A program made the translations under genes and the position numbers. A DNA stretch of 64,000 nt from Acidobacteria bacterium SCN 69-37 (lineage in GTDB: Bacteria > Acidobacteriota > Vicinamibacteria > Vicinamibacterales > SCN-69-37), in contig MEDJ01000009.1 in NCBI GenBank assembly GCA_001724025.1, forward strand, positions 489,302-553,301, read 5' to 3'. Of this stretch, positions 1-64,000 are shown one piece after another. The notes beneath the pieces were generated by a model. That model worked only from the letters and a program-made list of their open reading frames with translations. It made no database searches and was not told the origin of the DNA. Each line of letters starts with the position of its first letter. Position 1 is the first letter of the stretch.

Positions 1-1539
1 GCCCGTGCCCATCGGCCCGCGGCAGATCAGGACGACGACGTCGCCCGGTCCCACGCGCTTGTCCTTGATGGCGGCAATCGCGTCGCGCTCGGTGATGAAG
101 ACGCGCGCCGGTCCGGTCATGCGATAGACGCCGTCGGCATCGGTCACGGACGGGTCGATGGCCGTGGCCTTGATGACCGATCCCTCCGGCGCGAGGTTGC
201 CGTGCGGAAAACAGATGGTCGACGTCAGGCCGCGCGCGGCCGCCACGTCGGGCGCCATGATCACGTCGTCCGGATCGATGCCGTGCACGTCGCGCAGGCG
301 CGTGCGCAGGGCGTGTCGACGGGCGGACTGCTCCCAGGCGTCGAGCTGGGCATCGAGCGTCAGGCCGCTGACCGTGGCCACGCGCGTGTCGAGCAGACCG
401 GCCCGCCGCAGGTGCAGCATGACCTCGGGCACGCCGCCGGCGAGGAAGACGTCGACGGTCGGGAAGAACCGCGGCCCGTTCGGCAGGGCATCGACCAGGC
501 GCGGGACCTGACGATTGACGGCCGACCAGTCGGCGGCCGTTGGCCGCGCCAGCCCGGCCGCATGGGCGATAGCCGGGACGTGCAGGAGCAGGTTCGTCGA
601 TCCGCCAAAGGCCGCGTGCGTCACCATGGCGTTGCGCACGGCTGCGTCCGTCAGGATGTGCCGCAGCGAGGTCCGACGCGCGTGCAGACCGACGAGCGCC
701 TCGGCCGACCGCCGCGCCATCGTCGTCCAGATCGGCAGGCCCGATGGCGCGAGCGCCGCGTGGCCGACCGTCAACCCGAGCGCCTCGCCCACGACCTGGG
801 CAGTGGCCGCGGTGCCGAGGAACTGGCAGCCGCCGCCGGCCGACCCGCAGGCGCGACAGCCGAGATCGGCGGCCTCCTCGAGCGTGATCTCGCCGTGCGC
901 GAAACGTGCGCCAATCGTCTGCACGCGACCGGCGTCCTCGCCGTCGCTGGCCGGCAGCGTCACGCCACCGGGCACGAGCACGGACGGCAGGTCGGCGGAT
1001 CCGGCCAGGGCCACCATCATCGCCGGCAGGCCCTTGTCGCACGTCGCCACGCCGAGCACACCGCTGCGCGTCGGCAGCGATCGAATCAACCGCCGGAAGA
1101 CCGTGGCCGCATCGTTGCGATACGGCAGGCTGTCGAACATGCCCGTGGTGCCCTGCGTGCGGCCGTCGCACGGATCGGTGCAGGCGGCCGCAAACGGAAT
1201 CGCCCCGAGGCCCGTGAACGTCCGCGCCGCGGCCTCGACGAGCAGGCCGACTTCCCAGTGGCCGGTGTGATAGCCGAGCGCGATGGGCGTCCCGTCGGGC
1301 GCGCGCACGCCACCGTGCGTGGACAGGATGAGGAACTCAGCCCCGCCGAGCGCGGCCGGCTCCCAGCCCATGCCGGCGTTCTGCGTCCACCCGAACAGAT
1401 CGCCCGACGGACGATGGCGCAGCATCTCGGGCGTCAGCGGGAGACGGCCTTTCGGCCCGGGCGCGCGCACGGGCACCTCGAGCTCATGCGCGTCGTCGAT
1501 GGCAAACGGATCGAAGGGCATGGCAGAGAACTTTCTCAT
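1..1539 (-). CDS. IlvD/Edd-family dehydratase, YjhG/YagF type (3' end off window)
   Basis: The gene reads leftward from an ATG at 1539 (alternative ATG at 1521) and runs off the window, so only about 513 residues are present. The protein has the family's N-terminal [12 protein letters not shown] region, a CDKG cysteine motif near the middle, and a [12 protein letters not shown] iron-sulfur-ligand motif followed by FGGSTN. These mark the IlvD/Edd dehydratases, and the early NAGMGW and HTGHWE signatures fit the YjhG/YagF branch, known for D-xylonate dehydration. It would remove water from a sugar acid in the cytoplasm using an Fe-S cluster. It diverges from pabBC with only 21 bases between start codons, so the promoters must overlap. 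Substrate is inferred from the subfamily. Confidence 0.85.
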
Positions 1540-1560
1540 ACCGCACCCGATAATGTCCCG

Positions 1561-3327
1561 GTGTCCGTGAGGCTGCGCTTCGATTTCGCCGATCCGTCGG
1601 GCCGCGTGACCACGCGGATCTTCGAGAAGCCCGTGGCCGTCATCGAGGCTACGCGGCTGGCCGACGTCGTGCCCGCGCTGGCCGCTGCCGAGGCCGCGCG
1701 GGCGACCGGACGGTTCGTGGCGGGCGCTGTCGCGTACGAAGCCGCGCCGGCCTTCGATGCCGCGCTCGCGACGCGGCCGCCCGGACCGCTGCCGCTCGCC
1801 TGGTTCGCCGTGTTCGATGCGCCGATCGATCCCGGACCGGAGGTCGATCCCGACATCACGAAGATACGGGTCGATGCCGGCAACGCCTGGACGGCCGACG
1901 TGACGCCTGCGGCGCACGCGGCGGCGATCGCGCGGGTGCGCGCCGCGATCGAAGCGGGCGACAGCTATCAGGCGAACTACACGTTCCGGCTGCGATCGCG
2001 CCTGGACGTCGCCACGCTGGCCGCGCGCTACGCCCACCTGCGGGCCGTGCACCGGGTGCCGTACGCGGCGCACCTCGACATGGGCCGATGGCAGATCCTC
2101 TCGCTCTCGCCCGAGCTGTTCTTCCACCTGCACGGCCGCACGCTCACGACGCGGCCGATGAAGGGGACGATGCCGCGCGGACGGTTCGAGGCCGAAGATA
2201 CGGTCCACGCCGAGGCCCTGCGCTCGTCAGCGAAGAACCGCGCGGAGAACGTGATGATCGTCGACCTCATGCGCAACGACCTCGGCCGCATCGCCGAGAT
2301 CGGCTCCGTGGCCGTGCCCTCGATCTTCGACGTCGAGCGCTACCGGTCCGTGTTCCAGATGACGTCCACCGTCACGGGACAGGTCCGGCCCGGCACGACC
2401 GTCGTCGACATCTTCAAGGCGCTCTTTCCGGCGGGATCGATCACCGGCGCGCCCAAGACGAGCAGCATGCGGCTCATCGCCGACCTCGAGCCGGCACCGC
2501 GCGGCGTCTACTGCGGCGCCATCGGTCTGCTGGCGCCCGATGGCGGAACGACCTTCAACGTCGCCATCCGCACGGCGGTGGTGGACGCGGCCAGCGGCGA
2601 GGCCGAATACGGCGTTGGCGGCGGCATCACGTGGGACTCGACGCCGGGCGACGAGTACGCGGAAGCCATCAGCAAGGCCGGCTTCCTCGATCCCGTGCCT
2701 GCGTGCTCGCTGATCGAAACGCTGCGGCTCGACGACGGCCGGCTCGTGCGACGGGACGGGCATCTCGCGCGCCTCGCGAGGTCCGCACGGTACTTCGACA
2801 TCCCGTTCGACCGCACGCGCATCGACGCAGCCCTCGACGCCCACACGCGCGATCGCGCGCACGGCCGTCATCGCGTACGTCTGACGCTGGCGCCGGCCGG
2901 CGAGGTGGCGGTCGAAAGCCGGCCGTTCGTCCTGCACGATCACGCCGCCGATCCGCCGCGGCGCGTCCCGACCGTGCTGGCGCGGCATCCAATCGCCAGC
3001 GCCGATATCTGGCTCTTCCACAAGACCACGCGACGGACGGTGTACGACGCGCACTGCGCCGCGCACCCGGACGCGTTCGACGTGCTCCTGTGGAACGAGC
3101 GCCGCGAGCTCACGGAGTTCACGATCGGCAACGTCGTGGTCGAGTTCGAGGGCCGGCGCGTCACGCCGCCGGTCACGTGCGGCCTGCTGGCCGGCGTGTT
3201 CCGCGAGGCGCTGCTCGACGCGGGCGTCATCGCCGAACGGATCGTCACGATCGATGATCTGGCGCGCGCCTCACGCGCGTGGCTCGTCAACAGCCTGCGG
3301 GAATGGGTCGAGGTGGAGGTGAAGTGA
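1561..3327 (+). CDS. pabB: Aminodeoxychorismate synthase component I fused to aminodeoxychorismate lyase (PabBC)
   Basis: This 588-residue protein starts at GTG 1561; the open frame upstream is only the shadow of the opposite-strand dehydratase. Residues of about 1 to 370 are the chorismate-binding domain, with AGSITGAPK near residue 290 and a [10 protein letters not shown] motif near 350. From about residue 380 onward there is a class IV PLP-dependent fold ([37 protein letters not shown]) as in aminodeoxychorismate lyase. The fusion would turn chorismate plus ammonia or glutamine into 4-amino-4-deoxychorismate and then p-aminobenzoate for folate synthesis. No PabA glutaminase lies nearby. 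Such PabB-PabC fusions are known in several phyla. Confidence 0.9.
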
Positions 3328-3349
3328 CGACTGCCGGCGAGCCGTTTTC

Positions 3350-3417
3350 GGAGCCCTGGGGCTTCAGCCTCGGGGGACCCCCACGCGTCCCCTGGGGCTG
3401 AAGCCCCAGGGCTCCGA
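3350..3417. repeat. Intergenic palindromic repeat (GGGGCTGAAGCCCC family)
   Basis: Between two convergent genes lies CCTGGGGCTTCAGCCTCGGG, then a CCCCTGGGGCTGAAGCCCCAGGG hairpin core split by a short GC-rich spacer. The same cores recur at 5,523-5,788, 7,250-7,398 and, in a variant, 15,529-15,550. It could fold as a strong hairpin and act as a bidirectional terminator here. Confidence 0.75.
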
Positions 3418-3457
3418 CGGGCTCACGCAGTAGCCCGCCGCCCACCGCCCTCTTCCC

Positions 3458-4258
3458 TCAATCCCCCGACGACGTCGGGATGACGAGTCGCTGGCCGGGG
3501 CGGATCGCGGAGGAGACGAGACGGTTGGCGCGACGGATGGCGGCCGGGGTCGTATCGTAGGTCTGTGCGATGCGCCACAGGGTGTCGCCGCGTCCCACGG
3601 TGTGCGCCGGCGCCGGCGACGGCCGACCCGCGGCTGCGACGGCTGTCCGGGCCGGCGTCTTCGCCGGTCGGCTTGTCGTCGTGGCGACGTAGGCGAGGTA
3701 CGGGTCCGCGAACACCGCCACGTGATAGTGCAGCGGACTCCGCTCCAGCGTCACGTCGAGCACGCCGCGGCCCTCGAGCGCCAGCAGCCTCGACTCCAGC
3801 CAGCGTCGGCACGCGGCGCCCGCCGGCACGCGCAGATCCACGGCCATGCCCGTCGGGTGCACCGATCGCGCCGAGGCGTTGGCCGGCTGGCGCGTCTTCG
3901 GCCGAGTGAGGCTCGTGACCACGAGCGGCGTCCCGCACGTGCGGGCGTAGTCGGCCGACAGCCGCTCGATGAACAGGCGGACCTCGGGCCGGGCCACCCG
4001 GAACGCCACGCCCGTCAACTGATAGTGCGCGCCGCCCTCGACCGGGACGAGCAGGCCCGCGTCCACGAACCGCGCGACATCACGGTCGCGCGCGAGATAG
4101 CTGTAGTCGTGCCGCCGCGCCTGCAGGTTCTGCCGATCGAGCGACGCCGAGCTGCCGCGCAGGCTCTGGGCCATTGCGGGCGCGGCCGGCAGCAGGCCTG
4201 CCGTCACCAGCATGACGAGGACGAGGCGGAGCAACGGCAGGAGGCGGGAGACGATCAT
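3458..4258 (-). CDS. Secreted DUF5715/M15-like protein with C-terminal LysM
   Basis: The chosen ATG at 4258 gives a clear signal peptide (basic start, leucine-rich core, AMAQ cleavage region); the longer frame upstream adds an implausible leader. The central region carries HPTGMAVDLR and later LHYHVAVF, resembling the zinc-binding HxxxxxxD and HxH positions of M15/VanY-type peptidases and the DUF5715 family. The last 45 or so residues are a LysM domain (HTVGRGDTLWRIAQTY ... IRPGQRLVIP). It would be exported and bind peptidoglycan, perhaps cutting or sensing it. Enzyme activity is inferred; the zinc site is plausible but incomplete by eye. Confidence 0.75.
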   Translation of the reverse strand: MIVSRLLPLLRLVLVMLVTAGLLPAAPAMAQSLRGSSASLDRQNLQARRHDYSYLARDRDVARFVDAGLLVPVEGGAHYQLTGVAFRVARPEVRLFIERLSADYARTCGTPLVVTSLTRPKTRQPANASARSVHPTGMAVDLRVPAGAACRRWLESRLLALEGRGVLDVTLERSPLHYHVAVFADPYLAYVATTTSRPAKTPARTAVAAAGRPSPAPAHTVGRGDTLWRIAQTYDTTPAAIRRANRLVSSAIRPGQRLVIPTSSGD

Positions 4259-4373
4259 GACGGCCGCCCTACAGTATCGGCCGTCGCCCCGGATCCCGCC
4301 AGTCCATCGCCGTGATCTCCTGGCGCGGACCGGGCCGCAGCAGACATATGGCGGAGTCCTGAGGCAGAATGTG

Positions 4374-4811
4374 ATGATCGAGTTCCCCATGCCAGACCAG
4401 TCCACCCCACGCGTCGCTGTTGCCTTTGCCATGTTCTGCCAGGGGTACGATCCCGCTCACCCGACCGACCTGCGGCAGATGACCACCGGTATCGGCGGCT
4501 GGACGGCCGATGCCCCGCCGACGGTCGAGCTGACGCTGGCCATCGGGCTGTGGAACACGGCCAGTGCCGGGCGCGTGGCCTGCCGGATCGGCGTGCGTCG
4601 GCCCGACGACGACGTGGTCTATATCGGCGAGGGCGATACGCAGATCGAGGCCGCGGGCGAGATGGCGCTCATGCCGCTGAAGTTCACGCTGACGCTCGAT
4701 CGCCCCGGTCTCTATTGGGCGATCGGCGAATTCGACGGACAGGTGCTCGTCGAAGTCCCGTTCTCGGTCAGCGAGGCCCCGCCGCCGGCGGCGGCCGGCG
4801 CCCCGGCCTGA
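4374..4811 (+). CDS. Hypothetical protein
   Basis: A 145-residue frame starting at ATG 4374 (GTG 4371 also possible) after a weak purine-rich site. It has no signal peptide and looks like a small all-beta domain: alternating hydrophobic strands such as VELTLAIGLWN, FTLTLDRPGLYWAIGEFDGQVLVEVPFSV. The ending resembles DUF6941-type hypothetical proteins, which I mention with low confidence. The ABC ATPase gene begins 29 bases downstream on the same strand, so the two may be cotranscribed. Function unknown. Confidence 0.6.
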   Translation: MIEFPMPDQSTPRVAVAFAMFCQGYDPAHPTDLRQMTTGIGGWTADAPPTVELTLAIGLWNTASAGRVACRIGVRRPDDDVVYIGEGDTQIEAAGEMALMPLKFTLTLDRPGLYWAIGEFDGQVLVEVPFSVSEAPPPAAAGAPA

Positions 4812-4840
4812 TCGTCCCCGATGCCGAAGGACATCCGTTC

Positions 4841-5506
4841 ATGCTGATTTCACTCCGCAATCTCGAGAAGTCGTATCCGCAGGGACCGGGACAGTATTTC
4901 GTCCTCCGCCAGATCACGCTCGACATCCGCGAGGGGGAATTCGTCTCCATCATGGGGCCGTCGGGCGCGGGCAAGTCGACGCTGCTGCACATCCTCGGGA
5001 TGCACGATCACGCGTGGACCGGCGAGTACGACTTCCTCGATCAGCCGGTGCACCGGATGAGCGCCAAGGCGCGCGCGCAGTTGCACAAGCAGTACATCGG
5101 GTTCGTGTTCCAGAGCTATCACCTGCTCGACGACCTGACCGTCTACGAGAACCTCGACGTGCCGCTCTCCTATCGCGACATCCCGCGGAAAGAGCGGCAG
5201 AGCCTGGTTGCCGACACCCTCGACCGCTTCAACATCGTCGGCAAGAAGGACCTCTATCCAAGCCAGCTGTCGGGCGGACAGCAGCAGCTCGTGGCCGTGG
5301 CGCGGGCCGTGATTGCGAACCCGACGGTCATCCTGGCCGATGAACCGACCGGGAACCTGCACTCGGCGCAGGGACAGGAAATCATGGAGCTGTTCCGCAA
5401 GCTGAACGACGAGGGGACGACCATCATCCAGGTGACGCACTCGGACGCGAACGCCGCGTACGGATCGCGCATCATCAACCTGCGCGACGGCTGGTTGGTC
5501 ACCTGA
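4841..5506 (+). CDS. ABC transporter ATP-binding protein (LolD/MacB type)
   Basis: 221 residues from ATG 4841. Walker A (GPSGAGKST), Q-loop (FVFQSYHLLDDLTVYEN), signature (LSGGQQQ), Walker B (ILADEPTGNL) and the switch histidine (VTHSD) are all intact. The FQSYHLLDDLTVYENLDVPL segment is typical of the MacB/LolD/FtsE-like group that powers lipoprotein release, efflux or mechanotransmission. No permease gene is adjacent, which is unusual for this group; the partner must be encoded elsewhere. The signature reads LSGGQQQ and is followed by LVAVARAV, where the usual version is QRVAIARAL. A palindromic repeat block follows immediately. Confidence 0.9.
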   Translation: MLISLRNLEKSYPQGPGQYFVLRQITLDIREGEFVSIMGPSGAGKSTLLHILGMHDHAWTGEYDFLDQPVHRMSAKARAQLHKQYIGFVFQSYHLLDDLTVYENLDVPLSYRDIPRKERQSLVADTLDRFNIVGKKDLYPSQLSGGQQQLVAVARAVIANPTVILADEPTGNLHSAQGQEIMELFRKLNDEGTTIIQVTHSDANAAYGSRIINLRDGWLVT

Positions 5507-5522
5507 GGGCGGCGGGCGGCGG

Positions 5523-5835
5523 CCGGAGCCCCGAGACACCGCCGGAGCCCCGAGGCACTACCGGAGCCCCGAGGCTTCAGCCTCGGGGAATCCCCCGACG
5601 CCCGCTCCCCTGAGGCTGAAGCCTCAGGGCTCCGAGAACCGGCCACCGGCCACCGGACGACCGACAACCGGCCACCGACGACCGACCGCAACTGCCGGAG
5701 CCCCGAGGCACCGCCGGAGCCCCGAGGCTTCAGCCTCGGGGGAACTCCCGACACCCGCCCCCTGAGGCTGAAGCCTCAGGGCTCCGAGAACCGGCCACCG
5801 GCCACCGGCCACCGGACGACCAACAACCGGCTACC
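5523..5835. repeat. Palindromic repeat block with short ACCGGCC tandem runs
   Basis: This roughly 330-base gap between convergent genes has no gene. It contains two copies of a composite element (5,523-5,635 and 5,695-5,788): GGAGCCCCGAGG, then GAGGCTTCAGCCTC, then CCTGAGGCTGAAGCCTCAGG. Each copy is followed by runs of ACCGGCCACCGG (about 5,637-5,690 and 5,787-5,830). The arrangement looks like two duplications of one unit. It may terminate both flanking genes. Confidence 0.75.
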
Positions 5836-5837
5836 GC

Positions 5838-7217
5838 TCAGCGCTCAGACCCTCGTTGCTCCGGTGGATCGGCCATCAGCGGGTTCGGCATCGGCTCGTC
5901 TCGTTCGAACACCTCGCCGCGCCGCAGCACCATCTGCACCGTTTGCGTATTCCGGATGTCGTCAGCGGGATTGGCGGCGAGCACGACGAGATCGGCGCGA
6001 TAGCCGACCGCCACGCGTCCGGTCTCGTCACCGAGCCCTATCGCGCGCGCGGCGTCGGCCGTGGCGGCGCGCAGCGCCTGCAGCGGCGTCAGCCCCGCGC
6101 GCCCGACGAGCAGCTGCAATTCCGCGTGCAGGTTCGGTGACGACCCGCCGATGGCATCGGTCCCCGTGATGATCGTCACGCCCTGCGCCAGCGCGCGCGC
6201 CGTGACGCCGGCCGCCCACGCGATCTGCCGCTCGATCTGCGGACGGTCGTCCGTCGCAAACAGCGCGGCCTGCGCGGCAATATAGAGCGTCGGCTCGAGC
6301 GCGATCTGCCGCGCGCGCATGCGCGGCCACAGCTCGCGCAGCGCCCGATCGTCCTCGCCCACGACGGCCATCGCCGCCGTCACGTCATCCAGCCCGGCGA
6401 CAGGCGGCGCCGGCAATTCCGTCCGTCCCTGCCAGACCAGCCCGGTCGCGTGCGAGATCGTCGCCACACGGGCCTCGACGACGTCGCCCGGCGTGGCCGG
6501 CCCGATGGTGGCGTGCGCCCACACGGGCAGGCGCTCGCGTCGCGCCTCGTCCGCAATCCGCCGCACGTCGCGGGCCGTGACGCGCGAATGCACCTGGATT
6601 CCCGACGCGCCCCACGCCTTCGCGCGCCTGACCGCCTCGCGGATGTCCGTCGTGGGGCCGATTTCGACCAGCCACGGGGTGGTGCCGGGGCGCTGGTCGG
6701 CGTGCAGATAGCCGGTGCGCGACGGATCGGCAAACCAGAACGATCCCGCTCCGGCAAAGACGGCCGATCGCAGGATCGCCGGCGACGAGGCCCCTGGCCG
6801 CTCTGCCGCGGCAGCCAGGTCGGCCACGACGACGCCGTTGCCGCCCATGTCCCTGACGGTGGTGACACCGCCGAGCAGCGTGGCGCGCAGCAACGAGCGC
6901 ACGAGCGCGACGGGTCGCGGCGTGGCGGCCAGGTGGACGTGGGCATCGATGAAGCCCGGCACGACGAACCGGCCATGGGTGGCCAGCACGCGTGCGTTGG
7001 CGGGAACGGGGCGATCGCCTGTCGGGAACAGATCCGCGATACGTCCATCACGGACGACGAGGGTCATCGCGGGTCGCGGCGGGGCGCCCGTCCCATCGAT
7101 GACGACGACATCGGGCAGCACGAGCGTCGACGTCGTCTGCTGGCCGTGTACCACGACCAGCAGCGCCGCCACGGCCGCCGCCATGAGTCCCAGCCGTCCC
7201 CGCACGTGGCCGATCAC
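5838..7217 (-). CDS. Secreted amidohydrolase (imidazolonepropionase-like)
   Basis: 459 residues starting at ATG 7217 with a short hydrophobic export signal ending near VVVHGQQ. Metal-site motifs are in order: DAHVHL (HxH) near residue 94, RVTARDVRRIADEA and WAHATIG and ISHAT in the middle, and an aspartate in IITGTDAIGGSSPNLHAEL near residue 355. These mark the amidohydrolase superfamily branch of periplasmic imidazolonepropionase-like or prolidase-like enzymes common in Acidobacteriota. It probably hydrolyses a peptide or cyclic amide in the periplasm. The substrate cannot be told from the sequence. No partner genes are adjacent. Confidence 0.85.
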   Translation of the reverse strand: MIGHVRGRLGLMAAAVAALLVVVHGQQTTSTLVLPDVVVIDGTGAPPRPAMTLVVRDGRIADLFPTGDRPVPANARVLATHGRFVVPGFIDAHVHLAATPRPVALVRSLLRATLLGGVTTVRDMGGNGVVVADLAAAAERPGASSPAILRSAVFAGAGSFWFADPSRTGYLHADQRPGTTPWLVEIGPTTDIREAVRRAKAWGASGIQVHSRVTARDVRRIADEARRERLPVWAHATIGPATPGDVVEARVATISHATGLVWQGRTELPAPPVAGLDDVTAAMAVVGEDDRALRELWPRMRARQIALEPTLYIAAQAALFATDDRPQIERQIAWAAGVTARALAQGVTIITGTDAIGGSSPNLHAELQLLVGRAGLTPLQALRAATADAARAIGLGDETGRVAVGYRADLVVLAANPADDIRNTQTVQMVLRRGEVFERDEPMPNPLMADPPEQRGSER

Positions 7218-7249
7218 AACACAGAATCACTGGCCACACGCAGGACCTT

Positions 7250-7398
7250 TCCCTGGGGCTGAAGCCCCAGGGCTCCGGTCTCTCGCTGGACTGAAGCCCC
7301 AGGGCTCCGGCAGCGCGTGGCCTCGTACCTCGCAGCCCGCAGCCCGCAGCCGCGTAGCCTTGTAGCCTTCCCCCGAGGCTGAAGCCTCGGGGCTCCGG
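7250..7398. repeat. Intergenic palindromic repeats, three partial copies
   Basis: Copies of CCTGGGGCTGAAGCCCCAGG (7,251 on), GGACTGAAGCCCCAGGGCTCCGG (near 7,288) and CCCGAGGCTGAAGCCTCGGG (near 7,370) fill the gap upstream of the amidohydrolase and downstream of the MetE-like gene. The GGCTGAAGCC centre is constant while arm bases vary together, so base pairing is kept. Confidence 0.7.
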
Positions 7399-7442
7399 AA
7401 GCCTTCCGGCCTCCTTCCCGCCTGTCGCCTCCCCGCCTCCGT

Positions 7443-8564
7443 CTACCGTCCGCCCCACACCTCGTCGGCGGTTTCGACGATCAGCCGCAGCTTGGCCATC
7501 TCGTCCTCGATCGACAGTGCGTTGCCCTCGTAGGTGGACGAAAACCCGCACTGCGGGCTCAGGCACAGCTGATCGAGCGGCACGAACTTCGCGGCCTCGT
7601 CGATGCGGCGCTTGAGATCGTCCTTCTGCTCGAGCGCGCCCTTCTTGGTCGTCACCAGGCCGAGCACCACGGTCTTGCCCTTCGGCACGAACCGCAGCGG
7701 CTCGAACGAGCCCGAGCGCGCGTCATCGAATTCCATGAAGTAGCCGTCGACGTTCAGGTCGTTGAAGAGCGCCTCGGCCACGTGGTCGTAGCCGCCCGAC
7801 GCCACCCACGACGATCGGAAGTTGCCGCGGCACATGTGCGTGCAGATACGCATGCCGGCCGGCTTGCGCGCCAGCGCGCGGTTGATGTTGCGGATGTAGG
7901 TGACGTGCTGGTGCTCGCCGTCGCCGCCAATCCGATCGACGTACGCGCGCTGCCCGGGATCGTTCAGGTACGCCAGGCTCGTGTCGTCGAGCTGGAGATA
8001 CGTGCAGCCGAGCTTGCCGATCTCCTCGATCTGCCGCGCGTAGACCTCGGTCAGGTCGATCCAGAACTGATCCAGGTCCGGGTAGATCGCCGGATCGATC
8101 GCCGCACGGCCGCCGCGGTAGTGCACCATGCTCGGCGACGGGATCGTCAGCTTCGGCGTCCGCGTGGTCACGGACTTCAGGAACGCGAAGTCCTCGGCGA
8201 AGATCGTCTCCTGGAACGTCAGCGTGCCCGTCACGCGCGAGGCCGCGGGCGTGAACTGGATGTCGCCCTGCTCGTTGTGGAACTCCACCGTCAGGTTGTC
8301 CTGCACCTTGGTGATGCCGCCAATCCGGTAGATAAAGTCCATGTGCCACGAAGCGCGGCGGTATTCGCCGTCGGTGATGCCCTGAAGGCCGACGCTCTCC
8401 TGCATCCGCACCACCTGGCGGACGCCCTCGTCCTCGATCCGCCGCTTCTCGTCAGCGGTGATCCGGCCAGCGGCAAAATCGGCGCGCGCGGCCAGGACCT
8501 CGGGCGTGCGCAGCAGACTGCCGACGTGGTCGGCGCGGAAGGGTGGGGTGGTTCTCGAGCTCAT
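7443..8564 (-). CDS. MetE C-terminal-like cobalamin-independent methyltransferase (YxjG/YxjH type)
   Basis: Start ATG 8564 is preceded by a good AAGGAG site; upstream codons belong to no gene. The 373-residue product has the N-terminal RADHVGSLLRTP signature, FTDGEYRR-like GITDGEYRRASW, then YLQLDDTSLAYL, ICTHMCRGNF and LCLSPQCGFSS near the end. The last two supply the His and Cys zinc ligands of the MetE catalytic barrel. It lacks the MetE N-terminal half. Such stand-alone proteins transfer methyl groups to homocysteine or related thiols, or act in degradative methyl transfer. purU, 40 bases upstream on the same strand, is also a one-carbon folate enzyme, so the two may share an operon. Confidence 0.88.
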   Translation of the reverse strand: MSSRTTPPFRADHVGSLLRTPEVLAARADFAAGRITADEKRRIEDEGVRQVVRMQESVGLQGITDGEYRRASWHMDFIYRIGGITKVQDNLTVEFHNEQGDIQFTPAASRVTGTLTFQETIFAEDFAFLKSVTTRTPKLTIPSPSMVHYRGGRAAIDPAIYPDLDQFWIDLTEVYARQIEEIGKLGCTYLQLDDTSLAYLNDPGQRAYVDRIGGDGEHQHVTYIRNINRALARKPAGMRICTHMCRGNFRSSWVASGGYDHVAEALFNDLNVDGYFMEFDDARSGSFEPLRFVPKGKTVVLGLVTTKKGALEQKDDLKRRIDEAAKFVPLDQLCLSPQCGFSSTYEGNALSIEDEMAKLRLIVETADEVWGGR

Positions 8565-8604
8565 GCAGGACTCCTTGGGAAACGCGGACGAAAATGGGCC
8601 GGCG

Positions 8605-9462
8605 TCAATCGAAGACCACGGTCTTGTCGCCGTACCTGAGGATGCGATGGGCCGTGTGCCACTTGACGGCGCGCGAGAGCACGACGCGTTCGAGATCGCG
8701 CCCCTTCTCGACCAGGTCGTCGACACGATCGCGGTGCGAAATCCGCATCACGTCCTGCTCGATGATCGGGCCGTCATCGAGCGTGGCCGTGGCGTAGTGG
8801 CTCGTGGCGCCGATGAGCTTCACGCCGCGCTCGAACGCCTGGTGATACGGCCGCGCGCCGACGAAGGCCGGCAGGAACGAGTGGTGCACGTTGATGATGC
8901 GGCTCGGATAGCGATCGACGAACGCCGGTGAGAGGATCCGCATGTAACGCGCCATCACCACGAGATCGACGCGCTCGGCCTTGAGCAGGGCGATCTGCCG
9001 CGCCTCGACCGCCTCGCGATTGCCGCCTGTCGTCGGCACGTGGTGGAACGGCAGGCCGTGGAACGCGGCCAGGTCGCCGGCATCGGGATGGTTGCTGACG
9101 ACCGACGTGATGGTGCACGTCAGTTCGCCGGTCCGGCGGCGGAAGAGCAGATCGGCCAGACAGTGCAGGTGGCTCGACACGAAAATCGCCACACGCAGCG
9201 GCTGGCGCGACGACTCGAGCCGCCAGGTCATCGCGAGCGCGGCAGCCAGCGGACGGAAGGCCGCCAGGAACCTGTCGAGATCGAAATCGTCGAGCGCCCA
9301 CTCGACCCGCATGAAGAACAGGCCGGCCTCCGAATCCTGGTGCTGATCGGCGTGCAGGATGTTCGCGCCGTGCTCGTACAGCAGCGTGGACACGCGCGCC
9401 ACGAGCCCGGTCCGGTCCGGGCAGAGAATCAGGAGAACGGCGGAAGCCAAGATTGCATGCAT
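8605..9462 (-). CDS. purU: Formyltetrahydrofolate deformylase
   Basis: 285 residues. The N-terminal ACT domain (about 1 to 85; LILCPDRTGLVARVSTLLYEHGANIL) is followed by a formyltransferase-fold domain with VVSNHPD, INVHHSFLPAFVGARPYHQA and SHYATATLDDGPIIEQD. The Asn, His and Asp catalytic residues are therefore present. It hydrolyses 10-formyl-tetrahydrofolate to formate and tetrahydrofolate, balancing one-carbon pools. It lies just upstream of the MetE-like gene and diverges from a GntR regulator whose start is only 65 bases away, so that regulator may control it. Confidence 0.93.
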   Translation of the reverse strand: MHAILASAVLLILCPDRTGLVARVSTLLYEHGANILHADQHQDSEAGLFFMRVEWALDDFDLDRFLAAFRPLAAALAMTWRLESSRQPLRVAIFVSSHLHCLADLLFRRRTGELTCTITSVVSNHPDAGDLAAFHGLPFHHVPTTGGNREAVEARQIALLKAERVDLVVMARYMRILSPAFVDRYPSRIINVHHSFLPAFVGARPYHQAFERGVKLIGATSHYATATLDDGPIIEQDVMRISHRDRVDDLVEKGRDLERVVLSRAVKWHTAHRILRYGDKTVVFD

Positions 9463-9527
9463 TCTAGGCCAATCGAGCCAGCGTGAGAAGCCGGAAGTTC
9501 TTCTGGCTTGGTCATAGAATCTCCCCC

Positions 9528-10289
9528 ATGAACACCGTCCGGGCCCGAAGTCAGAAGCGCGGCAGCCCGTCGCCCCAGATTCTCAGGGCCGTGCTGCGGC
9601 TCCGGGAGATGATCCTGACCGGGCAATTACCCGCGGGCCAGCGCGTGGCCGAATTGAAGGTCGTCGATGCGATCGGGGTGTCGCGGACGCCGCTGCGGCT
9701 GGCGATGGAGACGCTCGAGCACGAGGGGCTGCTCGCGCGGCGTCCCTCGGGCGGCTTCACGGTGCGCGAATTCACGCTGCGCGACGTGCAGCAGGCGCTC
9801 GAACTGCGTGGATCGCTCGAGGGCACGGCCTGCCGGTTCGCGACCGAGTCGCGCGCCAGCCAGGACCTGGCGCCGCTCTGGCAGCTCGTCGGCGACATGG
9901 ACGAGGTGCTGCGCGCGTCGCAGCCCACGGTCGAGACGCTCAATCGCTACGTCGTCCTCAACGAGCGCTTTCACGACACGCTCATCGACCTGGCCGGCAA
10001 CGCGCTGCTCGGGCGCCTGATGAACCAGGTCCACGGGCTGCCGTTCGCGTCGCCGAGTGCGTTCGTGCAGGCACAGGCCACCTCGACCGAATCGTTCCGC
10101 ATCCTGCTCGTGGCACAGGAGCATCATCGAACCATCGTCCAGGCCATTGCGGACGGCGACGGTGCGAGGGCCGAGGCCCTCGCACACGAACACGCCCGCC
10201 TGGCGCTCCGCAACCTCGACGCCGCGGTCCGCGACATCGAGGCGTTCAAGCGCCTCCCCGGCAGTGTGCTGGTGAAGATGGGAGCCTGA
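9528..10289 (+). CDS. GntR-family transcriptional regulator with FCD domain
   Basis: 253 residues from ATG 9528. The N-terminal winged helix spans about residues 15 to 80 (LREMILTGQLPAGQRVAE, VSRTPLRLAMETLEHEGLL) and is followed by an FCD ligand-binding helical domain (residues about 90 to 235) with ALELRGSLEG and the metal-type histidines in NERFHDTLI and QEHHRTI. It would bind DNA as a dimer and respond to a small carboxylate. It diverges from purU, so it may regulate the purU and MetE-like pair; that is an inference from position. A TAGAAT box near 9,515 sits so close to the ATG that the mRNA may be almost leaderless. Confidence 0.88.
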   Translation: MNTVRARSQKRGSPSPQILRAVLRLREMILTGQLPAGQRVAELKVVDAIGVSRTPLRLAMETLEHEGLLARRPSGGFTVREFTLRDVQQALELRGSLEGTACRFATESRASQDLAPLWQLVGDMDEVLRASQPTVETLNRYVVLNERFHDTLIDLAGNALLGRLMNQVHGLPFASPSAFVQAQATSTESFRILLVAQEHHRTIVQAIADGDGARAEALAHEHARLALRNLDAAVRDIEAFKRLPGSVLVKMGA

Positions 10290-10299
10290 CGGGAGGCTC

Positions 10300-11979
10300 C
10301 TACCCCACCAGCGCCCTCGCCTCGCGATCGGGATCGTTCTTCACGCTCGCCCGCTCGTTCTCGAACACCATCGTCGGGCGAGACGCGGCGGCGTAGCCCG
10401 GCCAGGTGGGCAGGCCCGGGTGATTCGGGTTGCCGGTCCTGGCAAAGGCCACGAACGCGCCGCTCATCTTTGCCGCAAGGTCGCGCGCATCGTCCGTGCC
10501 GCCAGTCGCCTGCGCCGCCAGATCGATGTTGTCGAACCAGAACGCCAGGTCCTGGCAGTGGAACGCCAGCGGCCGACCGTCGAGCACGGGCGTATTCCAG
10601 CCGAACCAATACATGTAGACAGGCGCGGCCTGCGTCGACTTCAGGTCGGCCATCGTGATGGCCGACAGCCGATACGCGCGGGTGCCCGTGATCACCGCCG
10701 CAATCTCGAACGGCCTGGCCGACGGGAACGTCCGGCGATAGGCAGCAATGGCGTCGGCCGTCCGGGCCCCGAGGGTCGGCTCCAGCTGCGCCCGCAGGCC
10801 GTCGAACGTCAGCGTGAGCACGTCAGGCTTGCCCATCCCGCCGCCGAACTCCGCGAACGTGTTGCCGACGAGCAGCGGCACCTCCGCCGAGATGGCCGGA
10901 GCCGCCGGATCGAACGCGTGCTGCGGCAGCACGCGGCCATCGACGACCGGTCCCCATCCCACCCCCGGCGTCAGGCTCGCCTGCGCAGCCGTGGCCGCGG
11001 ATACCAGATCGGCAGCCGAGACCTCGTGCAGGCGTCGCAGATCCGATCCCGTGATGCCGAGCTGCGCGAGCACGGCACGAGCCTGACGCGCGGTCTGATC
11101 GGGCGTGTTCTGCCGCAGGTGCGATCCGCTGAACACGGCGGCCCGATGGAACAGTCCGCGCGCCGCCGGCATCGCCAGCAGTGTGCTGACCTTCCGCGCG
11201 CCGCCCGACTGGCCGAAAATCGTCACGTTGCCCGGATTGCCGCCGAACCGGGCGATGTTGTCGCGCACCCACTCGAGCGCCAGCACGAGGTCGAGCATGC
11301 CCAGGTTCGCCGACTGCGCATGGGCCGATCCCCCGACCTGCGTGAGATCGAGGAACCCGAACACGTTGAGCCGGTGATTGAGCGAGACGACCACCGCGTC
11401 GTGCTGGCTCGCCAGCCGCGCGCCGTCGTACGGCCGCAGTTCCTGGCTGGATCCGGTCTGGAAGCCACCACCGTGAATCCAGACGAGCACGGGCCGGCGA
11501 CCGTTGTCGTTGACCGCCGGCGTCCACACGTTGACCCGCAGCATGTCCTCGCCCGGGAACCCGTCGTCCCACTGATAGAGGAACTGCTCCTCGTCGTTCG
11601 CCCAGCCGCCGCGCGCCACCTGCGGACAGCACGGCCCCCACGAGGTCGACGACCGGACGCCCGTCCATGGCGCAGGTTTTTTCGCGGGCTGGAACCGGTT
11701 GGTGCCGCCGGTCGTGTCGCCGTATGGGATGCCGCGGAAGATGTGCACGTCGTTGCGGATGAAGCCGCGCACGCGTCCGGCCGTGGTCTCGACCACGTCG
11801 TTCGGCGTGGCCACGCGCGTGCCTGTCGAGGCAGAGGTCTGAACGGCAGGAGCCGCCGAGGCCTCTGGTGCGACGAAGGCCGCCCCCAGCGCCGCGCCGC
11901 CCACGGCCCCCGTGGTGCGCTTGAGCCAGTCGCGGCGATTGACGATGGACGAGTCGGAGCGGGACGAGTGGTCGGGCAT
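10300..11979 (-). CDS. Carboxylesterase type B with Tat-like signal
   Basis: 559 residues from ATG 11979. The first 35 or so residues contain RRDWLKRTT and then an alanine/glycine-rich hydrophobic stretch ending in EASA, a twin-arginine-like signal. The alpha/beta-hydrolase fold shows VWIHGGGF (oxyanion hole), SLNHRLNVFGFL, and the nucleophile elbow FGQSGGA where most family members have GESAGA. A late AFHCQDLAFWF supplies the likely catalytic histidine. It would be exported and hydrolyse ester or amide bonds; substrate unknown. It is convergent with the GntR gene (10 bases apart). Confidence 0.87.
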   Translation of the reverse strand: MPDHSSRSDSSIVNRRDWLKRTTGAVGGAALGAAFVAPEASAAPAVQTSASTGTRVATPNDVVETTAGRVRGFIRNDVHIFRGIPYGDTTGGTNRFQPAKKPAPWTGVRSSTSWGPCCPQVARGGWANDEEQFLYQWDDGFPGEDMLRVNVWTPAVNDNGRRPVLVWIHGGGFQTGSSQELRPYDGARLASQHDAVVVSLNHRLNVFGFLDLTQVGGSAHAQSANLGMLDLVLALEWVRDNIARFGGNPGNVTIFGQSGGARKVSTLLAMPAARGLFHRAAVFSGSHLRQNTPDQTARQARAVLAQLGITGSDLRRLHEVSAADLVSAATAAQASLTPGVGWGPVVDGRVLPQHAFDPAAPAISAEVPLLVGNTFAEFGGGMGKPDVLTLTFDGLRAQLEPTLGARTADAIAAYRRTFPSARPFEIAAVITGTRAYRLSAITMADLKSTQAAPVYMYWFGWNTPVLDGRPLAFHCQDLAFWFDNIDLAAQATGGTDDARDLAAKMSGAFVAFARTGNPNHPGLPTWPGYAAASRPTMVFENERASVKNDPDREARALVG

Positions 11980-12196
11980 AGCTGATGTTCCCTGGAAAGA
12001 GAGCCGGCGAAGCGCCGATCCTATCCCAATCGCGTGGTAGGGCGACACGCCCCTGTCGATCCGTGGGATATGCTCAGGCGTCGTGTTCACCACCATGCGC
12101 ATCGTCCCGGGTTCCGCGGCCGGGGCCATCGCCCTGCGCACCGTGACGTCTCGGCAGCGCCTGCGCTGCCTCGAGCCTGCACGCTGGTGAACCCGG

Positions 12197-13162
12197 ATGT
12201 CGATCAGCCCCGACACCCTGGCCATGTGGGAGCGACTGGCCACGCAGCGCGGCCAGGTCGATCCGTTCTGCTGCACCCCGAAATGGCAGGTGCCGTTTCA
12301 CGAGGCGTTCACGCCGGCGTGGCCCCTGTTCGTGGCGGCGTCTGCCGGCAGTCTCGTCGCGTTCGCCGTCGCGCCACTGCCGGAAGAGGCGCACGCGCTC
12401 GTTCCCATCGAGTCACACTGGTGCTTCGGCTGCCCCGTGCTCGGGCCCGATGCCATCGACCTGCTGCTCGACACCCTCCGCGCGCGGCCTGACATCACCA
12501 CCGTGGCCATCAGCGGCACGCAGCCGCAGTCTCCGCAGCAACATGCGCTCGTCGTCGCTGCCGGGCGCGGCTTCCGTGCGGGCGTGCGCGACGATGGGAT
12601 TCAATGCGCGGCGTCGCTGGAAGGCGGGTTCGACGGGTTCCTGTCGCGGCGACCGGCCAGCCTGCGCAAGAACCTGCGGACGGCCGCACGTCGCGCGCAG
12701 CAGGCCGGCATGACCTTCGAGCGCGTCTGCCCCACGACCCTGCCGGACGCCATCGACACCTACGCCCGCATGATCGCCGTGGAGCAGACGAGTTGGAAAG
12801 GCCTCGGCGACTGCGGCATGGCGACGGGACAGGCGAAGGTCTTCTACGACCTCATGCTGCGCCGCCTCGCGCTGACCGGCGACGGGCGCGTCATCTTCGC
12901 GAAGCTGGGCGAGCGCGACGTCGGCTTCATCTTCGGTGGACTGGCGGGCGGCTACTACCGCGGCCAACAGTTCAGCTTCGACGAGTCCTGTCGCCACCTG
13001 AGTGTGGGTCACCTGATGCAGATCGAACAGCTGCGCTGGCTCTGCGAAGACGGCGTGACACGCTATGACATGGGCCCGCTCTCCGGCCCGCGCATGGCGT
13101 ACAAGGCGCCGTGGGCCGAGCGGCACATGCCGCTGCAGACGCTGGTGCTGGTCAGGCGGTAA
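12197..13162 (+). CDS. FemAB/BioF2-like GNAT-fold acyltransferase
   Basis: 321 residues from ATG 12197. The C-terminal half (SLRKNLRTAARRAQQAG, GRVIFAKLGERDVGFIFGGLAGGYYRGQQFSFDES, VTRYDMGPLSGPRMAYK) matches the acetyltransferase-6/BioF2-like domain found in FemAB, XrtA-associated and polysaccharide-related transferases. The N-terminal region is less conserved. It has no signal peptide or membrane segment, so it acts in the cytoplasm, possibly adding an acyl or aminoacyl group to a cell-surface precursor. Neighbours give no pathway clue. It ends 9 bases from the convergent ClC gene. Confidence 0.75.
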   Translation: MSISPDTLAMWERLATQRGQVDPFCCTPKWQVPFHEAFTPAWPLFVAASAGSLVAFAVAPLPEEAHALVPIESHWCFGCPVLGPDAIDLLLDTLRARPDITTVAISGTQPQSPQQHALVVAAGRGFRAGVRDDGIQCAASLEGGFDGFLSRRPASLRKNLRTAARRAQQAGMTFERVCPTTLPDAIDTYARMIAVEQTSWKGLGDCGMATGQAKVFYDLMLRRLALTGDGRVIFAKLGERDVGFIFGGLAGGYYRGQQFSFDESCRHLSVGHLMQIEQLRWLCEDGVTRYDMGPLSGPRMAYKAPWAERHMPLQTLVLVRR

Positions 13163-13171
13163 TTCTCCGCC

Positions 13172-14551
13172 TCACGGTTTCGACCGCATCTGCCGTCGTC
13201 CCCACCACCGCAACAGGCCGTAGGCCAGGCGGGCCTTTTCGGCGTCGACCGCCGTCTCGGGCCGCACACGCATCCACGACGACTTGGCGTAGGCCAGCCG
13301 CTGCTCCCGATAGATGCTCCGATGTCCGATCACGAGGTAGGCCGCAATCGCCGCGCCGGCAATGTAGAGCATGCTCACCGAACCGCCGAACAGCTCCACG
13401 CCCATCAGGATGGCGGCGATAGGCGTGTTGGACGATGCGGCCACGACGCCCGCGAGTCCCACGGCCGCCCCGAGCGCCGCGTTCATGCCGCACAGCCCGG
13501 CGAACGCGCTCCCGGCCGTCGCGCCGATCACGAACTGCGGCGTGACCCGCCCCCCGTAGAAGCCCGATCCCAGCGTGATGGCCACGAACAGGCTCTTCCA
13601 CACGAAGCCCAGATACGGCATCGGCTCGCCGGCCAGCGCGCGATCCATCACGGGCAGGCTGAGTCCCAGGTAATCGGCGGGAATGACGAGGATCAGCAGG
13701 GCCAGCAGGAGGCCGCCGCCAAGGGGCATGAGCGGTGGCCAGACATGGAATCTGTGCTGCACCCGCGAGAAAAACCGCTCGCTGCGATGGACCATCTCCA
13801 CGAAGATCAGGGCGACGACGCCGCAGATGACCCCCAGTCCCGCGGTCTTCAGGAACAGGAACTCGGAGACCTCGGGCACCGCCGGCACGCGGTAGTACTG
13901 GTACGGCACGCCCCAGAACAGGCTGACCTGATAGGAGGCGACGCCGGCCACGATCGCCGGGAAGATGAAGTCGTGCCTGATGCGCCCGATCGCGAGCATC
14001 TCGACCCCGTAGATCGCGCCGGCGATCGGCGTGCCGAACACGCTGGCGAACCCCGCACTCACGCCACAGGCGACGAGCCGCAGCCGCAGTTCCGTGTTCA
14101 GCCGCAGGACCTGCCCGATCGCCGACGCGAGCGATGCCCCGATGTGCGAACAGGGCCCTTCCTTGCCGGCCGACCCGCCGCTCGCGAGCGTGAGGATCGC
14201 CGCCACGGGCTTGATCAGGATGGTTCGGAACGGCAGCCGGCCCGACTGGGTGTTGACCGCCGCGAACACGCTGTCTTTCAGGCCGCCGGCGTTGCCCTGG
14301 TAGCCGTAGTGCAGCAGGAGGCCGTTCAGCAGCCCGCCGACCGCCAGCATCGTCATCTGCAGCCACAACGGGATTCCCGCCGTGCGATCCGTCGCCAGGA
14401 ACAGCCCGTGCAGGAACAGGCTGGTCCCGGTCCCGATGATCACGCCCGCGAGGGTCGCCAGCACGAGCCACTGCACGACAGTGGCCAGCATGACCGCAAG
14501 CTCGATGACGTCGAAGCGACGCACGAACGCGCGCGATTCGCGCTCCATCAT
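13172..14551 (-). CDS. ClC-family chloride channel/transporter
   Basis: 459 residues with about ten hydrophobic segments. The selectivity-filter motif GKEGPCSHIGA (near residue 125) keeps the gating glutamate of GREGP, and GGRVTPQFVIGATAGSAFAGL (near 330) replaces the GGIFAP motif of E. coli ClcA. The first motif (GSGIP) is altered to GNAGGLK. It would move chloride or another anion across the inner membrane, by exchange with protons or as a channel. It lacks the C-terminal CBS domains of some homologues. The start ATG is at 14551; a second Met follows at once. Confidence 0.9.
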   Translation of the reverse strand: MMERESRAFVRRFDVIELAVMLATVVQWLVLATLAGVIIGTGTSLFLHGLFLATDRTAGIPLWLQMTMLAVGGLLNGLLLHYGYQGNAGGLKDSVFAAVNTQSGRLPFRTILIKPVAAILTLASGGSAGKEGPCSHIGASLASAIGQVLRLNTELRLRLVACGVSAGFASVFGTPIAGAIYGVEMLAIGRIRHDFIFPAIVAGVASYQVSLFWGVPYQYYRVPAVPEVSEFLFLKTAGLGVICGVVALIFVEMVHRSERFFSRVQHRFHVWPPLMPLGGGLLLALLILVIPADYLGLSLPVMDRALAGEPMPYLGFVWKSLFVAITLGSGFYGGRVTPQFVIGATAGSAFAGLCGMNAALGAAVGLAGVVAASSNTPIAAILMGVELFGGSVSMLYIAGAAIAAYLVIGHRSIYREQRLAYAKSSWMRVRPETAVDAEKARLAYGLLRWWGRRQMRSKP

Positions 14552-14979
14552 TTCTTACCCGCCGGCTCCGATGCGCCGGCTCTACCCCTCCGGCGTCGTC
14601 TACGGGCGCCAGTACCGATACTCGAACGTCACGACGAGAGGATTGTATGCGGTGCGGTGCCACGGCACTCGTGATCCACAGCCTCGACCTTCTTCAGGTG
14701 GTGCCAGCACTGTGCTCGACAACGGTCACCGGTTCGACGATATGGTGTCAGCTGCCCGGTGGCCGCCCAGGGATTGATTGACGCTGGCGCCTCGGCCGTC
14801 TGCTTTCTGGAGGTCTTCCGCCTGGCTGCGACGATCCTGGCCTTGCGCAGCGTACGGCGGCTCAGGCGAACTGTGATGTTCTGGGTCGCAGACTCACACG
14901 ACTGACAACTTCCGGCCCATCGCCGCCAAGCCACCTCCCCGCCTCCCGGCCTCCTCCCAGGCTGCAGGCTCCCAGCCTT
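14552..14979. other. Gap of 428 bases with no supported gene
   Basis: Only short frames without start sites or family features cross this region. The right part is a cytosine-rich low-complexity stretch (CCTCCCCGCCTCCCGGCCTCC). I see no tRNA, palindromic repeat or strong promoter. Confidence 0.5.
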
Positions 14980-15516
14980 CTACATCCGCCAATACAAATA
15001 CGCGAACGCCACGATCAGTCCGGCAACGGCGCGGTATTCGCGGTTCGCCATCACACGCGCCCAACTGAAGCGGCGCGCGACCGGTTCGGCGCGGCCTTCA
15101 CGATACGCGGAATACGCGCCGTCAAACCGCGCGTCGAGCGTGGCTTCTTCCGTGCGCACGGCTGCGGCCAGCGTCACGCCGAGATAGACGACACACAGGA
15201 TCGCGACGGGAATACTCCAGGCCGCGATGCTGAATCCCACGCCGATGAGCGTCGAGCCGGCGTAGAGCGGATGGCGCACGTACCGGTACGGACCCGATCG
15301 CGTGATCTCGCGGCCCTTCTCGATGTGCCCGGCCGCCCACAACCTGACGAGTTCGCCCGCGGCGGCCACCACCAGGCCGGCCAGCCACGCGCGCGGATGC
15401 GGCCTGGCCAGCACCAGGGCCGCAATGGCCGCGGCAAAACCGAGGTGCACGCGGTACCGCGCCAGCCGCGTCCACGTCGTCCCGCGCGCGGGAGCGTTCG
15501 TCACATCACGTGTCAT
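14980..15516 (-). CDS. Isoprenylcysteine methyltransferase-like membrane protein
   Basis: 178 residues with four or five hydrophobic segments. The family core GREITRSGPYRYVRHPLYAG (residues about 68 to 87) and RTEEATLDARFDGAYSAYRE near 121 to 140 match the ICMT/phospholipid methyltransferase family, which uses S-adenosylmethionine at the membrane. The substrate in bacteria is usually a lipid or unknown. The ATG at 15516 follows the end of the waaC-like gene by only 7 bases on the same strand, so it may be the last gene of the lipopolysaccharide operon. Confidence 0.82.
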   Translation of the reverse strand: MTRDVTNAPARGTTWTRLARYRVHLGFAAAIAALVLARPHPRAWLAGLVVAAAGELVRLWAAGHIEKGREITRSGPYRYVRHPLYAGSTLIGVGFSIAAWSIPVAILCVVYLGVTLAAAVRTEEATLDARFDGAYSAYREGRAEPVARRFSWARVMANREYRAVAGLIVAFAYLYWRM

Positions 15517-15523
15517 CGATCGT

Positions 15524-16648
15524 TCATTCCCCGGACCTGAAGGTCCGGGGCTCCATGGGGTCAGGCCGGGGCTCCGCTGGGTCAGGCCGGGGCTCCATCG
15601 GGTCAGGCTGGGGCTCGCTTGGGTCAGCGCCGGGATCGCGCGCAGCAAGACGACGAGCGACGGCGTCGCGCACGTCGTCTTCGCCAATGGTGCCAAGACA
15701 CCACGCCTCGCCGTGGCCGTGTCGGCACTCGCGCTGGTAGTGACACTCGCACGTGTCGTATCGCGAGACCAACACGTCGGCATCCACCCAGGGTCCATTG
15801 CGATCCGGACTCGTGGGGCCGAAGAGCCCGACGACGGGCGTGCCGAGTGCCGCGGCAATGTGCGTGGGACCGGTGTCGCCAGACACCATCAGCTCGGCCT
15901 CGGCGGCAATCGCCACGAGGTCGGTGAGGCTCGTCGGTGGCGCCGCCATCGCGGCGCCGTCCGCGTGCCGCACCACTTCGTCTGCCAACTCACGTTCCCC
16001 GGGCCCCCAGAGCGCCACCGACATCAGTCCGTACCGCTCGCGCAGCCACGACGCCAGCCGACCGAAGCGATCCGCGGGCCATCGCTTGTTCGGCCACGCC
16101 GCTCCGCAGTTGAGCAGCGCGAACCGCTGGAGTCCGCCGGCGACGAGTTCATCGAACGCGGCCGATGGAATCGGCAGAATCGGGAACTCGCGGCGGTGCT
16201 GCGGCGCGCCGAGTCGCGCGGCCAGCCGCAGGTTCTTGTCGATCACGTGGCCGGCATCGCCGGTGGCGACCCGCTCGGTATAGAACAGCGCGGCCAGGCC
16301 TTCGCGTGCCGAGGCGCGATCGAAGCCAATCACGCGCGCGGCCCCGGACAGACGCGCGAGCGCCGCGGACTTCACGAGCCCCTGGAAATCGATCGCGACG
16401 TCGTACTGACGGGCGCGCAGTTCGCGCAGCGCCTGCAGCCACCCGCCGCCCGAGGCCTTGCGCAGCGGAATCGTCGACGAGATCACGGGAACGAGATCGA
16501 GCAGTTCGCGGTGACCGGCCTCGACGAGCCAGTCGATCTGGGCGAACGGGTACACGAGCCGGATGGCCGCCACGGCCGGCAGGGTGTGGACGAGGTCGCC
16601 GAGCGATCCGAGCCGCACGACGAGCAGGCGTCCCAGCGGCTCGGTCAT
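15524..16648 (-). CDS. Glycosyltransferase family 9 (heptosyltransferase I-like)
   Basis: 374 residues from ATG 16648. Family 9 features include [21 protein letters not shown] at the start, [51 protein letters not shown] and the donor-site [31 protein letters not shown]. It likely adds the first heptose to Kdo in the lipopolysaccharide core (WaaC role). The C-terminal 32 or so residues are a low-complexity tail of DPMEPRP-type heptads encoded by a 21-base minisatellite, ending inside a palindrome. It is the last of eight coupled genes and overlaps hldE2 by 4 bases. Confidence 0.88.
15529..15630. repeat. Palindrome plus four 21-base tandem repeats inside a coding end
   Basis: A perfect 22-base palindrome at 15,529-15,550 has arms CCCCGGACCT and AGGTCCGGGG around GA. 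Overlapping its right arm, four 21-base units run 15,547-15,567, 15,568-15,588, 15,589-15,609 and 15,610-15,630; each starts GGGGCTC and ends near GGGTCAG. The period of 21 keeps the reading frame of the family 9 glycosyltransferase. Confidence 0.85.
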
Positions 16649-17142
16649 CGGTCGTCCGGGTCCCGCGGCGCCTCGCGCAGCCGCGCGATCAACTGGCGCG
16701 TCGAGTGATCCTTCGGATCCCCCACCACGGCCACGCGACCGCCGTAAGCGCGCACGACGTCGCGCTCGGGCACGGAGTCCACCGTGTAGTCGGTCCCCTT
16801 GCAGTGGACGTCCGGCTCGAGCCGCCGGAGCAGCCGCTCGACCGTGCGATCGCCGAACAGGACCACGTAGTCGACGGCGCCGAGTGCCGCCACCAGTTCG
16901 GCGCGCGCCGACTCGGGCATGACGGGCTGCCCCGGCCCCTTGAGTCCCCGGACCGACGCATCGGTGTTGACGGCGACAATCAGCCGATCGCCCTCGCGCC
17001 GCGCGGCCTGCAGGTACCGGACGTGCCCGACGTGCAGCAGATCGAAGCATCCGTTGGCAAACGCGATCGTGCGGCCGGCCGCCCGATCGGCCGCCACCAG
17101 TGCGTCCAGTGTGCTGTCATCCACCACGCGGCCCATCGTCAC
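16645..17142 (-). CDS. hldE2: D-glycero-beta-D-manno-heptose 1-phosphate adenylyltransferase
   Basis: 165 residues with the nucleotidyltransferase signatures [19 protein letters not shown] (HxGH) near residue 28, and [19 protein letters not shown] and [12 protein letters not shown] later. It matches the C-terminal half of bifunctional HldE (RfaE2), which joins heptose 1-phosphate to ATP to give ADP-heptose. Here kinase and adenylyltransferase are separate genes, with a 4-base overlap to the kinase upstream and to the glycosyltransferase downstream. The product supplies the donor for the two heptosyltransferases in the same operon. Confidence 0.92.
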
Positions 17143-18158
17143 ACCACCGTGCGCCGCGACGGTCCGCCGACCGCGGCAATCAGTTCCCCACGCGTGGCCA
17201 CGGCCGTGCCGCGCTTCATCACCACGATGCCGCCCGCGTGGTTGGCCAGGCGCGCGGCTTCGCCGAACGTGGCGCCGGCGGCCAGCGCCACGGCAAACGT
17301 GGCGATGACCGTATCACCCGCGCCCGTCACGTCGGTCACCTGATCGGATCCGACGATCGGAATGTGATCGGTCGGCCGGCGGGGCTCGAACAGCGCCATC
17401 CCACGGCTGCCGCGCGTGATCAGCACGGCGCGGCACTGCAGGCGATCCAGCAGGTGGCGTCCAGCGTCTTCGAGAATCCGTCGGTTGTCGTCGATCCGGA
17501 TGCCGAGCAGCGTCTCCACCTCGGATTCGTTCGGCGTACACGCGGTCATCCCCGCGTATCCGCCGAGGTCGTATCGCGAATCGACGAGCACCACCGGCGG
17601 CCGCTGGCCACCAGCCTGCGCCACCGCCCGTTCGACGACCGCGGGGGTGACGAGGCCACTGCCGTAGTCCGAGACAATCAGCGCCTCGGCGCGCGTCATC
17701 GCCCTGGCCAGTGCCGCTTCCACGCGCCGCTGCGTCGTCGGCGTCAGGCCGCGACCGGCGCGATCGATCCGGACCACCTGCTGCTTGGCCGAGTGCACGC
17801 CGCCGGCCAGGATGCGGGTCTTCACCGGCGTGACCAGGCCCGAGGCCTGCACCACGCCCGACACGTCGGCCGCCGCCTGGAGCGCGGTGTACAAACCACG
17901 GCCGGCCGGATCGCGGCCAACGGCGCCCACCAGGTCGACAGACGCCCCGAGGCTGCCGGCATTGCGCGCCGCGTTGCCGGCCCCGCCCGGCAGCACCTCG
18001 GCCGAGTCGTACGACAGGATCAGGACCGGAGCCTCGCGCGACACCCGATCGATCTGACCGTAGATGAACTCGTCGGCAATCAGGTCGCCCGCCACCGCGA
18101 CGCGCACGCGCTGGAACGCGTCGATCAGATCGAGTTGACGACGAGTGGCCGCGGTCAT
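17139..18158 (-). CDS. hldE1: D-glycero-beta-D-manno-heptose 7-phosphate kinase
   Basis: 339 residues of the PfkB/ribokinase fold: [14 protein letters not shown] at the start, [16 protein letters not shown] near residue 60, [12 protein letters not shown], and the catalytic [14 protein letters not shown] near residue 285. These match the N-terminal half of HldE (RfaE1), which phosphorylates heptose 7-phosphate at C1. It overlaps gmhB and hldE2 by 4 bases each, giving the kinase, phosphatase and adenylyltransferase of the ADP-heptose pathway in adjacent genes. The GmhA isomerase and HldD epimerase are not in the window. Confidence 0.92.
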
Positions 18159-18744
18159 GCGGGCGCGCCTTCCCGATCGGCCTCGGCGAGCACCCAGGCC
18201 ACGGCCGCCACCAGGTCATCGGCCACGTACGCCGCGTCGGGGACGACCTCGCCGTGCGCGCGCACGACGTCCTCGCCATACCCGGTGCGCACGAGCACGC
18301 CGCGGGCCCCAGCGCGTGCGGCCGCCCCGAGGTCCGCCGGCTTGTCGCCGATCACGAACGAGCGCGTTAAATCGATCGCGAACCGCGCACACGCCTGGTC
18401 AATCAGGCCCGGCGCGGGCTTGCGACAGGCACACGCCACGCCGTATCCGGGAGCCGTGCCGTCGGGATGATGCGGGCAGTAGAACCACCCGTCGATGCGC
18501 GCACCGCCCGCCTCCAGGTGCGCGGCCATCACCGCGTGCAGCGCACGCACGTCGTCTTCGCCGTAGTAGCCGCGCGCCACGCCGGCCTGGTTCGTCGTGA
18601 CGCAGACAAGGAAGCCCGCGCGATTGAGCAGGCGCACGGCCTCGAGCGTGCCGGGAAACCAGCGCACGTCGGCCGGACGCCAGAGGTACCCCACGTCCTC
18701 GATCATCGTGCCGTCGCGATCGAGGAACACGGCAGGCCCGGACA

Positions 18745-18745
<1 letters not shown>
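18155..18745 (-). CDS. gmhB: D,D-heptose 1,7-bisphosphate phosphatase (HAD family)
   Basis: 196 residues starting at ATG 18745. HAD motifs are clear: FLDRDGTMIEDVGYL at the N-terminus (nucleophile Asp), VTTNQAGVARGYY, the zinc-loop set FYCPHHPDG ... CACRKP typical of GmhB, and FVIGDKPADLGAAARAG. It removes the C7 phosphate of heptose 1,7-bisphosphate. The gene overlaps the waaF stop by one base and hldE1 by four, consistent with translational coupling. Confidence 0.93.
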
Positions 18746-19781
<1,036 letters not shown>

Positions 19782-19782
<1 letters not shown>

Positions 19783-20732
19783 CAGTCGGTCAGCCCCCGC
19801 TCGTCGTGACGCCCGGCCGGGAACATGCCGGCGGCCGGCTCGGTCGACGACAAATCGCGCCAGCGCCTGTGCATCCACAGCCAGAGGTGCGGGTACCGCC
19901 GCACGTACATCTCGAGCACGTCGGTGCAGCGCTGCGTCAGTTCGAGCACCGGATCGTCGACGGTGGCCGGCGGCACGTCGACAGCGGGCTCGTAGACGAG
20001 CCGGCAGCGGCCATCGGGCAGCGGAATGGCGAACGCCGGCACGAGCCGCGCGCCGGTGCGCAGCGCGAGCGTGGCCAGCGCCGAGGTCGTGGCCGCGGGC
20101 CGGCCGAAGAAGTCGACGGGCACGGCATCGGCGCCCTGGATGTGCTGATCGATGAGGATGGCCACGCACTCGTTCGCGTTGAGCGCGCGCAGCACGCGAC
20201 GCAGCGCTCCCTGTCGATAGATGACGTGATTGCCCGTCGCCCGCCGCATCCGCTCGAGCAGATCGTGCAGGAGCGGATTGTCGAGCGGCCGCGCGAGCAC
20301 GGACATGGGCGCCAGCGTCAGGGCATGCGTCAGGCCGTGCAGTTCCCAGTAGCCGAAATGCCCGGAGAACACGATCGCGCCGTGCCCGGCCGCGAGCGCC
20401 GATCGGATGTGATCGGCTCCCTCGACCTCGACCGCGTCGAGCAGGCGCGCGGGCGTGAACGTGCTCACGCGCAGCAGCGTGACGAGCGACTGGCCGAAGT
20501 GCACGAACGTCTGCCGCGCAATCGTGCGGCACTCGGCCTCCGATCGGAGCGGAAACGCCGCGCGCAACTGCGCCACGGCCAGCCGACGATGCGCACCGTC
20601 GACGGCGTGGAACGTGAGCCCGATCGTGGTGCCGAGCGCGCGGGCCACGGGATACGGCACGTGGCCCACCACCCAGCGGACGGTCAGCACCATGACGTAT
20701 TCGAGCCGGTGGCGCAGCGACGGCCGCCTCAT
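19782..20732 (-). CDS. Lipid A lauroyl/myristoyl-type acyltransferase (LpxL family)
   Basis: 316 residues. It opens with a hydrophobic segment (LEYVMVLTVRWVVGHVPYPVARALG) and has the acyltransferase motif FSGHFGYWELHG (Hx4E) near residue 120, then LIDQHIQGADAVPVDFFGRPA and PHLWLWMHRRW near the end. These define the LpxL/HtrB family, which transfers a secondary acyl chain to Kdo-lipid A at the inner membrane. It is coupled to lpxK upstream (4-base overlap) and waaF downstream (1 base). The exact chain length cannot be inferred. Confidence 0.92.
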
Positions 20733-21676
20733 CGCCGCACCCCCGCCACGCGATCGAGCAGCCACGCACGGAAGGTGGACGCCGGTTCGACGGTGGCCAC
20801 CAGCGGGACGCACGCAACGGGCCACGGCAGCGGGCGCAGCGGCAGCAGCCGCACGGCGTCCTTCTCCGTCGTGACCACGATGCGATCGCCGGCCACGGCC
20901 CCGATCCGGGCAAGGTCGGCGGGCCGATACGCGTGGTGATCCGCAAAGCCGACGAGATCGGCCACGCGCCAGCCGTCGGCCTCGAGCGCGCGGGCGAACC
21001 GTTCCGGTCGCGCAATACCGGCCACCGCTACGACGGGCTCGTCGCGCGGCGGCAGCGGACGCGCGGCAGGACCGGCCTCGATCCACCACGCCGGCTCGAG
21101 CCGGCGGCGCAGCGTGAACACCGGGGTCGTGCGCCGATCGATCACGTCGTCGAGCCGAGACGTCACCGTTTCCGCGTCGGTCTCATCAGCCACGATGATG
21201 GCGTCGGCGTGCGCCAGCGCGGCGACAGGCGAGCGCAGGCGGCCGAACGGCACGCGGCGATCGTCGAGGTCGCCGGCCGACACCAGCACCAGGTCGATAT
21301 CGCGCGCCAGTGACCAGTGCTGGAACCCGTCGTCGAGCACGTGGACCGTGGCGTCGAGGGCGGTTTCGGCCACGGCCGCGGCCGTGGCGCGGACGTCGCA
21401 GACGAGCACGGCCGCGCCGCGCACGCGCCGCGCGAGCATCAGCGGTTCGTCCCCGCTCCGCGCGAGGTCTGCGCGCAGATGACGACCGTCGCTGACGACG
21501 ACCACACCATCCTCGGGACGCTGACGACGGTAGCCACGGCTGAGGATGGCGGGCCGCTCGCCGGCCTCGACGAGCAGGGTCGACACGTGCGCCACCGTGG
21601 GCGTCTTGCCGCGACCGCCCATGGCCAGGTTGCCGACGCTGATGACGGGGCGCACGGGCTGAAACGCCGGGGACAT
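20729..21676 (-). CDS. lpxK: Tetraacyldisaccharide 4'-kinase with short N-terminus
   Basis: 315 residues from ATG 21676. The P-loop region VISVGNLAMGGRGKTPTVAH begins at residue 11, and ILSRGYRR, GDEPLMLARR, VLDDGFQHWSLARDIDLVLV and VVTTEKDAVRL follow as in LpxK. Typical LpxK has about 40 to 50 residues before the P-loop, including a membrane helix; here they are missing, and the frame upstream overlaps the waaA end without a hydrophobic helix. It would phosphorylate the lipid A disaccharide at the 4' position. The short start may be natural or a rearranged N-terminus. Confidence 0.88.
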   Translation of the reverse strand: MSPAFQPVRPVISVGNLAMGGRGKTPTVAHVSTLLVEAGERPAILSRGYRRQRPEDGVVVVSDGRHLRADLARSGDEPLMLARRVRGAAVLVCDVRATAAAVAETALDATVHVLDDGFQHWSLARDIDLVLVSAGDLDDRRVPFGRLRSPVAALAHADAIIVADETDAETVTSRLDDVIDRRTTPVFTLRRRLEPAWWIEAGPAARPLPPRDEPVVAVAGIARPERFARALEADGWRVADLVGFADHHAYRPADLARIGAVAGDRIVVTTEKDAVRLLPLRPLPWPVACVPLVATVEPASTFRAWLLDRVAGVRR

Positions 21677-23010
21677 CACGCGCGCCTGAAGGGACGAACC
21701 ACGCCGCGGCGGCCGGGCGGGGGCAGCACGCGCGCGATGGCCTCGAGCGTGCGCGCGCACGCGCCGCGGTTCTCGTCGATGAGGGCACGGGCCGCGGCGC
21801 CAATCCGCGCGCGTTCGACGCCGTCGCCGAACAGCCGCACGATGACCGCCGGCAGTTGTTCGGGCCCGCGCACCTGGATGGCCGCCTGCCGGTCGACGAA
21901 CTCCGCCGCGATCTCCGCGAAGTTGTCCATGTGCGGACCGAAGACGATCGGCTTGCCGTGCACGGCCGGCTCGAGGATGTTGTGTCCGCCCTGCGCCACC
22001 AGGCTGCCGCCCACGAACACCACGGTGGCCAGTTGCAGCAGGTGCGCCAGTTCCCCGATCGTGTCGAGGATGACCACGTCGGCACGCGGCTCGGCATCGA
22101 CGGCCAGATCGGTGCGCCGCACCACGCGCAGCCCCTCGGCCCGCGAAAGCGCCGCGGCTTCGGGAAAGCGCTCGGGCTTGCGCGGCGCCATGATCAGCAG
22201 GGCGTCGGGCTGCTGGCGCCGCAGCGCGGCGAAGGCGGCCAGCACGGGGGCCTCTTCCCCCTTCAGCGTGCTTGCCGCGATGAACACAGGGCGCTGGGCC
22301 GGCACGCGGAAGTAGCGCAGGACCCGGCCGGCGCCGCGGTCGGCCGGCAGCGCTGGTTCGAGCGCATCGAACTTCAGGTTGCCGGTGACGACGACGCGGT
22401 CGGCCGGGGCACCGATCTGGACGATCCGGCGCGCCGATTCATCCCCTTGCATGCAGAACCGATCGACACCGGCCAGGACTCCGCGGAAGAAGCTGCGGAC
22501 CAGGCGATAGCGCGGATACGAGCGTGCGGAGATCCGGCCGTTGACGAGCACCGTCTTCACGCCCGTGCGTGCGCAGGCTCGCAGCAGGTTCGGCCAGAGC
22601 TCGGTTTCGACCATGATGAACAGCTTCGGCCTGACGATCCGCAGGGTCCGGGCAATCACGAACGGCAGATCGAACGGGAAGAAGAAGAGGCCGTCGACGT
22701 CCTGGAGCCGTCCCCGCGCCACCTGCCGACCGGTCATCGTCGTGGTCGAGAGAAAGAGACGAAGGTCCGGGTACCGCTCGCGCAGGCCGTCGATGAGGGT
22801 GCGGGCGGCGAGGGTCTCCCCCACCGAGACCGCGTGAATCCAGATTGACGGGTCGCCGTCCAGGTTGAGGCTCACGGGCAGCCGGCCCATGCGCTCGGCC
22901 AGGCTGCCGACATATTTGCGATACCGGAGCGCCTGGTACACGAACCACGGCGACAGGGCCACGGCGACGGCCAGCATGACCAGCGTGTACAGCAGGTGCA
23001 CGACGCTCAT
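21676..23010 (-). CDS. waaA: 3-deoxy-D-manno-octulosonic acid transferase
   Basis: 444 residues from ATG 23010, first gene of the lipopolysaccharide operon. An N-terminal membrane anchor (VVHLLYTLVMLAVAVAL) is followed by WIHAVSVGETLAA, STTTMTGRQVA, FFFPFDLPFV, VETELWPNLL, VVTGNLKFD, and the donor-site GGSLVAQGGHNILEPAVHGKPIVFGPHMDNF. All are standard KdtA/WaaA motifs. It transfers Kdo from CMP-Kdo to lipid IVA at the inner membrane. It diverges from gapA with about 120 bases between, which must hold both promoters. Confidence 0.94.
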   Translation of the reverse strand: MSVVHLLYTLVMLAVAVALSPWFVYQALRYRKYVGSLAERMGRLPVSLNLDGDPSIWIHAVSVGETLAARTLIDGLRERYPDLRLFLSTTTMTGRQVARGRLQDVDGLFFFPFDLPFVIARTLRIVRPKLFIMVETELWPNLLRACARTGVKTVLVNGRISARSYPRYRLVRSFFRGVLAGVDRFCMQGDESARRIVQIGAPADRVVVTGNLKFDALEPALPADRGAGRVLRYFRVPAQRPVFIAASTLKGEEAPVLAAFAALRRQQPDALLIMAPRKPERFPEAAALSRAEGLRVVRRTDLAVDAEPRADVVILDTIGELAHLLQLATVVFVGGSLVAQGGHNILEPAVHGKPIVFGPHMDNFAEIAAEFVDRQAAIQVRGPEQLPAVIVRLFGDGVERARIGAAARALIDENRGACARTLEAIARVLPPPGRRGVVRPFRRA

Positions 23011-23045
23011 GATAACCGCGGGCGCGCCCGGTCCCCCGGCCGTGA

Positions 23046-24140
<1,095 letters not shown>

Positions 24141-24143
24141 TCC

Positions 24144-25328
24144 GTGGCCACACGCACCATCCGCGACCTGGCGCTCAAGGGGCGCCGCGTGTTCATCCGC
24201 GTCGACTTCAACGTTCCGATCGAGGACGGGATCGTCGGTGACGACACGCGCGTGCGGGGGGCTCTGCCGACGATCCGGTACGCGCTCGAACAGGGCGCGA
24301 CCGTGATCCTCGCGTCGCACCTCGGCCGGCCCAAGGGGCAGGTCACCCCGAAGTACTCGCTGAAGCCGGTGGCGGCGCACCTGGCGGGCCTGCTCGGCAG
24401 GCCCGTCGCGTTCGCGCCCGACTGCGTGGGCGGTGCCGCGGCCGAGGTGATTGCCGCCCACCCGGGCGGCGTCATCCTGCTCGAGAACCTGCGGTTCCAC
24501 GCCGGCGAAGAGCAGAACGACCCGGCGTTTGCCGCGCAGCTGGCCGCGCTGGCCGACGTCTACGTCAACGACGCGTTCGGATCGGCCCACCGCGCGCATG
24601 CCTCGACCGAGGGCATCGTGCACCACGTGGCCGAATCGGCGGCCGGCCTGCTGATGGCGGCCGAGGTCGAGTATCTCGGCAAGGCCCTCGGGTCGCCGGA
24701 CCGGCCCTTCGTGGCCATCCTCGGCGGCGCCAAGGTTTCCGACAAGCTCGAGGTCATCGAGAACCTGCTCGGCAAGGTCGACGCGCTGATCATCGGCGGG
24801 GCGATGGCCTACACGTTCCTGAAGGCCAAGGGCCTGCCGGTCGGCAAGTCCCTCGTCGAAGAGGCGCTGATCGACACGGCGCGCGATCTGGAGGCCCGGG
24901 CGCAGGCGCGGGGCATCACGTTCGAGCTGCCTGTCGATCACGTGGTGGCCGCGCAGTTTGCGGCCGATGCGCCGCACGAGACGATCGACGTGACCGATGC
25001 GGCGATCGGCGATCGGATGGGGCTCGACATCGGCCCGAAGACGATTGCGCGCTACCGCGCGGTCATTGCCGGCGCGAAGACGGTGGTCTGGAACGGCCCG
25101 ATGGGTGTGTTCGAGATGCCGGCGTTCGCGAAGGGCACGATGGGCGTGGCCGAGGCGGTGGCGGCCGTGCAGGGCACGACGATCATCGGCGGCGGCGACT
25201 CGGTGGCGGCCGTGGCCCAGGCCGGTGTGGCCGATCGCATGACCCACATCTCCACGGGCGGCGGCGCCTCGCTCGAATTCCTCGGCGGCCAGACGCTACC
25301 GGGTGTGGCCGCGCTGGAGAAGAACTGA
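24144..25328 (+). CDS. pgk: Phosphoglycerate kinase
   Basis: 394 residues from GTG 24144, directly after the gap stop. [11 protein letters not shown] substrate site, [54 protein letters not shown] and GGGDSVAAV are in the usual order. It makes ATP from 1,3-bisphosphoglycerate. The GTG start and tight spacing suggest translation coupled to gap. An AT-rich inverted repeat separates it from tpiA. Confidence 0.97.
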
Positions 25329-25343
25329 CGCGGCCAACAAACA

Positions 25344-25475
25344 AGTTAGAAGTCAGAAGTACGAAGTAAGAATTCGGAAAACTGAGAAGTTCGAAGTGAG
25401 AAGCTCGAACTTCCAAGTTCCAACTTCTCACTTTCCGGCACTTCTTACTTCGAACTTCTCACTTCTGACTTTGAC
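25344..25475. repeat. Long AT-rich inverted repeat (GAAGTTCGAAGT family)
   Basis: The 160-base pgk-tpiA gap is much richer in A+T than the genes on either side. Its left part repeats AGAAGT, CGAAGT and GTAAGAA words; its right part carries the reverse complements (TTCTTACTTCGAACTTCTCA). The whole can fold into one long imperfect hairpin. It may attenuate or stabilise the tpiA part of the transcript. Confidence 0.65.
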
Positions 25476-25488
25476 CACGGATGCACCC

Positions 25489-26256
25489 ATGAGAGTTCCT
25501 GCTATCGCAGCCAACTGGAAGATGTTCAAGACGACGCACGAGGCGCTGGCGTACGTGCGTGAGCTCGGGTCGCTGGTCAAGGACGTCAGCGGCGTCGAGA
25601 TCATCATCGCCCCGCCGTTTACGGCGCTGGCCACGGCGGCCGAGGCGGCACGCAACACGGCCGTCGGGATTGCGGGCCAGAACATGTCGGCCGAGAAGGA
25701 AGGCGCGTTCACCGGCGAAATCAGCGCGGCCATGCTGAAGGACGCTGGGGCGACCTACGTCATCCTCGGACACTCCGAACGCCGGAAGCTCTACGGCGAA
25801 ACCGATGCGTCGATCAACCGCAAGGTCCACGCCGCGCTGGCGGCCGAGCTGATCCCGATCGTGTGCGTGGGCGAGACGCTCGAGGAGCGGGAAGGCGGCC
25901 AGATGGCCACGGTCCTCGATCGCCAGATCAAGGACGGCCTCGACGGACTCACGGGCGACCAGGTCGGCGGGCTGATCATCGCCTACGAGCCGGTCTGGGC
26001 CATCGGCACGGGCCGCAACGCCACGCCCGAGCAGGCCGACGAGGCGCACAGGCACATCCGCACGCGCCTGCGGCAGTGGTTCGGGGCCGCGGCGGCCGAT
26101 GCGTGCCGCATCCAGTACGGCGGGTCGGTCAAGCCCGACAACATCACCGGCCTCATCGCGCTGCCGGACGTCGACGGGGCGCTGGTTGGCGGCGCCGGAC
26201 TCCAGGTGACCAGCTTCTTCGAGATCATCAGGGGCGCAGCCTCGGCCGCCCGCTGA
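25489..26256 (+). CDS. tpiA: Triosephosphate isomerase
   Basis: 255 residues from ATG 25489; the frame upstream passes through the inverted repeat and is not coding. Catalytic Lys in AANWKM, His in ILGHSERR, Glu in AYEPVWAIGTG, and the phosphate loop IQYGGSVKPDN with GALVGGAGL are present. It interconverts dihydroxyacetone phosphate and glyceraldehyde 3-phosphate. It forms one glycolytic cluster with gap and pgk. Confidence 0.97.
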   Translation: MRVPAIAANWKMFKTTHEALAYVRELGSLVKDVSGVEIIIAPPFTALATAAEAARNTAVGIAGQNMSAEKEGAFTGEISAAMLKDAGATYVILGHSERRKLYGETDASINRKVHAALAAELIPIVCVGETLEEREGGQMATVLDRQIKDGLDGLTGDQVGGLIIAYEPVWAIGTGRNATPEQADEAHRHIRTRLRQWFGAAAADACRIQYGGSVKPDNITGLIALPDVDGALVGGAGLQVTSFFEIIRGAASAAR

Positions 26257-26330
26257 ACCGTCCCCCCGGAACACGCCGCGCGGCGCCCGTCAGCCAGCGA
26301 AAACGCTCGCGCTGGTGCGGCGGCGCGCGG

Positions 26331-26336
26331 TATACT
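26331..26336 (+). promoter_or_regulatory. -10 promoter box for secG
   Basis: TATACT lies 8 bases before the secG ATG at 26345. Transcription would start within a base or two of the start codon, giving a near-leaderless mRNA. Confidence 0.4.
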
Positions 26337-26344
26337 GTGCCGCT

Positions 26345-26758
26345 ATGCTCTACTACGTGATGTTGACCGTCTACGTGATCGTCTGCAGCCTGCTGCTGGT
26401 CGTGGTGTTGCTCCAGCAGGGCAAGGGCGGCGACATGGCGGCGGCATTCGGCGGGTCCAGCAGCCAGACGGCCTTCGGGGCCCGCTCGGGCGCGACGGTT
26501 CTCACGCGCGCGACCACGGTCTTGGGGACGGTCTTCGTGCTCGGCGCCTTCGTCCTGTCGTTGATGGGGCGGTCGGCCGGCGGATCGGTCGTGTCTGGTG
26601 TCGGCGGTCCGGCTCCGGCGCAGCAGGCGGCTCCGGCCCTGCCAACGCTGCCCGTCACGCCGGCTCCCGAAACAGGCGCCCCGGCCACCGACGACGCGGC
26701 TCCGGCCCCGGCCGAGACGACGCCGGCACCGGCGGAGGGACAGACGCCGCAGCAGTAG
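26345..26758 (+). CDS. secG: Preprotein translocase subunit SecG
   Basis: 137 residues. Two membrane helices (YYVMLTVYVIVCSLLLVVVLLQ and a second near residues 60 to 78) flank the conserved loop QQGKGGDMAAAFGGSSSQTAFGARSG. The last 50 or so residues are a proline/alanine-rich tail with no clear fold, longer than in E. coli SecG. It is a helper subunit of the SecYEG channel. secG just upstream of a leucine tRNA is a common bacterial arrangement. Confidence 0.95.
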   Translation: MLYYVMLTVYVIVCSLLLVVVLLQQGKGGDMAAAFGGSSSQTAFGARSGATVLTRATTVLGTVFVLGAFVLSLMGRSAGGSVVSGVGGPAPAQQAAPALPTLPVTPAPETGAPATDDAAPAPAETTPAPAEGQTPQQ

Positions 26759-26782
26759 GGTAAGATTTCACGGCTAGGCCAC

Positions 26783-26869
26783 GCGGAAGTGGCGGAATTG
26801 GCAGACGCACCAGCTTGAGGGGCTGGCGGTAGCAATACCGTGGGGGTTCGAGTCCCCCCTTCCGCACCA
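26783..26869 (+). tRNA. tRNA-Leu (GAG)
   Basis: 87 nt including an encoded CCA. Acceptor arms GCGGAAG and CTTCCGC pair, the anticodon arm is CCAGC/GCTGG with loop TTGAGGG (anticodon GAG), a long variable arm (GGCGGTAGCAATACCG region) marks a class II tRNA, and the T-arm is GGGGG TTCGAGT CCCCC. The gene content changes to mobile-element type directly after its 3' end, so it may be the integration target of the left boundary. Confidence 0.97.
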
Positions 26870-26899
26870 CCTTTATAATCTGCAAGTTACAAGGTAAAA

Positions 26900-26921
26900 G
26901 GCCTCCCCCAAAAGGGAGGCC
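26900..26921 (+). terminator. Hairpin after tRNA-Leu
   Basis: Arms GGCCTCCC and GGGAGGCC surround a CCAAAA loop. It sits 31 bases after the CCA and likely ends the secG/tRNA-Leu transcript, although no long T run follows. Confidence 0.55.
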
Positions 26922-26995
26922 CTTCTGGTCATGTGGTCAACGAAGTGGTCAACATGACCAGCGCACACGACTTACCGTTGCGAGACGAGGCTTAG

Positions 26996-27343
26996 ATGCG
27001 CCCCAAAATCATGCTCGCGGGCGAGTTTTCCGCTGTTCAGGACGAGAACTGGGGCGTCGTCCGCCTGCATGGCGATGCTGTCCCGTCGTTCCTGCGACGG
27101 ATGCCGCGCGGCCTCGCGTCTTTCACCGTGGCCAGCGGCCAGCACACCCATGAGTCTGCCGCCCGCCTCGGCGGCCTCGACGTCTACCGGCACGCACCGG
27201 ACGACCCCGTTCCCTACAACAAGGACCACTACGACGTGTTCTTCGGTTCGGACGGCTGCCTGCGTGTCCAGGGCCCGGTCAAGGACGCGGACCATTGGAC
27301 GTCAACGGCGCCGGCCTGGAAGGTTTGCGTCGGAGACGAGTAG
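26996..27343 (+). CDS. Hypothetical protein
   Basis: 115 residues from ATG 26996, the first frame inside the element. It has no signal peptide, membrane segment or motif that I recognise; short beta-like stretches (NWGVVRLHGDAV, YDVFFGSDGCLRVQGPV) alternate with loops. It is convergent with the next gene, the stop codons being adjacent. No clear Shine-Dalgarno site precedes the ATG, so translation is likely but unproven. Confidence 0.45.
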   Translation: MRPKIMLAGEFSAVQDENWGVVRLHGDAVPSFLRRMPRGLASFTVASGQHTHESAARLGGLDVYRHAPDDPVPYNKDHYDVFFGSDGCLRVQGPVKDADHWTSTAPAWKVCVGDE

Positions 27344-28537
27344 CTACTCGTCGGGCTCGGCTGGCCGGGTCCTGAACGCGCCGGAGACGACGGGGTCGAT
27401 CCGATCGGCTTGCGCGAGCGCCCACCCTGCCCACGACTCCAGCTCTTCCGGCGCCATCGGCTCGGCCGATGTGGCGTTCAGGTTCCGCACGCTGTCGACA
27501 TAGGCGCGGATCTGCTGCGCCCGGTGCAGGGCATCGGCCTGGGCCAGCAGGTGATCGACGCGCGCCTTCTCCGCCTTCGCGATACGCTCGCGGCGGCGGC
27601 GCTCCTCCTCGGCCTTACGCTTGCGCTCGGCCTCTTCGAGATCCGCCTTGCGCTTGATGCGCCACTCGTGGGCGTGCTGCGCGCCGTCGCGCACGGCCTG
27701 TTCGCCGAAGACGACGATCTCGGTCGCGATCTCGCGCAGCCTGCGTTCCAGGGGCTTGCCCTGCTCGTCTTCCCACGAGGGCCCGAGCTTCTCGCCGGAC
27801 CAGCGGTGCGCGATGCCAAGGCGCATCCTGTCCTTGGGGCCGCGGGCCATGAAGCCGTAGCCCTGCCGCTCGCGCTCGATCTGCTTCGCGGCCGTCATCG
27901 AGTCCAGCACGAGCGGCACGCCCGTGGTCCCGACGGTGACGGAGAGGTCCCGGCCGTACTTGTCGCCGATATGCGGCGACATCCCGCAGCGTGTCAGACA
28001 GACGAACAGGGCGTTGAGGATTCTGAGGCGGCGCACCTCGAACGGTCCGTCGAAGAGCGGCGCGTTCCATGACGAGGGATATGGATCGGCGCGCTGCTTG
28101 CGCGCGCGTTCCTCGTCGGCGGTCAGCAGCTTCTGGATCTGCGAGTGCCAGCCGTGGGTGTCGCGCAGCGGCAGCGGCGCCTTGGCGATGAGCCTGGCCG
28201 CCTGCGCCCGCACGGCCTCCATGGCAGGGGTGAACACCGGGGGCGGCGGGATCGGCGTGCTCAGGATCTCGGCGTCCTCCGAGTCGTTCCGATACCAGTC
28301 ACGCCCGATATGGACGAAGTCTGTCTGGCCCAGGGCGCGCGGCGGCAGAGCAACCGGGGAGACCGGCTTGCCTGCCTGCTTCTTGGCCCAGTAGCCGCGC
28401 GCAGGCACCGGAATATTGGCGGCTATGCAGATCTTGGCGAGGCCGCGGTCGGACAGGGAGAGCTTCTTCGCAAGCGACTGGATGGGCTCGGACCAGGCAA
28501 GGTCATACAGGGACTGGCGCGTGAAGGTGTGGGACAT
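27344..28537 (-). CDS. Hypothetical protein with N-terminal HTH-like region and charged coiled coil
   Basis: 397 residues from ATG 28537. Residues of about 5 to 50 (LYDLAWSEPIQSLAKKLSLS ... LAKICIAANIPVPARGYWAKK) form a helix-turn-helix-like segment seen in widespread hypothetical proteins of proteobacterial genomes and mobile elements. A strongly charged coiled coil (KRKADLEEAERKRKAEEERRRRER) lies near residues 300 to 340. Probable DNA binding is inferred from the N-terminus. It lies between the element's left edge and mobC. No function is known to me. Confidence 0.7.
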   Translation of the reverse strand: MSHTFTRQSLYDLAWSEPIQSLAKKLSLSDRGLAKICIAANIPVPARGYWAKKQAGKPVSPVALPPRALGQTDFVHIGRDWYRNDSEDAEILSTPIPPPPVFTPAMEAVRAQAARLIAKAPLPLRDTHGWHSQIQKLLTADEERARKQRADPYPSSWNAPLFDGPFEVRRLRILNALFVCLTRCGMSPHIGDKYGRDLSVTVGTTGVPLVLDSMTAAKQIERERQGYGFMARGPKDRMRLGIAHRWSGEKLGPSWEDEQGKPLERRLREIATEIVVFGEQAVRDGAQHAHEWRIKRKADLEEAERKRKAEEERRRRERIAKAEKARVDHLLAQADALHRAQQIRAYVDSVRNLNATSAEPMAPEELESWAGWALAQADRIDPVVSGAFRTRPAEPDE

Positions 28538-28617
28538 CGAGTCATGATGCCTCGGGGCGTAGCGACGCATGGATTGCCGGCGGGCTAATGGATCAGACCG
28601 TCGCCGGATGCGGGTTG

Positions 28618-29019
28618 TCAGTCGTCGTCGGCTTCGTCGCCCTCGTAGCTGTCCTCGGGATCGTCGGGTTCCTGCCCCAGCGCCTTGAGGCACGCGATCC
28701 TGAGCTCGGCCAGGTCGCGCAGCGCCATGTCGATTTCCTCGCTGCGGAACTTGCCCAGGTGGGCGTAGTGCGTGAGCTGGTTGATGTTCGAGCCGATCTT
28801 GCCCAGCTGGGCCAGCAGCCGGGCGGCGGCTTCGACTTCGACGGTCGGGCGTCGAGCCGCGCGCGGGGGCTCGATGTTGAGCAGGGCGTGGCGGATCAGG
28901 GCGCCCAGCGAGAGACCGGTACGCGCCATCATCGCCTGGATGACGGCATCCTCATCGTCGTTTAGCCGCACCTTACGGACGACATTGCGCTGCCGGGTCT
29001 CGCTGCCGCTGCGAGTCAT
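28618..29019 (-). CDS. mobC: MobC-like relaxosome accessory protein
   Basis: 133 residues. An N-terminal ribbon-helix-helix-like region (VVRKVRLNDDEDAVIQAMMARTG) is followed by the MobC core AARLLAQLGKIGSNINQLTHYAH and an acidic tail (DDPEDSYEGDEADDD). MobC proteins bind oriT and help the relaxase melt it. The gene points away from the 615-base gap that contains the candidate oriT, the usual layout. The relaxase itself is 6 kb away on the same strand. Confidence 0.85.
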   Translation of the reverse strand: MTRSGSETRQRNVVRKVRLNDDEDAVIQAMMARTGLSLGALIRHALLNIEPPRAARRPTVEVEAAARLLAQLGKIGSNINQLTHYAHLGKFRSEEIDMALRDLAELRIACLKALGQEPDDPEDSYEGDEADDD

Positions 29020-29206
29020 GGGGGCTCCTGCTGATCGGACTGTTCAGTTCTCATGATAGCGGCAGGGGGTTAATAACCCGTTGATGCCACAGGGCAATTC
29101 GGACGCGGGCGGGGCGAGGCGGATCGTGGCGGACCAGATCGGGCCTCTGCGTTCGCCGCGTTTCCGCGCAAGGGCGGGCGTGGTCGTGCTCCGGGTCGAT
29201 GGGAAG

Positions 29207-29382
29207 TCCAGAAGGGAGAGCGCCGTCTCCCTTCTCGCGCCAAGCGCCGGCAACGCCAGGGTCAGGGAGTCTTGAGGGCGGAACGCCTTCAAGGCGATGG
29301 GGTGTCCAGAGGGGAGAGCGCCGTCTCCCCTCTCGCGAAAGCGCCGGCCGTGCCGGGGTCAGGGTCGACGGGCGGAACGCCC
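29207..29382. repeat. Duplicated two-hairpin unit with compensatory changes
   Basis: Two copies of an approximately 80-base unit (29,207-29,288 and 29,305-29,382) lie in the gap between mobC and the coupling protein. Hairpin 1 is AGAAGGGAGA/TCTCCCTTCT (29,210-29,235) in the first copy and AGAGGGGAGA/TCTCCCCTCT (29,308-29,333) in the second; the A-T to G-C change is matched on both arms. A second hairpin around GGCGGAACGCC follows in each copy. Confidence 0.8.
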
Positions 29383-29401
29383 TCGTCCGGGGGGATTCAA
29401 C

Positions 29402-29485
29402 GGGGGGCAGAAAGCCCCCCTTGGCAAGATGGGCGACCGGCAGGGAGCGGTTGCGCGGTGGCCACCGCGCACATCTTGCGAGCCG
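29402..29485. other. Candidate origin of transfer (oriT)
   Basis: After a GGGGGGC/GCCCCCC hairpin (29,402-29,420) comes a perfect 18-base palindrome GCGCGGTGGCCACCGCGC (29,453-29,470), followed one base later by CATCTTGC (29,472-29,479). The outer arms GCAAGATG (29,424-29,431) and CATCTTGC also form an inverted repeat. MOBP-type nic regions have an inverted repeat followed by a YATCCTG|Y-like core, which this matches with one difference. It lies between mobC and the coupling protein gene. The nick position is not shown by sequence alone. Confidence 0.5.
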
Positions 29486-29634
29486 TGAATTCCGGCGAAG
29501 GTCGCCTCCATTCCCGGCTCAGTGCGTGCGCCACCCACGCAGTAGCAGTTCGCGGTCGGCGCGCATATTATTTCTGCACTTTTTCAGAGACGACGTAGAC
29601 GGCTCGCGCATGGCGGGCACGAACAGGAGACGTC

Positions 29635-32600
29635 ATGGCAGGGCCTTACCGGTTCGTCGGCATCGATCTGCGGACATGGGCGCTCCTCTTCGCACCCTTC
29701 GCGCTCCTCATCCTGTTCTTCACCTTCGGTCCTCCCGAGACCACCGGCGCCGTCACGTCCTGGATGCTGGACGTCGAGGGCCACATCACCAGCCGGGCGC
29801 CTTCGGAGTCCGCGCTGGAACGGGTCTTCGGTCTCGTGCTGGCTGTCGCCAATGGCCCCGGCGTCGCGGCGGCGGTCCTCCTCGATGAGGGCAGCTTCAG
29901 GCTGATCGGCTGGCGCCCCCTGATCGCCTTCGGCCCGGTGCTGCTCCTGTTCTCCCTCCCGGTGTCCTGGATGTTCTGGACGACCGCCATCGTGCGGTTC
30001 CAGACCTTCATCGGCAACTGGGACCCGTTCGCGCGCGTGCATCTCCAGTCCCGGCGCTGGCTGGTGATGATCTGGGTCAAGCTCGCCCAGTGGTGGGAGG
30101 CGATGCGGTATTTCGGCAAGATCTCCACCGGCGGACTTGCCAGCCTCACGGAGGTGCTCGCCAACCGCTATCTCGCGAGCGACATCTTCCTCGGCCGGCC
30201 CAAGCTGCTCATCGGCGGCATGATGCGTCCGATCGGAATCCCGACCGAAAAGCACATGGTCACGATTGCCGGGACCGGCGCGGGCAAGTCCACAGGCGCG
30301 CTCATCCCCAACATCTGCGTCCATGAAGGCTCGCTGCTCTGCATCGATCCGAAGGGTGAGATCGCGACCATCACGGCCCGGCGGCGCGGCCCCGGAGGAT
30401 ACGGCGTCGAGGGGCTCCAGCAGCGGACCTACGTCGTCGACCCCTACGGCATCGTCAAGAACTGGGAATGGGGTGCCTCCTCCTACAACCCCTTCGACGA
30501 AATGGCCCGGGTGGCCGAGCGCTCTGCGGACTTCCCGGTCGCGTATGCCGGGAAGATCGCCCAGGCGCTGGTGAAGTCCCTGAATGAAAAAGACGCCTAC
30601 TGGGACTCGGCGGCGGTGACCTTCCTGCGCGGCCTCATCCTGTTCATCTTCGTCAACGAGCCGCCGGAGCAGCGCAACCTCGTGCGGCTGCGGGAGCTGG
30701 TCTCGGAGGGGGATCTCGATAGCGAGGAGGCAAACGTCACCGCCTTCACGGCGCTTCTGCATCGCATGAAGCGTGCCCGTGAAGGCACCTATGGCGATGT
30801 CATCTCGGCGGCGGCAGGCAGCGTGCTCAAGATGGCGCCGGCGCAGCAGGGCAGCGTGCTCACGACCGTGCAGGAGCACACGGCGTTCCTCGATGCGCCG
30901 GAGATGAAGCGCGTCAGCCTCTCGTCGGACTTCCTGCTGGAGGATCTGAAGAACGATCTCGTCTCGGTCTATCTCTGCCTGCCCCTGCCGGCGGTGACGG
31001 GCAAGGAGGGATCGTGGCTGCGCATGTTCGTGCTCCTTCTGGTCGACATGATGATGCGCGACCAGGCCAAGCCAGACCCGCCGCTGCTGCTGGCAATCGA
31101 CGAATTCCCGAGCCTTGGCCATCTCGAGGGCATGGATGCGGTAGCGCCGGTCCTGCGGTCCTTCGGCGTTCGTCTGTGGGTCGTCGGACAGGACATCGAC
31201 CAGTTCAAGAAGGCCTACCCGAACGACTGGGCCGGCTTCATCGGCGGCGCCGAGGCCGTGCAGTTCATGGGCATCAAGCATCCCGGCACGGTGCAGATGA
31301 TGGTCGACATGCTCGGCCGCCACGAGGTTTCGAACAGACGGTACGACGGAAAGAACTACCGCTGGGAATACGGCGAGCGCGCGGTGCTCGATCCGGAGCA
31401 GGCCTCGCGGCTGCTCTCGAAGGGGCGGCGCAACCAGATCATCTGGCGCGGCGACGAACGCGCGCTGCTGCTGAAGATCTGTCCCTACTACGAATACCTG
31501 CCGGTCAAGTATTACGACCGCGACCCGCGCTACACCGAAAAGTGGAACAAGCGCTGGCAGCGCTGGTTCGCCTCTCCCGGTCCGACACCGCCCGATGACG
31601 ACGACCCGCCGGGGCCGCCTCCGGGCGGCGGCCGGGACGCCCTAGTCCCGGCAGATTTGTCGAAGTGGGCGATGCCCTGGCCCGACCCCGTCGAGGAAGA
31701 GCCGGACGAGGCGTCGCCGGCGTTCGTGCCGCCCACGCCCGCCGGTCCGGGAAGCGCGCTGGCGGAGTTGTCCGCGCTGATCGGCCTGCACTCCGTGAAG
31801 GCGGAAGTGCGGGCGCTCGCGGATCTGGCGCATCTGCAGAGTGAGCGTCGGCGGCGCGGCATGCCCGGGCTGGCGCTCGCCCAGCATCTCGTGTTCACGG
31901 GCAATCCGGGAACCGGCAAGACGACCGTGGCCAGCCTGCTCGGGCGCATCTACAAGGAAATGGGCGTGCTGTCCTCCGGGCACGTCGTGTTCGCCGAGCG
32001 CAACACGCTCGTCGGAAAGTACATCGGTCACACGGCGCAGCAGACGAAGGGCGTGATCGCCAGGGCGATGGACGGCGTGCTCTTCATCGACGAGGCGTAC
32101 ACGCTGGCGCCGCCCGACGCGGACAAGGATTTCGGGGCGGAGGCGGTCGCGGCGCTGCTGACGGAGATGGAGCAGCACAAGGATCGCCTGGTGGTCGTGG
32201 TGGCAGGATACCCGGCCGAGATGGAACGCTTCGTCACCTCAAACCCGGGACTGGCTTCCCGGTTCAAGAAGACGATCCACTTCCCCGACTATGACTCCGG
32301 CGACCTTCTGAAGATCTTCGAGAAGAAATGCGGCGACAACGGCTGCCGCCTGACCGACGGCGCACGCGTGCGCGCAGCCCAAGTTGTGCGCGCGATCAGG
32401 GCGTCGGCCGGCAAGGGGTTTGGCAATGGCCGGGAGATGGAGCAGCTCTTCGGCCAGGTCATTGAGCGGCAGGCGGCGCGCATGAGGCGCGGGGGATCGC
32501 GCTTCGATCCGGCGGTCATCGAGGCGGAAGACATCCCGGGCGCGTCGCCGCCCCCGCCGCCGGGACCGAGCTTCCCTGACCCGGACGAGAACAGGCGCCT

Positions 32601-32748
32601 GTTCTCAGCCGGCGATCCGCCCCAGGCGCCCGGGGGCACGAGCGCGGAGATCGACAGCCTGCTGGCGCGCCTCAAGCTCGACAAGCCCGGGACGCCGAAG
32701 AAGCCGCCCGCCAGGAAAGGCCACAAGGGGGGCGCCCGCGATGAATGA
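29635..32748 (+). CDS. VirD4/TraG-type coupling protein fused to a CbbX-like AAA+ ATPase
   Basis: 1037 residues from ATG 29635. The N-terminus has two or three membrane helices (residues about 12 to 30, 80 to 120). The coupling ATPase has Walker A AGTGAGKST (212 to 220), LLCIDPKGE, and Walker B LLLAIDEFPSLGHLEG (about 484 to 499). A proline-rich linker (residues about 645 to 700) leads to a second ATPase of the CbbX/SpoVK group, with GNPGTGKTT near 756, VLFIDEAY near 815 and SRFKKTIHFPDYD. The first module brings the relaxosome to a secretion channel; the second is normally an unfoldase or activase. The tail (about 960 to 1037) is proline- and lysine-rich. The fusion is unusual. Confidence 0.9.
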   Translation: MAGPYRFVGIDLRTWALLFAPFALLILFFTFGPPETTGAVTSWMLDVEGHITSRAPSESALERVFGLVLAVANGPGVAAAVLLDEGSFRLIGWRPLIAFGPVLLLFSLPVSWMFWTTAIVRFQTFIGNWDPFARVHLQSRRWLVMIWVKLAQWWEAMRYFGKISTGGLASLTEVLANRYLASDIFLGRPKLLIGGMMRPIGIPTEKHMVTIAGTGAGKSTGALIPNICVHEGSLLCIDPKGEIATITARRRGPGGYGVEGLQQRTYVVDPYGIVKNWEWGASSYNPFDEMARVAERSADFPVAYAGKIAQALVKSLNEKDAYWDSAAVTFLRGLILFIFVNEPPEQRNLVRLRELVSEGDLDSEEANVTAFTALLHRMKRAREGTYGDVISAAAGSVLKMAPAQQGSVLTTVQEHTAFLDAPEMKRVSLSSDFLLEDLKNDLVSVYLCLPLPAVTGKEGSWLRMFVLLLVDMMMRDQAKPDPPLLLAIDEFPSLGHLEGMDAVAPVLRSFGVRLWVVGQDIDQFKKAYPNDWAGFIGGAEAVQFMGIKHPGTVQMMVDMLGRHEVSNRRYDGKNYRWEYGERAVLDPEQASRLLSKGRRNQIIWRGDERALLLKICPYYEYLPVKYYDRDPRYTEKWNKRWQRWFASPGPTPPDDDDPPGPPPGGGRDALVPADLSKWAMPWPDPVEEEPDEASPAFVPPTPAGPGSALAELSALIGLHSVKAEVRALADLAHLQSERRRRGMPGLALAQHLVFTGNPGTGKTTVASLLGRIYKEMGVLSSGHVVFAERNTLVGKYIGHTAQQTKGVIARAMDGVLFIDEAYTLAPPDADKDFGAEAVAALLTEMEQHKDRLVVVVAGYPAEMERFVTSNPGLASRFKKTIHFPDYDSGDLLKIFEKKCGDNGCRLTDGARVRAAQVVRAIRASAGKGFGNGREMEQLFGQVIERQAARMRRGGSRFDPAVIEAEDIPGASPPPPPGPSFPDPDENRRLFSAGDPPQAPGGTSAEIDSLLARLKLDKPGTPKKPPARKGHKGGARDE

Positions 32749-33367
32749 CACGCGCCGCCCGCGGCGCGGGGGATTCGATCCGCGGCGCGCGTTGTCGCCC
32801 GAGACAACGACACGGGTATCGACCCTGGTGCTGGTGGCGGCGGGTGTGGCGATCGGCGCCGTCGGCATGATGCTGATTGAGGGCAAGATCACGGTCAGTC
32901 TCTCGCACCCGCAGAATGAAGCGCCGCGCGTGACGCCCACATCCTTGCCGCCCGCGCCAGCACCAGCCGCGGCAACGCCGCCCGCACCTGCTCCGGCGAT
33001 CGGCGAGACGCCGGGGGCGCCGCAGACAGCGGCGCCTGACAGCGCTATTGCGGATGCGTCGGCAGTTCCGCCCGCGCCCGAGCCCTATGGCGAGACGCGC
33101 GAGGCGAAGCTGATCTTCGGGCCCAGCCCGTCCTATCCGCCGCTGGCGCGGCAGGCGCGCATCGCGGGCGTGGTTTCTGTCGACCTGGTGGTGGATGAGG
33201 AAGGGCGCGTGGTCGATGCCAAGGCCAACCGCAGCGCCAATCCCATCCTCGGCGCGGCGGCCGTAGCCGCCGTGAGTGAATGGAGATATCTGCCGGCCTT
33301 GAGACACGGGCAGCCTGTGCCCGTGCGGCTGACGACCACGATCGCGTTCAAGCTGGACGGAAGATAG
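32741..33367 (+). CDS. TonB-family protein
   Basis: 208 residues; its ATG overlaps the coupling protein's end by 8 bases. One membrane helix (STLVLVAAGVAIGAVGMMLI, residues 27 to 46) is followed by a proline/alanine-rich periplasmic spacer of about 60 residues and a C-terminal TonB domain (YPPLARQARIAGVVSVDLVV ... WRYLPALRHGQPVPVRLTTTIAF). The domain order is as in TonB, spanning the periplasm to an outer membrane partner. Its coupling to a mobilization gene is odd: no ExbB/ExbD or receptor gene is near. It could link the coupling protein to the envelope, which is speculation. Confidence 0.82.
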   Translation: MNDTRRPRRGGFDPRRALSPETTTRVSTLVLVAAGVAIGAVGMMLIEGKITVSLSHPQNEAPRVTPTSLPPAPAPAAATPPAPAPAIGETPGAPQTAAPDSAIADASAVPPAPEPYGETREAKLIFGPSPSYPPLARQARIAGVVSVDLVVDEEGRVVDAKANRSANPILGAAAVAAVSEWRYLPALRHGQPVPVRLTTTIAFKLDGR

Positions 33368-33421
33368 AGCGCGCACGAACGCCGGCCCCTTTCGGGACCG
33401 GCGCGCGCGGGGCGGAGGTCG

Positions 33422-33691
33422 TTACTCGCTCTCGCGGTTCTGCAGCTCGAGGATCTTGCTGTGCGCGAGATCGGCGATCTTCGCGAGCGCGAGCAGGTCA
33501 CCGGTGTCGTAGCTGTGCGAGGACTTCCAATTGCCTTCGGCGTCGCGATAGCGGCGCTCGAAGCTTACGGCGTAGAAGCTGCCTTGCTCCGAGTCGCGCT
33601 GCCAGACGCTGGCGGTGATGAGGCCGACGCGCACTTTGGCGACGGGGGGCTTGCCGGCTTCGGCTTTGGTGTTGGCGTTCTTCGTTGACAT
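33422..33691 (-). CDS. Hypothetical protein
   Basis: 89 residues from ATG 33691 with a GGAG site 8 bases upstream. It starts with a lysine/alanine-rich stretch, then KVRVGLITASVWQRDSEQGS and FYAVSFERRYRDAEGNWKSS, suggesting a small beta-sheet domain, and ends in a helix. Proteins of this kind are common in proteobacterial integrative elements, and I know of no function. Composition and start site support a real gene. Confidence 0.65.
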   Translation of the reverse strand: MSTKNANTKAEAGKPPVAKVRVGLITASVWQRDSEQGSFYAVSFERRYRDAEGNWKSSHSYDTGDLLALAKIADLAHSKILELQNRESE

Positions 33692-34037
33692 GGTCTTTCT
33701 CCTTCTTGGTTCGGCCTGGCACCATTGCCAGCCTTGTGACGCCCGGCTCACCGGATAGCCCGGCCGCGCACAAGGGTTCAGAAGCCCGAGGGGAATCACC
33801 CGGCTGCACAAGCGCAGCGCGGAAGACGGGGATGCGGCTTCTCGTCCCTTGTGCGAGAGCAGGCCGGCTGTTCGGTCAGGGTTCACAGTTGAGGCTGGCG
33901 GTGGTGCGGCGAGGACGGACCTGTCGGGAGAAAGGCCCTGCGGCAACGAACGCGACCCAGACGATGCGCGGGCAAGGACCACCGGCAAGGACGACGACGC
34001 AGCTTTAGCAGACAGGCAGCGCGCGATAGGGCGTGCG
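33692..34037. other. 346-base gap, leader-like region without a gene
   Basis: No frame here has a plausible start. It contains GC-rich inverted words (GCCCGGCTCACCGGATAGCCCGGC) upstream of the minus-strand gene at 33,691, similar in style to the long leaders at 38,948 and 44,221 but not clearly homologous. Confidence 0.4.
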
Positions 34038-34340
34038 CTAGAGTCCGTGTTCGTCAGCAGCGCTGCGATAGCGATCGATGACGATGAGGGTGACGGGCTG
34101 TCCGTTCGCGACCGGTGTTACCGGCGTGCCGTCGGGCGTGACGGGCGTGAGATAGAGATTGATGCCGCGCGCATGCGTGATACCGAGATCGTCAAGACGA
34201 TGCAGGACGTCGACGACCATGCCGCGCAGCTCGGGCAGCGTGGGTGTGCCCTTGAGCTGAATGCGCAGGCCTTTGGCCTTCGCGGGCGCCTTGCGCGGAC
34301 GCTTGCTGCGCCCTCCGCTTGTGTTGCGAATCTTCCCCAT
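34038..34340 (-). CDS. Hypothetical protein
   Basis: 100 residues from ATG 34340. A basic N-terminus (RSKRPRKAPAKAKG) precedes LRIQLKGTPTLPELRGMVVDVLHRLDDLGITHARGINLYLTPV and VTLIVIDRYRSAADE. The amphipathic helix followed by strands suggests a small domain that could bind nucleic acid. I recognise no family. It lies alone between two gene-free gaps. Confidence 0.55.
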   Translation of the reverse strand: MGKIRNTSGGRSKRPRKAPAKAKGLRIQLKGTPTLPELRGMVVDVLHRLDDLGITHARGINLYLTPVTPDGTPVTPVANGQPVTLIVIDRYRSAADEHGL

Positions 34341-34678
34341 CCTCTCGTTGATACACGGGCTGTCGGCCGCCGTCCAGAGCGGCCGGGCGTGCGGTCCACA
34401 GGGTGCCGATAGCCGATTTTCAGAACTCTGATGCGTCGTTCCCTGCGGCGCTCCTCCGCGCTGCGCAGCACGCATCCCATACGCAGACCTTTTGGAACGC
34501 CCACGGCAGCACAGGCGTTGGCCAGTCCGGCAAGCGCGATTCCCGCAAGGGGACGTGCGCGCTCCTCCACTTCGTTGCGGTCGCAAGAGCGATGCAGACG
34601 GCCGCCGCGCTGTGCGGCGAGGCGTGGCCATCAAAGGCCGCGATGGGCGCGGTCTTGCGAGCTGAAGGAGTAGCTCTC
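34341..34678. other. 338-base gap, nothing recognised
   Basis: Overlapping short frames on both strands lack start sites and family features. The gap must contain promoters for the divergent small genes at 34,340 and 34,679, but no convincing -35/-10 pair is visible. Confidence 0.35.
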
Positions 34679-34867
34679 ATGGATCGACTGATCACACGTT
34701 CTGAATTAACCGGCCGTACGGGTCCCGAACTCTCGGTCCTGTTCCGGCAGGCGACTGAGGCGCTCTGTCGCGCGCGGCCGGGCTCGCCGGAGCACCGCGC
34801 GGCGCTGGCGTCGCTCGACAACATCGCGCGCGAGCGCGCGGCTCGGCGCGGACCCCGGCCTGGATGA
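34679..34867 (+). CDS. Small hypothetical protein
   Basis: 62 residues from ATG 34679, preceded by GAAGGAG. The product is helical and arginine-rich (ITRSELTGRTGPELSVLFRQATEALCRARPG, then ALASLDNIARERAARR). Similar short proteins accompany conjugation regions of proteobacterial plasmids and islands. It is convergent with the relaxase gene, 6 bases apart. Confidence 0.55.
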   Translation: MDRLITRSELTGRTGPELSVLFRQATEALCRARPGSPEHRAALASLDNIARERAARRGPRPG

Positions 34868-34873
34868 CGCCGC

Positions 34874-36793
34874 TCAGGGCGTCATGCCGGATGGCGGCGG
34901 CGCAGGTCGCGGTCCGTGCGTGCCCTGGCGGCGCGGGCGCGAGACGCGGGGCGGTGATGCGCTGCGCAGGAAGTCGTCAAGTAGCTCCTGGCGCGCTGAC
35001 GCCGCGGCGCTCTCAGCGGTCTCGCCAGCGGCTTCCGTGAACGCGCGTGAGAGGCCGCTCAGATCACAGGCGATGGGCTCTTCGGTCACGCCCGGTTCGC
35101 TGCCGGCGGCGTGGCGATTGAAGGGGACGCGCAAGGATTGAGCGCTGTCGCGGTCCGGCGCAAGCGTCGGTGCCGCTTGCTCTCTCGGCGCTTCAGGACC
35201 GGTTTCGGGTTTCGCGGCGGCGCCAAAGAGGCGCGCGAGGAATGAGCGCGCAGGAGCAGGCGGGACGGGCGTCGGCAGCAGCCCGGCGAGAGGATTGAAG
35301 CGCGCGCGCAGCGGCGGGTCGGCGGCGGGCGCCGCGGTTGCGCGGTGGAAGAGGCGCAAGAGCCGGGCACGAAGCGATCGGAGCATGAGCGCCTCCCATG
35401 TTACGGAGAGTCGCGGCGGTGTACTCTCTCCGACCCTGTCGATGGCTCCGGGTGGCGGGCGAGCCCTTGGGGGCGCCGAAGGCGGCGGCCGTTCGTCGCG
35501 GGCCATGCCCTGCTCGCGGGCCGAGGCGCGGACGAACGACTGACGGCGGATCTGGGTTTCAAGCGAGCGGCGCTCCCGCGCATCGACGCTGTCCAGTGCG
35601 TGCTCGCGGTGGCGGAAGTCGACGATCTCGCGGTGGTGGCGGCGCTCCAGCCGGTCGCGCTGCTGCGCGTGCTCCTGCCTGCGGGCCTTGTCCTGCCGCT
35701 GTCGCCGTCCATCGACAAGGCGGCCGAGTCCGGTGATGCGCATGAGAAATCCCATCACGGGCCCGGGCTTCGCGCGGGCGCGGGCGATGCCGCGCTCCTC
35801 CAGCGCCTGTTCCTTGCCCAGCAGGTCCCGCTCGGTGGCGTGATGCGCTTCGAGCGCCTCGCGCTGGGTGCTCAGGGCCGCGCGACGCTGCTCCTGCCGG
35901 CTTTCCAGTGCGCTCCGCCGTTGTTGCGGCGAGAGCGCCTGCTGGTCCTCGCGTGATGCCGGCTGCCCCCGCTGCTGTGCTTTTCGCAGCAGGGCCTGGG
36001 CGCTGTGCGCGTCGGGAAGCCGTTCGAGCGGATAGGCGGCAAGCCGTTCCCTGACCTGGCGCGTACGCGCGCCGTCGATCTGGCGTGCGAGCGCGTGGAT
36101 CTCGCCGGCCCTGTCGACAACGACATAAGTGCGGGCGTCGCCGCGCGCCAGCAGATAGCCTCTTTTCCGCAACGCGGCCACGAACTCGCGCGCGTCCCGC
36201 GTCTGCTTCCACGCCGCCGTGATGGCGGCTACGCGCTGAGCCTTAGTGATGCCGCTGCGTTCCTGTTGCTGCTGCTCGAAGAGGTTCTCGCGTTTTTGCC
36301 GGTCCAGGAAACGATCGCTGCCGCGGTTCTTCTCCATCGCCGGCGGGAGGCGCAGGCCGTGTTCGCGCGCGAACGCGCGGGCGACGGTCCGCAGGTTCTG
36401 GTGGTCGTGCGAGATCTGCACGGCCTTCATCGCCTTCTCGTCGATGCGCGACCAGACGACGTGGCAGTGCTCGCGGCCGTACTTGACGTGGAAGACGACA
36501 GCGCGCGGCTGGCCGGTCAGCCCCAGCCGCTGCTCGGCGCGGTTGATGAAGTCGAGATACTGGGTGCGCGTGAGCGGGCCCTGCTTCGGATCGGGATTGA
36601 GCGAGAGGCTGTAGAGATACTTGCGGCACTGGGTGGCGCGCGAGACAGCGCGCCACTCCGCGAATGCGCCGTGGAGGTCGTTTGCGATCGAGCCGCGCAC
36701 ATGGGCCAGCTCCACGCGCTCGTTGTCGAACTCATTGAGCAAGTGCGTAGCGAGTTGCTGGCCGCCGCCACGCTGCGAGCCCTTCGGGATCAT
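34874..36793 (-). CDS. MOBP-type relaxase/mobilization protein
   Basis: 639 residues. The relaxase three-histidine site is seen in VVFHVKYGREHCHVVWSRID (His102, His109, His111); a candidate catalytic tyrosine lies in the KYLYSLSLNP region near residue 60. After the nuclease domain come QKRENLFEQQQQERSGITKAQR and a long arginine/glutamine-rich helical region (about 260 to 440), then a low-complexity tail. It should nick oriT and lead the strand into a recipient via the coupling protein. mobC and the putative oriT are about 6 kb left; the split layout is unusual. Confidence 0.85.
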   Translation of the reverse strand: MIPKGSQRGGGQQLATHLLNEFDNERVELAHVRGSIANDLHGAFAEWRAVSRATQCRKYLYSLSLNPDPKQGPLTRTQYLDFINRAEQRLGLTGQPRAVVFHVKYGREHCHVVWSRIDEKAMKAVQISHDHQNLRTVARAFAREHGLRLPPAMEKNRGSDRFLDRQKRENLFEQQQQERSGITKAQRVAAITAAWKQTRDAREFVAALRKRGYLLARGDARTYVVVDRAGEIHALARQIDGARTRQVRERLAAYPLERLPDAHSAQALLRKAQQRGQPASREDQQALSPQQRRSALESRQEQRRAALSTQREALEAHHATERDLLGKEQALEERGIARARAKPGPVMGFLMRITGLGRLVDGRRQRQDKARRQEHAQQRDRLERRHHREIVDFRHREHALDSVDARERRSLETQIRRQSFVRASAREQGMARDERPPPSAPPRARPPPGAIDRVGESTPPRLSVTWEALMLRSLRARLLRLFHRATAAPAADPPLRARFNPLAGLLPTPVPPAPARSFLARLFGAAAKPETGPEAPREQAAPTLAPDRDSAQSLRVPFNRHAAGSEPGVTEEPIACDLSGLSRAFTEAAGETAESAAASARQELLDDFLRSASPPRVSRPRRQGTHGPRPAPPPSGMTP

Positions 36794-37134
36794 GCCACCG
36801 CCGTCTCCTGCCCTCTGACCGATGCGGTACGACGGCGCGCCGCCTGGCGCGCTCCGGGAAATCCCAATGCCTTCAGCAAATTATCGCAATTCTGCCTTAA
36901 CGGGCGGTTACCACCGTAGATGGTTTCCATAGTGCGATGCACCAATAGCGGGTGAACGGCGCGGCGCCGTCCATCCGCCTGGTCCGCCTCAGGCCGGTTC
37001 GCTCCGCGGGGGCGTGCGCGGGTCCCCACCGGCCCCTCGCGGTGGAGCCCGTCCTGTAACAAATCGTGATTAGTTCCTCCTCTACCGGGACTGCTATCGA
37101 GACACGGATCACGCACACACGGACGGAGGGGCGT
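36794..37134. other. 341-base gap between divergent relaxase and nuclease genes
   Basis: It holds a relatively AT-rich stretch (CAGCAAATTATCGCAATTCTG) near 36,877, likely part of the relaxase promoter, and a CCACCGG/CGCGGTGG hairpin near 37,028. I find no gene in it. Confidence 0.4.
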
Positions 37135-37866
37135 ATGGCTACAGGCGGGACAGAGGAAAGGTGGAGGACGACGCGCTTCAGCGGCGGGCGTCGCTGGATG
37201 CGGCGCCTCGGCCAGATCCTCGTTGTCTTGTTCTTCACCGCCTTGTCCGCGGCCGGCGCTGTTCTGGCGAATGAACCCGTCACCGGCCTCGTGGTCGGTA
37301 TCACCGACGGCGACACCCTTACGCTGCTCACTGCTGGACACGATCGCATCAAGCTGCGCCTGGCCGAGATCGATGCGCCGGAAAGCGGCCAGCCGTTTGG
37401 CACCAAGGCCAAGCAGGCGCTCTCTGATCTAGTCTTCGACAAGATTGTGAGAGCCGTGCTCGTCGACACTGACCGCTATGGCCGCATGGTGGCGCGCGTC
37501 TATGCCAACGATCTCGACGTCAATGCGGAGATGGTTCGGAACGGATTCGCGTGGGCCTATCGCGAGTACCTGAGCGATACGACCCTGCTGACTCTGGAGG
37601 AGGAGGCGCGGCGGGGTAAGCGCGGACTCTGGGGGCTGCAGAAAGACCAGCGCGTGGAACCCTGGGTCTGGCGGCGACCGAAGGCAGAACTGCCGCGCGT
37701 GCGGAAGCCGGCGGCAACCGGACTCGCGGAAACGTCCTGCGGAAACAAGCGATACTGCAAGCAGATGGCAAGCTGCGCCGAGGCACGACGCTATCTCCGC
37801 GACTGCGGGCTGGCACGCCTCGACGGCGACGGGGATGGCGTGCCCTGCGAGGCACTCTGTCGATAG
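37135..37866 (+). CDS. Secreted thermonuclease with Excalibur domain
   Basis: 243 residues from ATG 37135 with a GGAGG site; an upstream in-frame ATG at 37066 is less likely. A signal anchor (LGQILVVLFFTALSAAGAVLANE) leads to an SNase domain with GITDGDTLTLL, LRLAEIDAPESGQPFG, DRYGRMVARVY and EARRGKRGLWG. The C-terminus is an Excalibur calcium-binding motif (SCGNKRYCKQMASC ... LDGDGDGVPCEALC). It would cut DNA or RNA outside the cytoplasm with calcium. Such nucleases occur on conjugative plasmids; their role in transfer is unclear. Confidence 0.88.
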   Translation: MATGGTEERWRTTRFSGGRRWMRRLGQILVVLFFTALSAAGAVLANEPVTGLVVGITDGDTLTLLTAGHDRIKLRLAEIDAPESGQPFGTKAKQALSDLVFDKIVRAVLVDTDRYGRMVARVYANDLDVNAEMVRNGFAWAYREYLSDTTLLTLEEEARRGKRGLWGLQKDQRVEPWVWRRPKAELPRVRKPAATGLAETSCGNKRYCKQMASCAEARRYLRDCGLARLDGDGDGVPCEALCR

Positions 37867-37970
37867 CAGTTGCGCGACTGCCCGGTCGCGCCGGGCCGGC
37901 TGCGCTCACGCTGCACCCGTAGAGGCGGCAGGCTCGCGAAACCGGCCCAGATGTGACGCGCTGTCTGACC

Positions 37971-38897
37971 TCAGGCCGCCTCGTCCTTCGGCGCCTCGGC
38001 GCGGTCTGCCCCGGGCTGGAGGCCATGCAGAAACTCGGCGGCGCGCTGCGCGTGGCTGGCGGCGGTGAAGATGGCGCGCCGGTCGGCCTTGAGCACCTTG
38101 AGCCAGTGATCGAGATACGACGCGTGGTCGTCGCGCGTCTCGGGCGTGATGCCGAGATCGGCGCAGAGAAACGCGCTGCCCATCTCGGCGATCAGCTCCT
38201 CGGCGGCGTAGGCGTCGTCGCCGAAGCGCTTGCCGAGCGTGCGGTCCAGCCGCGACGGATGCGCGGTCCAGTGACAGAGCTCGTGTGCCTTGGTAGCGGC
38301 GTAGCTCTCGGCGTCTCGGAAAGCTTCCGGCACCGGCAGCACGATCACATCGGTCGACGGCGCGTAGTAGGCCATGTTGCCGGCGTGACGGATGGTTGCG
38401 CCCGTGGCGGCACAGAACCGTTCGGCCTGCTCGATCAGCGCGAGCCGCGACTCTGGCGGCGGCGCGGCCGGCAGATAGGTATCGGCCAGGCCCTCGATCT
38501 GGTCGACGTTGAAGACGGTGTACCCCTTCATGAACGGGATGGCTTCGGCGACCTCCTCGCCCTTGTCGTTCACGCCGGTCTTGTTGAACGTGTCGGCGTA
38601 GACGACGAGGGACCCGTGTTCGCCCTTGCGGACATGGGCGCCGAGCGCTTGCGCCTGGCGATAGGTCATCCAGACATTGGCGCGGTAGCCGTTCGCCATG
38701 CTCTCGGCCCAGAGCAGGAGGATGTTGATACCGCGATAGGGCGTGAAGTTATGGCGCAGCGGACGCGTGATGCGCCCCTCGGTGTGGCCGGCGTTCCAGG
38801 GCCGGTGCCACGGGCGCACGCCCTGCTCAAGGTCCGCGATGATGCGGCTGGTCACGCGCGTGTAGACGTCCTGGCGTTCGGTGGTTCTCTCGGTCAT
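37971..38897 (-). CDS. ardC: ArdC-like antirestriction protein
   Basis: 308 residues from ATG 38897, after a clear AGGAGG site. The N-terminal ArdC single-strand-DNA-binding domain (TERQDVYTRVTSRIIADLEQG, RPWHRPWNAG, YRGINILLLW, WMTYRQAQALGA) is followed by a zincin-like metallopeptidase domain with KAHELCHW (HExxH) near residue 205 and AAEELIAEMGSAFL. ArdC homologues protect incoming single-stranded plasmid DNA from restriction. An approximately 78-base leader repeat lies 50 bases upstream and recurs before the DUF2958 gene. Confidence 0.9.
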   Translation of the reverse strand: MTERTTERQDVYTRVTSRIIADLEQGVRPWHRPWNAGHTEGRITRPLRHNFTPYRGINILLLWAESMANGYRANVWMTYRQAQALGAHVRKGEHGSLVVYADTFNKTGVNDKGEEVAEAIPFMKGYTVFNVDQIEGLADTYLPAAPPPESRLALIEQAERFCAATGATIRHAGNMAYYAPSTDVIVLPVPEAFRDAESYAATKAHELCHWTAHPSRLDRTLGKRFGDDAYAAEELIAEMGSAFLCADLGITPETRDDHASYLDHWLKVLKADRRAIFTAASHAQRAAEFLHGLQPGADRAEAPKDEAA

Positions 38898-38947
38898 GTC
38901 TGCCTCCTGTGGCGGTGTGGATTCGCAACGCATGGAGGGCAGAAACG

Positions 38948-39025
38948 CCGGGCGGACAAGCCGGCCTGTCACCGGAACGAAGTGGAGGGGAACGGCCTGC
39001 CCGTTGACAGGCCGGCGCGCCCGGC
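38948..39025 (-). repeat. Leader repeat type 1, copy upstream of ardC
   Basis: A GC-rich element beginning GCCGGGCGGACAAGCCGGC and ending GGCGCGCCCGGC. It is closely similar to the copy at 44,221-44,305. Paired words CTGTCA and TGACAG, and GCCGGGC and GCCCGGC, lie on its two sides, so it can form a large hairpin. It lies in the leader of the minus-strand ardC transcript. Confidence 0.8.
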
Positions 39026-39214
39026 GAAGATGCCGGGTGCGTTGCGTGAGAACGACACCGCCCTTCAGGGCAGAGCGAGAGAACCTCAGTGCGGGCTACT
39101 CCGCACGCTGCTAGTTGGATCGTCCGTCCCTGGCATCTACCGCGGCAGGGCCTTGTCTGACAGCCTCGGCTCGCGTAGGGTCACGGAACTTCAACTCGAA
39201 CAGAGAGACCAGAG

Positions 39215-39724
39215 ATGACACGCGATGACGTACGGCGACGACTGGACCAAGCCATGGCGCTGGTCGTTGAGCATGACCGTCATCTCCTGGAGAACGACCT
39301 GAGCGAGCGATGTATCGCCGCACGGTTGGCGCTGTATCTACAGATGGAGTTTCACGAGCTGGACGTTGACGTCGAATACAACCGTCTGGGCGACGGGGTG
39401 AAGCGACTCAGCCTCCCAGACGATTGCGTGGGGCGTTGGAATGGGGTCGCTGACCCTCCGGCTGTGCCCGATGTCGTCGTGCACAGCCGGGGCGCGTCAG
39501 GGCCGAACCTCTTGGTTCTTGAGCTGAAGAAGACAACAAACCGTGTCGGTAGCGAATGCGATCTGATTCGCATTCGCGCGTTTCGCGAACAGCTCGGCTA
39601 CCAGTACGGCGCCACAATCGAGTGCGAAACTCAACCCAACAGGGAGCCGGCGGTCGTTGTTAGTGCGTGGGTAGAGGATTCGGCCGCCGACGAATCCGCG
39701 ACGGAGCTGCCGGCAGAGCGTTAG
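39215..39724 (+). CDS. PD-(D/E)XK nuclease-like hypothetical protein
   Basis: 169 residues from ATG 39215. The central VPDVVVHSRGASGPNLLVLELKK region fits the PD-(D/E)XK nuclease core: Asp after Pro, then Glu-Leu-Lys on the next strand. The preceding ARLALYLQMEFHELDVDVEYNRLGDGVKR supplies the family's first helix and strand. It might be a stand-alone restriction-type nuclease or a repair protein. It lies between ardC and a small unknown gene on the opposite strand. The nuclease call is from motif shape only. Confidence 0.6.
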   Translation: MTRDDVRRRLDQAMALVVEHDRHLLENDLSERCIAARLALYLQMEFHELDVDVEYNRLGDGVKRLSLPDDCVGRWNGVADPPAVPDVVVHSRGASGPNLLVLELKKTTNRVGSECDLIRIRAFREQLGYQYGATIECETQPNREPAVVVSAWVEDSAADESATELPAER

Positions 39725-39963
39725 GTGCGGGAGCGGGAGCGTGCGAGCACTTTCGCGTCCCGCTCCATCTGCATGCCGCGCAGGAAATGCTCCACATGTG
39801 CGATGTCGGCGAAGGAGCGAACGGCCTCAGACGTGTCGGCGAGCACAAAGCCTCCGCCGCGGATGCGCGTCACGGTCAGCTGCAGTCCGAGCTGACCCGC
39901 GGTCGCCTTCGCGTCTTCGTACCGGGCAACGACGGATGCCTGCTGGTTCACTTCCAAGGTCAT
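39721..39963 (-). CDS. Small hypothetical protein
   Basis: 80 residues from ATG 39963. Its stop overlaps the stop of the convergent nuclease-like gene by 4 bases. The sequence (YEDAKATAGQLGLQLTVTRI, GGGFVLADTSEAVRSFADIAHVEHFL) suggests a small alpha/beta protein. An AGGTGA site precedes the ATG. Function unknown. Confidence 0.5.
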   Translation of the reverse strand: MTLEVNQQASVVARYEDAKATAGQLGLQLTVTRIRGGGFVLADTSEAVRSFADIAHVEHFLRGMQMERDAKVLARSRSRT

Positions 39964-40062
39964 TCACCTGTCGTAGCGGAGATTCGCCGAGTCGGCAAGA
40001 CCCGCGATGGGCGCTGTGAGCGCATCGCATCTCTCGAGGCGGTGTGACGCGGCCAGACAGCG

Positions 40063-40479
40063 CTACTTGTTGGTCTCCTGGGCGGACTGCTCCTTCTTGC
40101 GCGCCTCGAGCTGCGTGAACGGTCTTTCGACCTTCAGGCCGCAGTCCTTCTGGATCGCGACTTGCTCCAATGCGTCGAACTCGCCCTTAAGACGGGCGTA
40201 TTCCTGTGCCTGCGGCGTATCGCCATCGATGAAGAACAACGCCGGCCAGAACAGCACGAGACCGACGGCCATGGCGGTCGAGTCGCCTGAGGCGTTCTTG
40301 TCGACGTCGTGCGCGACCTGCTGCGCACGGGCCGAGACGCGCCGCAACTCGGCGCCGATCTGCTTGCAGCTGTAGTCCTGGTATTGCAGCGGCGATACGT
40401 AGGCCGCCGGAATTTCGTTGGTGTGGGACGCGCAGGCCGTCAGCGCGAGCGCGGCGAGGGCAATCAGGGCAGGTCTCAT
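40063..40479 (-). CDS. Small lipoprotein
   Basis: 138 residues. The N-terminal signal (ALIALAALALTACAS) contains an LTAC lipobox, so it is a membrane-anchored lipoprotein. Conserved features are YSCKQIGAELRRVSARAQQVA and a hydrophobic patch VGLVLFWPALFFIDGD, after which the protein is charged and ends in EARKKEQSAQETNK. Similar lipoproteins (metal ABC transporter substrate-like, or Ig-like) are common in Gram-negative genomes without a defined role. Its presence suggests the element was adapted to a Gram-negative host. Confidence 0.75.
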   Translation of the reverse strand: MRPALIALAALALTACASHTNEIPAAYVSPLQYQDYSCKQIGAELRRVSARAQQVAHDVDKNASGDSTAMAVGLVLFWPALFFIDGDTPQAQEYARLKGEFDALEQVAIQKDCGLKVERPFTQLEARKKEQSAQETNK

Positions 40480-40662
40480 CTCCGGTTCCTTCTCTTGCTT
40501 CTTGGTTGTGTTGTGCCGGTTGACTCGCGCAACCGGACGACACAGGAGCCGTAAAGAACCACGCGGGCGGTGTCAACAGATCCACGCGCTGCGCTGCAAC
40601 AAACGCCGCCGACGTAGGCGGGACACCCATGGAACCAGGCGCCCCGCCCTGTCGGCGCCGGC

Positions 40663-41001
40663 TCAGGCCGTAGCCTGCAGCGCGGCCTCGGTCTCCCCGT
40701 ACGCCGCGAGGATCGCCTCGCGCACCGCGTCCTGGGCCGATGCGTCTTCCGTCGGGCGCAACAGCGCGAAGCTGCGCCGCTCGCCGTTGACGCTGTACTG
40801 CCGCGCGGGGAAGGTCACGTTGCGGCCTGTGCCGCCGCGGCGCTCCCAGATCGCGAAGCCGATCAGCTTGAGCCCCGCGAGAGGGCCGGCGGTGAAGTGC
40901 AGCTCTGCGTCGGCGAGCTTGCCAGCGGGGTTGCCCTTGTCGTTCGCGATGATCTTCACCGTCATGAGTGACGCTGCCGTGTTGTTCCTGGTCGTAGCCA
41001 T
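40663..41001 (-). CDS. Hypothetical protein
   Basis: 112 residues from ATG 41001 with a GGAGGAC site. It reads MATTRNN then VKIIANDKGNPAGKLADAEL, LAGLKLIGFAIWERRGG and NVTFPARQYSVNGERRSFALLRP, a small beta protein that loosely recalls the SpoVG fold (single-strand DNA/RNA binding). That likeness is weak. The start is like that of the gene at 45,323 (MATT.N), and their leaders share words, suggesting joint regulation. Confidence 0.6.
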   Translation of the reverse strand: MATTRNNTAASLMTVKIIANDKGNPAGKLADAELHFTAGPLAGLKLIGFAIWERRGGTGRNVTFPARQYSVNGERRSFALLRPTEDASAQDAVREAILAAYGETEAALQATA

Positions 41002-41499
41002 GTTCTGTCCTCCTGGGCCGCGTTGTGCGGCTCCTTTCGCCGCCTTGAAGGAGCGCACAGCGGAACAGGTGTAAGGACAGAGGCCGGTGCCGAAGCCGCG
41101 AGGCGGCGGGCTTATGGCGCGGCCGTGATCAGCCGCACTTTCAGGCTGGCGCGGCCGTGTCGCCCGCCGCCGGTTTCGTCGAAGTCGCGAAACGCGGCGC
41201 AGGCGCCGGCCGTAACCCGCGAGACCAGGGCACGGCAGGAAGCAGACGGGTTGGGAACGCCTGACGAGGGCGCTTTCCCTGTGGCGCCGACACGGTGGTC
41301 GCCTCCGCGGTTCTCCGGGGCACGCGCAGGTCGTGGCGTTGAGAGCGGGAGGCGGCGTGGCCGCGAACTGATACCGCGCGGGGGCAAGGGCGATGGGCAT
41401 CTTCTACCCGGGCATGGGCCCCAAGGGGAAGTCTGTGCCCGGCGCTTCACGTCGCGCCGCAGCGGCTGGGTATCGGGTGCGGTGGCAGGAACGGCGGTG
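41002..41499 (-). other. 498-base leader region (type 2 leader) with no gene
   Basis: This long gap upstream of the gene at 41,001 shares words with the region upstream of 45,323: GTGATCAGCCG (41,125 and 45,448) and GGCTGGCGCGG followed by CGTGTC. No frame with a start site is convincing. It probably holds a promoter for the minus strand. Confidence 0.45.
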
Positions 41500-42042
41500 T
41501 TAGAGGCGGCGCACGGGCGGCTGAGGCCGGCTGCTCCGCGGGTCCCAGCCGCGATCACCGAAGGATCTCAGCACTTCGGCCATCTCGCGAGAGAGGCCTT
41601 CATGGCTCGGACCGCGTTCGCCGCCGGTTGGCGAGGGAATCGGGTGGTCGAGTCGCGCGCCGGCGTTCAGCAGGAAGCGGACGACTTCGTGATGGTCGCC
41701 GCGGGCGGCGTTTCGCACGGCTTCTTCATTGTTGCCGTGGATATCAGCGCCGAGATCCCGAAGTGTCTCGACGGTGTCCAGATTGCCCGCGCGCGCGGCG
41801 GCGCGCACGGCATAGCTGTCGAGATCATTCGGATCAACGCCCTTGTAGACGATCTGCTCGACCAGCTGGCGGTCGCCACGGACGGCGGCATTGCAGAGAT
41901 CGAAGTGAGTCGGCTCGGCCCCATGATTGAGGAGCGTCTTGGCCGTGTTGATGTTGCCGTCCAGGATGGCGGCGGTGAGAAGGTCCTGGAGGAATTTCGG
42001 CGGCAGCGGCGGGCCGCGATCGTCTGGTTGTGCTTGGCTCAT
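41500..42042 (-). CDS. Ankyrin-repeat protein
   Basis: 180 residues from ATG 42042. About four ankyrin repeats can be seen: DLLTAAILDGNINTAKTLLNHGAEP, LCNAAVRGDRQLVEQIVYKGVDPN, AVRAAARAGNLDTVETLRDLGADIH and AVRNAARGDHHEVVRFLLNAGARLD. It has no signal peptide, so it probably binds a protein partner in the cytoplasm. No partner is obvious nearby. The C-terminal 40 residues are proline- and arginine-rich. Confidence 0.8.
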   Translation of the reverse strand: MSQAQPDDRGPPLPPKFLQDLLTAAILDGNINTAKTLLNHGAEPTHFDLCNAAVRGDRQLVEQIVYKGVDPNDLDSYAVRAAARAGNLDTVETLRDLGADIHGNNEEAVRNAARGDHHEVVRFLLNAGARLDHPIPSPTGGERGPSHEGLSREMAEVLRSFGDRGWDPRSSRPQPPVRRL

Positions 42043-42217
42043 GTCGGGCGCCTCCGTCGCGCCACGCGGGCAGATCCCGCTTCCGCATTGTGGCGTGAGA
42101 CTCCCTAACGTTCGGTTAACAGCCGTGAGAGTCGCCAAACGGCTGGCAGTTCTCCGTTCTGAATCAGCGCTCTGGCGGCAGCCTGGCGGACGCCTCGCCG
42201 TTGCCCCGCTGCGCGGG

Positions 42218-42874
42218 TCACGCCGCACGCAAGCGCGTGAGCGCCGTCGCGTGATGACCGGCGTCGAGTTCGATGCCCATGAATCGGCGTCCTTCGCGGT
42301 GCGCGGCGACGAGGGTGGAGCCCGAGCCGCAGAACGGGTCGAGGACGACGCCGTCCGGCGGTGCAAAGGCGGCGATGAGCGGCCTCAGCACCGAAACCGG
42401 CTTCTGCGTCGGATGCAGACGGTTCCGGGTGTATTGCCAGTGATCGAGAACATCTCCGGGCGGATCGTCCGGCAGCGCGGGCCTGCCCTTGGCGAGCAGG
42501 AACGCCTGTTCGTGCTCGTAGCGCAGGAATCCTGTGCGCGACGCGTAGGGTTTGCGGAAGACGATGTGCCCCGCGGGCCGGAATCCGGCCGCGCGTGCGG
42601 CGGCGAGGAAGGCATCGGCGCGCGTCCAGCCGCAGAACGTGACGCACAGAGCGTCGCGGCGCAGGACGCGGTGCATCTCGGCGAAGGCGGGCACCAGCCA
42701 CGCATCGTCGCCATCATTGGCGATGGTGCGGCCCTGACGGTCGCGATAGCGGACCAGATACGGCGGGTCGGTGAGGATGAAATCCACTGCGCCCGTAGGC
42801 ATGTGCGCCATGACGTCGACGCAGTCGCCGCACGTCACGCCACCGAGCATCTGCGAGAAGAGGCGCCTGTTCAT
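42218..42874 (-). CDS. Site-specific DNA methyltransferase (DPPY type)
   Basis: 218 residues. The catalytic DPPY motif (FILTDPPYLVRYRDR) near residue 36 comes before the cofactor motif DPFCGSGSTLVAAHREGRRFMGIEL near 185, the beta-class order for N6-adenine or N4-cytosine methylation. HPTQKPVSVLRPLI is also typical. No restriction partner is adjacent, so it is an orphan methylase of the kind carried by phages and plasmids to escape restriction. It is the last of five tightly packed minus-strand genes starting at 43,800. Confidence 0.9.
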   Translation of the reverse strand: MNRRLFSQMLGGVTCGDCVDVMAHMPTGAVDFILTDPPYLVRYRDRQGRTIANDGDDAWLVPAFAEMHRVLRRDALCVTFCGWTRADAFLAAARAAGFRPAGHIVFRKPYASRTGFLRYEHEQAFLLAKGRPALPDDPPGDVLDHWQYTRNRLHPTQKPVSVLRPLIAAFAPPDGVVLDPFCGSGSTLVAAHREGRRFMGIELDAGHHATALTRLRAA

Positions 42875-43017
42875 CGGCGCCTCCCCTGAGCGGTCGTCCG
42901 CAGGAGGCGGATGGCGGCGCGGGTCTCGCCGGCTTCGAGATAGCCATGCGCCTCGGCAAGGAGGCGCGTGACCTGGGCGATGGCCCTTGCGGCAAGAACG
43001 ACGGGATCGCCGGTCAT
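42871..43017 (-). CDS. Small hypothetical protein
   Basis: 48 residues from ATG 43017; ATGA overlaps on both sides tie it to the gene at 43,199 and to the methyltransferase. The product is a helical peptide (VVLAARAIAQVTRLLAEAHGYLEAGETRAAIRLL) resembling a single helical hairpin. The overlaps support its reality more than its sequence does. Confidence 0.55.
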   Translation of the reverse strand: MTGDPVVLAARAIAQVTRLLAEAHGYLEAGETRAAIRLLRTTAQGRRR

Positions 43018-43199
43018 GGCGACCTCCTTCCCGCCCGCATGCCGGCGGCGTAGGCGTCTTCGAGCGCCGCGAGCAGACCCCAGACCGAGACGTCGTGGAA
43101 GTCGTTGAAGTCGCGTCCGCTGCGGCGCAGGCTCTGGATGCCCAGACGCTCGAAAGCGATCTGCTCGAAGAGAATCAGGAGCTGCGGATCGTCGGTCAT
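43014..43199 (-). CDS. Small hypothetical protein
   Basis: 61 residues from ATG 43199, overlapping both neighbours by 4 bases. The sequence includes LLILFEQIAFERLGIQSLRRSGRDFNDFHDVSVWGLLAALEDAYAAG, a helical domain similar to short proteins (DUF6900-like) found in proteobacterial islands. That link is tentative. Function unknown. Confidence 0.6.
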   Translation of the reverse strand: MTDDPQLLILFEQIAFERLGIQSLRRSGRDFNDFHDVSVWGLLAALEDAYAAGMRAGRRSP

Positions 43200-43684
43200 G
43201 AGCCCCTCCCTTCCAGAGTGCGGAGCGCGAAGCGGGCCATCTCGACCGCGTCCTGAAGAAGCGTGCTTTCGGTATCGCAGCAGGGCTCGAAGGATTGCTC
43301 GGCGAGATCGTATTCGCCGTGCTCGGCGTAGGCGTCGCGTAGCTCGCCCTCCGGCAATGATTCGCCCCAGAGCGGCGTTGCGGCAATGCGCCGCAGCGCA
43401 TCGCGCAGCGCCGGTGCGGCGTCGCAGAGACGGCGTTCCTCGTCGCCGCCGTGGCGGAGAAAGGTGCCGTCAAGCGCAGTGCCTTCGGCCATGGTCCGCC
43501 CGTCCGGACATTCGATCTGAACGATCCGGCGACAGGTGCCATTCTGCCAGTCGGGCTCCAGTGTCGCTTCGGTCAGGTCGAAGACGAGGGCTGCTTCAAG
43601 GGCGGCTTCGTCGGATGAGGCCTCAATCTCGACGCTGCCGTAGTGGGGCACGTCTTCGGCGAAGAGGACGGTGTAGGTCTTCAT
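43196..43684 (-). CDS. Hypothetical protein
   Basis: 162 residues from ATG 43684. It starts MKTYTVLFAEDVPHYGSVEIEASSDEAALEAAL, a domain that looks like a small alpha/beta unit, then has a cysteine pair CRRIVQIEC and an acidic C-terminal helix. It is coupled by 4-base overlaps to the genes on both sides. I recognise no family beyond island-associated hypothetical proteins. Confidence 0.6.
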   Translation of the reverse strand: MKTYTVLFAEDVPHYGSVEIEASSDEAALEAALVFDLTEATLEPDWQNGTCRRIVQIECPDGRTMAEGTALDGTFLRHGGDEERRLCDAAPALRDALRRIAATPLWGESLPEGELRDAYAEHGEYDLAEQSFEPCCDTESTLLQDAVEMARFALRTLEGRGS

Positions 43685-43800
43685 GCCCGGCCTCCTTCAA
43701 TCGCGGCTGAGAGCCGCGCGATGTGATCGAGCAGGCTGCGGGCCTCGTGAAAGAGGATGCCGATGCACGGCGTCTCGTCCTGAGCGGTGTTGCTGATCAT
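43681..43800 (-). CDS. Very small protein, first gene of an overlapping operon
   Basis: A 39-residue frame (starts MISNTAQDETPCIGILFHEA and ends in a helix DHIARLSAAIEGGRA). It has a strong GGGGAGGTGG site before its ATG at 43800 and an ATGA overlap with the next gene. Both features support translation even though it is short. Confidence 0.55.
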   Translation of the reverse strand: MISNTAQDETPCIGILFHEARSLLDHIARLSAAIEGGRA

Positions 43801-43812
43801 GGCCACCTCCCC

Positions 43813-44175
43813 TCACGCGCTGATGCCGCCGACGGCACGCGCGTGGTCGGCATAGGCAGAGAGAGGTTTCGACGGCCGGAACTGCAGGTCGCGCTCGACC
43901 GGCAGGCCGAGCCTGCCGCGCACGGCGCTGAGTTCCGCGAGGCTCACATAGCCGAGTTCCGGAGAGCCCATGCCGAGATCGCAGAGACCGAAGGCGCGGT
44001 CGTTGTCGTCCGGGTCGATCTCCGTCAGGAGCCAGGTGCAGCCGGCGTCGGGCGTGAAGAGCTTGACGACGGGATAGAAGTCGATGGCCGCGTCGGGATT
44101 GTCCCGCTCGGCTTGCGCCCGGATCTGGCCGTTGGCCAGCAGCCGCGCGCGTTCAGGGGCAGTGAGAAGTTTCAT
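43813..44175 (-). CDS. DUF2958 domain protein
   Basis: 120 residues from ATG 44175. The DUF2958 features are all visible: LLTAPERARLLANG at the start, DFYPVVKLFTPDAGCTWLLTEIDP in the middle, FGLCDLGMGSPELGYVSLAEL, and GLPVERDLQF near the end. This family is nearly always on proteobacterial plasmids and integrative elements; its function is not known to me. A leader repeat of the same type as before ardC lies directly upstream (44,221-44,305). Confidence 0.88.
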   Translation of the reverse strand: MKLLTAPERARLLANGQIRAQAERDNPDAAIDFYPVVKLFTPDAGCTWLLTEIDPDDNDRAFGLCDLGMGSPELGYVSLAELSAVRGRLGLPVERDLQFRPSKPLSAYADHARAVGGISA

Positions 44176-44220
44176 GTTCGTCTCCTTGGTTGGTTGTTTC
44201 CTCGAACGCGAGACCAAGGG

Positions 44221-44305
44221 GCCGGGCGGACAAGCCGGCGCTGTCACCGGAGCGCCGCAGGCGCGGAGGGGAACGGCTTGCCCGTTGACAGCCCGGCGCG
44301 CCCGG
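44221..44305 (-). repeat. Leader repeat type 1, copy upstream of DUF2958 gene
   Basis: Begins GCCGGGCGGACAAGCCGGCG and ends GGCGCGCCCGGC, matching the ardC leader copy. Shared inner words include CTGTCACCGGA, GGAGGGGAACGGC and GCCCGTTGACAG. The spacer between them differs (AGCGCCGCAGGCGC here), so the paired arms are more conserved than the loop. Confidence 0.8.
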
Positions 44306-44418
44306 CCAGGCTCGCGGGAGAATTGAGGAGACAACCGGGCAGCAGGGAGACGGACCGCACTGTGACGCACGGGCACCGCGCGGCTTGCGCCCAACGCACC
44401 GCGCGTCTACAAGGGACT

Positions 44419-45135
44419 ATGGTGCGACGACAGAGCCTGTTCCGCTACTACGCCGACCCGCAATGGGCTGAGGCGTTCCTCGACGGCCGCATGCGGTTCT
44501 GGTCGCTCGGGTACTTTCGCGATCTTGAGGAGCAGGGCGTGCGGGGTGATGCGAACGAGGGCCGCGCGCATCATCGGCCGGAGGGCGGGCTGCAGGTGAC
44601 CAACCGAACGCAAGGCACGCGATTCACCATGCCGGCGCACAGGCTGAGCTCGGCGGTGAAGCAGGAGGAGATCCTGGTGTTCTGTGCGAGCCGGTCGCTC
44701 TCGGGCCAGCTGTGGAAGGCGTTCGGCGCGAGCGTCTGCATCGAAATCTTCGACATTCCGGCGTTCTGCGCACGTTTGCAGGCGGGGCTGCCGGCCGGCG
44801 CGAGATTCCCCGGCCGCCCCGGACGTGAGCGCATCGGGCACCGCGTGGAGTACTACCGGGTTTCGGATGCGGCTGATACGCGCTGGGCCCTGCCTGATCG
44901 GATCGCGATCTCGAAGCTCACGGACTACGCCTGGCAGGACGAATTCAGGCTGGTGTTCAGCCTGACGGACGCGCTGGCGTTTCAGAACGTGGCTCTCGCC
45001 CTCACGCCGACGGACGCCGCACCGCCGCCACCAGCGCAGGAACACGCGTTCCACGATGCCGCTGTGGGAAGCCTCCGCGACCTGTGCCGCGTGCACACGG
45101 GGCCACCGGGAGATGCGAACGAAGGCGGCCCTTAG
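44419..45135 (+). CDS. DUF2971-like hypothetical protein
   Basis: 238 residues from ATG 44419. The start (SLFRYYADPQWAEAFLDGRMRFWSLGYFRDLEEQGVRGDANEG) has the shape of DUF2971 proteins, where a tyrosine-rich entry is followed by a short strand and a conserved loop. Later segments EILVFCASRSLSGQLWKAFGASVCIEI and YYRVSDAADTRWALPDRIAISKLTDYAWQDEFRLVFS also fit. DUF2971 proteins are often found near defence and toxin genes. Function unproven; family call tentative. Confidence 0.55.
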   Translation: MVRRQSLFRYYADPQWAEAFLDGRMRFWSLGYFRDLEEQGVRGDANEGRAHHRPEGGLQVTNRTQGTRFTMPAHRLSSAVKQEEILVFCASRSLSGQLWKAFGASVCIEIFDIPAFCARLQAGLPAGARFPGRPGRERIGHRVEYYRVSDAADTRWALPDRIAISKLTDYAWQDEFRLVFSLTDALAFQNVALALTPTDAAPPPPAQEHAFHDAAVGSLRDLCRVHTGPPGDANEGGP

Positions 45136-45323
45136 GCCGCCTCGCTCTTGCGGATGCTCACGCCGTGCACGGTGGCGTCGAGGGATTCGAGCCAGCTCTG
45201 CGCCTCGTCGCGGATTGCCTGCTGGTCGTGCAGGTTCTGATCGCTGTCGGGATGCACGGTGAAGATCACTAGCATCGTGTAGGTCGTCGTCTTCGTCTCG
45301 GCGTTCTGAAGTGTCGTAGCCAT
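45132..45323 (-). CDS. Small hypothetical protein
   Basis: 63 residues from ATG 45323 with a GGAGGAC site. It starts MATTLQNAETKTTTYTMLVIFTVHPDSDQN, an alpha/beta miniprotein, and ends at a stop that overlaps the convergent gene by 4 bases. The upstream region shares words with that of 41,001, suggesting the two genes share a control signal. Confidence 0.6.
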   Translation of the reverse strand: MATTLQNAETKTTTYTMLVIFTVHPDSDQNLHDQQAIRDEAQSWLESLDATVHGVSIRKSEAA

Positions 45324-45617
45324 TTTGTCCTCCCCGGAACCGCGTCGGCTTGGTTCCTTCGCAGACTCCAGGAACCAGCCAGCGGGCCGGTGTCGGAGGA
45401 CATGAGGGCCGTGTGTTGTGGCGAGGCAGCGGCGATTCGGCGCGAGCGTGATCAGCCGGCTCTCAGCGGCGCTCTCCCGCCGCTCGGCTGGCGCGGTCGT
45501 GTCCGCCGGTGCCGGTCGCGCAATCCAGCGACGCCGCGGCGCAGGGCCCGATGGGGCAAGACACGGATCGAGGGCCGATGATGACGGGCTATTGCACAAC
45601 TGCCGGATGACCCGGGC

Positions 45618-48221
45618 TCACGCCGGCGGTACTGCGCGGACGCGCAGGCGCTGCTGGACCTCCTCGTAGATCCGCAGAGGCGTCCCGGTCTCAATCGTCA
45701 CGGCGAGGGCATAGGAAGCGGGCGCACCGCTGTTGCCCGCGTCATCCTTGCACCAGACATCAAGAGACAGATGCCCGTTATCGACAAAGGGAGCGGCACG
45801 TTCGCCAGTGAACCGCTCATGGAAGATCGTGCCGCGCTGGACAGTCCTATCTCCCGGCTGTTGTCTCTCGCGCTCGACACCGATGGCCAGCCGTGGCTCG
45901 AGCGCTGCGGCTTCAAATCTGACGCCCCGATAGCTCTGGTTCCCCGGCCGGACGGGCGACAGCCACGCCACCGTCACAGTGAGAGCGCGTGGGTCGGTCA
46001 CGTTGCGCAGCGATTCCGGTAGCGGAATTCTGTAGCGGTGTCCCTCCTCGGCCCGCAGCGTGCCATACCCGACCAGCGTGGCCTGGTTCTCCGCGCAATC
46101 CAGAACCCGTGCCACAGAGGGCACGCCGAACCCAAGAAAACGCGCAACGTTGGCAGAGCGCTCTTCGTGTCGGCGAGTGTCAGGAGGACCGCAGATCTCG
46201 CGCAGCAAGTCGCCCTTCCCGTTCCAGCGGGCACTGTGCGCCATGAGCGCCTTGACGACAACGGCGTAGAAGCGTGGCGGCGTGTCGGCGAGTGTAGATC
46301 CGCCATCGGCGTCAAGCAGGCCTTCGATGATCTGATGCGCCGCACGGCTCGCCAGCGCTGTTGCGGCGCTGGTGCCGCAAGAGAAAAGCCTCTGGTCCAG
46401 GCGACCGGCACTGCCTGGATCGGGGGCCGCGGCACTCAGCCCGTATAGCCGCTGCGGCCCGCTGATTGCAGCTTGAACGCTGCTGCCACCCCCTGCCGCG
46501 GACATCCGGAGATGCTCCCGTCCGCCCGGCAGATAAAGTTCCGGCTTGGTCGCTCGCCTGTAACCGAGACCGAGCGCAGAGCTGACGTTGGGTAGCAAGT
46601 CGTCGTCGAACGGGTCAACCGTCATCACGCCGCCGATCCGCGCCGGCACGTTGTCGGCGTGGTGAGCGCCTATCGTGAGGGAATTGATTGACTCGGCTGG
46701 CGAGAGGAGGCTGCGCTCGTGTTTGGTGGCATTGAGCGCCGTAAGCACGGCGCGCTCCCGAGCAGCGGGCTGGGCTTGCTCGAACTCATTCCAGGTGCTA
46801 AAACCCTGCACCTCAAGCGCGTCCCGGATGTTGCCTGCGCTCACCAGGAAGAGGATGTTGAACCGCGTTGCGAGGTAGTCGAGCAGCCGCGCGAGCGGGC
46901 TGATCATGTTCGCGAAGGGCCGCCGGCGGTCGCCGACTGAGAGGTTGATGATAAACACGGTAGGGGCTACGCCCACCACGTTTCCCTCACCCTTCATCCT
47001 CAGAACGGCGCGGTATAGAACGTCGACGAGAAGGCGGTCGGCCGGCGTGTGCTCGTCAATCACGGGCGGCGCGATCATCAGTGGCCGCACGTATACGGGG
47101 CGCGTAAGAGGTGCGTGTCCGACATGGAGATCGCCATGCACCATGAGCGACGCCATTGCCGTACCGTGGAACCGTCGCGCCACTGGGGATCGTGCCTGCA
47201 AGTCGTCAGGGTCATCCAGGATCAGCCGCCCGTCGAGAAGCTGGTGAGCCTGAACGGGAACACCGTCGAACAGAGCGACGAGCGGGTCGGTGGCCTGCGG
47301 ACGAGGATGGTCGCCAGCGTCCGGTGGAGGGTCACTCGTCTCCGGGGCGGCATCGACTGACAGGACTGTCTGCGGACGAAGGAACATTACATCGTCGGCG
47401 AGCGCGAATGCAGGCCGCTGGCCGGCGATGAGGTCGGCTACAGCCCCGGCGGGAATGTCAACGAGCATGCCGTGATAGGCAATCGGCTCCAGTTCGGCTT
47501 CGTGAAGAACGGTACCGCCGACCGCCTCGACTGCGGCGCGGAATTCGCGCGCCGACTGCTGGCGGCGCTCCGGTGTGCGCCGAAACCACAACTCGATTTC
47601 AGTGCGCACGGGCCTGGCAGGCTCGCGCTCGTGCTCGGCCCGCATGTAGGCAAGCGTCTCGGCGGAAATTCGATCTTCTGGTCCCCAGGGACGCAGCGTG
47701 CGCAGCTGCGCGAACACGTGCTTGAACGGCGCGAGTCCCGTGGGCGGGTCCTGGCCGTTCTGGTATCGCTCCCAGAGACTGAGCAGCTGGTTCAGGGCCG
47801 CGAGGTCGGGCATGGTCAGGTACAACCGCCCGCCGACGTTCTTGTCATCCCGCCGCTGGCCTTCGCGGCCGACACGTTCATCCCGCTCGGCGAAGAGATC
47901 GTCCGGCGGGTGCTCGATGTCGTGCTCGACGAGGAGCTCGAAACCGGGGACGCTGCTCAAGGCCCTTGCGAAGTCAGAGACCAAGCCAGCTACCTCGAAC
48001 ACGATGACGCGCTCGGGCGCAAGTGCATGTGGGTCGGCCCTGAGTTCGAGCAGACCCTGAGGTCCGCGGTCGAGGGCGCCGCGCAAGCGTGTAAATGCCG
48101 GGCCGATCCTTGTTCTCTGCTGAGCCGTCGTCGGCGTCAGCGGCTTGGCGCCGCCGCCGCTGCCAGGCCGAGCCGCAGCGGCCTCAGGCGCGGGAAGCCT
48201 TAGCAGTGGTCGTTCTGCCAT
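45618..48221 (-). CDS. Subtilase (S8 peptidase) partnered with AAA+ ATPase
   Basis: 867 residues from ATG 48221 with a GGGAGGAC site. The catalytic triad is visible: Asp319 (LVALFDGVP), His352 (FHGTAMASLMVHG), oxyanion Asn464 (VSAGN) and Ser618 (SCGTSAATALASR). About 310 residues precede the protease domain and about 230 follow, probably for substrate or partner binding. There is no signal peptide, so it acts inside the cell. Its start overlaps the AAA+ gene by 38 bases. Paired AAA ATPase and subtilase genes are found in bacterial defence islands; here the ATPase probably controls the protease. Confidence 0.88.
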   Translation of the reverse strand: MAERPLLRLPAPEAAAARPGSGGGAKPLTPTTAQQRTRIGPAFTRLRGALDRGPQGLLELRADPHALAPERVIVFEVAGLVSDFARALSSVPGFELLVEHDIEHPPDDLFAERDERVGREGQRRDDKNVGGRLYLTMPDLAALNQLLSLWERYQNGQDPPTGLAPFKHVFAQLRTLRPWGPEDRISAETLAYMRAEHEREPARPVRTEIELWFRRTPERRQQSAREFRAAVEAVGGTVLHEAELEPIAYHGMLVDIPAGAVADLIAGQRPAFALADDVMFLRPQTVLSVDAAPETSDPPPDAGDHPRPQATDPLVALFDGVPVQAHQLLDGRLILDDPDDLQARSPVARRFHGTAMASLMVHGDLHVGHAPLTRPVYVRPLMIAPPVIDEHTPADRLLVDVLYRAVLRMKGEGNVVGVAPTVFIINLSVGDRRRPFANMISPLARLLDYLATRFNILFLVSAGNIRDALEVQGFSTWNEFEQAQPAARERAVLTALNATKHERSLLSPAESINSLTIGAHHADNVPARIGGVMTVDPFDDDLLPNVSSALGLGYRRATKPELYLPGGREHLRMSAAGGGSSVQAAISGPQRLYGLSAAAPDPGSAGRLDQRLFSCGTSAATALASRAAHQIIEGLLDADGGSTLADTPPRFYAVVVKALMAHSARWNGKGDLLREICGPPDTRRHEERSANVARFLGFGVPSVARVLDCAENQATLVGYGTLRAEEGHRYRIPLPESLRNVTDPRALTVTVAWLSPVRPGNQSYRGVRFEAAALEPRLAIGVERERQQPGDRTVQRGTIFHERFTGERAAPFVDNGHLSLDVWCKDDAGNSGAPASYALAVTIETGTPLRIYEEVQQRLRVRAVPPA

Positions 48222-49212
48222 GAGGTCCTCCCTTGCTCGCGCCGTGAGCGCGGACGCTCCAGGCTTCAAGCTGCTCGCTAACGATGGACTTCAAGGGGCG
48301 TGCGCCCATCGCAAGGACGGCGCGCCGCTGCACATCGAGACAGAACTGCTCGGCCTCTGCGAAGCTCACAGAGCCGAGCTTCTTGGCGATGGCTGCCGGC
48401 GTTTGACCCAGGGGCTCCTCGAAACGCGCGCTGAATGAGGCGATGTACCGGCCAACGGCCGCCGCATCGGGCAGAGGCAAGGAGAGCCGCAACTGGAACC
48501 GGCGCCAGGAGGCGCGGTCGAGGAGCTCAGGGTGATTGGTGGCGGCGGTGACAAGGGTGTAGCTGGGCAGGTCGTCCATCTGCATCAGCAGTGACGTCAC
48601 CACGCGCTTGATCTCGCCGGTCTCGTGGATATCGCCACGCTCCTTGCCGATGGCGTCGAATTCATCAAAGAAGAGAACGCACGGTGTTGTCCGGGCATAG
48701 TCGAATACCCGCTTTAGACGCGATGCTGTCTCCCCTAGGTAGCTGCCGATGATGGCCTCGTACCGCACGACGAACAACGGCACCCCCGTCTCGCAGGCGA
48801 TGGCTTCGGCGAGCGTTGTCTTTCCGGTGCCGGGGGCACCGACCATCAGCACCCGATGCCGGGGCTCAAGGGAGTGCGCGCGCAGCACGTCGGCGCGGTG
48901 CTGTTCCTCAACAAGTTCTTCGACCGTCCTCCGGACCAGAGGCGGGAGCACAAGCTCTGAGAGCTGCCGCCGCGGCGCAATCTCCGACACCACGTCGCGG
49001 CTACGGGTCGGTGGCTCAGCCGTCGTGCCGTAGCTGAGCGTGGCCTGCGACGATCCATTGGTCTGGATCGCGCTCACGAGCTGGTCCGCCAGCACGTTGT
49101 GACGCTTGGCGCGCTCTTCGGCGATGATCGCCTCGGCCGCCGAGCGAAAGAGGCGACGGTCGCCAGCGGTGCCGGCCTTGACGAGTGATACGAGCAGGTC
49201 ACTTCGCGCCAT
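48184..49212 (-). CDS. AAA+ ATPase partnered with subtilase
   Basis: 342 residues from ATG 49212. Walker A GAPGTGKTT (residues 125 to 133), Walker B VLFFDEFDA (179 to 187), sensor-like TAATNHPELLDRASWRRF with arginine-finger candidates. The first 80 or so residues are a helical region. A close relation to FtsH/p97-type ATPases is suggested by the GSYLGETASRLKRVFDYAR segment. The gene overlaps the RHH gene upstream by 14 bases and the subtilase downstream by 38. It may act as a sensor or unfoldase that triggers the protease. Confidence 0.9.
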   Translation of the reverse strand: MARSDLLVSLVKAGTAGDRRLFRSAAEAIIAEERAKRHNVLADQLVSAIQTNGSSQATLSYGTTAEPPTRSRDVVSEIAPRRQLSELVLPPLVRRTVEELVEEQHRADVLRAHSLEPRHRVLMVGAPGTGKTTLAEAIACETGVPLFVVRYEAIIGSYLGETASRLKRVFDYARTTPCVLFFDEFDAIGKERGDIHETGEIKRVVTSLLMQMDDLPSYTLVTAATNHPELLDRASWRRFQLRLSLPLPDAAAVGRYIASFSARFEEPLGQTPAAIAKKLGSVSFAEAEQFCLDVQRRAVLAMGARPLKSIVSEQLEAWSVRAHGASKGGPHGRTTTAKASRA

Positions 49213-49408
49213 GAGGCCCCCCGTTGTCCGAGCGACGGAGTTTCTCGATGGCAGCCTCAAGCAGCCAGTTGTTTCTGGATAGAGGCACGTCGCGGTCCCC
49301 GAGGGCCTGGTCGATCCGTGCAATCACGTCATCGGGCAGCCTGATTGTGACAGGCACGCGGTGCGAAGAGGCCCGGCGTCTTCCGGCCGTGCTGGGGTTG
49401 CGCTTCAT
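49199..49408 (-). CDS. Ribbon-helix-helix regulator
   Basis: 69 residues. RVPVTIRLPDDVIARIDQALGDRDVPLSRNNWLLEAAIEKLR is a CopG/Arc-like ribbon-helix-helix domain. It is the first gene of the operon with the AAA+ ATPase and subtilase. A near-perfect palindrome lies 7 to 28 bases upstream of its start codon, so it probably represses its own operon. A toxin-antitoxin role is possible but the downstream genes do not look like a simple toxin. Confidence 0.82.
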   Translation of the reverse strand: MKRNPSTAGRRRASSHRVPVTIRLPDDVIARIDQALGDRDVPLSRNNWLLEAAIEKLRRSDNGGPHGAK

Positions 49409-49414
49409 GATGAC

Positions 49415-49436
49415 ATCATAGTGATTTCACAATGAT
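49415..49436. promoter_or_regulatory. Palindromic operator upstream of the RHH-AAA-subtilase operon
   Basis: Arms ATCATaGTGA and TCACaATGAT face each other around a TT centre; 18 of 22 positions are symmetric. It lies directly before the ribbon-helix-helix gene, the usual place for autoregulation by such proteins. Confidence 0.65.
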
Positions 49437-49529
49437 GCGCAATGGGTCTCCCCCTGGTGGGCCTCGCGGCTGTGGATATCTGGGCGACAGCCCGCGAGGA
49501 TCGCGGCCAAGGGAAGCTAGAGCGCCAGG

Positions 49530-50531
49530 CTAGGGAGATTCTCGGGCCATGCCAGATGCCAGCGACTCGATGTGCTGAAGGCCTGTCCGGACTGCCGTGT
49601 CCCGGACCACGATCCTCTGGCCGACACGATAGGCAGTGTCGCCGCTGCGCGTGAGGTAGTCCTGATCCACAACACCCTGTGTGTGGGCGAGAAGGTGGCG
49701 CTGCTGGAAGAGCCTAGCCAGGGCCGCCATCGCGGCTGGCGATAGGTAGTCTTCATACGCCTTGCCAGTGGCTGTCTTCCAGAGATTGCTCCCTTCAATG
49801 AGGTTCTGAAACGCGTTCCTGCGCGGTTTCGCTTGCGCTGCCGAAAGCTTTTCGTGGAGCGCTTCGGCATAACGCTGGAATGCCGTGACAGCGTTCTGGA
49901 GTCCGTTCTCGATCACCAGCCTGGCGGTCGTTTCGACGGTATCGCGATCGGGAATCGCGGCGCGCACGCCGGGCAAGGCGTCGAGCGTTGCCCGGATGCC
50001 GGCCAAGGTCTGGTGGAACATGAGATCCGCGGCGTTGTGGCCGCACGCGGGACAGAAGAACGCGGCGCCCACAGCCGCATACCGACACGAACACTGCGGG
50101 CACGTGATGCGCAGGCGCATCGGTTCTGCGGCGGCGATAGGGATCAGGTGATGGCGGGGACCGTCCTTCACCGACATCGTAATCCGCAGGAAACCGGAGC
50201 GACTCTGGCGACTGTTCCAGCGCTGAGCGTCCCGGCGCATGGCCGAGCCGATGCGGCTTCGTACCTGAGCGATGGCTGCGGCCTTTGCGTGCTCGATCTG
50301 CTCTTGTGTGAACCACTTGTCAGACGAAGCGGCGTGACCGCAGAAAGCGCAGAACACTTCTTCGTTCCGCACCTTGTCCCGCCAGTCATCTTCGTGGACC
50401 TTGAACTGGCAGAGACACTCAGGCGATGGACACTCGCGGTCGTAGTAGCCGTCGGCGTCGGACGGCAGCGCGACTGAGAACTGCTGCCGTCCGTGAAGGC
50501 GTCCCAATTCGCGCTTGAGCTCGTCAAACAT
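49530..50531 (-). CDS. Zinc-ribbon protein with HEPN-like C-terminus
   Basis: 333 residues. Two zinc-ribbon candidates are seen: Cys34/39/41 with Cys61/64 (CAFCG) and Cys144/147 (CPQC) with Cys160/163 (CPACG). The C-terminal third is helical and has RHLLAHTQGVVDQDYLT (Arg278, His283), the Rx4-6H motif of HEPN ribonuclease domains, with the continuation seen in RiboL-PSP-type HEPNs. Its ATG overlaps the GIY-YIG gene by 8 bases, so it belongs to the methyltransferase-helicase-nuclease operon. It may be an RNA-cutting effector or an adaptor; both are inferences. Confidence 0.7.
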   Translation of the reverse strand: MFDELKRELGRLHGRQQFSVALPSDADGYYDRECPSPECLCQFKVHEDDWRDKVRNEEVFCAFCGHAASSDKWFTQEQIEHAKAAAIAQVRSRIGSAMRRDAQRWNSRQSRSGFLRITMSVKDGPRHHLIPIAAAEPMRLRITCPQCSCRYAAVGAAFFCPACGHNAADLMFHQTLAGIRATLDALPGVRAAIPDRDTVETTARLVIENGLQNAVTAFQRYAEALHEKLSAAQAKPRRNAFQNLIEGSNLWKTATGKAYEDYLSPAAMAALARLFQQRHLLAHTQGVVDQDYLTRSGDTAYRVGQRIVVRDTAVRTGLQHIESLASGMARESP

Positions 50532-51711
50532 GGATCAGCGAAGCCTTACCCGGATCGTAGACATACCTGGTGATCGAGCCGTCCTTGATACGTTGCACCA
50601 CCTCGTCGATGACGAAGAGCGGCACGAGGAACCACTCGCGCGGTCGGACGGGATTGCCGAAGCGGTCCTTGATCTCGATATCCAGCTGCGCATTGTCGAA
50701 GACACGATGAAGCAGGTTCTCCAGCTTCACGCGGTTGACGTTGTAGAGGGTGTAGGTCGCGACGACATCGACGTCGGCGAGCAGGAACGTCGCGTCGAGA
50801 CTGGCATTGGCGATACGGGCTTCGACCTTCCCGCCGGTGACGCCGATCTTGTGGAGCACGTCGCGGTGTGCCGCGACCGCCGGGTTGTCGGACTTGCTGC
50901 GCAGCACGTAGATCGTGCCGGCGGCCAGGTCGTCGGCGGCCGGTTCATCGCCGAACAACGGACCGATTTCGAGGCTGGTGATGAAGCGCGCGGTCGCGTC
51001 GCGGTGCAGCGCACGCTGAAGCGAGCGCTGCAAGACGTCGTTCTCCGTGCCGTTGTCGTAGATGACCCGCAGGCGCCTGTCCTTGCGGTCGTACTTCGTC
51101 GTGAATTCCTCGCCCATGTCGGCAACGTAAGCGAGCTGGCCTTCGACGATGAAGAAGTCGCCCTTCTGAATGGCAGAGGCCTTGACGGCATCCACGTCCC
51201 CGACCGGAACGACGATGCGTTCACCTGCGTCGAGCTCCGCCCGGACTCGCTCGAAGATCGGCTTGAACGTGTCGAAGTCTTCGCACTTCGTGCGGTGCGC
51301 GATTTCTTCCGCAGCGCGCTTGTCGGCACTGGTGCGGACATGGTGCAGCGCCGTGATGTCTTCTGCACCACTGTCGCCGGAGAGTTCGGCCAGCAGTTCG
51401 TCGTCGCTGATCTCGGTCGCCGCCGCCGGAGCTGGCGCGTCCCCGAGAAGCCCCTGATGGTCGAGGGGCGCGAGAATCACCCGGCAGTCCTCTAGAGCGC
51501 GCAGCCGGTCGAGCCGGACGGCATAGAGCCGCTCGAAGATGTCGCGGTCTTCCCCGTGCATCGGGGCGCGGCCATGTTTCTCGACGAAGCGCTGGATATC
51601 CTCGAAGCCGGCGATGACGCGCTCCTCTCGGGGCGAGCGCCCGCCCTTCTTCTCGACGACGTCGAATTCCGCAAGCTCGTCCGCGAGTTCGTCGAGGTCG
51701 GGGTCACTCAT
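50524..51711 (-). CDS. GIY-YIG nuclease
   Basis: 395 residues from ATG 51711. The C-terminal GIY-YIG domain begins GTIYVLRS (265 to 272), continues with HKIGVTGGKVEARI (Arg299) and VNRVKLENLLHRVF (Glu331, the metal ligand), close to the T5orf172 type. The first 250 residues are an uncharacterised region that begins with an acidic helix and likely binds partner proteins or DNA. It overlaps the helicase by 8 bases upstream and the zinc-ribbon gene by 8 downstream. It would cut DNA in a restriction complex with the helicase and methyltransferase. Confidence 0.88.
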   Translation of the reverse strand: MSDPDLDELADELAEFDVVEKKGGRSPREERVIAGFEDIQRFVEKHGRAPMHGEDRDIFERLYAVRLDRLRALEDCRVILAPLDHQGLLGDAPAPAAATEISDDELLAELSGDSGAEDITALHHVRTSADKRAAEEIAHRTKCEDFDTFKPIFERVRAELDAGERIVVPVGDVDAVKASAIQKGDFFIVEGQLAYVADMGEEFTTKYDRKDRRLRVIYDNGTENDVLQRSLQRALHRDATARFITSLEIGPLFGDEPAADDLAAGTIYVLRSKSDNPAVAAHRDVLHKIGVTGGKVEARIANASLDATFLLADVDVVATYTLYNVNRVKLENLLHRVFDNAQLDIEIKDRFGNPVRPREWFLVPLFVIDEVVQRIKDGSITRYVYDPGKASLIHV

Positions 51712-53761
51712 AGCGCCCCTCCTTCTTGAACCGCATGAACGCGGCGGCGCCCTCGGCCATGCGCTTCTCCCACGCATCCGCGGCGGTGAGCGACGGCGTG
51801 CGTCCGCGCTCCTTCTTGAACTTCACGGCGCGGACGGCCAGCTCTTTTGCTTCTTCCGGCGTCAGGGCCGTGCGCTTGGCCGAGATGGCGGCCTGGACCT
51901 GCTTCAGGCTGTCCTCGCTCATGGTCTTGGCGAGAATGGCGTATGCCTCCCCGAAGGGATTGATGCGGTCGATCAAGTCGATGTCGAGTTCGCGCACGTC
52001 CATCGCGAAGCGGCGGACGCCGTCAATCAGGGCGGTGTTGGCGACCTCGGTGGGTGTGCCGGTCCCCAGGCCCTGCTGCTTGGCCTGCTGCGTGATGTTC
52101 AGCGCCGCGATGGCGTGCTGGCGCACGGCCTCCTGGTCTTCCTCGTCAAGCTCGGGATACCGGGTCTTGACGATCGTGGCCATGCGCACCTGCGTGAGTT
52201 CCTCAGGAACAAGCTCCTGGTCGAACAGGCCGCGCTCGAGGGCCGTCTTGTCCTGGACGAACGCGGCGATGACCTCGGTCAGGTCCTCGCGGCAAATGCG
52301 CGTGGCCTCCTCGGATTTCGGTTCGGCAAGACCCTTGATCTCGATCTGGATCTGGCCGGTCTCATGGTTGACGCCGACATTGGTTCCACCCGGCACGTAG
52401 CCGCCGGGACCGTAGTCGAAGCCGTTGGTGGGGCCGTTGCCGGCGTTCTTCGGCCTGAACTCGAACCGCGGCGCCAGCACCTGTTCCATGAGCAGGCTGG
52501 CCGCAATGGCCTTGAGCGTGTCGTTGACGGCTTCGGTCACGGCCTCCTCGGCCGCGTCCGGCTCCGCGATCAGATTCGTGAACCGCGCGCGGCTCTTGCC
52601 GGGTGCGTCGCGGGTGGCGCGGCCGATGATCTGGACGACTTCGGTGAGGCTCGCCCGATAGCCGATGGTCAGCGCGTGCTCGCACCAGATCCAGTCGAAG
52701 CCTTCCTTGGCCATGCCCAGCGCGATGATGATGTCGACCCAGTCGCGGTTGTTCTTCTGGGCCGGGTCCTTCAGCGCCGCCGAGACACGGTCCCGCTTTG
52801 CCGGGTCGTCGTCGACGAGATCGGCAATCCTCAGGATGCGGCCGTCATCCAGCTTCACGAGCTGAAAGCCGGTGGCGCCGTCGATCCCCTGCCATTCGCC
52901 GAGCGCACCGATGATGTGCTCGACCTCCTTCATCTTGTCCTTGGTGCTCTCGCGCGCGTTCACATTCGGGATGTGGACGATGGTCTTCTCGGCGGGCCTC
53001 AAGACCTTCAGGATGTCGTCGACGTACGAGCCGCTGTAGAAAAAGTAGCCGATGTCGAGATGCTTGAGGTGCTCGTAGCCGTTGAGCTGCTCGTAGTAGG
53101 TGTAGGTGACGGTGTCGAACTTGGCCTCATCCTGCGGCGCAAGGACGGCCTCAGCATCGCCACGGAAGTACGAACCGGTCATGGCCACGATGTGCGCTTT
53201 GTCGCGCGCCATGAACTGGCCGAGATGCGTGCCCAGGCGGTTATCGGGATTGGCGGAGACGTGGTGGAACTCGTCGACGGCGATCAGCCTGCCATCGAAC
53301 GCCTCGACGCCGTACTCGTCGACCGCGAACCGGAACGTAGCGTGCGTGCAGACGAGAACCTTGTCGTCGCCCGCCAGGAACGTGCCGACGGCCTTCACCT
53401 TGCCGCCGTTGTCCCCGCCCGGCGCGTTGCAGAGATTCCATCTGGACTCGACGTGCCAGTCGGCCCAGAACCCGAACTGCGAGAGCGGCTCGTCGTTGAA
53501 GCTCGCGCCAATCGACTTCTCGGGCACCACGATGATCGCCTGCATGAGCCCCTGGTTCTGCAGCTTGTCGAGCGCGATGAACATCAGCGCCCGGCTCTTG
53601 CCGGAGGCCGGCGGCGACTTGATCAGGAGGTACTGCTCGCCGCGTTTCTCGTAGGCCCGCTCCTGCATGGGCCGCATGCCGAAGGCGTTCGATTTCGTGG
53701 ACGCGCCCGTCCGCGCGTAGGACACCGAGATGGAGGGAACAGTCTTGGATTCGTCGGTCAT
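51704..53761 (-). CDS. DEAD/DEAH-box helicase of a restriction-like system
   Basis: 685 residues. Walker A SPPASGKSR (about 49 to 57), box II AVDEFHHVS (163 to 166 as DEFH), VAMTGSYFRGD (motif III-like), and a late IIGRATRDAPGKSRARF (motif VI). It follows the SF2 architecture of restriction-type translocases. ATGA overlap with the methyltransferase and 8-base overlap with the GIY-YIG gene show coupled expression. It probably moves along DNA to reach or expose the cleavage site. Confidence 0.92.
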   Translation of the reverse strand: MTDESKTVPSISVSYARTGASTKSNAFGMRPMQERAYEKRGEQYLLIKSPPASGKSRALMFIALDKLQNQGLMQAIIVVPEKSIGASFNDEPLSQFGFWADWHVESRWNLCNAPGGDNGGKVKAVGTFLAGDDKVLVCTHATFRFAVDEYGVEAFDGRLIAVDEFHHVSANPDNRLGTHLGQFMARDKAHIVAMTGSYFRGDAEAVLAPQDEAKFDTVTYTYYEQLNGYEHLKHLDIGYFFYSGSYVDDILKVLRPAEKTIVHIPNVNARESTKDKMKEVEHIIGALGEWQGIDGATGFQLVKLDDGRILRIADLVDDDPAKRDRVSAALKDPAQKNNRDWVDIIIALGMAKEGFDWIWCEHALTIGYRASLTEVVQIIGRATRDAPGKSRARFTNLIAEPDAAEEAVTEAVNDTLKAIAASLLMEQVLAPRFEFRPKNAGNGPTNGFDYGPGGYVPGGTNVGVNHETGQIQIEIKGLAEPKSEEATRICREDLTEVIAAFVQDKTALERGLFDQELVPEELTQVRMATIVKTRYPELDEEDQEAVRQHAIAALNITQQAKQQGLGTGTPTEVANTALIDGVRRFAMDVRELDIDLIDRINPFGEAYAILAKTMSEDSLKQVQAAISAKRTALTPEEAKELAVRAVKFKKERGRTPSLTAADAWEKRMAEGAAAFMRFKKEGRYE

Positions 53762-56538
53762 GCGCGCGCTCCCGCCTTCGTCTTGGCCTTTGCCGGTCCC
53801 GCTGCTGCGGCCATCTTCGTGTACAGATCGAACAGCTTCTCAAGCCGCTCGGTGTCGTTCTTGAAGCGACGCCCGATGTAGATCCGCTCCAGCACCTCAT
53901 CGTTGCGCTCGTGCGCCTGCCGGAGGTCCTCCGGCATCGTCTCGGGATCGTACAGGTCGGCAATCGTCGCCGGGAAGTGATGCTCGCGCGCCAGCAGGAT
54001 GTCCTCGGCGCAGCGCGTGAGGTCCGCCTTATTCTTGTCAGTGAGCGCTGGAACCGGGAACGTGTTCCACCCGAGGGTGTTCGAGTAGGAATAGTCGGTC
54101 CGCAGTCGGACGCACACGGTCGCGATCCACACGAGATGAAGGCGCGAGCCGAGCAACGCGACATTCCAGAGCGGAGCGTCATAAATGGCATAGGTCTTAT
54201 TGCTGACTATGGCGCCCTCCGGCAAGAGACCGCACGGCAAGTAGGGTCGGCCTTCCGAACTTATCGCCGCTACCGCGACGACTCGCTCGTTACCGAGCTG
54301 CCTTACTTCACCGAAGCGGTATGGATACGCGGCAAGTTCTTGGGTTGTCTGTCGGTTTGACGCCAGTCGCTGGCGCCGCACGGCCTCGACACGATCACTT
54401 AACCACGCATTCTGTTTGAGACGCTCATACTGCTCCAGAGACAGCCAGAGGCAACGTCGTTCGATGCCCCGTATGAATTCCTGCGACCCGAAGAATGGTC
54501 GAACAAAATCCTTTGGAACACCGGATTGCAGCGCCGCACGTGCGTCTTCTGCATCCAACAGCAGAAATCCTCCATCATTGGGCATGTTTCCGAAGTTCAT
54601 TTCGGCGAGACCGTTCAGCGGACGCGAGGACGGCGCGACTGTCACGTCCCGACCGGGCACCAGATAGGCGTTGATGTTGTCGACCACCTTGACGGTTGTA
54701 CCGCCGTCGTCGGAGTCCGAGGCGAGAAGCCGAACTCCGCTAGCTTGGTTCGTAATGCCGACAACTACTACGGTCACGCCAGCGTTGTGACTGGCGAGAT
54801 TCGCCCATGTGAATGACGTGTGGGCAAACGAGATGTGCTGTCCCGCAGCCGCGATGAGTGACCACAAAATTTCGACCTGCCGTCCCTGACAGATCGAGTT
54901 TGTCGCAACAAAGGCAGCGACCGTCTTCGTGCTTCGTCCGTAGTCAGCGGCTTTCATGAACCAGCCAGACACGTAGTCGAGCGATTTCCAGTTTCTGGTC
55001 CTCTGTTCGAAAATGGCTCGCAGGTCGGCTTTCTGTTCATCGGTTTGCCATTGGCTTCCCTTGTATGGCGGATTGCCGCAGATGTACGTCTCGCCCCCCT
55101 CGTTCTCGAAATCGATCGTCGCCTGGTCGAGCGGCGTGGCGAACAGGTCATCCCCGTGAAGCCTCACTCCGATACCAGTCGGTGGGCAGACGCTCAACCA
55201 ATCGAGCCGCAGGGCATTACCGCAGGTAATCCAATTCTCGGCCCTGAGCGGTAGAAATTCGACCAAGGCGAGCTTCTGCCCGCGATAGAGCACGTCGCAC
55301 TGGTACTCGGCTATGACGAGGGCCAATCGCGCAATCTCCGCCGGAAAATCACGAATCTCGATGCCGCGGAAGTTCGTGAGAGGGATTTCACTGCGCAGGT
55401 CAGGCTCGCCACGGCGACGGTTGATCTCCGCCTCGATGGCACGCATTTCCTTGTAGGCAATGACGAGGAAGTTGCCGGACCCACAGGCCGGATCGAAGAC
55501 CCGGATCTTCGCCATGCGCTTGCGAAGATTCAGCAGCGTGCGGGGATTATCGCCGGCTTCGGCGAGCTTCGCGCGCAGGTCGTCGAGGAATAGCGGATTG
55601 AGCACTTTGAGGATGTTCGGGACGCTGGTGTAGTGCATGCCCAGCGCGCCCCGCTCGTCATCGTCGGTGACGGCCTGGATCATCGAGCCGAAGATGTCCG
55701 GGTTGATCCGGGTCCAGTCGAGATTGCCGATATGAAGCAGGTACGAGCGCGCGATCCTCGAGAAGCGCGGCACGTCCATGTTGCCGGAGAACAGGCCGCC
55801 ATTGACGTACGGGAAGTCCCGGCACCAGCGCGGCAGCCCGGCGGCGTCGCGTTCCTCATTCGTCGCGCTCATGGCGCGGAACAGGGTGCTGACGACCTCG
55901 TGCGTGTTTGAGGAGTCCGGCGCGCTCATCGTGGCAACGGTGTCGGTGAAGAGCCGCTTGCCGGTGAAGATGGCGGTGTCTTCCGCGAAGAAGCAGAAGA
56001 TCAGCCGCGCCATGAAGTGATTCATGTCATGGCGGCGGGCGTCTGTGCCCCATTCGGGGTTGTCCTTCAGCAGCTCCACATAAAGCCGGTTGAGCCGGCT
56101 GGTCGCGCGGATGTCGAATGAGTTCTCGGCGATCTGCCGGACCGTGCTGATGCCCGCCAGCGGCAGGAAGAAGCCGAAATGGTCCGGGAAGTCCCTGTAG
56201 GCGCAGGCAACGGTCTCGCCGCCGGCAAGATCTTCGGCCTCGAAGTCCGCGCCGTCGGTGGCAAGAATGAACTTCGCCTTGGCCCTGGCGGTCGCCGGGC
56301 TCTCCCTCAGGGCCTTGAGGCCTGCCCCAACCTGGCCGGTGTCGCAGGTGAGAATGTGGATGTTGCTGGTCTGGAGCACGCCGCCCAGATCCGACTTGTT
56401 CGAGGCGCCCGCGCGCAGGCGCTTGATCGTGGTTTCCTTGTTGCCGAACGCCTCAAGGAAGGCATACGGGAAGTTGGCGCGGTCGAACGGCTGTTCCGCG
56501 AGGTCGGTGATGGCCTGTTCGATTTCAACGGCGTTCAA
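53758..56538 (-). CDS. MmeI-like class I DNA methyltransferase
   Basis: 926 residues from a TTG start at 56538 with a GAGG site 8 bases upstream; no in-frame ATG is better placed. Cofactor motif FDPACGSGNFLVIAYKEMR near residue 343 and catalytic NPPY (ICGNPPYKGSQWQ) near residue 488 mark an N6-adenine methylase of the MmeI/YeeA family. The N-terminal third (FAFLEAFGNKET-like, then FPDHFGFFLPLAGIS) and a C-terminal target-recognition part complete it, but no nuclease domain is seen. Cutting is probably done by the GIY-YIG gene of this operon. First gene of four. Confidence 0.92.
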   Translation of the reverse strand: MNAVEIEQAITDLAEQPFDRANFPYAFLEAFGNKETTIKRLRAGASNKSDLGGVLQTSNIHILTCDTGQVGAGLKALRESPATARAKAKFILATDGADFEAEDLAGGETVACAYRDFPDHFGFFLPLAGISTVRQIAENSFDIRATSRLNRLYVELLKDNPEWGTDARRHDMNHFMARLIFCFFAEDTAIFTGKRLFTDTVATMSAPDSSNTHEVVSTLFRAMSATNEERDAAGLPRWCRDFPYVNGGLFSGNMDVPRFSRIARSYLLHIGNLDWTRINPDIFGSMIQAVTDDDERGALGMHYTSVPNILKVLNPLFLDDLRAKLAEAGDNPRTLLNLRKRMAKIRVFDPACGSGNFLVIAYKEMRAIEAEINRRRGEPDLRSEIPLTNFRGIEIRDFPAEIARLALVIAEYQCDVLYRGQKLALVEFLPLRAENWITCGNALRLDWLSVCPPTGIGVRLHGDDLFATPLDQATIDFENEGGETYICGNPPYKGSQWQTDEQKADLRAIFEQRTRNWKSLDYVSGWFMKAADYGRSTKTVAAFVATNSICQGRQVEILWSLIAAAGQHISFAHTSFTWANLASHNAGVTVVVVGITNQASGVRLLASDSDDGGTTVKVVDNINAYLVPGRDVTVAPSSRPLNGLAEMNFGNMPNDGGFLLLDAEDARAALQSGVPKDFVRPFFGSQEFIRGIERRCLWLSLEQYERLKQNAWLSDRVEAVRRQRLASNRQTTQELAAYPYRFGEVRQLGNERVVAVAAISSEGRPYLPCGLLPEGAIVSNKTYAIYDAPLWNVALLGSRLHLVWIATVCVRLRTDYSYSNTLGWNTFPVPALTDKNKADLTRCAEDILLAREHHFPATIADLYDPETMPEDLRQAHERNDEVLERIYIGRRFKNDTERLEKLFDLYTKMAAAAGPAKAKTKAGARA

Positions 56539-56677
56539 CGCTGCATCCTCGTCTCAAGTGAGCGGCTGACCAGTGTGGCTTCCCGGCGCACTATGCCACG
56601 GCCGTGAGCGCCCTGCCAGAATCGGAATCCTGTGACAGACGTTACGGAAATCGGCCGCCGTCCGCGTGATTCGGCAA

Positions 56678-58252
56678 TCATTGTGCCCCTGCTGACGGCG
56701 ATTGCCCCGGCATCTCAACGAAGCCGTCGAAGGCGTCGGCGACGATCTGTTCGATGCGCTGTACTTCGTCGTCGGTGAGCTGCTTGAACTCGCCGTCCCG
56801 GCGGTTCTTCGAGAGTGTGCCGTTGTTCTGGCGGATGAACATCAGGAGGTTCTCGGCGAGGCGATCAGGCATCTCGACGGCCTCCATCGTGCGCTGCAGT
56901 GCCAGGTCGTGGCGGCGCAGATAGTCGATCTCGCGCGGCAGATCCTCGTCGACGGTGCGCTGGACGCAGGCGAAGAGGAACTCGGCCGCCTGCGTGCAAT
57001 CGAAGTAGCGGTAGAGGTCCGCGGTGTCGTTGAGCACCTCAACGTTGCGATCGGGTGTCGGGCGCCATTCGATAAACGGCATCAATGCGCCGGAGTGCCC
57101 CTGGAGCGTGGTGCGGTAGTCGTCGATGCGGTCGAGCATGACGGATGACACCGGGAACACCATGCCGGTCGGCGTGAAGCGGCGCTCGGCCAGGACGTGG
57201 TGAATGAGGCAGCGATGCAGGCGGCCGTTGCCGTCGCCGAAGGGATGCACATAGACAAATCCAAAGGCGGTCGCGGCGGCCTGCAGCACGGGGTCGAGGC
57301 CATCGTCGCGCATGCGGTCGTTGGCGTCGAGCATGCCGGCCATCAGGTCCGGGAGGTCCTGCGCGCGCGCCCCAATGAACTCCGGCAGCGGATCGCCGAC
57401 ATGGTCGCGTTCGCCAAGGAAGACGCCGTCGGGACGAAGGCCGGGAGATACGAAGCGCGTGTCTTCGATGAGGACGTTGTGCAGCCGGATGATCTCGTCC
57501 ACGGTGAGCTTGTTCTTGCCGGCCTGCAGCACGGCCCGCCCCCAGCGTTCGAGGCGGTTGCGGGGTGGACGCTCGCCTTCGATCTGGAAGCTCGCGCGGC
57601 TGTCGGCGAGCAGCAGGAAGCTGGCGGCGCGGGCCACGAGATGGCCGCCGGTGCGGCCCACCGTTTCGCGCGCGCGCGCCGCGAGGTCGAGCGCAAGGGC
57701 CTTTTCAAGCGCGGCGGTCCGCCGGATGACGGGAGAGTAGCGACTGCTGCCGAGGAGATTGTCCCGGACGCGGTGGCGCTTTGAGAGGCGTGGCTTGCCC
57801 GTGAAGTAGAGCTTCGGGTCGAGCAGGTCGATGGCCGGCACGCGCGGCGCGTCGTCCACATTGAGGGTGCGGCCGGTCAGCGCTTCGTAGAAGAACCAGG
57901 CTCGGCGCACGTGGCTCGCCTTGGGCGCGGCGCGCACGATCGCTTCGAGCGCCGCGGGAGGAAGCGCGTCGAAGATGCGCTTGAGGACCAACAAATCGGC
58001 GGTCTCGTGCTTGAGGAAGAACTCGATGTGACTGCCGAGGTCGTCGCCGGGCCAGTAGCGCTTGTCGAAGACGGTCCAGGCGCCATCCGTGCGGCGGCTG
58101 TCGCGGACGTGCAATTCCGCCACACAGCTCGGTCGCCGCACGGGCGCGGCGACGCCCAGCTCGTGCACCAGGGCTGCGGCGCCCGCGAGGCGCGTGCCCT
58201 GCGGAACGGTCTGCTCCTGGAATGTTGCCGGTTGGGCCTTCTGCATGTTCAT
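56678..58252 (-). CDS. Fic-domain protein with inhibitory motif
   Basis: 524 residues if started at ATG 58252 (ATG 58246 also fits); the longer frame to 58330 runs through the GTCGAAA array and is not preferred. The Fic motif HPFGDGNGRLHR (about residue 340) is intact. SFQIEGE near residue 230 matches the (S/T)xxxE(G/N) inhibitory helix, so activity should be self-limited. It would transfer AMP or another group to a protein. It diverges from the QueC-like operon with which it shares a promoter region. Confidence 0.85.
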   Translation of the reverse strand: MNMQKAQPATFQEQTVPQGTRLAGAAALVHELGVAAPVRRPSCVAELHVRDSRRTDGAWTVFDKRYWPGDDLGSHIEFFLKHETADLLVLKRIFDALPPAALEAIVRAAPKASHVRRAWFFYEALTGRTLNVDDAPRVPAIDLLDPKLYFTGKPRLSKRHRVRDNLLGSSRYSPVIRRTAALEKALALDLAARARETVGRTGGHLVARAASFLLLADSRASFQIEGERPPRNRLERWGRAVLQAGKNKLTVDEIIRLHNVLIEDTRFVSPGLRPDGVFLGERDHVGDPLPEFIGARAQDLPDLMAGMLDANDRMRDDGLDPVLQAAATAFGFVYVHPFGDGNGRLHRCLIHHVLAERRFTPTGMVFPVSSVMLDRIDDYRTTLQGHSGALMPFIEWRPTPDRNVEVLNDTADLYRYFDCTQAAEFLFACVQRTVDEDLPREIDYLRRHDLALQRTMEAVEMPDRLAENLLMFIRQNNGTLSKNRRDGEFKQLTDDEVQRIEQIVADAFDGFVEMPGQSPSAGAQ

Positions 58253-58387
58253 GTCGAAAAGTCTCTCAAGATGGTCGAAATGAGACCATAAATGGGCTTT
58301 AAGGTCGAAACAACCATACAGCCTCGACATGTCGAAATCAAGCGAATCACGTCGAACGAAGCCTCATGTGGTCCAGTTGCGTCGAAA
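58253..58387. promoter_or_regulatory. GTCGAAA direct-repeat array
   Basis: GTCGAAA occurs at 58,253, 58,274, 58,304, 58,331 and 58,381, with a variant GTCGAAC at 58,351. Spacings of 21, 30, 27, 20 and 30 bases are near whole turns of the helix. It lies between the divergent fic gene and the QueC-like operon, which encodes an XRE repressor. It is a good candidate operator array. Confidence 0.6.
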
Positions 58388-58398
58388 ACATCGAGTAT

Positions 58399-58427
58399 TT
58401 GACATTGTCAGATATTCTTACTAGTAT
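58399..58427 (+). promoter_or_regulatory. Promoter for the QueC-like operon
   Basis: TTGACA (58,399-58,404) and TAGTAT (58,422-58,427) are separated by 17 bases. The surrounding 40 bases are far more AT-rich than the rest. The start codon of the first gene is at 58,447, leaving a leader of about 12 bases. Confidence 0.6.
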
Positions 58428-58446
58428 TTCTGACACCGAGGTTCCC

Positions 58447-59010
58447 ATGAGCGACGGCCCACATCGAAGCCTGCCGATGCGACCTGCCTGGCGCCGCGTG
58501 GCGCACTGGGCGGACCGGCAGGCGTTTGCGCCGGACGAGGTCGGCGAGGCATTGGCCGTCGCGGTCGAACAGGACTGCCGTCAGGAGCTCCGGCCTCAGT
58601 TCCTGGCCGAGCTTCGACGGGTTGTTGAAGAGCCATCCCTCTTTCGCGAAGACACCAGCGCGCGGCTTGCTGCGCTCAATCCGACGGCCGGAGCGGGCAT
58701 CGAGCGCTCGGTCATGGACCGCTTGTGTTTTCTCACTGAAACGGAAGCGCCTGGCTTCGCCACGCTCCAGGCGGCCGTCGCCATGGCGGCCCAGGATTGC
58801 GCCAATCGCCGCGCGCGGCAGATCGAGGAGCACTTCCTGCGGCGCACCTCTTCCTCCCGCGCGCGCGATATGCGCGGCCGGCTTCACGCTGCTGCGGACG
58901 TCACCAGTTTCGCGTCGGTCGCCGCTCGCGTGCTCGGCGTCGATCCGCATCACCGCCCGGCGGCGCCCGCCAAACATACCGGTCTCGACGACGGGGTGAA
59001 ACTGCCATGA
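58447..59010 (+). CDS. Helical protein of unknown function, partner of the QueC-like protein
   Basis: 187 residues from ATG 58447, a few bases after the likely transcription start. It is mostly helical (FAPDEVGEALAVAVEQDCRQEL, GFATLQAAVAMAAQDCANRRARQIEEHFLRR) with no catalytic motif I recognise. It overlaps the QueC-like gene by an ATGA, so the two are translated together. Qat systems also have a small partner gene (QatB) before QatC, but I cannot confirm homology. Function unknown. Confidence 0.7.
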   Translation: MSDGPHRSLPMRPAWRRVAHWADRQAFAPDEVGEALAVAVEQDCRQELRPQFLAELRRVVEEPSLFREDTSARLAALNPTAGAGIERSVMDRLCFLTETEAPGFATLQAAVAMAAQDCANRRARQIEEHFLRRTSSSRARDMRGRLHAAADVTSFASVAARVLGVDPHHRPAAPAKHTGLDDGVKLP

Positions 59011-60386
59011 CCGCCAAGACCTCCCGCTCCGCCGCCATTCACGTCACTGAGCCGGGCGTTCGCGCGCCGCGCGGCGTCCGGCGGTGCGAGATCGGATCGC
59101 ACGTGGCGTTTGAGACCGAGAGTCTCGAGTCGTATTTCTTCTCAACCTGGGAGCCCGTCGCCTATGACGCGCTGCTGGCCGCCGCGGCGGTCGAGTATGC
59201 GGATCGCACGGTGCGGCGCGGCGCACACTTCTGGGAGCGGCAGATCGAGCTGCGGGTGCCCGTTCACGACGTCGGCCGGTGGAACGCGGGCAATGTCGTG
59301 GCGACGCTTCACGATGCCCTCGGCTTCCTGACGGGCGACCGCTGGCACATCACGTTCTACGCGCGACGGCATGCGGCGGACAGGCCGCAGCAGGTGACGC
59401 TCAACCTGCCGAGCGGCGTGGCCGCGGTCATCCCGTACAGCAATGGCCTCGATTCCTGTGCGGTCGCGGGCCTCTCGGCCCGGGAGCTGGGCAGCAGTCT
59501 CGTGCGCATTCGACTCGGGTCGGTGTCGCCGGACGCCGAGGACCACGACCAGGAGCGCCAGCCCTTTACGGCCGTGCCCTACAAGGTGCGCGCCGATGGC
59601 ACGCCCTTCGTCGAATCGAGCGCCCGATCCCGCGGGTTCAAGTTCGCGCTGATCAGCGGCCTGGCTGCCTATGTCGCCAACGCCAGCCGGATCATCGTGC
59701 CGGAGAGCGGTCAGGGCGCACTGGGGCCGTCGCTGGTGCCGGTGGGTCAGGCCTACGAGGACTATCGCAGCCACCCGCTGTTCACGGCCCGGATGGAAGC
59801 GTTCCTGGCCGCGCTGCTTGGCTCCAAGGCTCGTTTCGAGTTCCCGCGGCTGTGGCAGACGAAAGGCGAGACGCTCCGGCAGTTCGTGAACGAAGGTGGC
59901 AATGGCAAGTGGAGCGCGACGTGGTCCTGCTGGCGGCAGAACCGCCATGTCAGCGTCGATGGCCGAAGGCGCCAGTGCGGCGTGTGTGCCGCGTGCATGT
60001 TGCGCCGCATGAGTGTTCATGGCGCCGGCCTTTCGGAGCCGGCGGAGCGCTACGTCTGGACGGACCTGTCGGCGACGACCTTCGAGTCGGGCGCGGCGCC
60101 GTCGTATCGCGACAAGAACAAGATCACCCGCGCGTCGCGCGAGTACGCCATCGCGGGCGCGCTGCATCTTGACCATATGGCCAGCCTGTCGGACGCCGCC
60201 GCCGAGAGCGGCGCGCTCGACCTGGCGGCATCTCAGCTCGCGCTGGCGCTTGGCCTGACAAGAGACACGGCCCGCCAGCAGCTTGGACGACTACTGCAGC
60301 AACACCGTACGGAGTGGGAGGGTTTCATGGGGTCCCTTGGACCGAATTCATTTGTGGCCGACTGGGCGATGCGGGGGCGGTCATGA
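59007..60386 (+). CDS. QueC/QatC-like deazaguanine synthase homologue
   Basis: 459 residues from ATG 59007; the longer frame upstream overlaps the previous gene and is not used. The PP-loop reads YSNGLDSCA (residues 144 to 152), close to SGGxDS of QueC with Asn for the first Gly. Four cysteines, Cys308 and Cys324/327/330 (TWSCW ... CGVCAACMLRR), match the QueC zinc site. The N-terminal 135 residues (LLAAAAVEYADRTVRR, WERQIELRVPVHD, LGFLTGDRWHITF) resemble QatC rather than housekeeping QueC. It could form a 7-cyano-7-deazaguanine-type group on a nucleotide or protein. It is not near other queuosine genes, so a defence role is likely. Confidence 0.82.
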   Translation: MTAKTSRSAAIHVTEPGVRAPRGVRRCEIGSHVAFETESLESYFFSTWEPVAYDALLAAAAVEYADRTVRRGAHFWERQIELRVPVHDVGRWNAGNVVATLHDALGFLTGDRWHITFYARRHAADRPQQVTLNLPSGVAAVIPYSNGLDSCAVAGLSARELGSSLVRIRLGSVSPDAEDHDQERQPFTAVPYKVRADGTPFVESSARSRGFKFALISGLAAYVANASRIIVPESGQGALGPSLVPVGQAYEDYRSHPLFTARMEAFLAALLGSKARFEFPRLWQTKGETLRQFVNEGGNGKWSATWSCWRQNRHVSVDGRRRQCGVCAACMLRRMSVHGAGLSEPAERYVWTDLSATTFESGAAPSYRDKNKITRASREYAIAGALHLDHMASLSDAAAESGALDLAASQLALALGLTRDTARQQLGRLLQQHRTEWEGFMGSLGPNSFVADWAMRGRS

Positions 60387-61564
60387 CCGCGCTCGAACAG
60401 GTCCCGTCGAAAGAAGTGGGAGAACGCCTGCGCGTGGCGCGCGAGTCCGCCAACCTGAAGCAGGCGGACGCGGCGTCGACGATCGGCGTGGCACGGACCA
60501 CTCTGGTGGCGATCGAGCAGGGAGAGCGGCGCGTCCGGATGGGCGAGCTGCAGAAGCTCGCGCAGTTGTACGGCACGTCGGTCAATGCCCTGTTGCGGCG
60601 GGAGGCCGTCCACGTGGACCTCGTGCCGCGCTTTCGCAAGCTGGACGGCGCGCACGAGAGCGCTGTCGATGAGGCCGTTGACCTGTTGGCCAGCCTCGTC
60701 AAGGCGGAGGTCGAGCTGGAGAACCTGCTCGGAATTCAGCGGGTGCGCAGCTATCCGCCAGAAAGGCCCCTGCTTCCCGGCGATGTCCGCGCGCAGGCGG
60801 AACAGGATGCCGCCGAGCTGCGGCAGCGGCTGGGCCTGGGGAGTGCGCCGCTGACCGACATTGTCACGCTGCTGGAGCTCGAGCTGGGCGTGCGGATCTA
60901 CGTGAGGCGCTTTGACGGCCGGATCTCGGGCCTGTTCGCGTATGACGATGCCCTGGGGGCCTGCATGCTCCTCAACGCGAACCATCCGCGCGAGCGCCGC
61001 ACGCAGAGCGCGGCGCATGAGACGGGGCATTTCGTGTCGACCCGGAACCGGCCGGAAGTGCTGCACATCGGCGAAGCCGAGAATTCGCGGGAGGAGCGCT
61101 ACGCGAACGCCTTCGCCCGCGCCTTGCTCACGCCCGCGCGTGCAGTAATGCAGAAGTTTCAGGAAGTGACGGCGGGATCGGACCGCGTCACCCGGCGCCA
61201 CATCATCGTGCTCGCGCACTTCTTCGGAGTCTCGCGCGAGGCCATCGTGCGCCGGCTCGAAGAGCTTGACCTGGTGAAGGCGGGCACTTGGGACTGGTTC
61301 GAGGCCAACGGCAGCATCTCGGACGACCAGGCGCGTCAGGTTCTGGGTGATGTGCCGGGCGCGGATAGTCAGAAGGCTGAAGCCGACCGGCCGACCACGC
61401 TCCGGCTCAACATGCTGGCCGGAGAGGCCGCGCGCCGCGGCCTGCTGAGCGAGGGGCAGCTTGCCCGCCTGTTGAGGCTGGACCGCGTGGAAGTGCGCGA
61501 GCTGCTGATGGGGCAGGAACTCGAAGGGAACGAGGGCGATGGCGTTATCAAGCGCACTAACTGA
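60383..61564 (+). CDS. XRE-family regulator with ImmA/IrrE metallopeptidase domain
   Basis: 393 residues from ATG 60383 (ATGA overlap with the QueC-like gene). The XRE domain spans about 11 to 72 (RLRVARESANLKQADAAS, GVARTTLVAIEQGERR). The ImmA/IrrE domain has HETGH (212 to 216) and a following Glu near 237 (SREERYANAFARALL), the zinc ligands. Such proteins cleave a repressor or relieve repression by their own protease activity. It probably binds the GTCGAAA array and responds to a signal, then frees the operon. Adjacent PIN-like gene overlaps its end by 26 bases. Confidence 0.87.
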   Translation: MTALEQVPSKEVGERLRVARESANLKQADAASTIGVARTTLVAIEQGERRVRMGELQKLAQLYGTSVNALLRREAVHVDLVPRFRKLDGAHESAVDEAVDLLASLVKAEVELENLLGIQRVRSYPPERPLLPGDVRAQAEQDAAELRQRLGLGSAPLTDIVTLLELELGVRIYVRRFDGRISGLFAYDDALGACMLLNANHPRERRTQSAAHETGHFVSTRNRPEVLHIGEAENSREERYANAFARALLTPARAVMQKFQEVTAGSDRVTRRHIIVLAHFFGVSREAIVRRLEELDLVKAGTWDWFEANGSISDDQARQVLGDVPGADSQKAEADRPTTLRLNMLAGEAARRGLLSEGQLARLLRLDRVEVRELLMGQELEGNEGDGVIKRTN

Positions 61565-62183
61565 TGCGGCGTCCTCGCTCGTCGCCGATGCCAGCACGGT
61601 CATCAACCTCGTGGCGACCGGCAACGCGGCGGCGATCCTGAGAGCCCTTCCCCAGCGCGTCCTGGTCGTTGACGTTGTTCAGGCCGAGCTTGAAACGGCC
61701 GGCGCTCGCGGCCGAACGTCGCTGGAGGGATTCAGGGGATTGGTCGCGACGGGATTGATCGATGTGGTTCCATTGCCGGAGGAGGCCGACTCGCTGTTTG
61801 AGGGTCTCGTTGTCGGCTCGGCGGCGGAGACGCTCGACGACGGCGAAGCGGCAACGATTGCCTGCGCCCTGGCGCGGCCGGCTGCCGCGTTGATCGACGA
61901 GCGCAAGGCCACGCGCCTGTGCTGCGAACGCTTCCCTCTTCTGCGGCTGGCCTCGACAGTCGATGTCCTCTGCCACGCCGAGGTGCAGCGGCAGCTCGGG
62001 CCAGGACCGCTCGAAACGGCCGTCTACAACGCCTTGCGGGACGGGCGCATGAGCGTTCTGCCCCATCAGGTCGACTGGATCGTCGGCGTGATTGGATCGG
62101 AGCGCGCGGCGACGTGCGACAGCTTGCCCCGGCGGGTGCGCGACGCTGCGGTCGATCCCGGCGGTGGCCGCGCGACGCTATAA
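61539..62183 (+). CDS. PIN-like protein (DUF3368-type)
   Basis: 214 residues from ATG 61539. Acidic residues of the PIN fold are in place: Asp17 (LVADASTVINL), Glu50 (DVVQAELET), Asp101/Glu103 (LDDGEAATIACA) and Asp120 (LIDERKATRL). The first half is thus a magnesium-dependent RNase-like fold. A C-terminal extension of about 80 residues is less conserved. PIN proteins beside ImmA/IrrE proteins form known toxin-antitoxin-like pairs; here it is part of a larger operon. Whether it cuts RNA must be tested. Confidence 0.78.
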   Translation: MALSSALTDAASSLVADASTVINLVATGNAAAILRALPQRVLVVDVVQAELETAGARGRTSLEGFRGLVATGLIDVVPLPEEADSLFEGLVVGSAAETLDDGEAATIACALARPAAALIDERKATRLCCERFPLLRLASTVDVLCHAEVQRQLGPGPLETAVYNALRDGRMSVLPHQVDWIVGVIGSERAATCDSLPRRVRDAAVDPGGGRATL

Positions 62184-62277
62184 GGGACTCCCGCGTTGCC
62201 TGCGGGTGCGGCGGCGTTAACCCAATCTTAGGTTTTGTTTTCCATAATCAAAGAAGGGTCACTGCGAGGGACCGTTC

Positions 62278-62517
62278 GTGGACCAGCCCCGCTACATTGG
62301 CCTCGATGAGGCCCGCCAGGTGCTGGCGGAAATGGGTGTGATGTTGACGCCGCGGCAGATGAAGCGCGCGGCGGACAAGGATGCTGACGGCCGGCGCAAG
62401 CTGCCCTTCTTCATCGATCCCATCGAGGGCACGCTCAAGATCGATCGACAGGACCTCATCAACGCATACGTCAAACAGCAACGGGACGCACAGCGCCAAT
62501 GCCGGCCTCAGCCCTGA
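62278..62517 (+). CDS. Excisionase-like small protein
   Basis: 79 residues from GTG 62278. It reads RYIGLDEARQVLAEMGVMLTPRQMKRAADKDADGRRKLPFFIDPIEGTLKIDRQDLINAY, a small winged-helix-like DNA-binding fold of the MerR/excisionase kind. It sits just before the integrase gene, the usual place for an excisionase. A CATAAT box at about 62,253 could be its -10. It may bend DNA at the attachment site during excision. Confidence 0.65.
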   Translation: MDQPRYIGLDEARQVLAEMGVMLTPRQMKRAADKDADGRRKLPFFIDPIEGTLKIDRQDLINAYVKQQRDAQRQCRPQP

Positions 62518-62563
62518 CAAAACGACTTGCCTGTGGCGAATCGGTCGTGCAGGATGCCGACCG

Positions 62564-63769
62564 ATGACGGACATTCGCAAGAGAGTTGGGCGTGACGGCC
62601 GGGCGACCTACCAGGTGCGCTTCCGCGGCCCGCGCGGGTACGAGTACCGCACGTTCGACTCCGCGAAAGAGGCGCGCGCCTTCCGCGAGGACGCAACGGC
62701 CCAGAAACGCGCCAGCCGTCGCGGCGCCACGACCGTAACAGTCGAACAAGGCGTCCAGAAGTGGCTGGATATCTGTGAGAAGGAAGGCCGGGACGGACGC
62801 GAACCGGTCACGCGCTACACGCTGGACAACTACGAGTACCGTGCGGAGATCATCAAGAGCTACGACTGGGACAAGGACCTCCAGGAGCTGAGCAAGCCGG
62901 ACATCGTTCAGTTTCGTTCCTGGCTGCTGCAGAACCACAGCCGCGATGTGTCCAGCAAGGTGCTGACGTCCTTCCACTCGATGATCAAGGAGCTGGTAGG
63001 TCGCGGCGAGCTCTCGCAGGACATTGCGGCCGGTGTCCACGTCACGGCCTCGTCGCGCTACGACGAACCGGTGGTGATTCCGAGCGAGCGCGACATCCAG
63101 CAGCTCCTGGCGACCGCCGATCGGCTGGCGAACTCCAAGAATCTGCAGACGCAGCGGACGTGGCTGCGCTACCGGCCGATGCTCTATCTCGCCGTGGACT
63201 CCGGGATGCGCCCGCAGGAGTACCTCGCGCTGGCGCGCGCGAGCATCAGGGACAAGGGCGTCGAGGTGGACCGCGCGCTCGACGGCGGCGGCACCGAGAT
63301 CAGCGTGACGAAGACCCGCGCCGGCCGGCGCTTCATCGATCTAAGCCCGGACACGCTCGATATGGTCCGGCACTACGCGCGGCATCACGCGATCGAGAAC
63401 GACTACGACCTTGTGTTTCCAACGCGGACGGGCAAGTGGCAGAGCGTCAGGAACTGGCGTAGCCGCGGCTTCGCGGCAGTCTGCGAGGAGGCCGGCCTCA
63501 TGGTCAAGGAGAAGATCGGGCGGCGGACAATCGAGCGACCGAAGTACAAGCCGTACGATTTGAGGCATTTCTACGCTTCGATGCTCATCGACCAGCGTGT
63601 GAATCTCAAGCGCATCCAGACGCTGATGGGCCACCGCAACATCCAGACGACTCTGAACGTCTACGGCCACCTGATTGAGCGCGTTGAGGCGCAGGAACAT
63701 GCGCGCGTCAGCGTACTTTCCTGCATGAATCGCGCAACTCGTGATGAACATGTGGCAACGGTGACGTAA
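62564..63769 (+). CDS. int: Tyrosine recombinase (integrase)
   Basis: 401 residues from ATG 62564; the frame upstream overlaps the excisionase-like gene and is unlikely. The N-terminus has an AP2-like/arm-binding part (GRDGRATYQVRFRGPRGYEY), then a core-binding SAM-like domain. Catalytic residues: Arg216 (GMRPQEY), Lys250 (VTKTRAG), Arg334 (YDLRHFYASM, where the first usual His is Tyr331), His357 (LMGHRNI) and Tyr367 (TLNVYGHL). It ends only about 25 bases before the tRNA fragment, its likely attachment site. Confidence 0.93.
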   Translation: MTDIRKRVGRDGRATYQVRFRGPRGYEYRTFDSAKEARAFREDATAQKRASRRGATTVTVEQGVQKWLDICEKEGRDGREPVTRYTLDNYEYRAEIIKSYDWDKDLQELSKPDIVQFRSWLLQNHSRDVSSKVLTSFHSMIKELVGRGELSQDIAAGVHVTASSRYDEPVVIPSERDIQQLLATADRLANSKNLQTQRTWLRYRPMLYLAVDSGMRPQEYLALARASIRDKGVEVDRALDGGGTEISVTKTRAGRRFIDLSPDTLDMVRHYARHHAIENDYDLVFPTRTGKWQSVRNWRSRGFAAVCEEAGLMVKEKIGRRTIERPKYKPYDLRHFYASMLIDQRVNLKRIQTLMGHRNIQTTLNVYGHLIERVEAQEHARVSVLSCMNRATRDEHVATVT

Positions 63770-63793
63770 GTGATTGATCCCATTGATGACAAA

Positions 63794-63843
63794 CTTGCTC
63801 GACACGCAAGGGGTCACAGGTTCAATCCCTGTACTGCCCACCA
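63794..63843 (+). pseudogene. 3' half of a tRNA resembling tRNA-Val(GAC), probable attachment site
   Basis: It has an anticodon-type arm CTTGC/GCAAG with loop TCGACAC (GAC), a good T-arm ACAGG TTCAATC CCTGT, ACTGCCC as the 3' acceptor strand, and ACCA at the end. No GGGCAGT 5' strand or D-arm is found upstream, so only the 3' half exists. Position 33 of the loop is C rather than U. It looks like the attR half left by tRNA-targeted integration, but the intact tRNA is not in this window. Confidence 0.8.
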
Positions 63844-63877
63844 CTTCTAAATCAAAGACTTAGCTGGATACTACGGA

Positions 63878-63905
63878 AAGAAACGGCTCGAAAGAGCCGC
63901 TTCTT
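63878..63905 (+). terminator. Hairpin after the tRNA fragment
   Basis: Arms AAGAA-A-CGGCTC and GAGCCG-C-TTCTT around a GAAA loop. It would have served the original tRNA transcript and supports the idea that sequence to the right is flanking DNA. Confidence 0.6.
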
Positions 63906-64000
63906 GCCACAACCAGGCCGTCCGCGTAAGTCCTTGATAATCCGGCACTCTCCGAATGGGTCTGTTTGAGTCTGTGGCGAACTTGTGGCAAGACTTCCGA
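63906..64000. other. Right window edge, unresolved
   Basis: This last stretch has no complete gene. It contains GTGGCGAACTTGTGGCAAGA, which loosely resembles GTGGTCAACGAAGTGGTCAA near 26,932 behind tRNA-Leu. Both lie just past tRNA 3' ends and may be remnants of integration-related sequence. Confidence 0.3.

Follow-up and report, generated by a model that had tools for sequence, protein, structure and literature searches.

The locus examined here raises the question of whether a QueC-like protein that is encoded beside an XRE-ImmA/IrrE protease and a PIN-like protein belongs to a distinct anti-phage system, as the original prediction proposed, or to one of several more familiar kinds of locus. 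Protein modification by QueC-family enzymes in immunity was shown only recently, in type IV CBASS. The genes are part of a window of 64,000 nucleotides from Acidobacteria bacterium SCN 69-37 (contig MEDJ01000009.1), and all positions given below are positions in this window.

Gene layout and conservation of the four-gene unit

The analysis confirmed four genes in a row on the same strand, with overlaps of 4, 4 and 26 bases. The start of gene 1, however, had been placed incorrectly at 58,253, in a frame that is interrupted by stops. The first in-frame ATG is at 58,366, and the conserved start is the ATG at 58,447 (MSDGPHRSL...), the equivalent of which is used by all 85 relatives.

Gene 1, the QatC-like gene and the XRE-ImmA gene were found in the same order and on one strand in all 85 loci, and the PIN gene was present in 81 of them; of the four loci counted as lacking it, three are at contig ends and one has a truncated PIN gene. 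A QueC-like gene that mostly stood alone would, by the terms of the original prediction, have weakened the case for a system; this was not observed, and genes 1 and 2 were never found without gene 3 (0/85). The cassette occurs in Acidobacteria, Proteobacteria, Chloroflexi, Planctomycetes and other hosts, many of them soil or water bacteria. Several copies are plasmid-borne, and the gene order is maintained on plasmids down to 38-42% identity. The distances of all six gene pairs were correlated (Mantel r 0.72-0.82), indicating co-inheritance. The operon is more than a chance neighbourhood.

A conserved operator upstream of the operon

A palindromic operator that the original prediction did not mention, TTGACATTGTCA, is located at 58399-58410 (+), and its first six bases form the -35 box. 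Reading of the sequence placed a -10 box, TAGTAT, 17 bp downstream of the -35 box at 58422-58427 (+), and a second operator half-site, TGACA, at 58431-58435 (+), 31 bp after the first half-site. The palindrome, TTGACA-N-TGTCA, is matched without mismatch in the window. It was found with one mismatch at most in 78 of 83 loci, across phyla, compared with 5 of 1500 random flank windows, and the TGACA half-site that follows had a spacing of 30-31 bp in 71 of the 83. Since the operator is kept, with one mismatch, at a stand-alone XRE-PIN pair (L159) and is absent upstream of true qat operons, it is concluded to belong to gene 3.

Gene 2 encodes a QueC-family protein related to QatC

Gene 2 (59007-60386, +) encodes a QueC-family protein of 459 aa with the predicted PP-loop (SNGLDS, matching SxGxDS) and four zinc cysteines (C308, C324, C327 and C330), as well as a Y250-x-D252-x-R254 motif. 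In profile searches, the protein matched Pfam QueC (25.7 bits, cut-off 22), but fell far below the cut-off of 280 for the QatC equivalog NF041925 (NCBIfam), with 124.9 bits for gene 2 and 113-121 bits for its class relatives versus 346-528 bits for true QatC proteins. TIGR00364 gave 15.8 bits against a cut-off of 150. The structure model of gene 2 matched QatC (9y01_B/9y02_B) with E 1e-14 and TM 0.62-0.66, and the QatC fold, N-terminal extension, PP-loop and zinc site were all present. Both the N- and C-terminal extensions are large. Gene 2 thus encodes a sister protein of QatC and not QatC itself.

The Y-[EP]-D-Y-R motif of the family sits at the position of STRTT in QatC and resembles the YPDC motif of QueC; a first alignment of QatC T278/T280 with D252/R254 was superseded by one that pairs R254 with QatC R279. 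Host-made CDG as an obligatory substrate, an idea prompted by the Y-x-D-x-R motif, was rejected as a general rule, because about a quarter of the hosts have neither a canonical QueC nor a convincing QueE. Canonical QueC was missing from 10 of 41 cassette hosts, in which QueE matches reached at most about 22 bits with two models and a QueD-type protein was found in only two of the ten.

Gene 1 encodes a helical partner with a near-invariant N-terminus

Gene 1 (58447-59010, +) encodes a protein of 187 aa, and its structure model (pLDDT 91) is all-helical, in agreement with the original prediction. The N-terminus, M-S-D-G-P-[HY]-[RK]-[ST]-L, is nearly invariant, with DGP in 83 of 83 members. QatB and CdnD, the substrates of QueC-family ligases, require a conserved extreme N-terminus (PMC13279940); the Gly2 of these substrates was not found in gene 1, in which Ser2 occupies the position in 81 of 83 members. 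One distant member (L102) has Arg at this position and would keep its Met. Both departures from Gly2 count against the proposed modification; D3-G4 is retained in the distant members that were read. Modification of gene 1 by the QueC-family enzyme is proposed by analogy with the putative chemistry of QatC itself (PMC13279940).

The possibility that gene 1 is QatB was not supported. Comparison with the QatB profile (hhalign) gave a probability of 0.6%, and the fold search returned no QatB match from a library that contains QatB-QatC entries. A conserved C-terminal DDGVxL was not concluded to be a functional tail, since its coding sequence and the likely ribosome-binding site of gene 2 overlap.

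The arrangement recalls Cap9/CdnD of type IV CBASS, in which a QueC-family protein with a Y-x-D motif is also encoded beside a protein whose extreme N-terminus is strictly conserved. It differs in that a CD-NTase and Cap10 are absent from the operon and its conserved neighbourhood, Cap9 has no extensions, and the N-terminal residue is Gly there and Ser in gene 1.

Genes 3 and 4 resemble an antitoxin-toxin pair

Gene 3 (60383-61564, +; 393 aa) was confirmed as an XRE-HExxH protein by clear Pfam matches to HTH_3 and Peptidase_M78, the latter with the HETGH motif of ImmA/IrrE proteases. It matched the PADLOC RmrA model PDLC03949 (E 3e-27) over residues 37-407 of the longer reading frame and is a predicted XRE-ImmA antitoxin of the RmrA kind. 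XRE-ImmA proteins are antitoxins of the phage-defence RosmerTA systems, for which PIN-like partners have been noted (PMC10440598). A putative toxin gene adjoins the antitoxin gene here as in RosmerTA. The pair differs from RosmerTA in being joined to a QueC-family pair, in the UPF0175-like C-terminus of gene 3, and in gene 4, which matches PDC-S70 and not an RmrT model. UPF0175 is an antitoxin family partnered with PIN toxins (PMC6929052), and it matched the gene 3 C-terminus in 32 of 37 members (best 1.4e-5); the protein encoded in the window matched it weakly (E 0.007). COG2886 (UPF0175)-DUF3368 PIN pairs similarly have the antitoxin adjoining the PIN gene, whereas the segment is fused here to XRE and ImmA domains.

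Gene 4 (61539-62183, +) encodes a PIN-domain protein of 214 aa, a predicted RNase effector. No Pfam PIN domain was detected when the window protein was searched alone, but PF01850 was found in 14 of 59 family members (best 1.2e-4), and the acidic active-site residues D17, E50, D101/E103 and D120 show little or no variation, which upholds the PIN-like assignment. In one decayed locus (L014) the PIN gene is retained beside a gutted gene 3, an odd observation that counts against a potent toxin.

Genomic context

The flanks of the cassette are rich in defence genes, with 102 PADLOC families (E<1e-20) among 142 flank genes, compared with 4 among 125 genes of control regions elsewhere on the same contigs. 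They include AbiE (in three), Gabija, types I, II and IIG restriction-modification, DRT, PD-T7-1, PD-T7-3 and Fic; AbiE and E2/ThiF are neighbours of one locus (L101) and Shedu of another (L102). A viral origin was considered and dropped, as no relative was found in IMG/VR or phage records. An island boundary defined by a tRNA repeat was also discarded; the tRNA 3' fragment is single-copy in the genome.

Proposed mechanism and alternative explanations

Our tentative interpretation, which we consider possible though somewhat short of probable, is that the cassette is a mobile, self-regulated and probably abortive anti-phage system of two joined modules. In the first, a QatBC-like pair, the ATP-dependent QueC-family enzyme would bind the helical gene 1 protein and join a nucleobase-like carboxylate to the residue at its very N-terminus (Ser2, once Met is removed). 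In the second, a RosmerTA-like toxin-antitoxin pair, the XRE domain of gene 3 would repress the operon at the TTGACAnTGTCA operator, and its UPF0175-like C-terminus would keep the PIN RNase inactive, the same protein also carrying the ImmA protease. In an infected cell, the protease may respond to the state of the gene 1-gene 2 pair or else to a ligand, for example ssDNA; the repressor-antitoxin would then be cut, the operon derepressed and growth halted by the PIN RNase. The mechanism originally suggested, in which the QueC-like and helical proteins sense or mark infection and the protease frees a PIN RNase, is compatible with this anatomy. A stronger version, which is rather doubtful, is that the cassette represents a third and independent case of immunity through protein modification by a QueC-family enzyme, in which a QatC sister marks the Ser of MSDGP, the mark controls the XRE-ImmA-antitoxin protease that frees the PIN RNase, and the small molecule need not be host-made CDG. 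As speculation, the cue in hosts without QueE could be a phage-made deazaguanine precursor.

Alternatively, the XRE-ImmA/PIN pair might do no more than stabilise and control genes 1 and 2, as a module for addiction or regulation, and these two genes alone would defend, as QatBC does against some phages. QatBC by itself is protective against phage lambda (PMC13279940), an XRE-PIN pair stands alone with its own operator, and the PIN gene is truncated in one locus (L055) with genes 1-3 intact; yet the invariable presence of gene 3 with genes 1 and 2, the joint movement of all four genes and the role of the RosmerTA relatives of gene 3 as defence antitoxins themselves (PMC10440598) make this explanation rather unlikely. 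Less likely again is a toxin-antitoxin system that responds to stress or DNA damage in general rather than to phages in particular, with the ImmA domain of gene 3 as a sensor of ssDNA, like PprI and CapP. These ImmA/IrrE proteases cleave XRE repressors once ssDNA has activated them (PMC10904395), but the defence-island enrichment argues against this reading, as does the anti-phage role of the QueC-family member closest to gene 2.

A divergent Qat system in which QatA and QatD have been replaced is comparably improbable, or slightly more so. Gene 2 shares with QatC the fold, the CGxCxxCxxRR zinc site and two motifs of the N-terminal extension, D(x)4R..WxR and DxWxxxF, and its partner gene lies directly upstream and overlaps it by 4 bases, which is the qatBC arrangement. 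However, the partner begins with MSDGP and not with the MGTS of QatB, to which it has no detectable homology; the C-terminal extension of gene 2 is unlike that of QatC, its pocket loop is YEDYR-NHP rather than STRTTHP, and identity is 22-33%, with a clear gap below 37%. No gene for QatA (KAP ATPase) or QatD (TatD) is present, the conserved neighbours being XRE-ImmA and PIN. The linkage, the defence-island context, the absence of QatA and QatD and the non-QatB partner together support the prediction of a distinct candidate defence system. That gene 2 encodes a normal 7-cyano-7-deazaguanine synthase (QueC) in an incidental neighbourhood, as the Pfam match, the YPDC-like motif and the NCBI names of its relatives, plasmid-borne ones included, would have it, is highly improbable given the TIGR00364 score, the large extensions, the fixed four-gene linkage, the canonical full-length QueC also present in 31 of 41 hosts and the failure of QatC itself to complement queC (PMC13329287).

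Conclusions

In conclusion, the four-gene set has the appearance of a bacterial immune system not described before, and no description of this gene combination was found in the open-access literature. The cassette adds a system that current tools overlook or call queuosine synthesis. A QueC-family enzyme is here permanently coupled to an output that can be recognised, namely a protease-antitoxin together with a predicted PIN RNase, and one conserved operator serves the whole set, so that what QueC-family modification signals to becomes directly testable in one small operon.

Organization and linkage of the four-gene cassette

The window's genome is placed among the Acidobacteria by relatives of the same order. 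Four genes on one strand of the window (58,447–62,183) encode a 187-aa helical protein (gene 1), a 459-aa QueC-family protein (gene 2), an XRE-ImmA protein (gene 3) and a PIN protein (gene 4). The original prediction had placed this operon at 58253–62183; its four-gene row was retained, as were its overlaps of 4, 4 and 26 bases, with the gene 3 start at 60,383, but the gene 1 start had to be corrected to the ATG at 58,447. An equivalent start was used in 85/85 relatives (ATG 80, GTG 4, TTG 1).

Searching a five-member gene 2 alignment against 85,000 prokaryote species returned more than 130 relatives, of which the best 80, together with five of the same class, formed the linkage sample. Profile searches of these 85 loci, whose selection by gene 2 similarity (44–60% identity) may favor close relatives, bore out the predicted co-occurrence of partners, with genes 1, 2 and 3 in 85/85 loci and PIN in 81/85. 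Gene order and the single strand were constant throughout. Of the four PIN-less loci, three terminate at a contig end; L055, the other one, has a PIN frame that is interrupted after about a dozen recognizable residues. An independent tblastn search of plasmids identified cassette gene 2 members at 37–55% identity, and the distant members opened (L100, L102, L103 and L104) had the same neighbors. Below 37% there was a gap in identity, and the listed matches at ≤33% were mostly annotated as qatC or, where opened, lay in qatABCD operons. Pairwise distances of the four cassette proteins were correlated (r 0.72–0.82).

Relationship of genes 1 and 2 to QatB and QatC

Gene 2 is tied to QatC by both sequence and modeled fold, matching the QatC PDB sequences 9vlk and 9zee (E about 1e-16), QatC by profile (3e-31) and, as a structure model, QatC 9y01/9y02 (E 1e-14). 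The CGxCxxCxxRR zinc site and motifs of the N-terminal extension are common to both proteins, whereas their C-terminal extensions differ; in QatC it is this extension that binds QatB. At the position of the QatC loop STRTT, which is essential and invariant (PMC13279940), the gene 2 family has Y(77/83)-[E/P]-D(83/83)-Y-R(83/83). This motif aligned with YPDCR of E. coli QueC in a modest profile alignment (E 0.001), and gene 2 therefore appears, from sequence, to keep a QueC/Cap9-type pocket motif that was lost in QatC.

The gene 1 model (nine helices, pLDDT 91) matched none of the solved and viral structures searched, a library that includes QatB-QatC complexes, and its profile gave 0.6% probability against seven QatB proteins. 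Gene 1 resembles QatB and CdnD of type IV CBASS not in fold but in an extreme N-terminal conservation from residue 2: D3-G4-P5 was found in 83/83 members and S2 in 81/83, and distant members kept M-T-D-G-P (two) or V-R-D-G (one). Because the N-terminal end is the acceptor of a QueC-family ligase in CdnD (PMC11996544) and is essential in QatB (PMC13279940), we infer by analogy that Ser2 may be the acceptor residue in gene 1. Modification of the gene 1 N-terminus by gene 2 is proposed as an evenly balanced possibility.

Canonical full-length QueC was present in 31/41 cassette hosts. In the other 10, mostly draft or MAG assemblies but including the isolate L039 and the chromosome-level assembly L043, one model detected no QueE and another at most ~22 bits; in a second host batch, one model found no QueE match in 10/29. 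The window's own genome has QueE-like and QueD-like genes. Host-made CDG, considered as the small substrate of gene 2, was therefore rejected as a general requirement.

Genes 3 and 4 and the upstream operator

Gene 3 contains XRE and M78 domains and resembles RmrA, the XRE-ImmA antitoxin of RosmerTA; gene 4 encodes a PIN protein. ImmA/PIN-like pairs were earlier recorded through network analysis (PMC10440598). H-E-x-x-H was found in 81/83 gene 3 members, the two exceptions being a fragment and a split gene. The last 50 residues matched UPF0175, a family of putative antitoxins of PIN toxins (PMC6929052), in 32/37 members (best E 1.4e-5, window protein weak at 0.007), and gene 3 is rather probably an antitoxin of PIN. 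A stand-alone XRE-ImmA/PIN pair without genes 1 and 2 (L159:7479–9333) has AQALGRLM in place of HExxH; this one case hints at a requirement for the protease that is confined to loci with genes 1 and 2. A decayed XRE-PIN remnant also lies between apparent type I hsdM and hsdS genes (L158:5000–6795).

A promoter-operator conserved across phyla (58399–58435) consists of TTGACA-N-TGTCA, with the -35 box inside the palindrome, and a TGACA half-site ~31 bp on. With ≤1 mismatch, TTGACAnTGTCA was found upstream of gene 1 in 78/83 loci versus 5/1,500 random flank windows, and a second TGACA followed TTGACAnTGTCA by 30–31 bp in 71/83 loci. The operator was absent before five of five true qat operons checked and was retained, with one mismatch, at the stand-alone XRE-PIN pair; gene 3 is therefore likely an autorepressor, and very probably represses the cassette operon.

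Genomic context and interpretation

The 142 ORFs flanking 20 cassettes were compared with 125 ORFs in 12-kb control regions taken from other parts of the contigs that carry them. At E<1e-20, 102 PADLOC families were found in the flanks versus 4 in the control regions, family counts that overstate how many genes were hit, since several models match one gene. Flank genes included Gabija, restriction types I, II and IIG, DRT, PD-T7-1, PD-T7-3, Fic, AbiEi (three) and AbiEii (three). In the window, a Fic protein (PADLOC PDC-S24, E 4e-182), an MmeI-like type IIG enzyme and a DEAD/ResIII helicase lie on the minus strand on one side (51704–58330). On the other side (62381–63843), a tyrosine recombinase is directly followed by a tRNA 3'-end fragment (63812–63843), likely representing one end of a mobile island. 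The fragment is single-copy in the source genome, and no second end was found by seeking its repeat across the genome. Past the recombinase, outside the window, a 2371-aa protein with RTX-like repeats is encoded on the minus strand (L019:10557–17672).

Cassette copies were present on plasmids, and none were found in phage records or viral-contig collections. On a Methylocystis plasmid (L101:5396–9128) the cassette adjoins E2/ThiF, AbiEi/AbiEii and AbiJ genes; its gene 2, like most plasmid members, is named '7-cyano-7-deazaguanine synthase' by NCBI. A decayed cassette (L014:8669–10257) has an intact PIN gene, a truncated gene 2 and an internal deletion in gene 3.

Context and kinship suggest that the cassette is probably a defense system, while the full mechanistic chain proposed is tentative and somewhat doubtful. 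No description of the four-gene combination was found in the open-access literature searched; its components are all of known types, and the cassette can be viewed as a form of QueC-family immunity coupled to a RosmerTA-like module.
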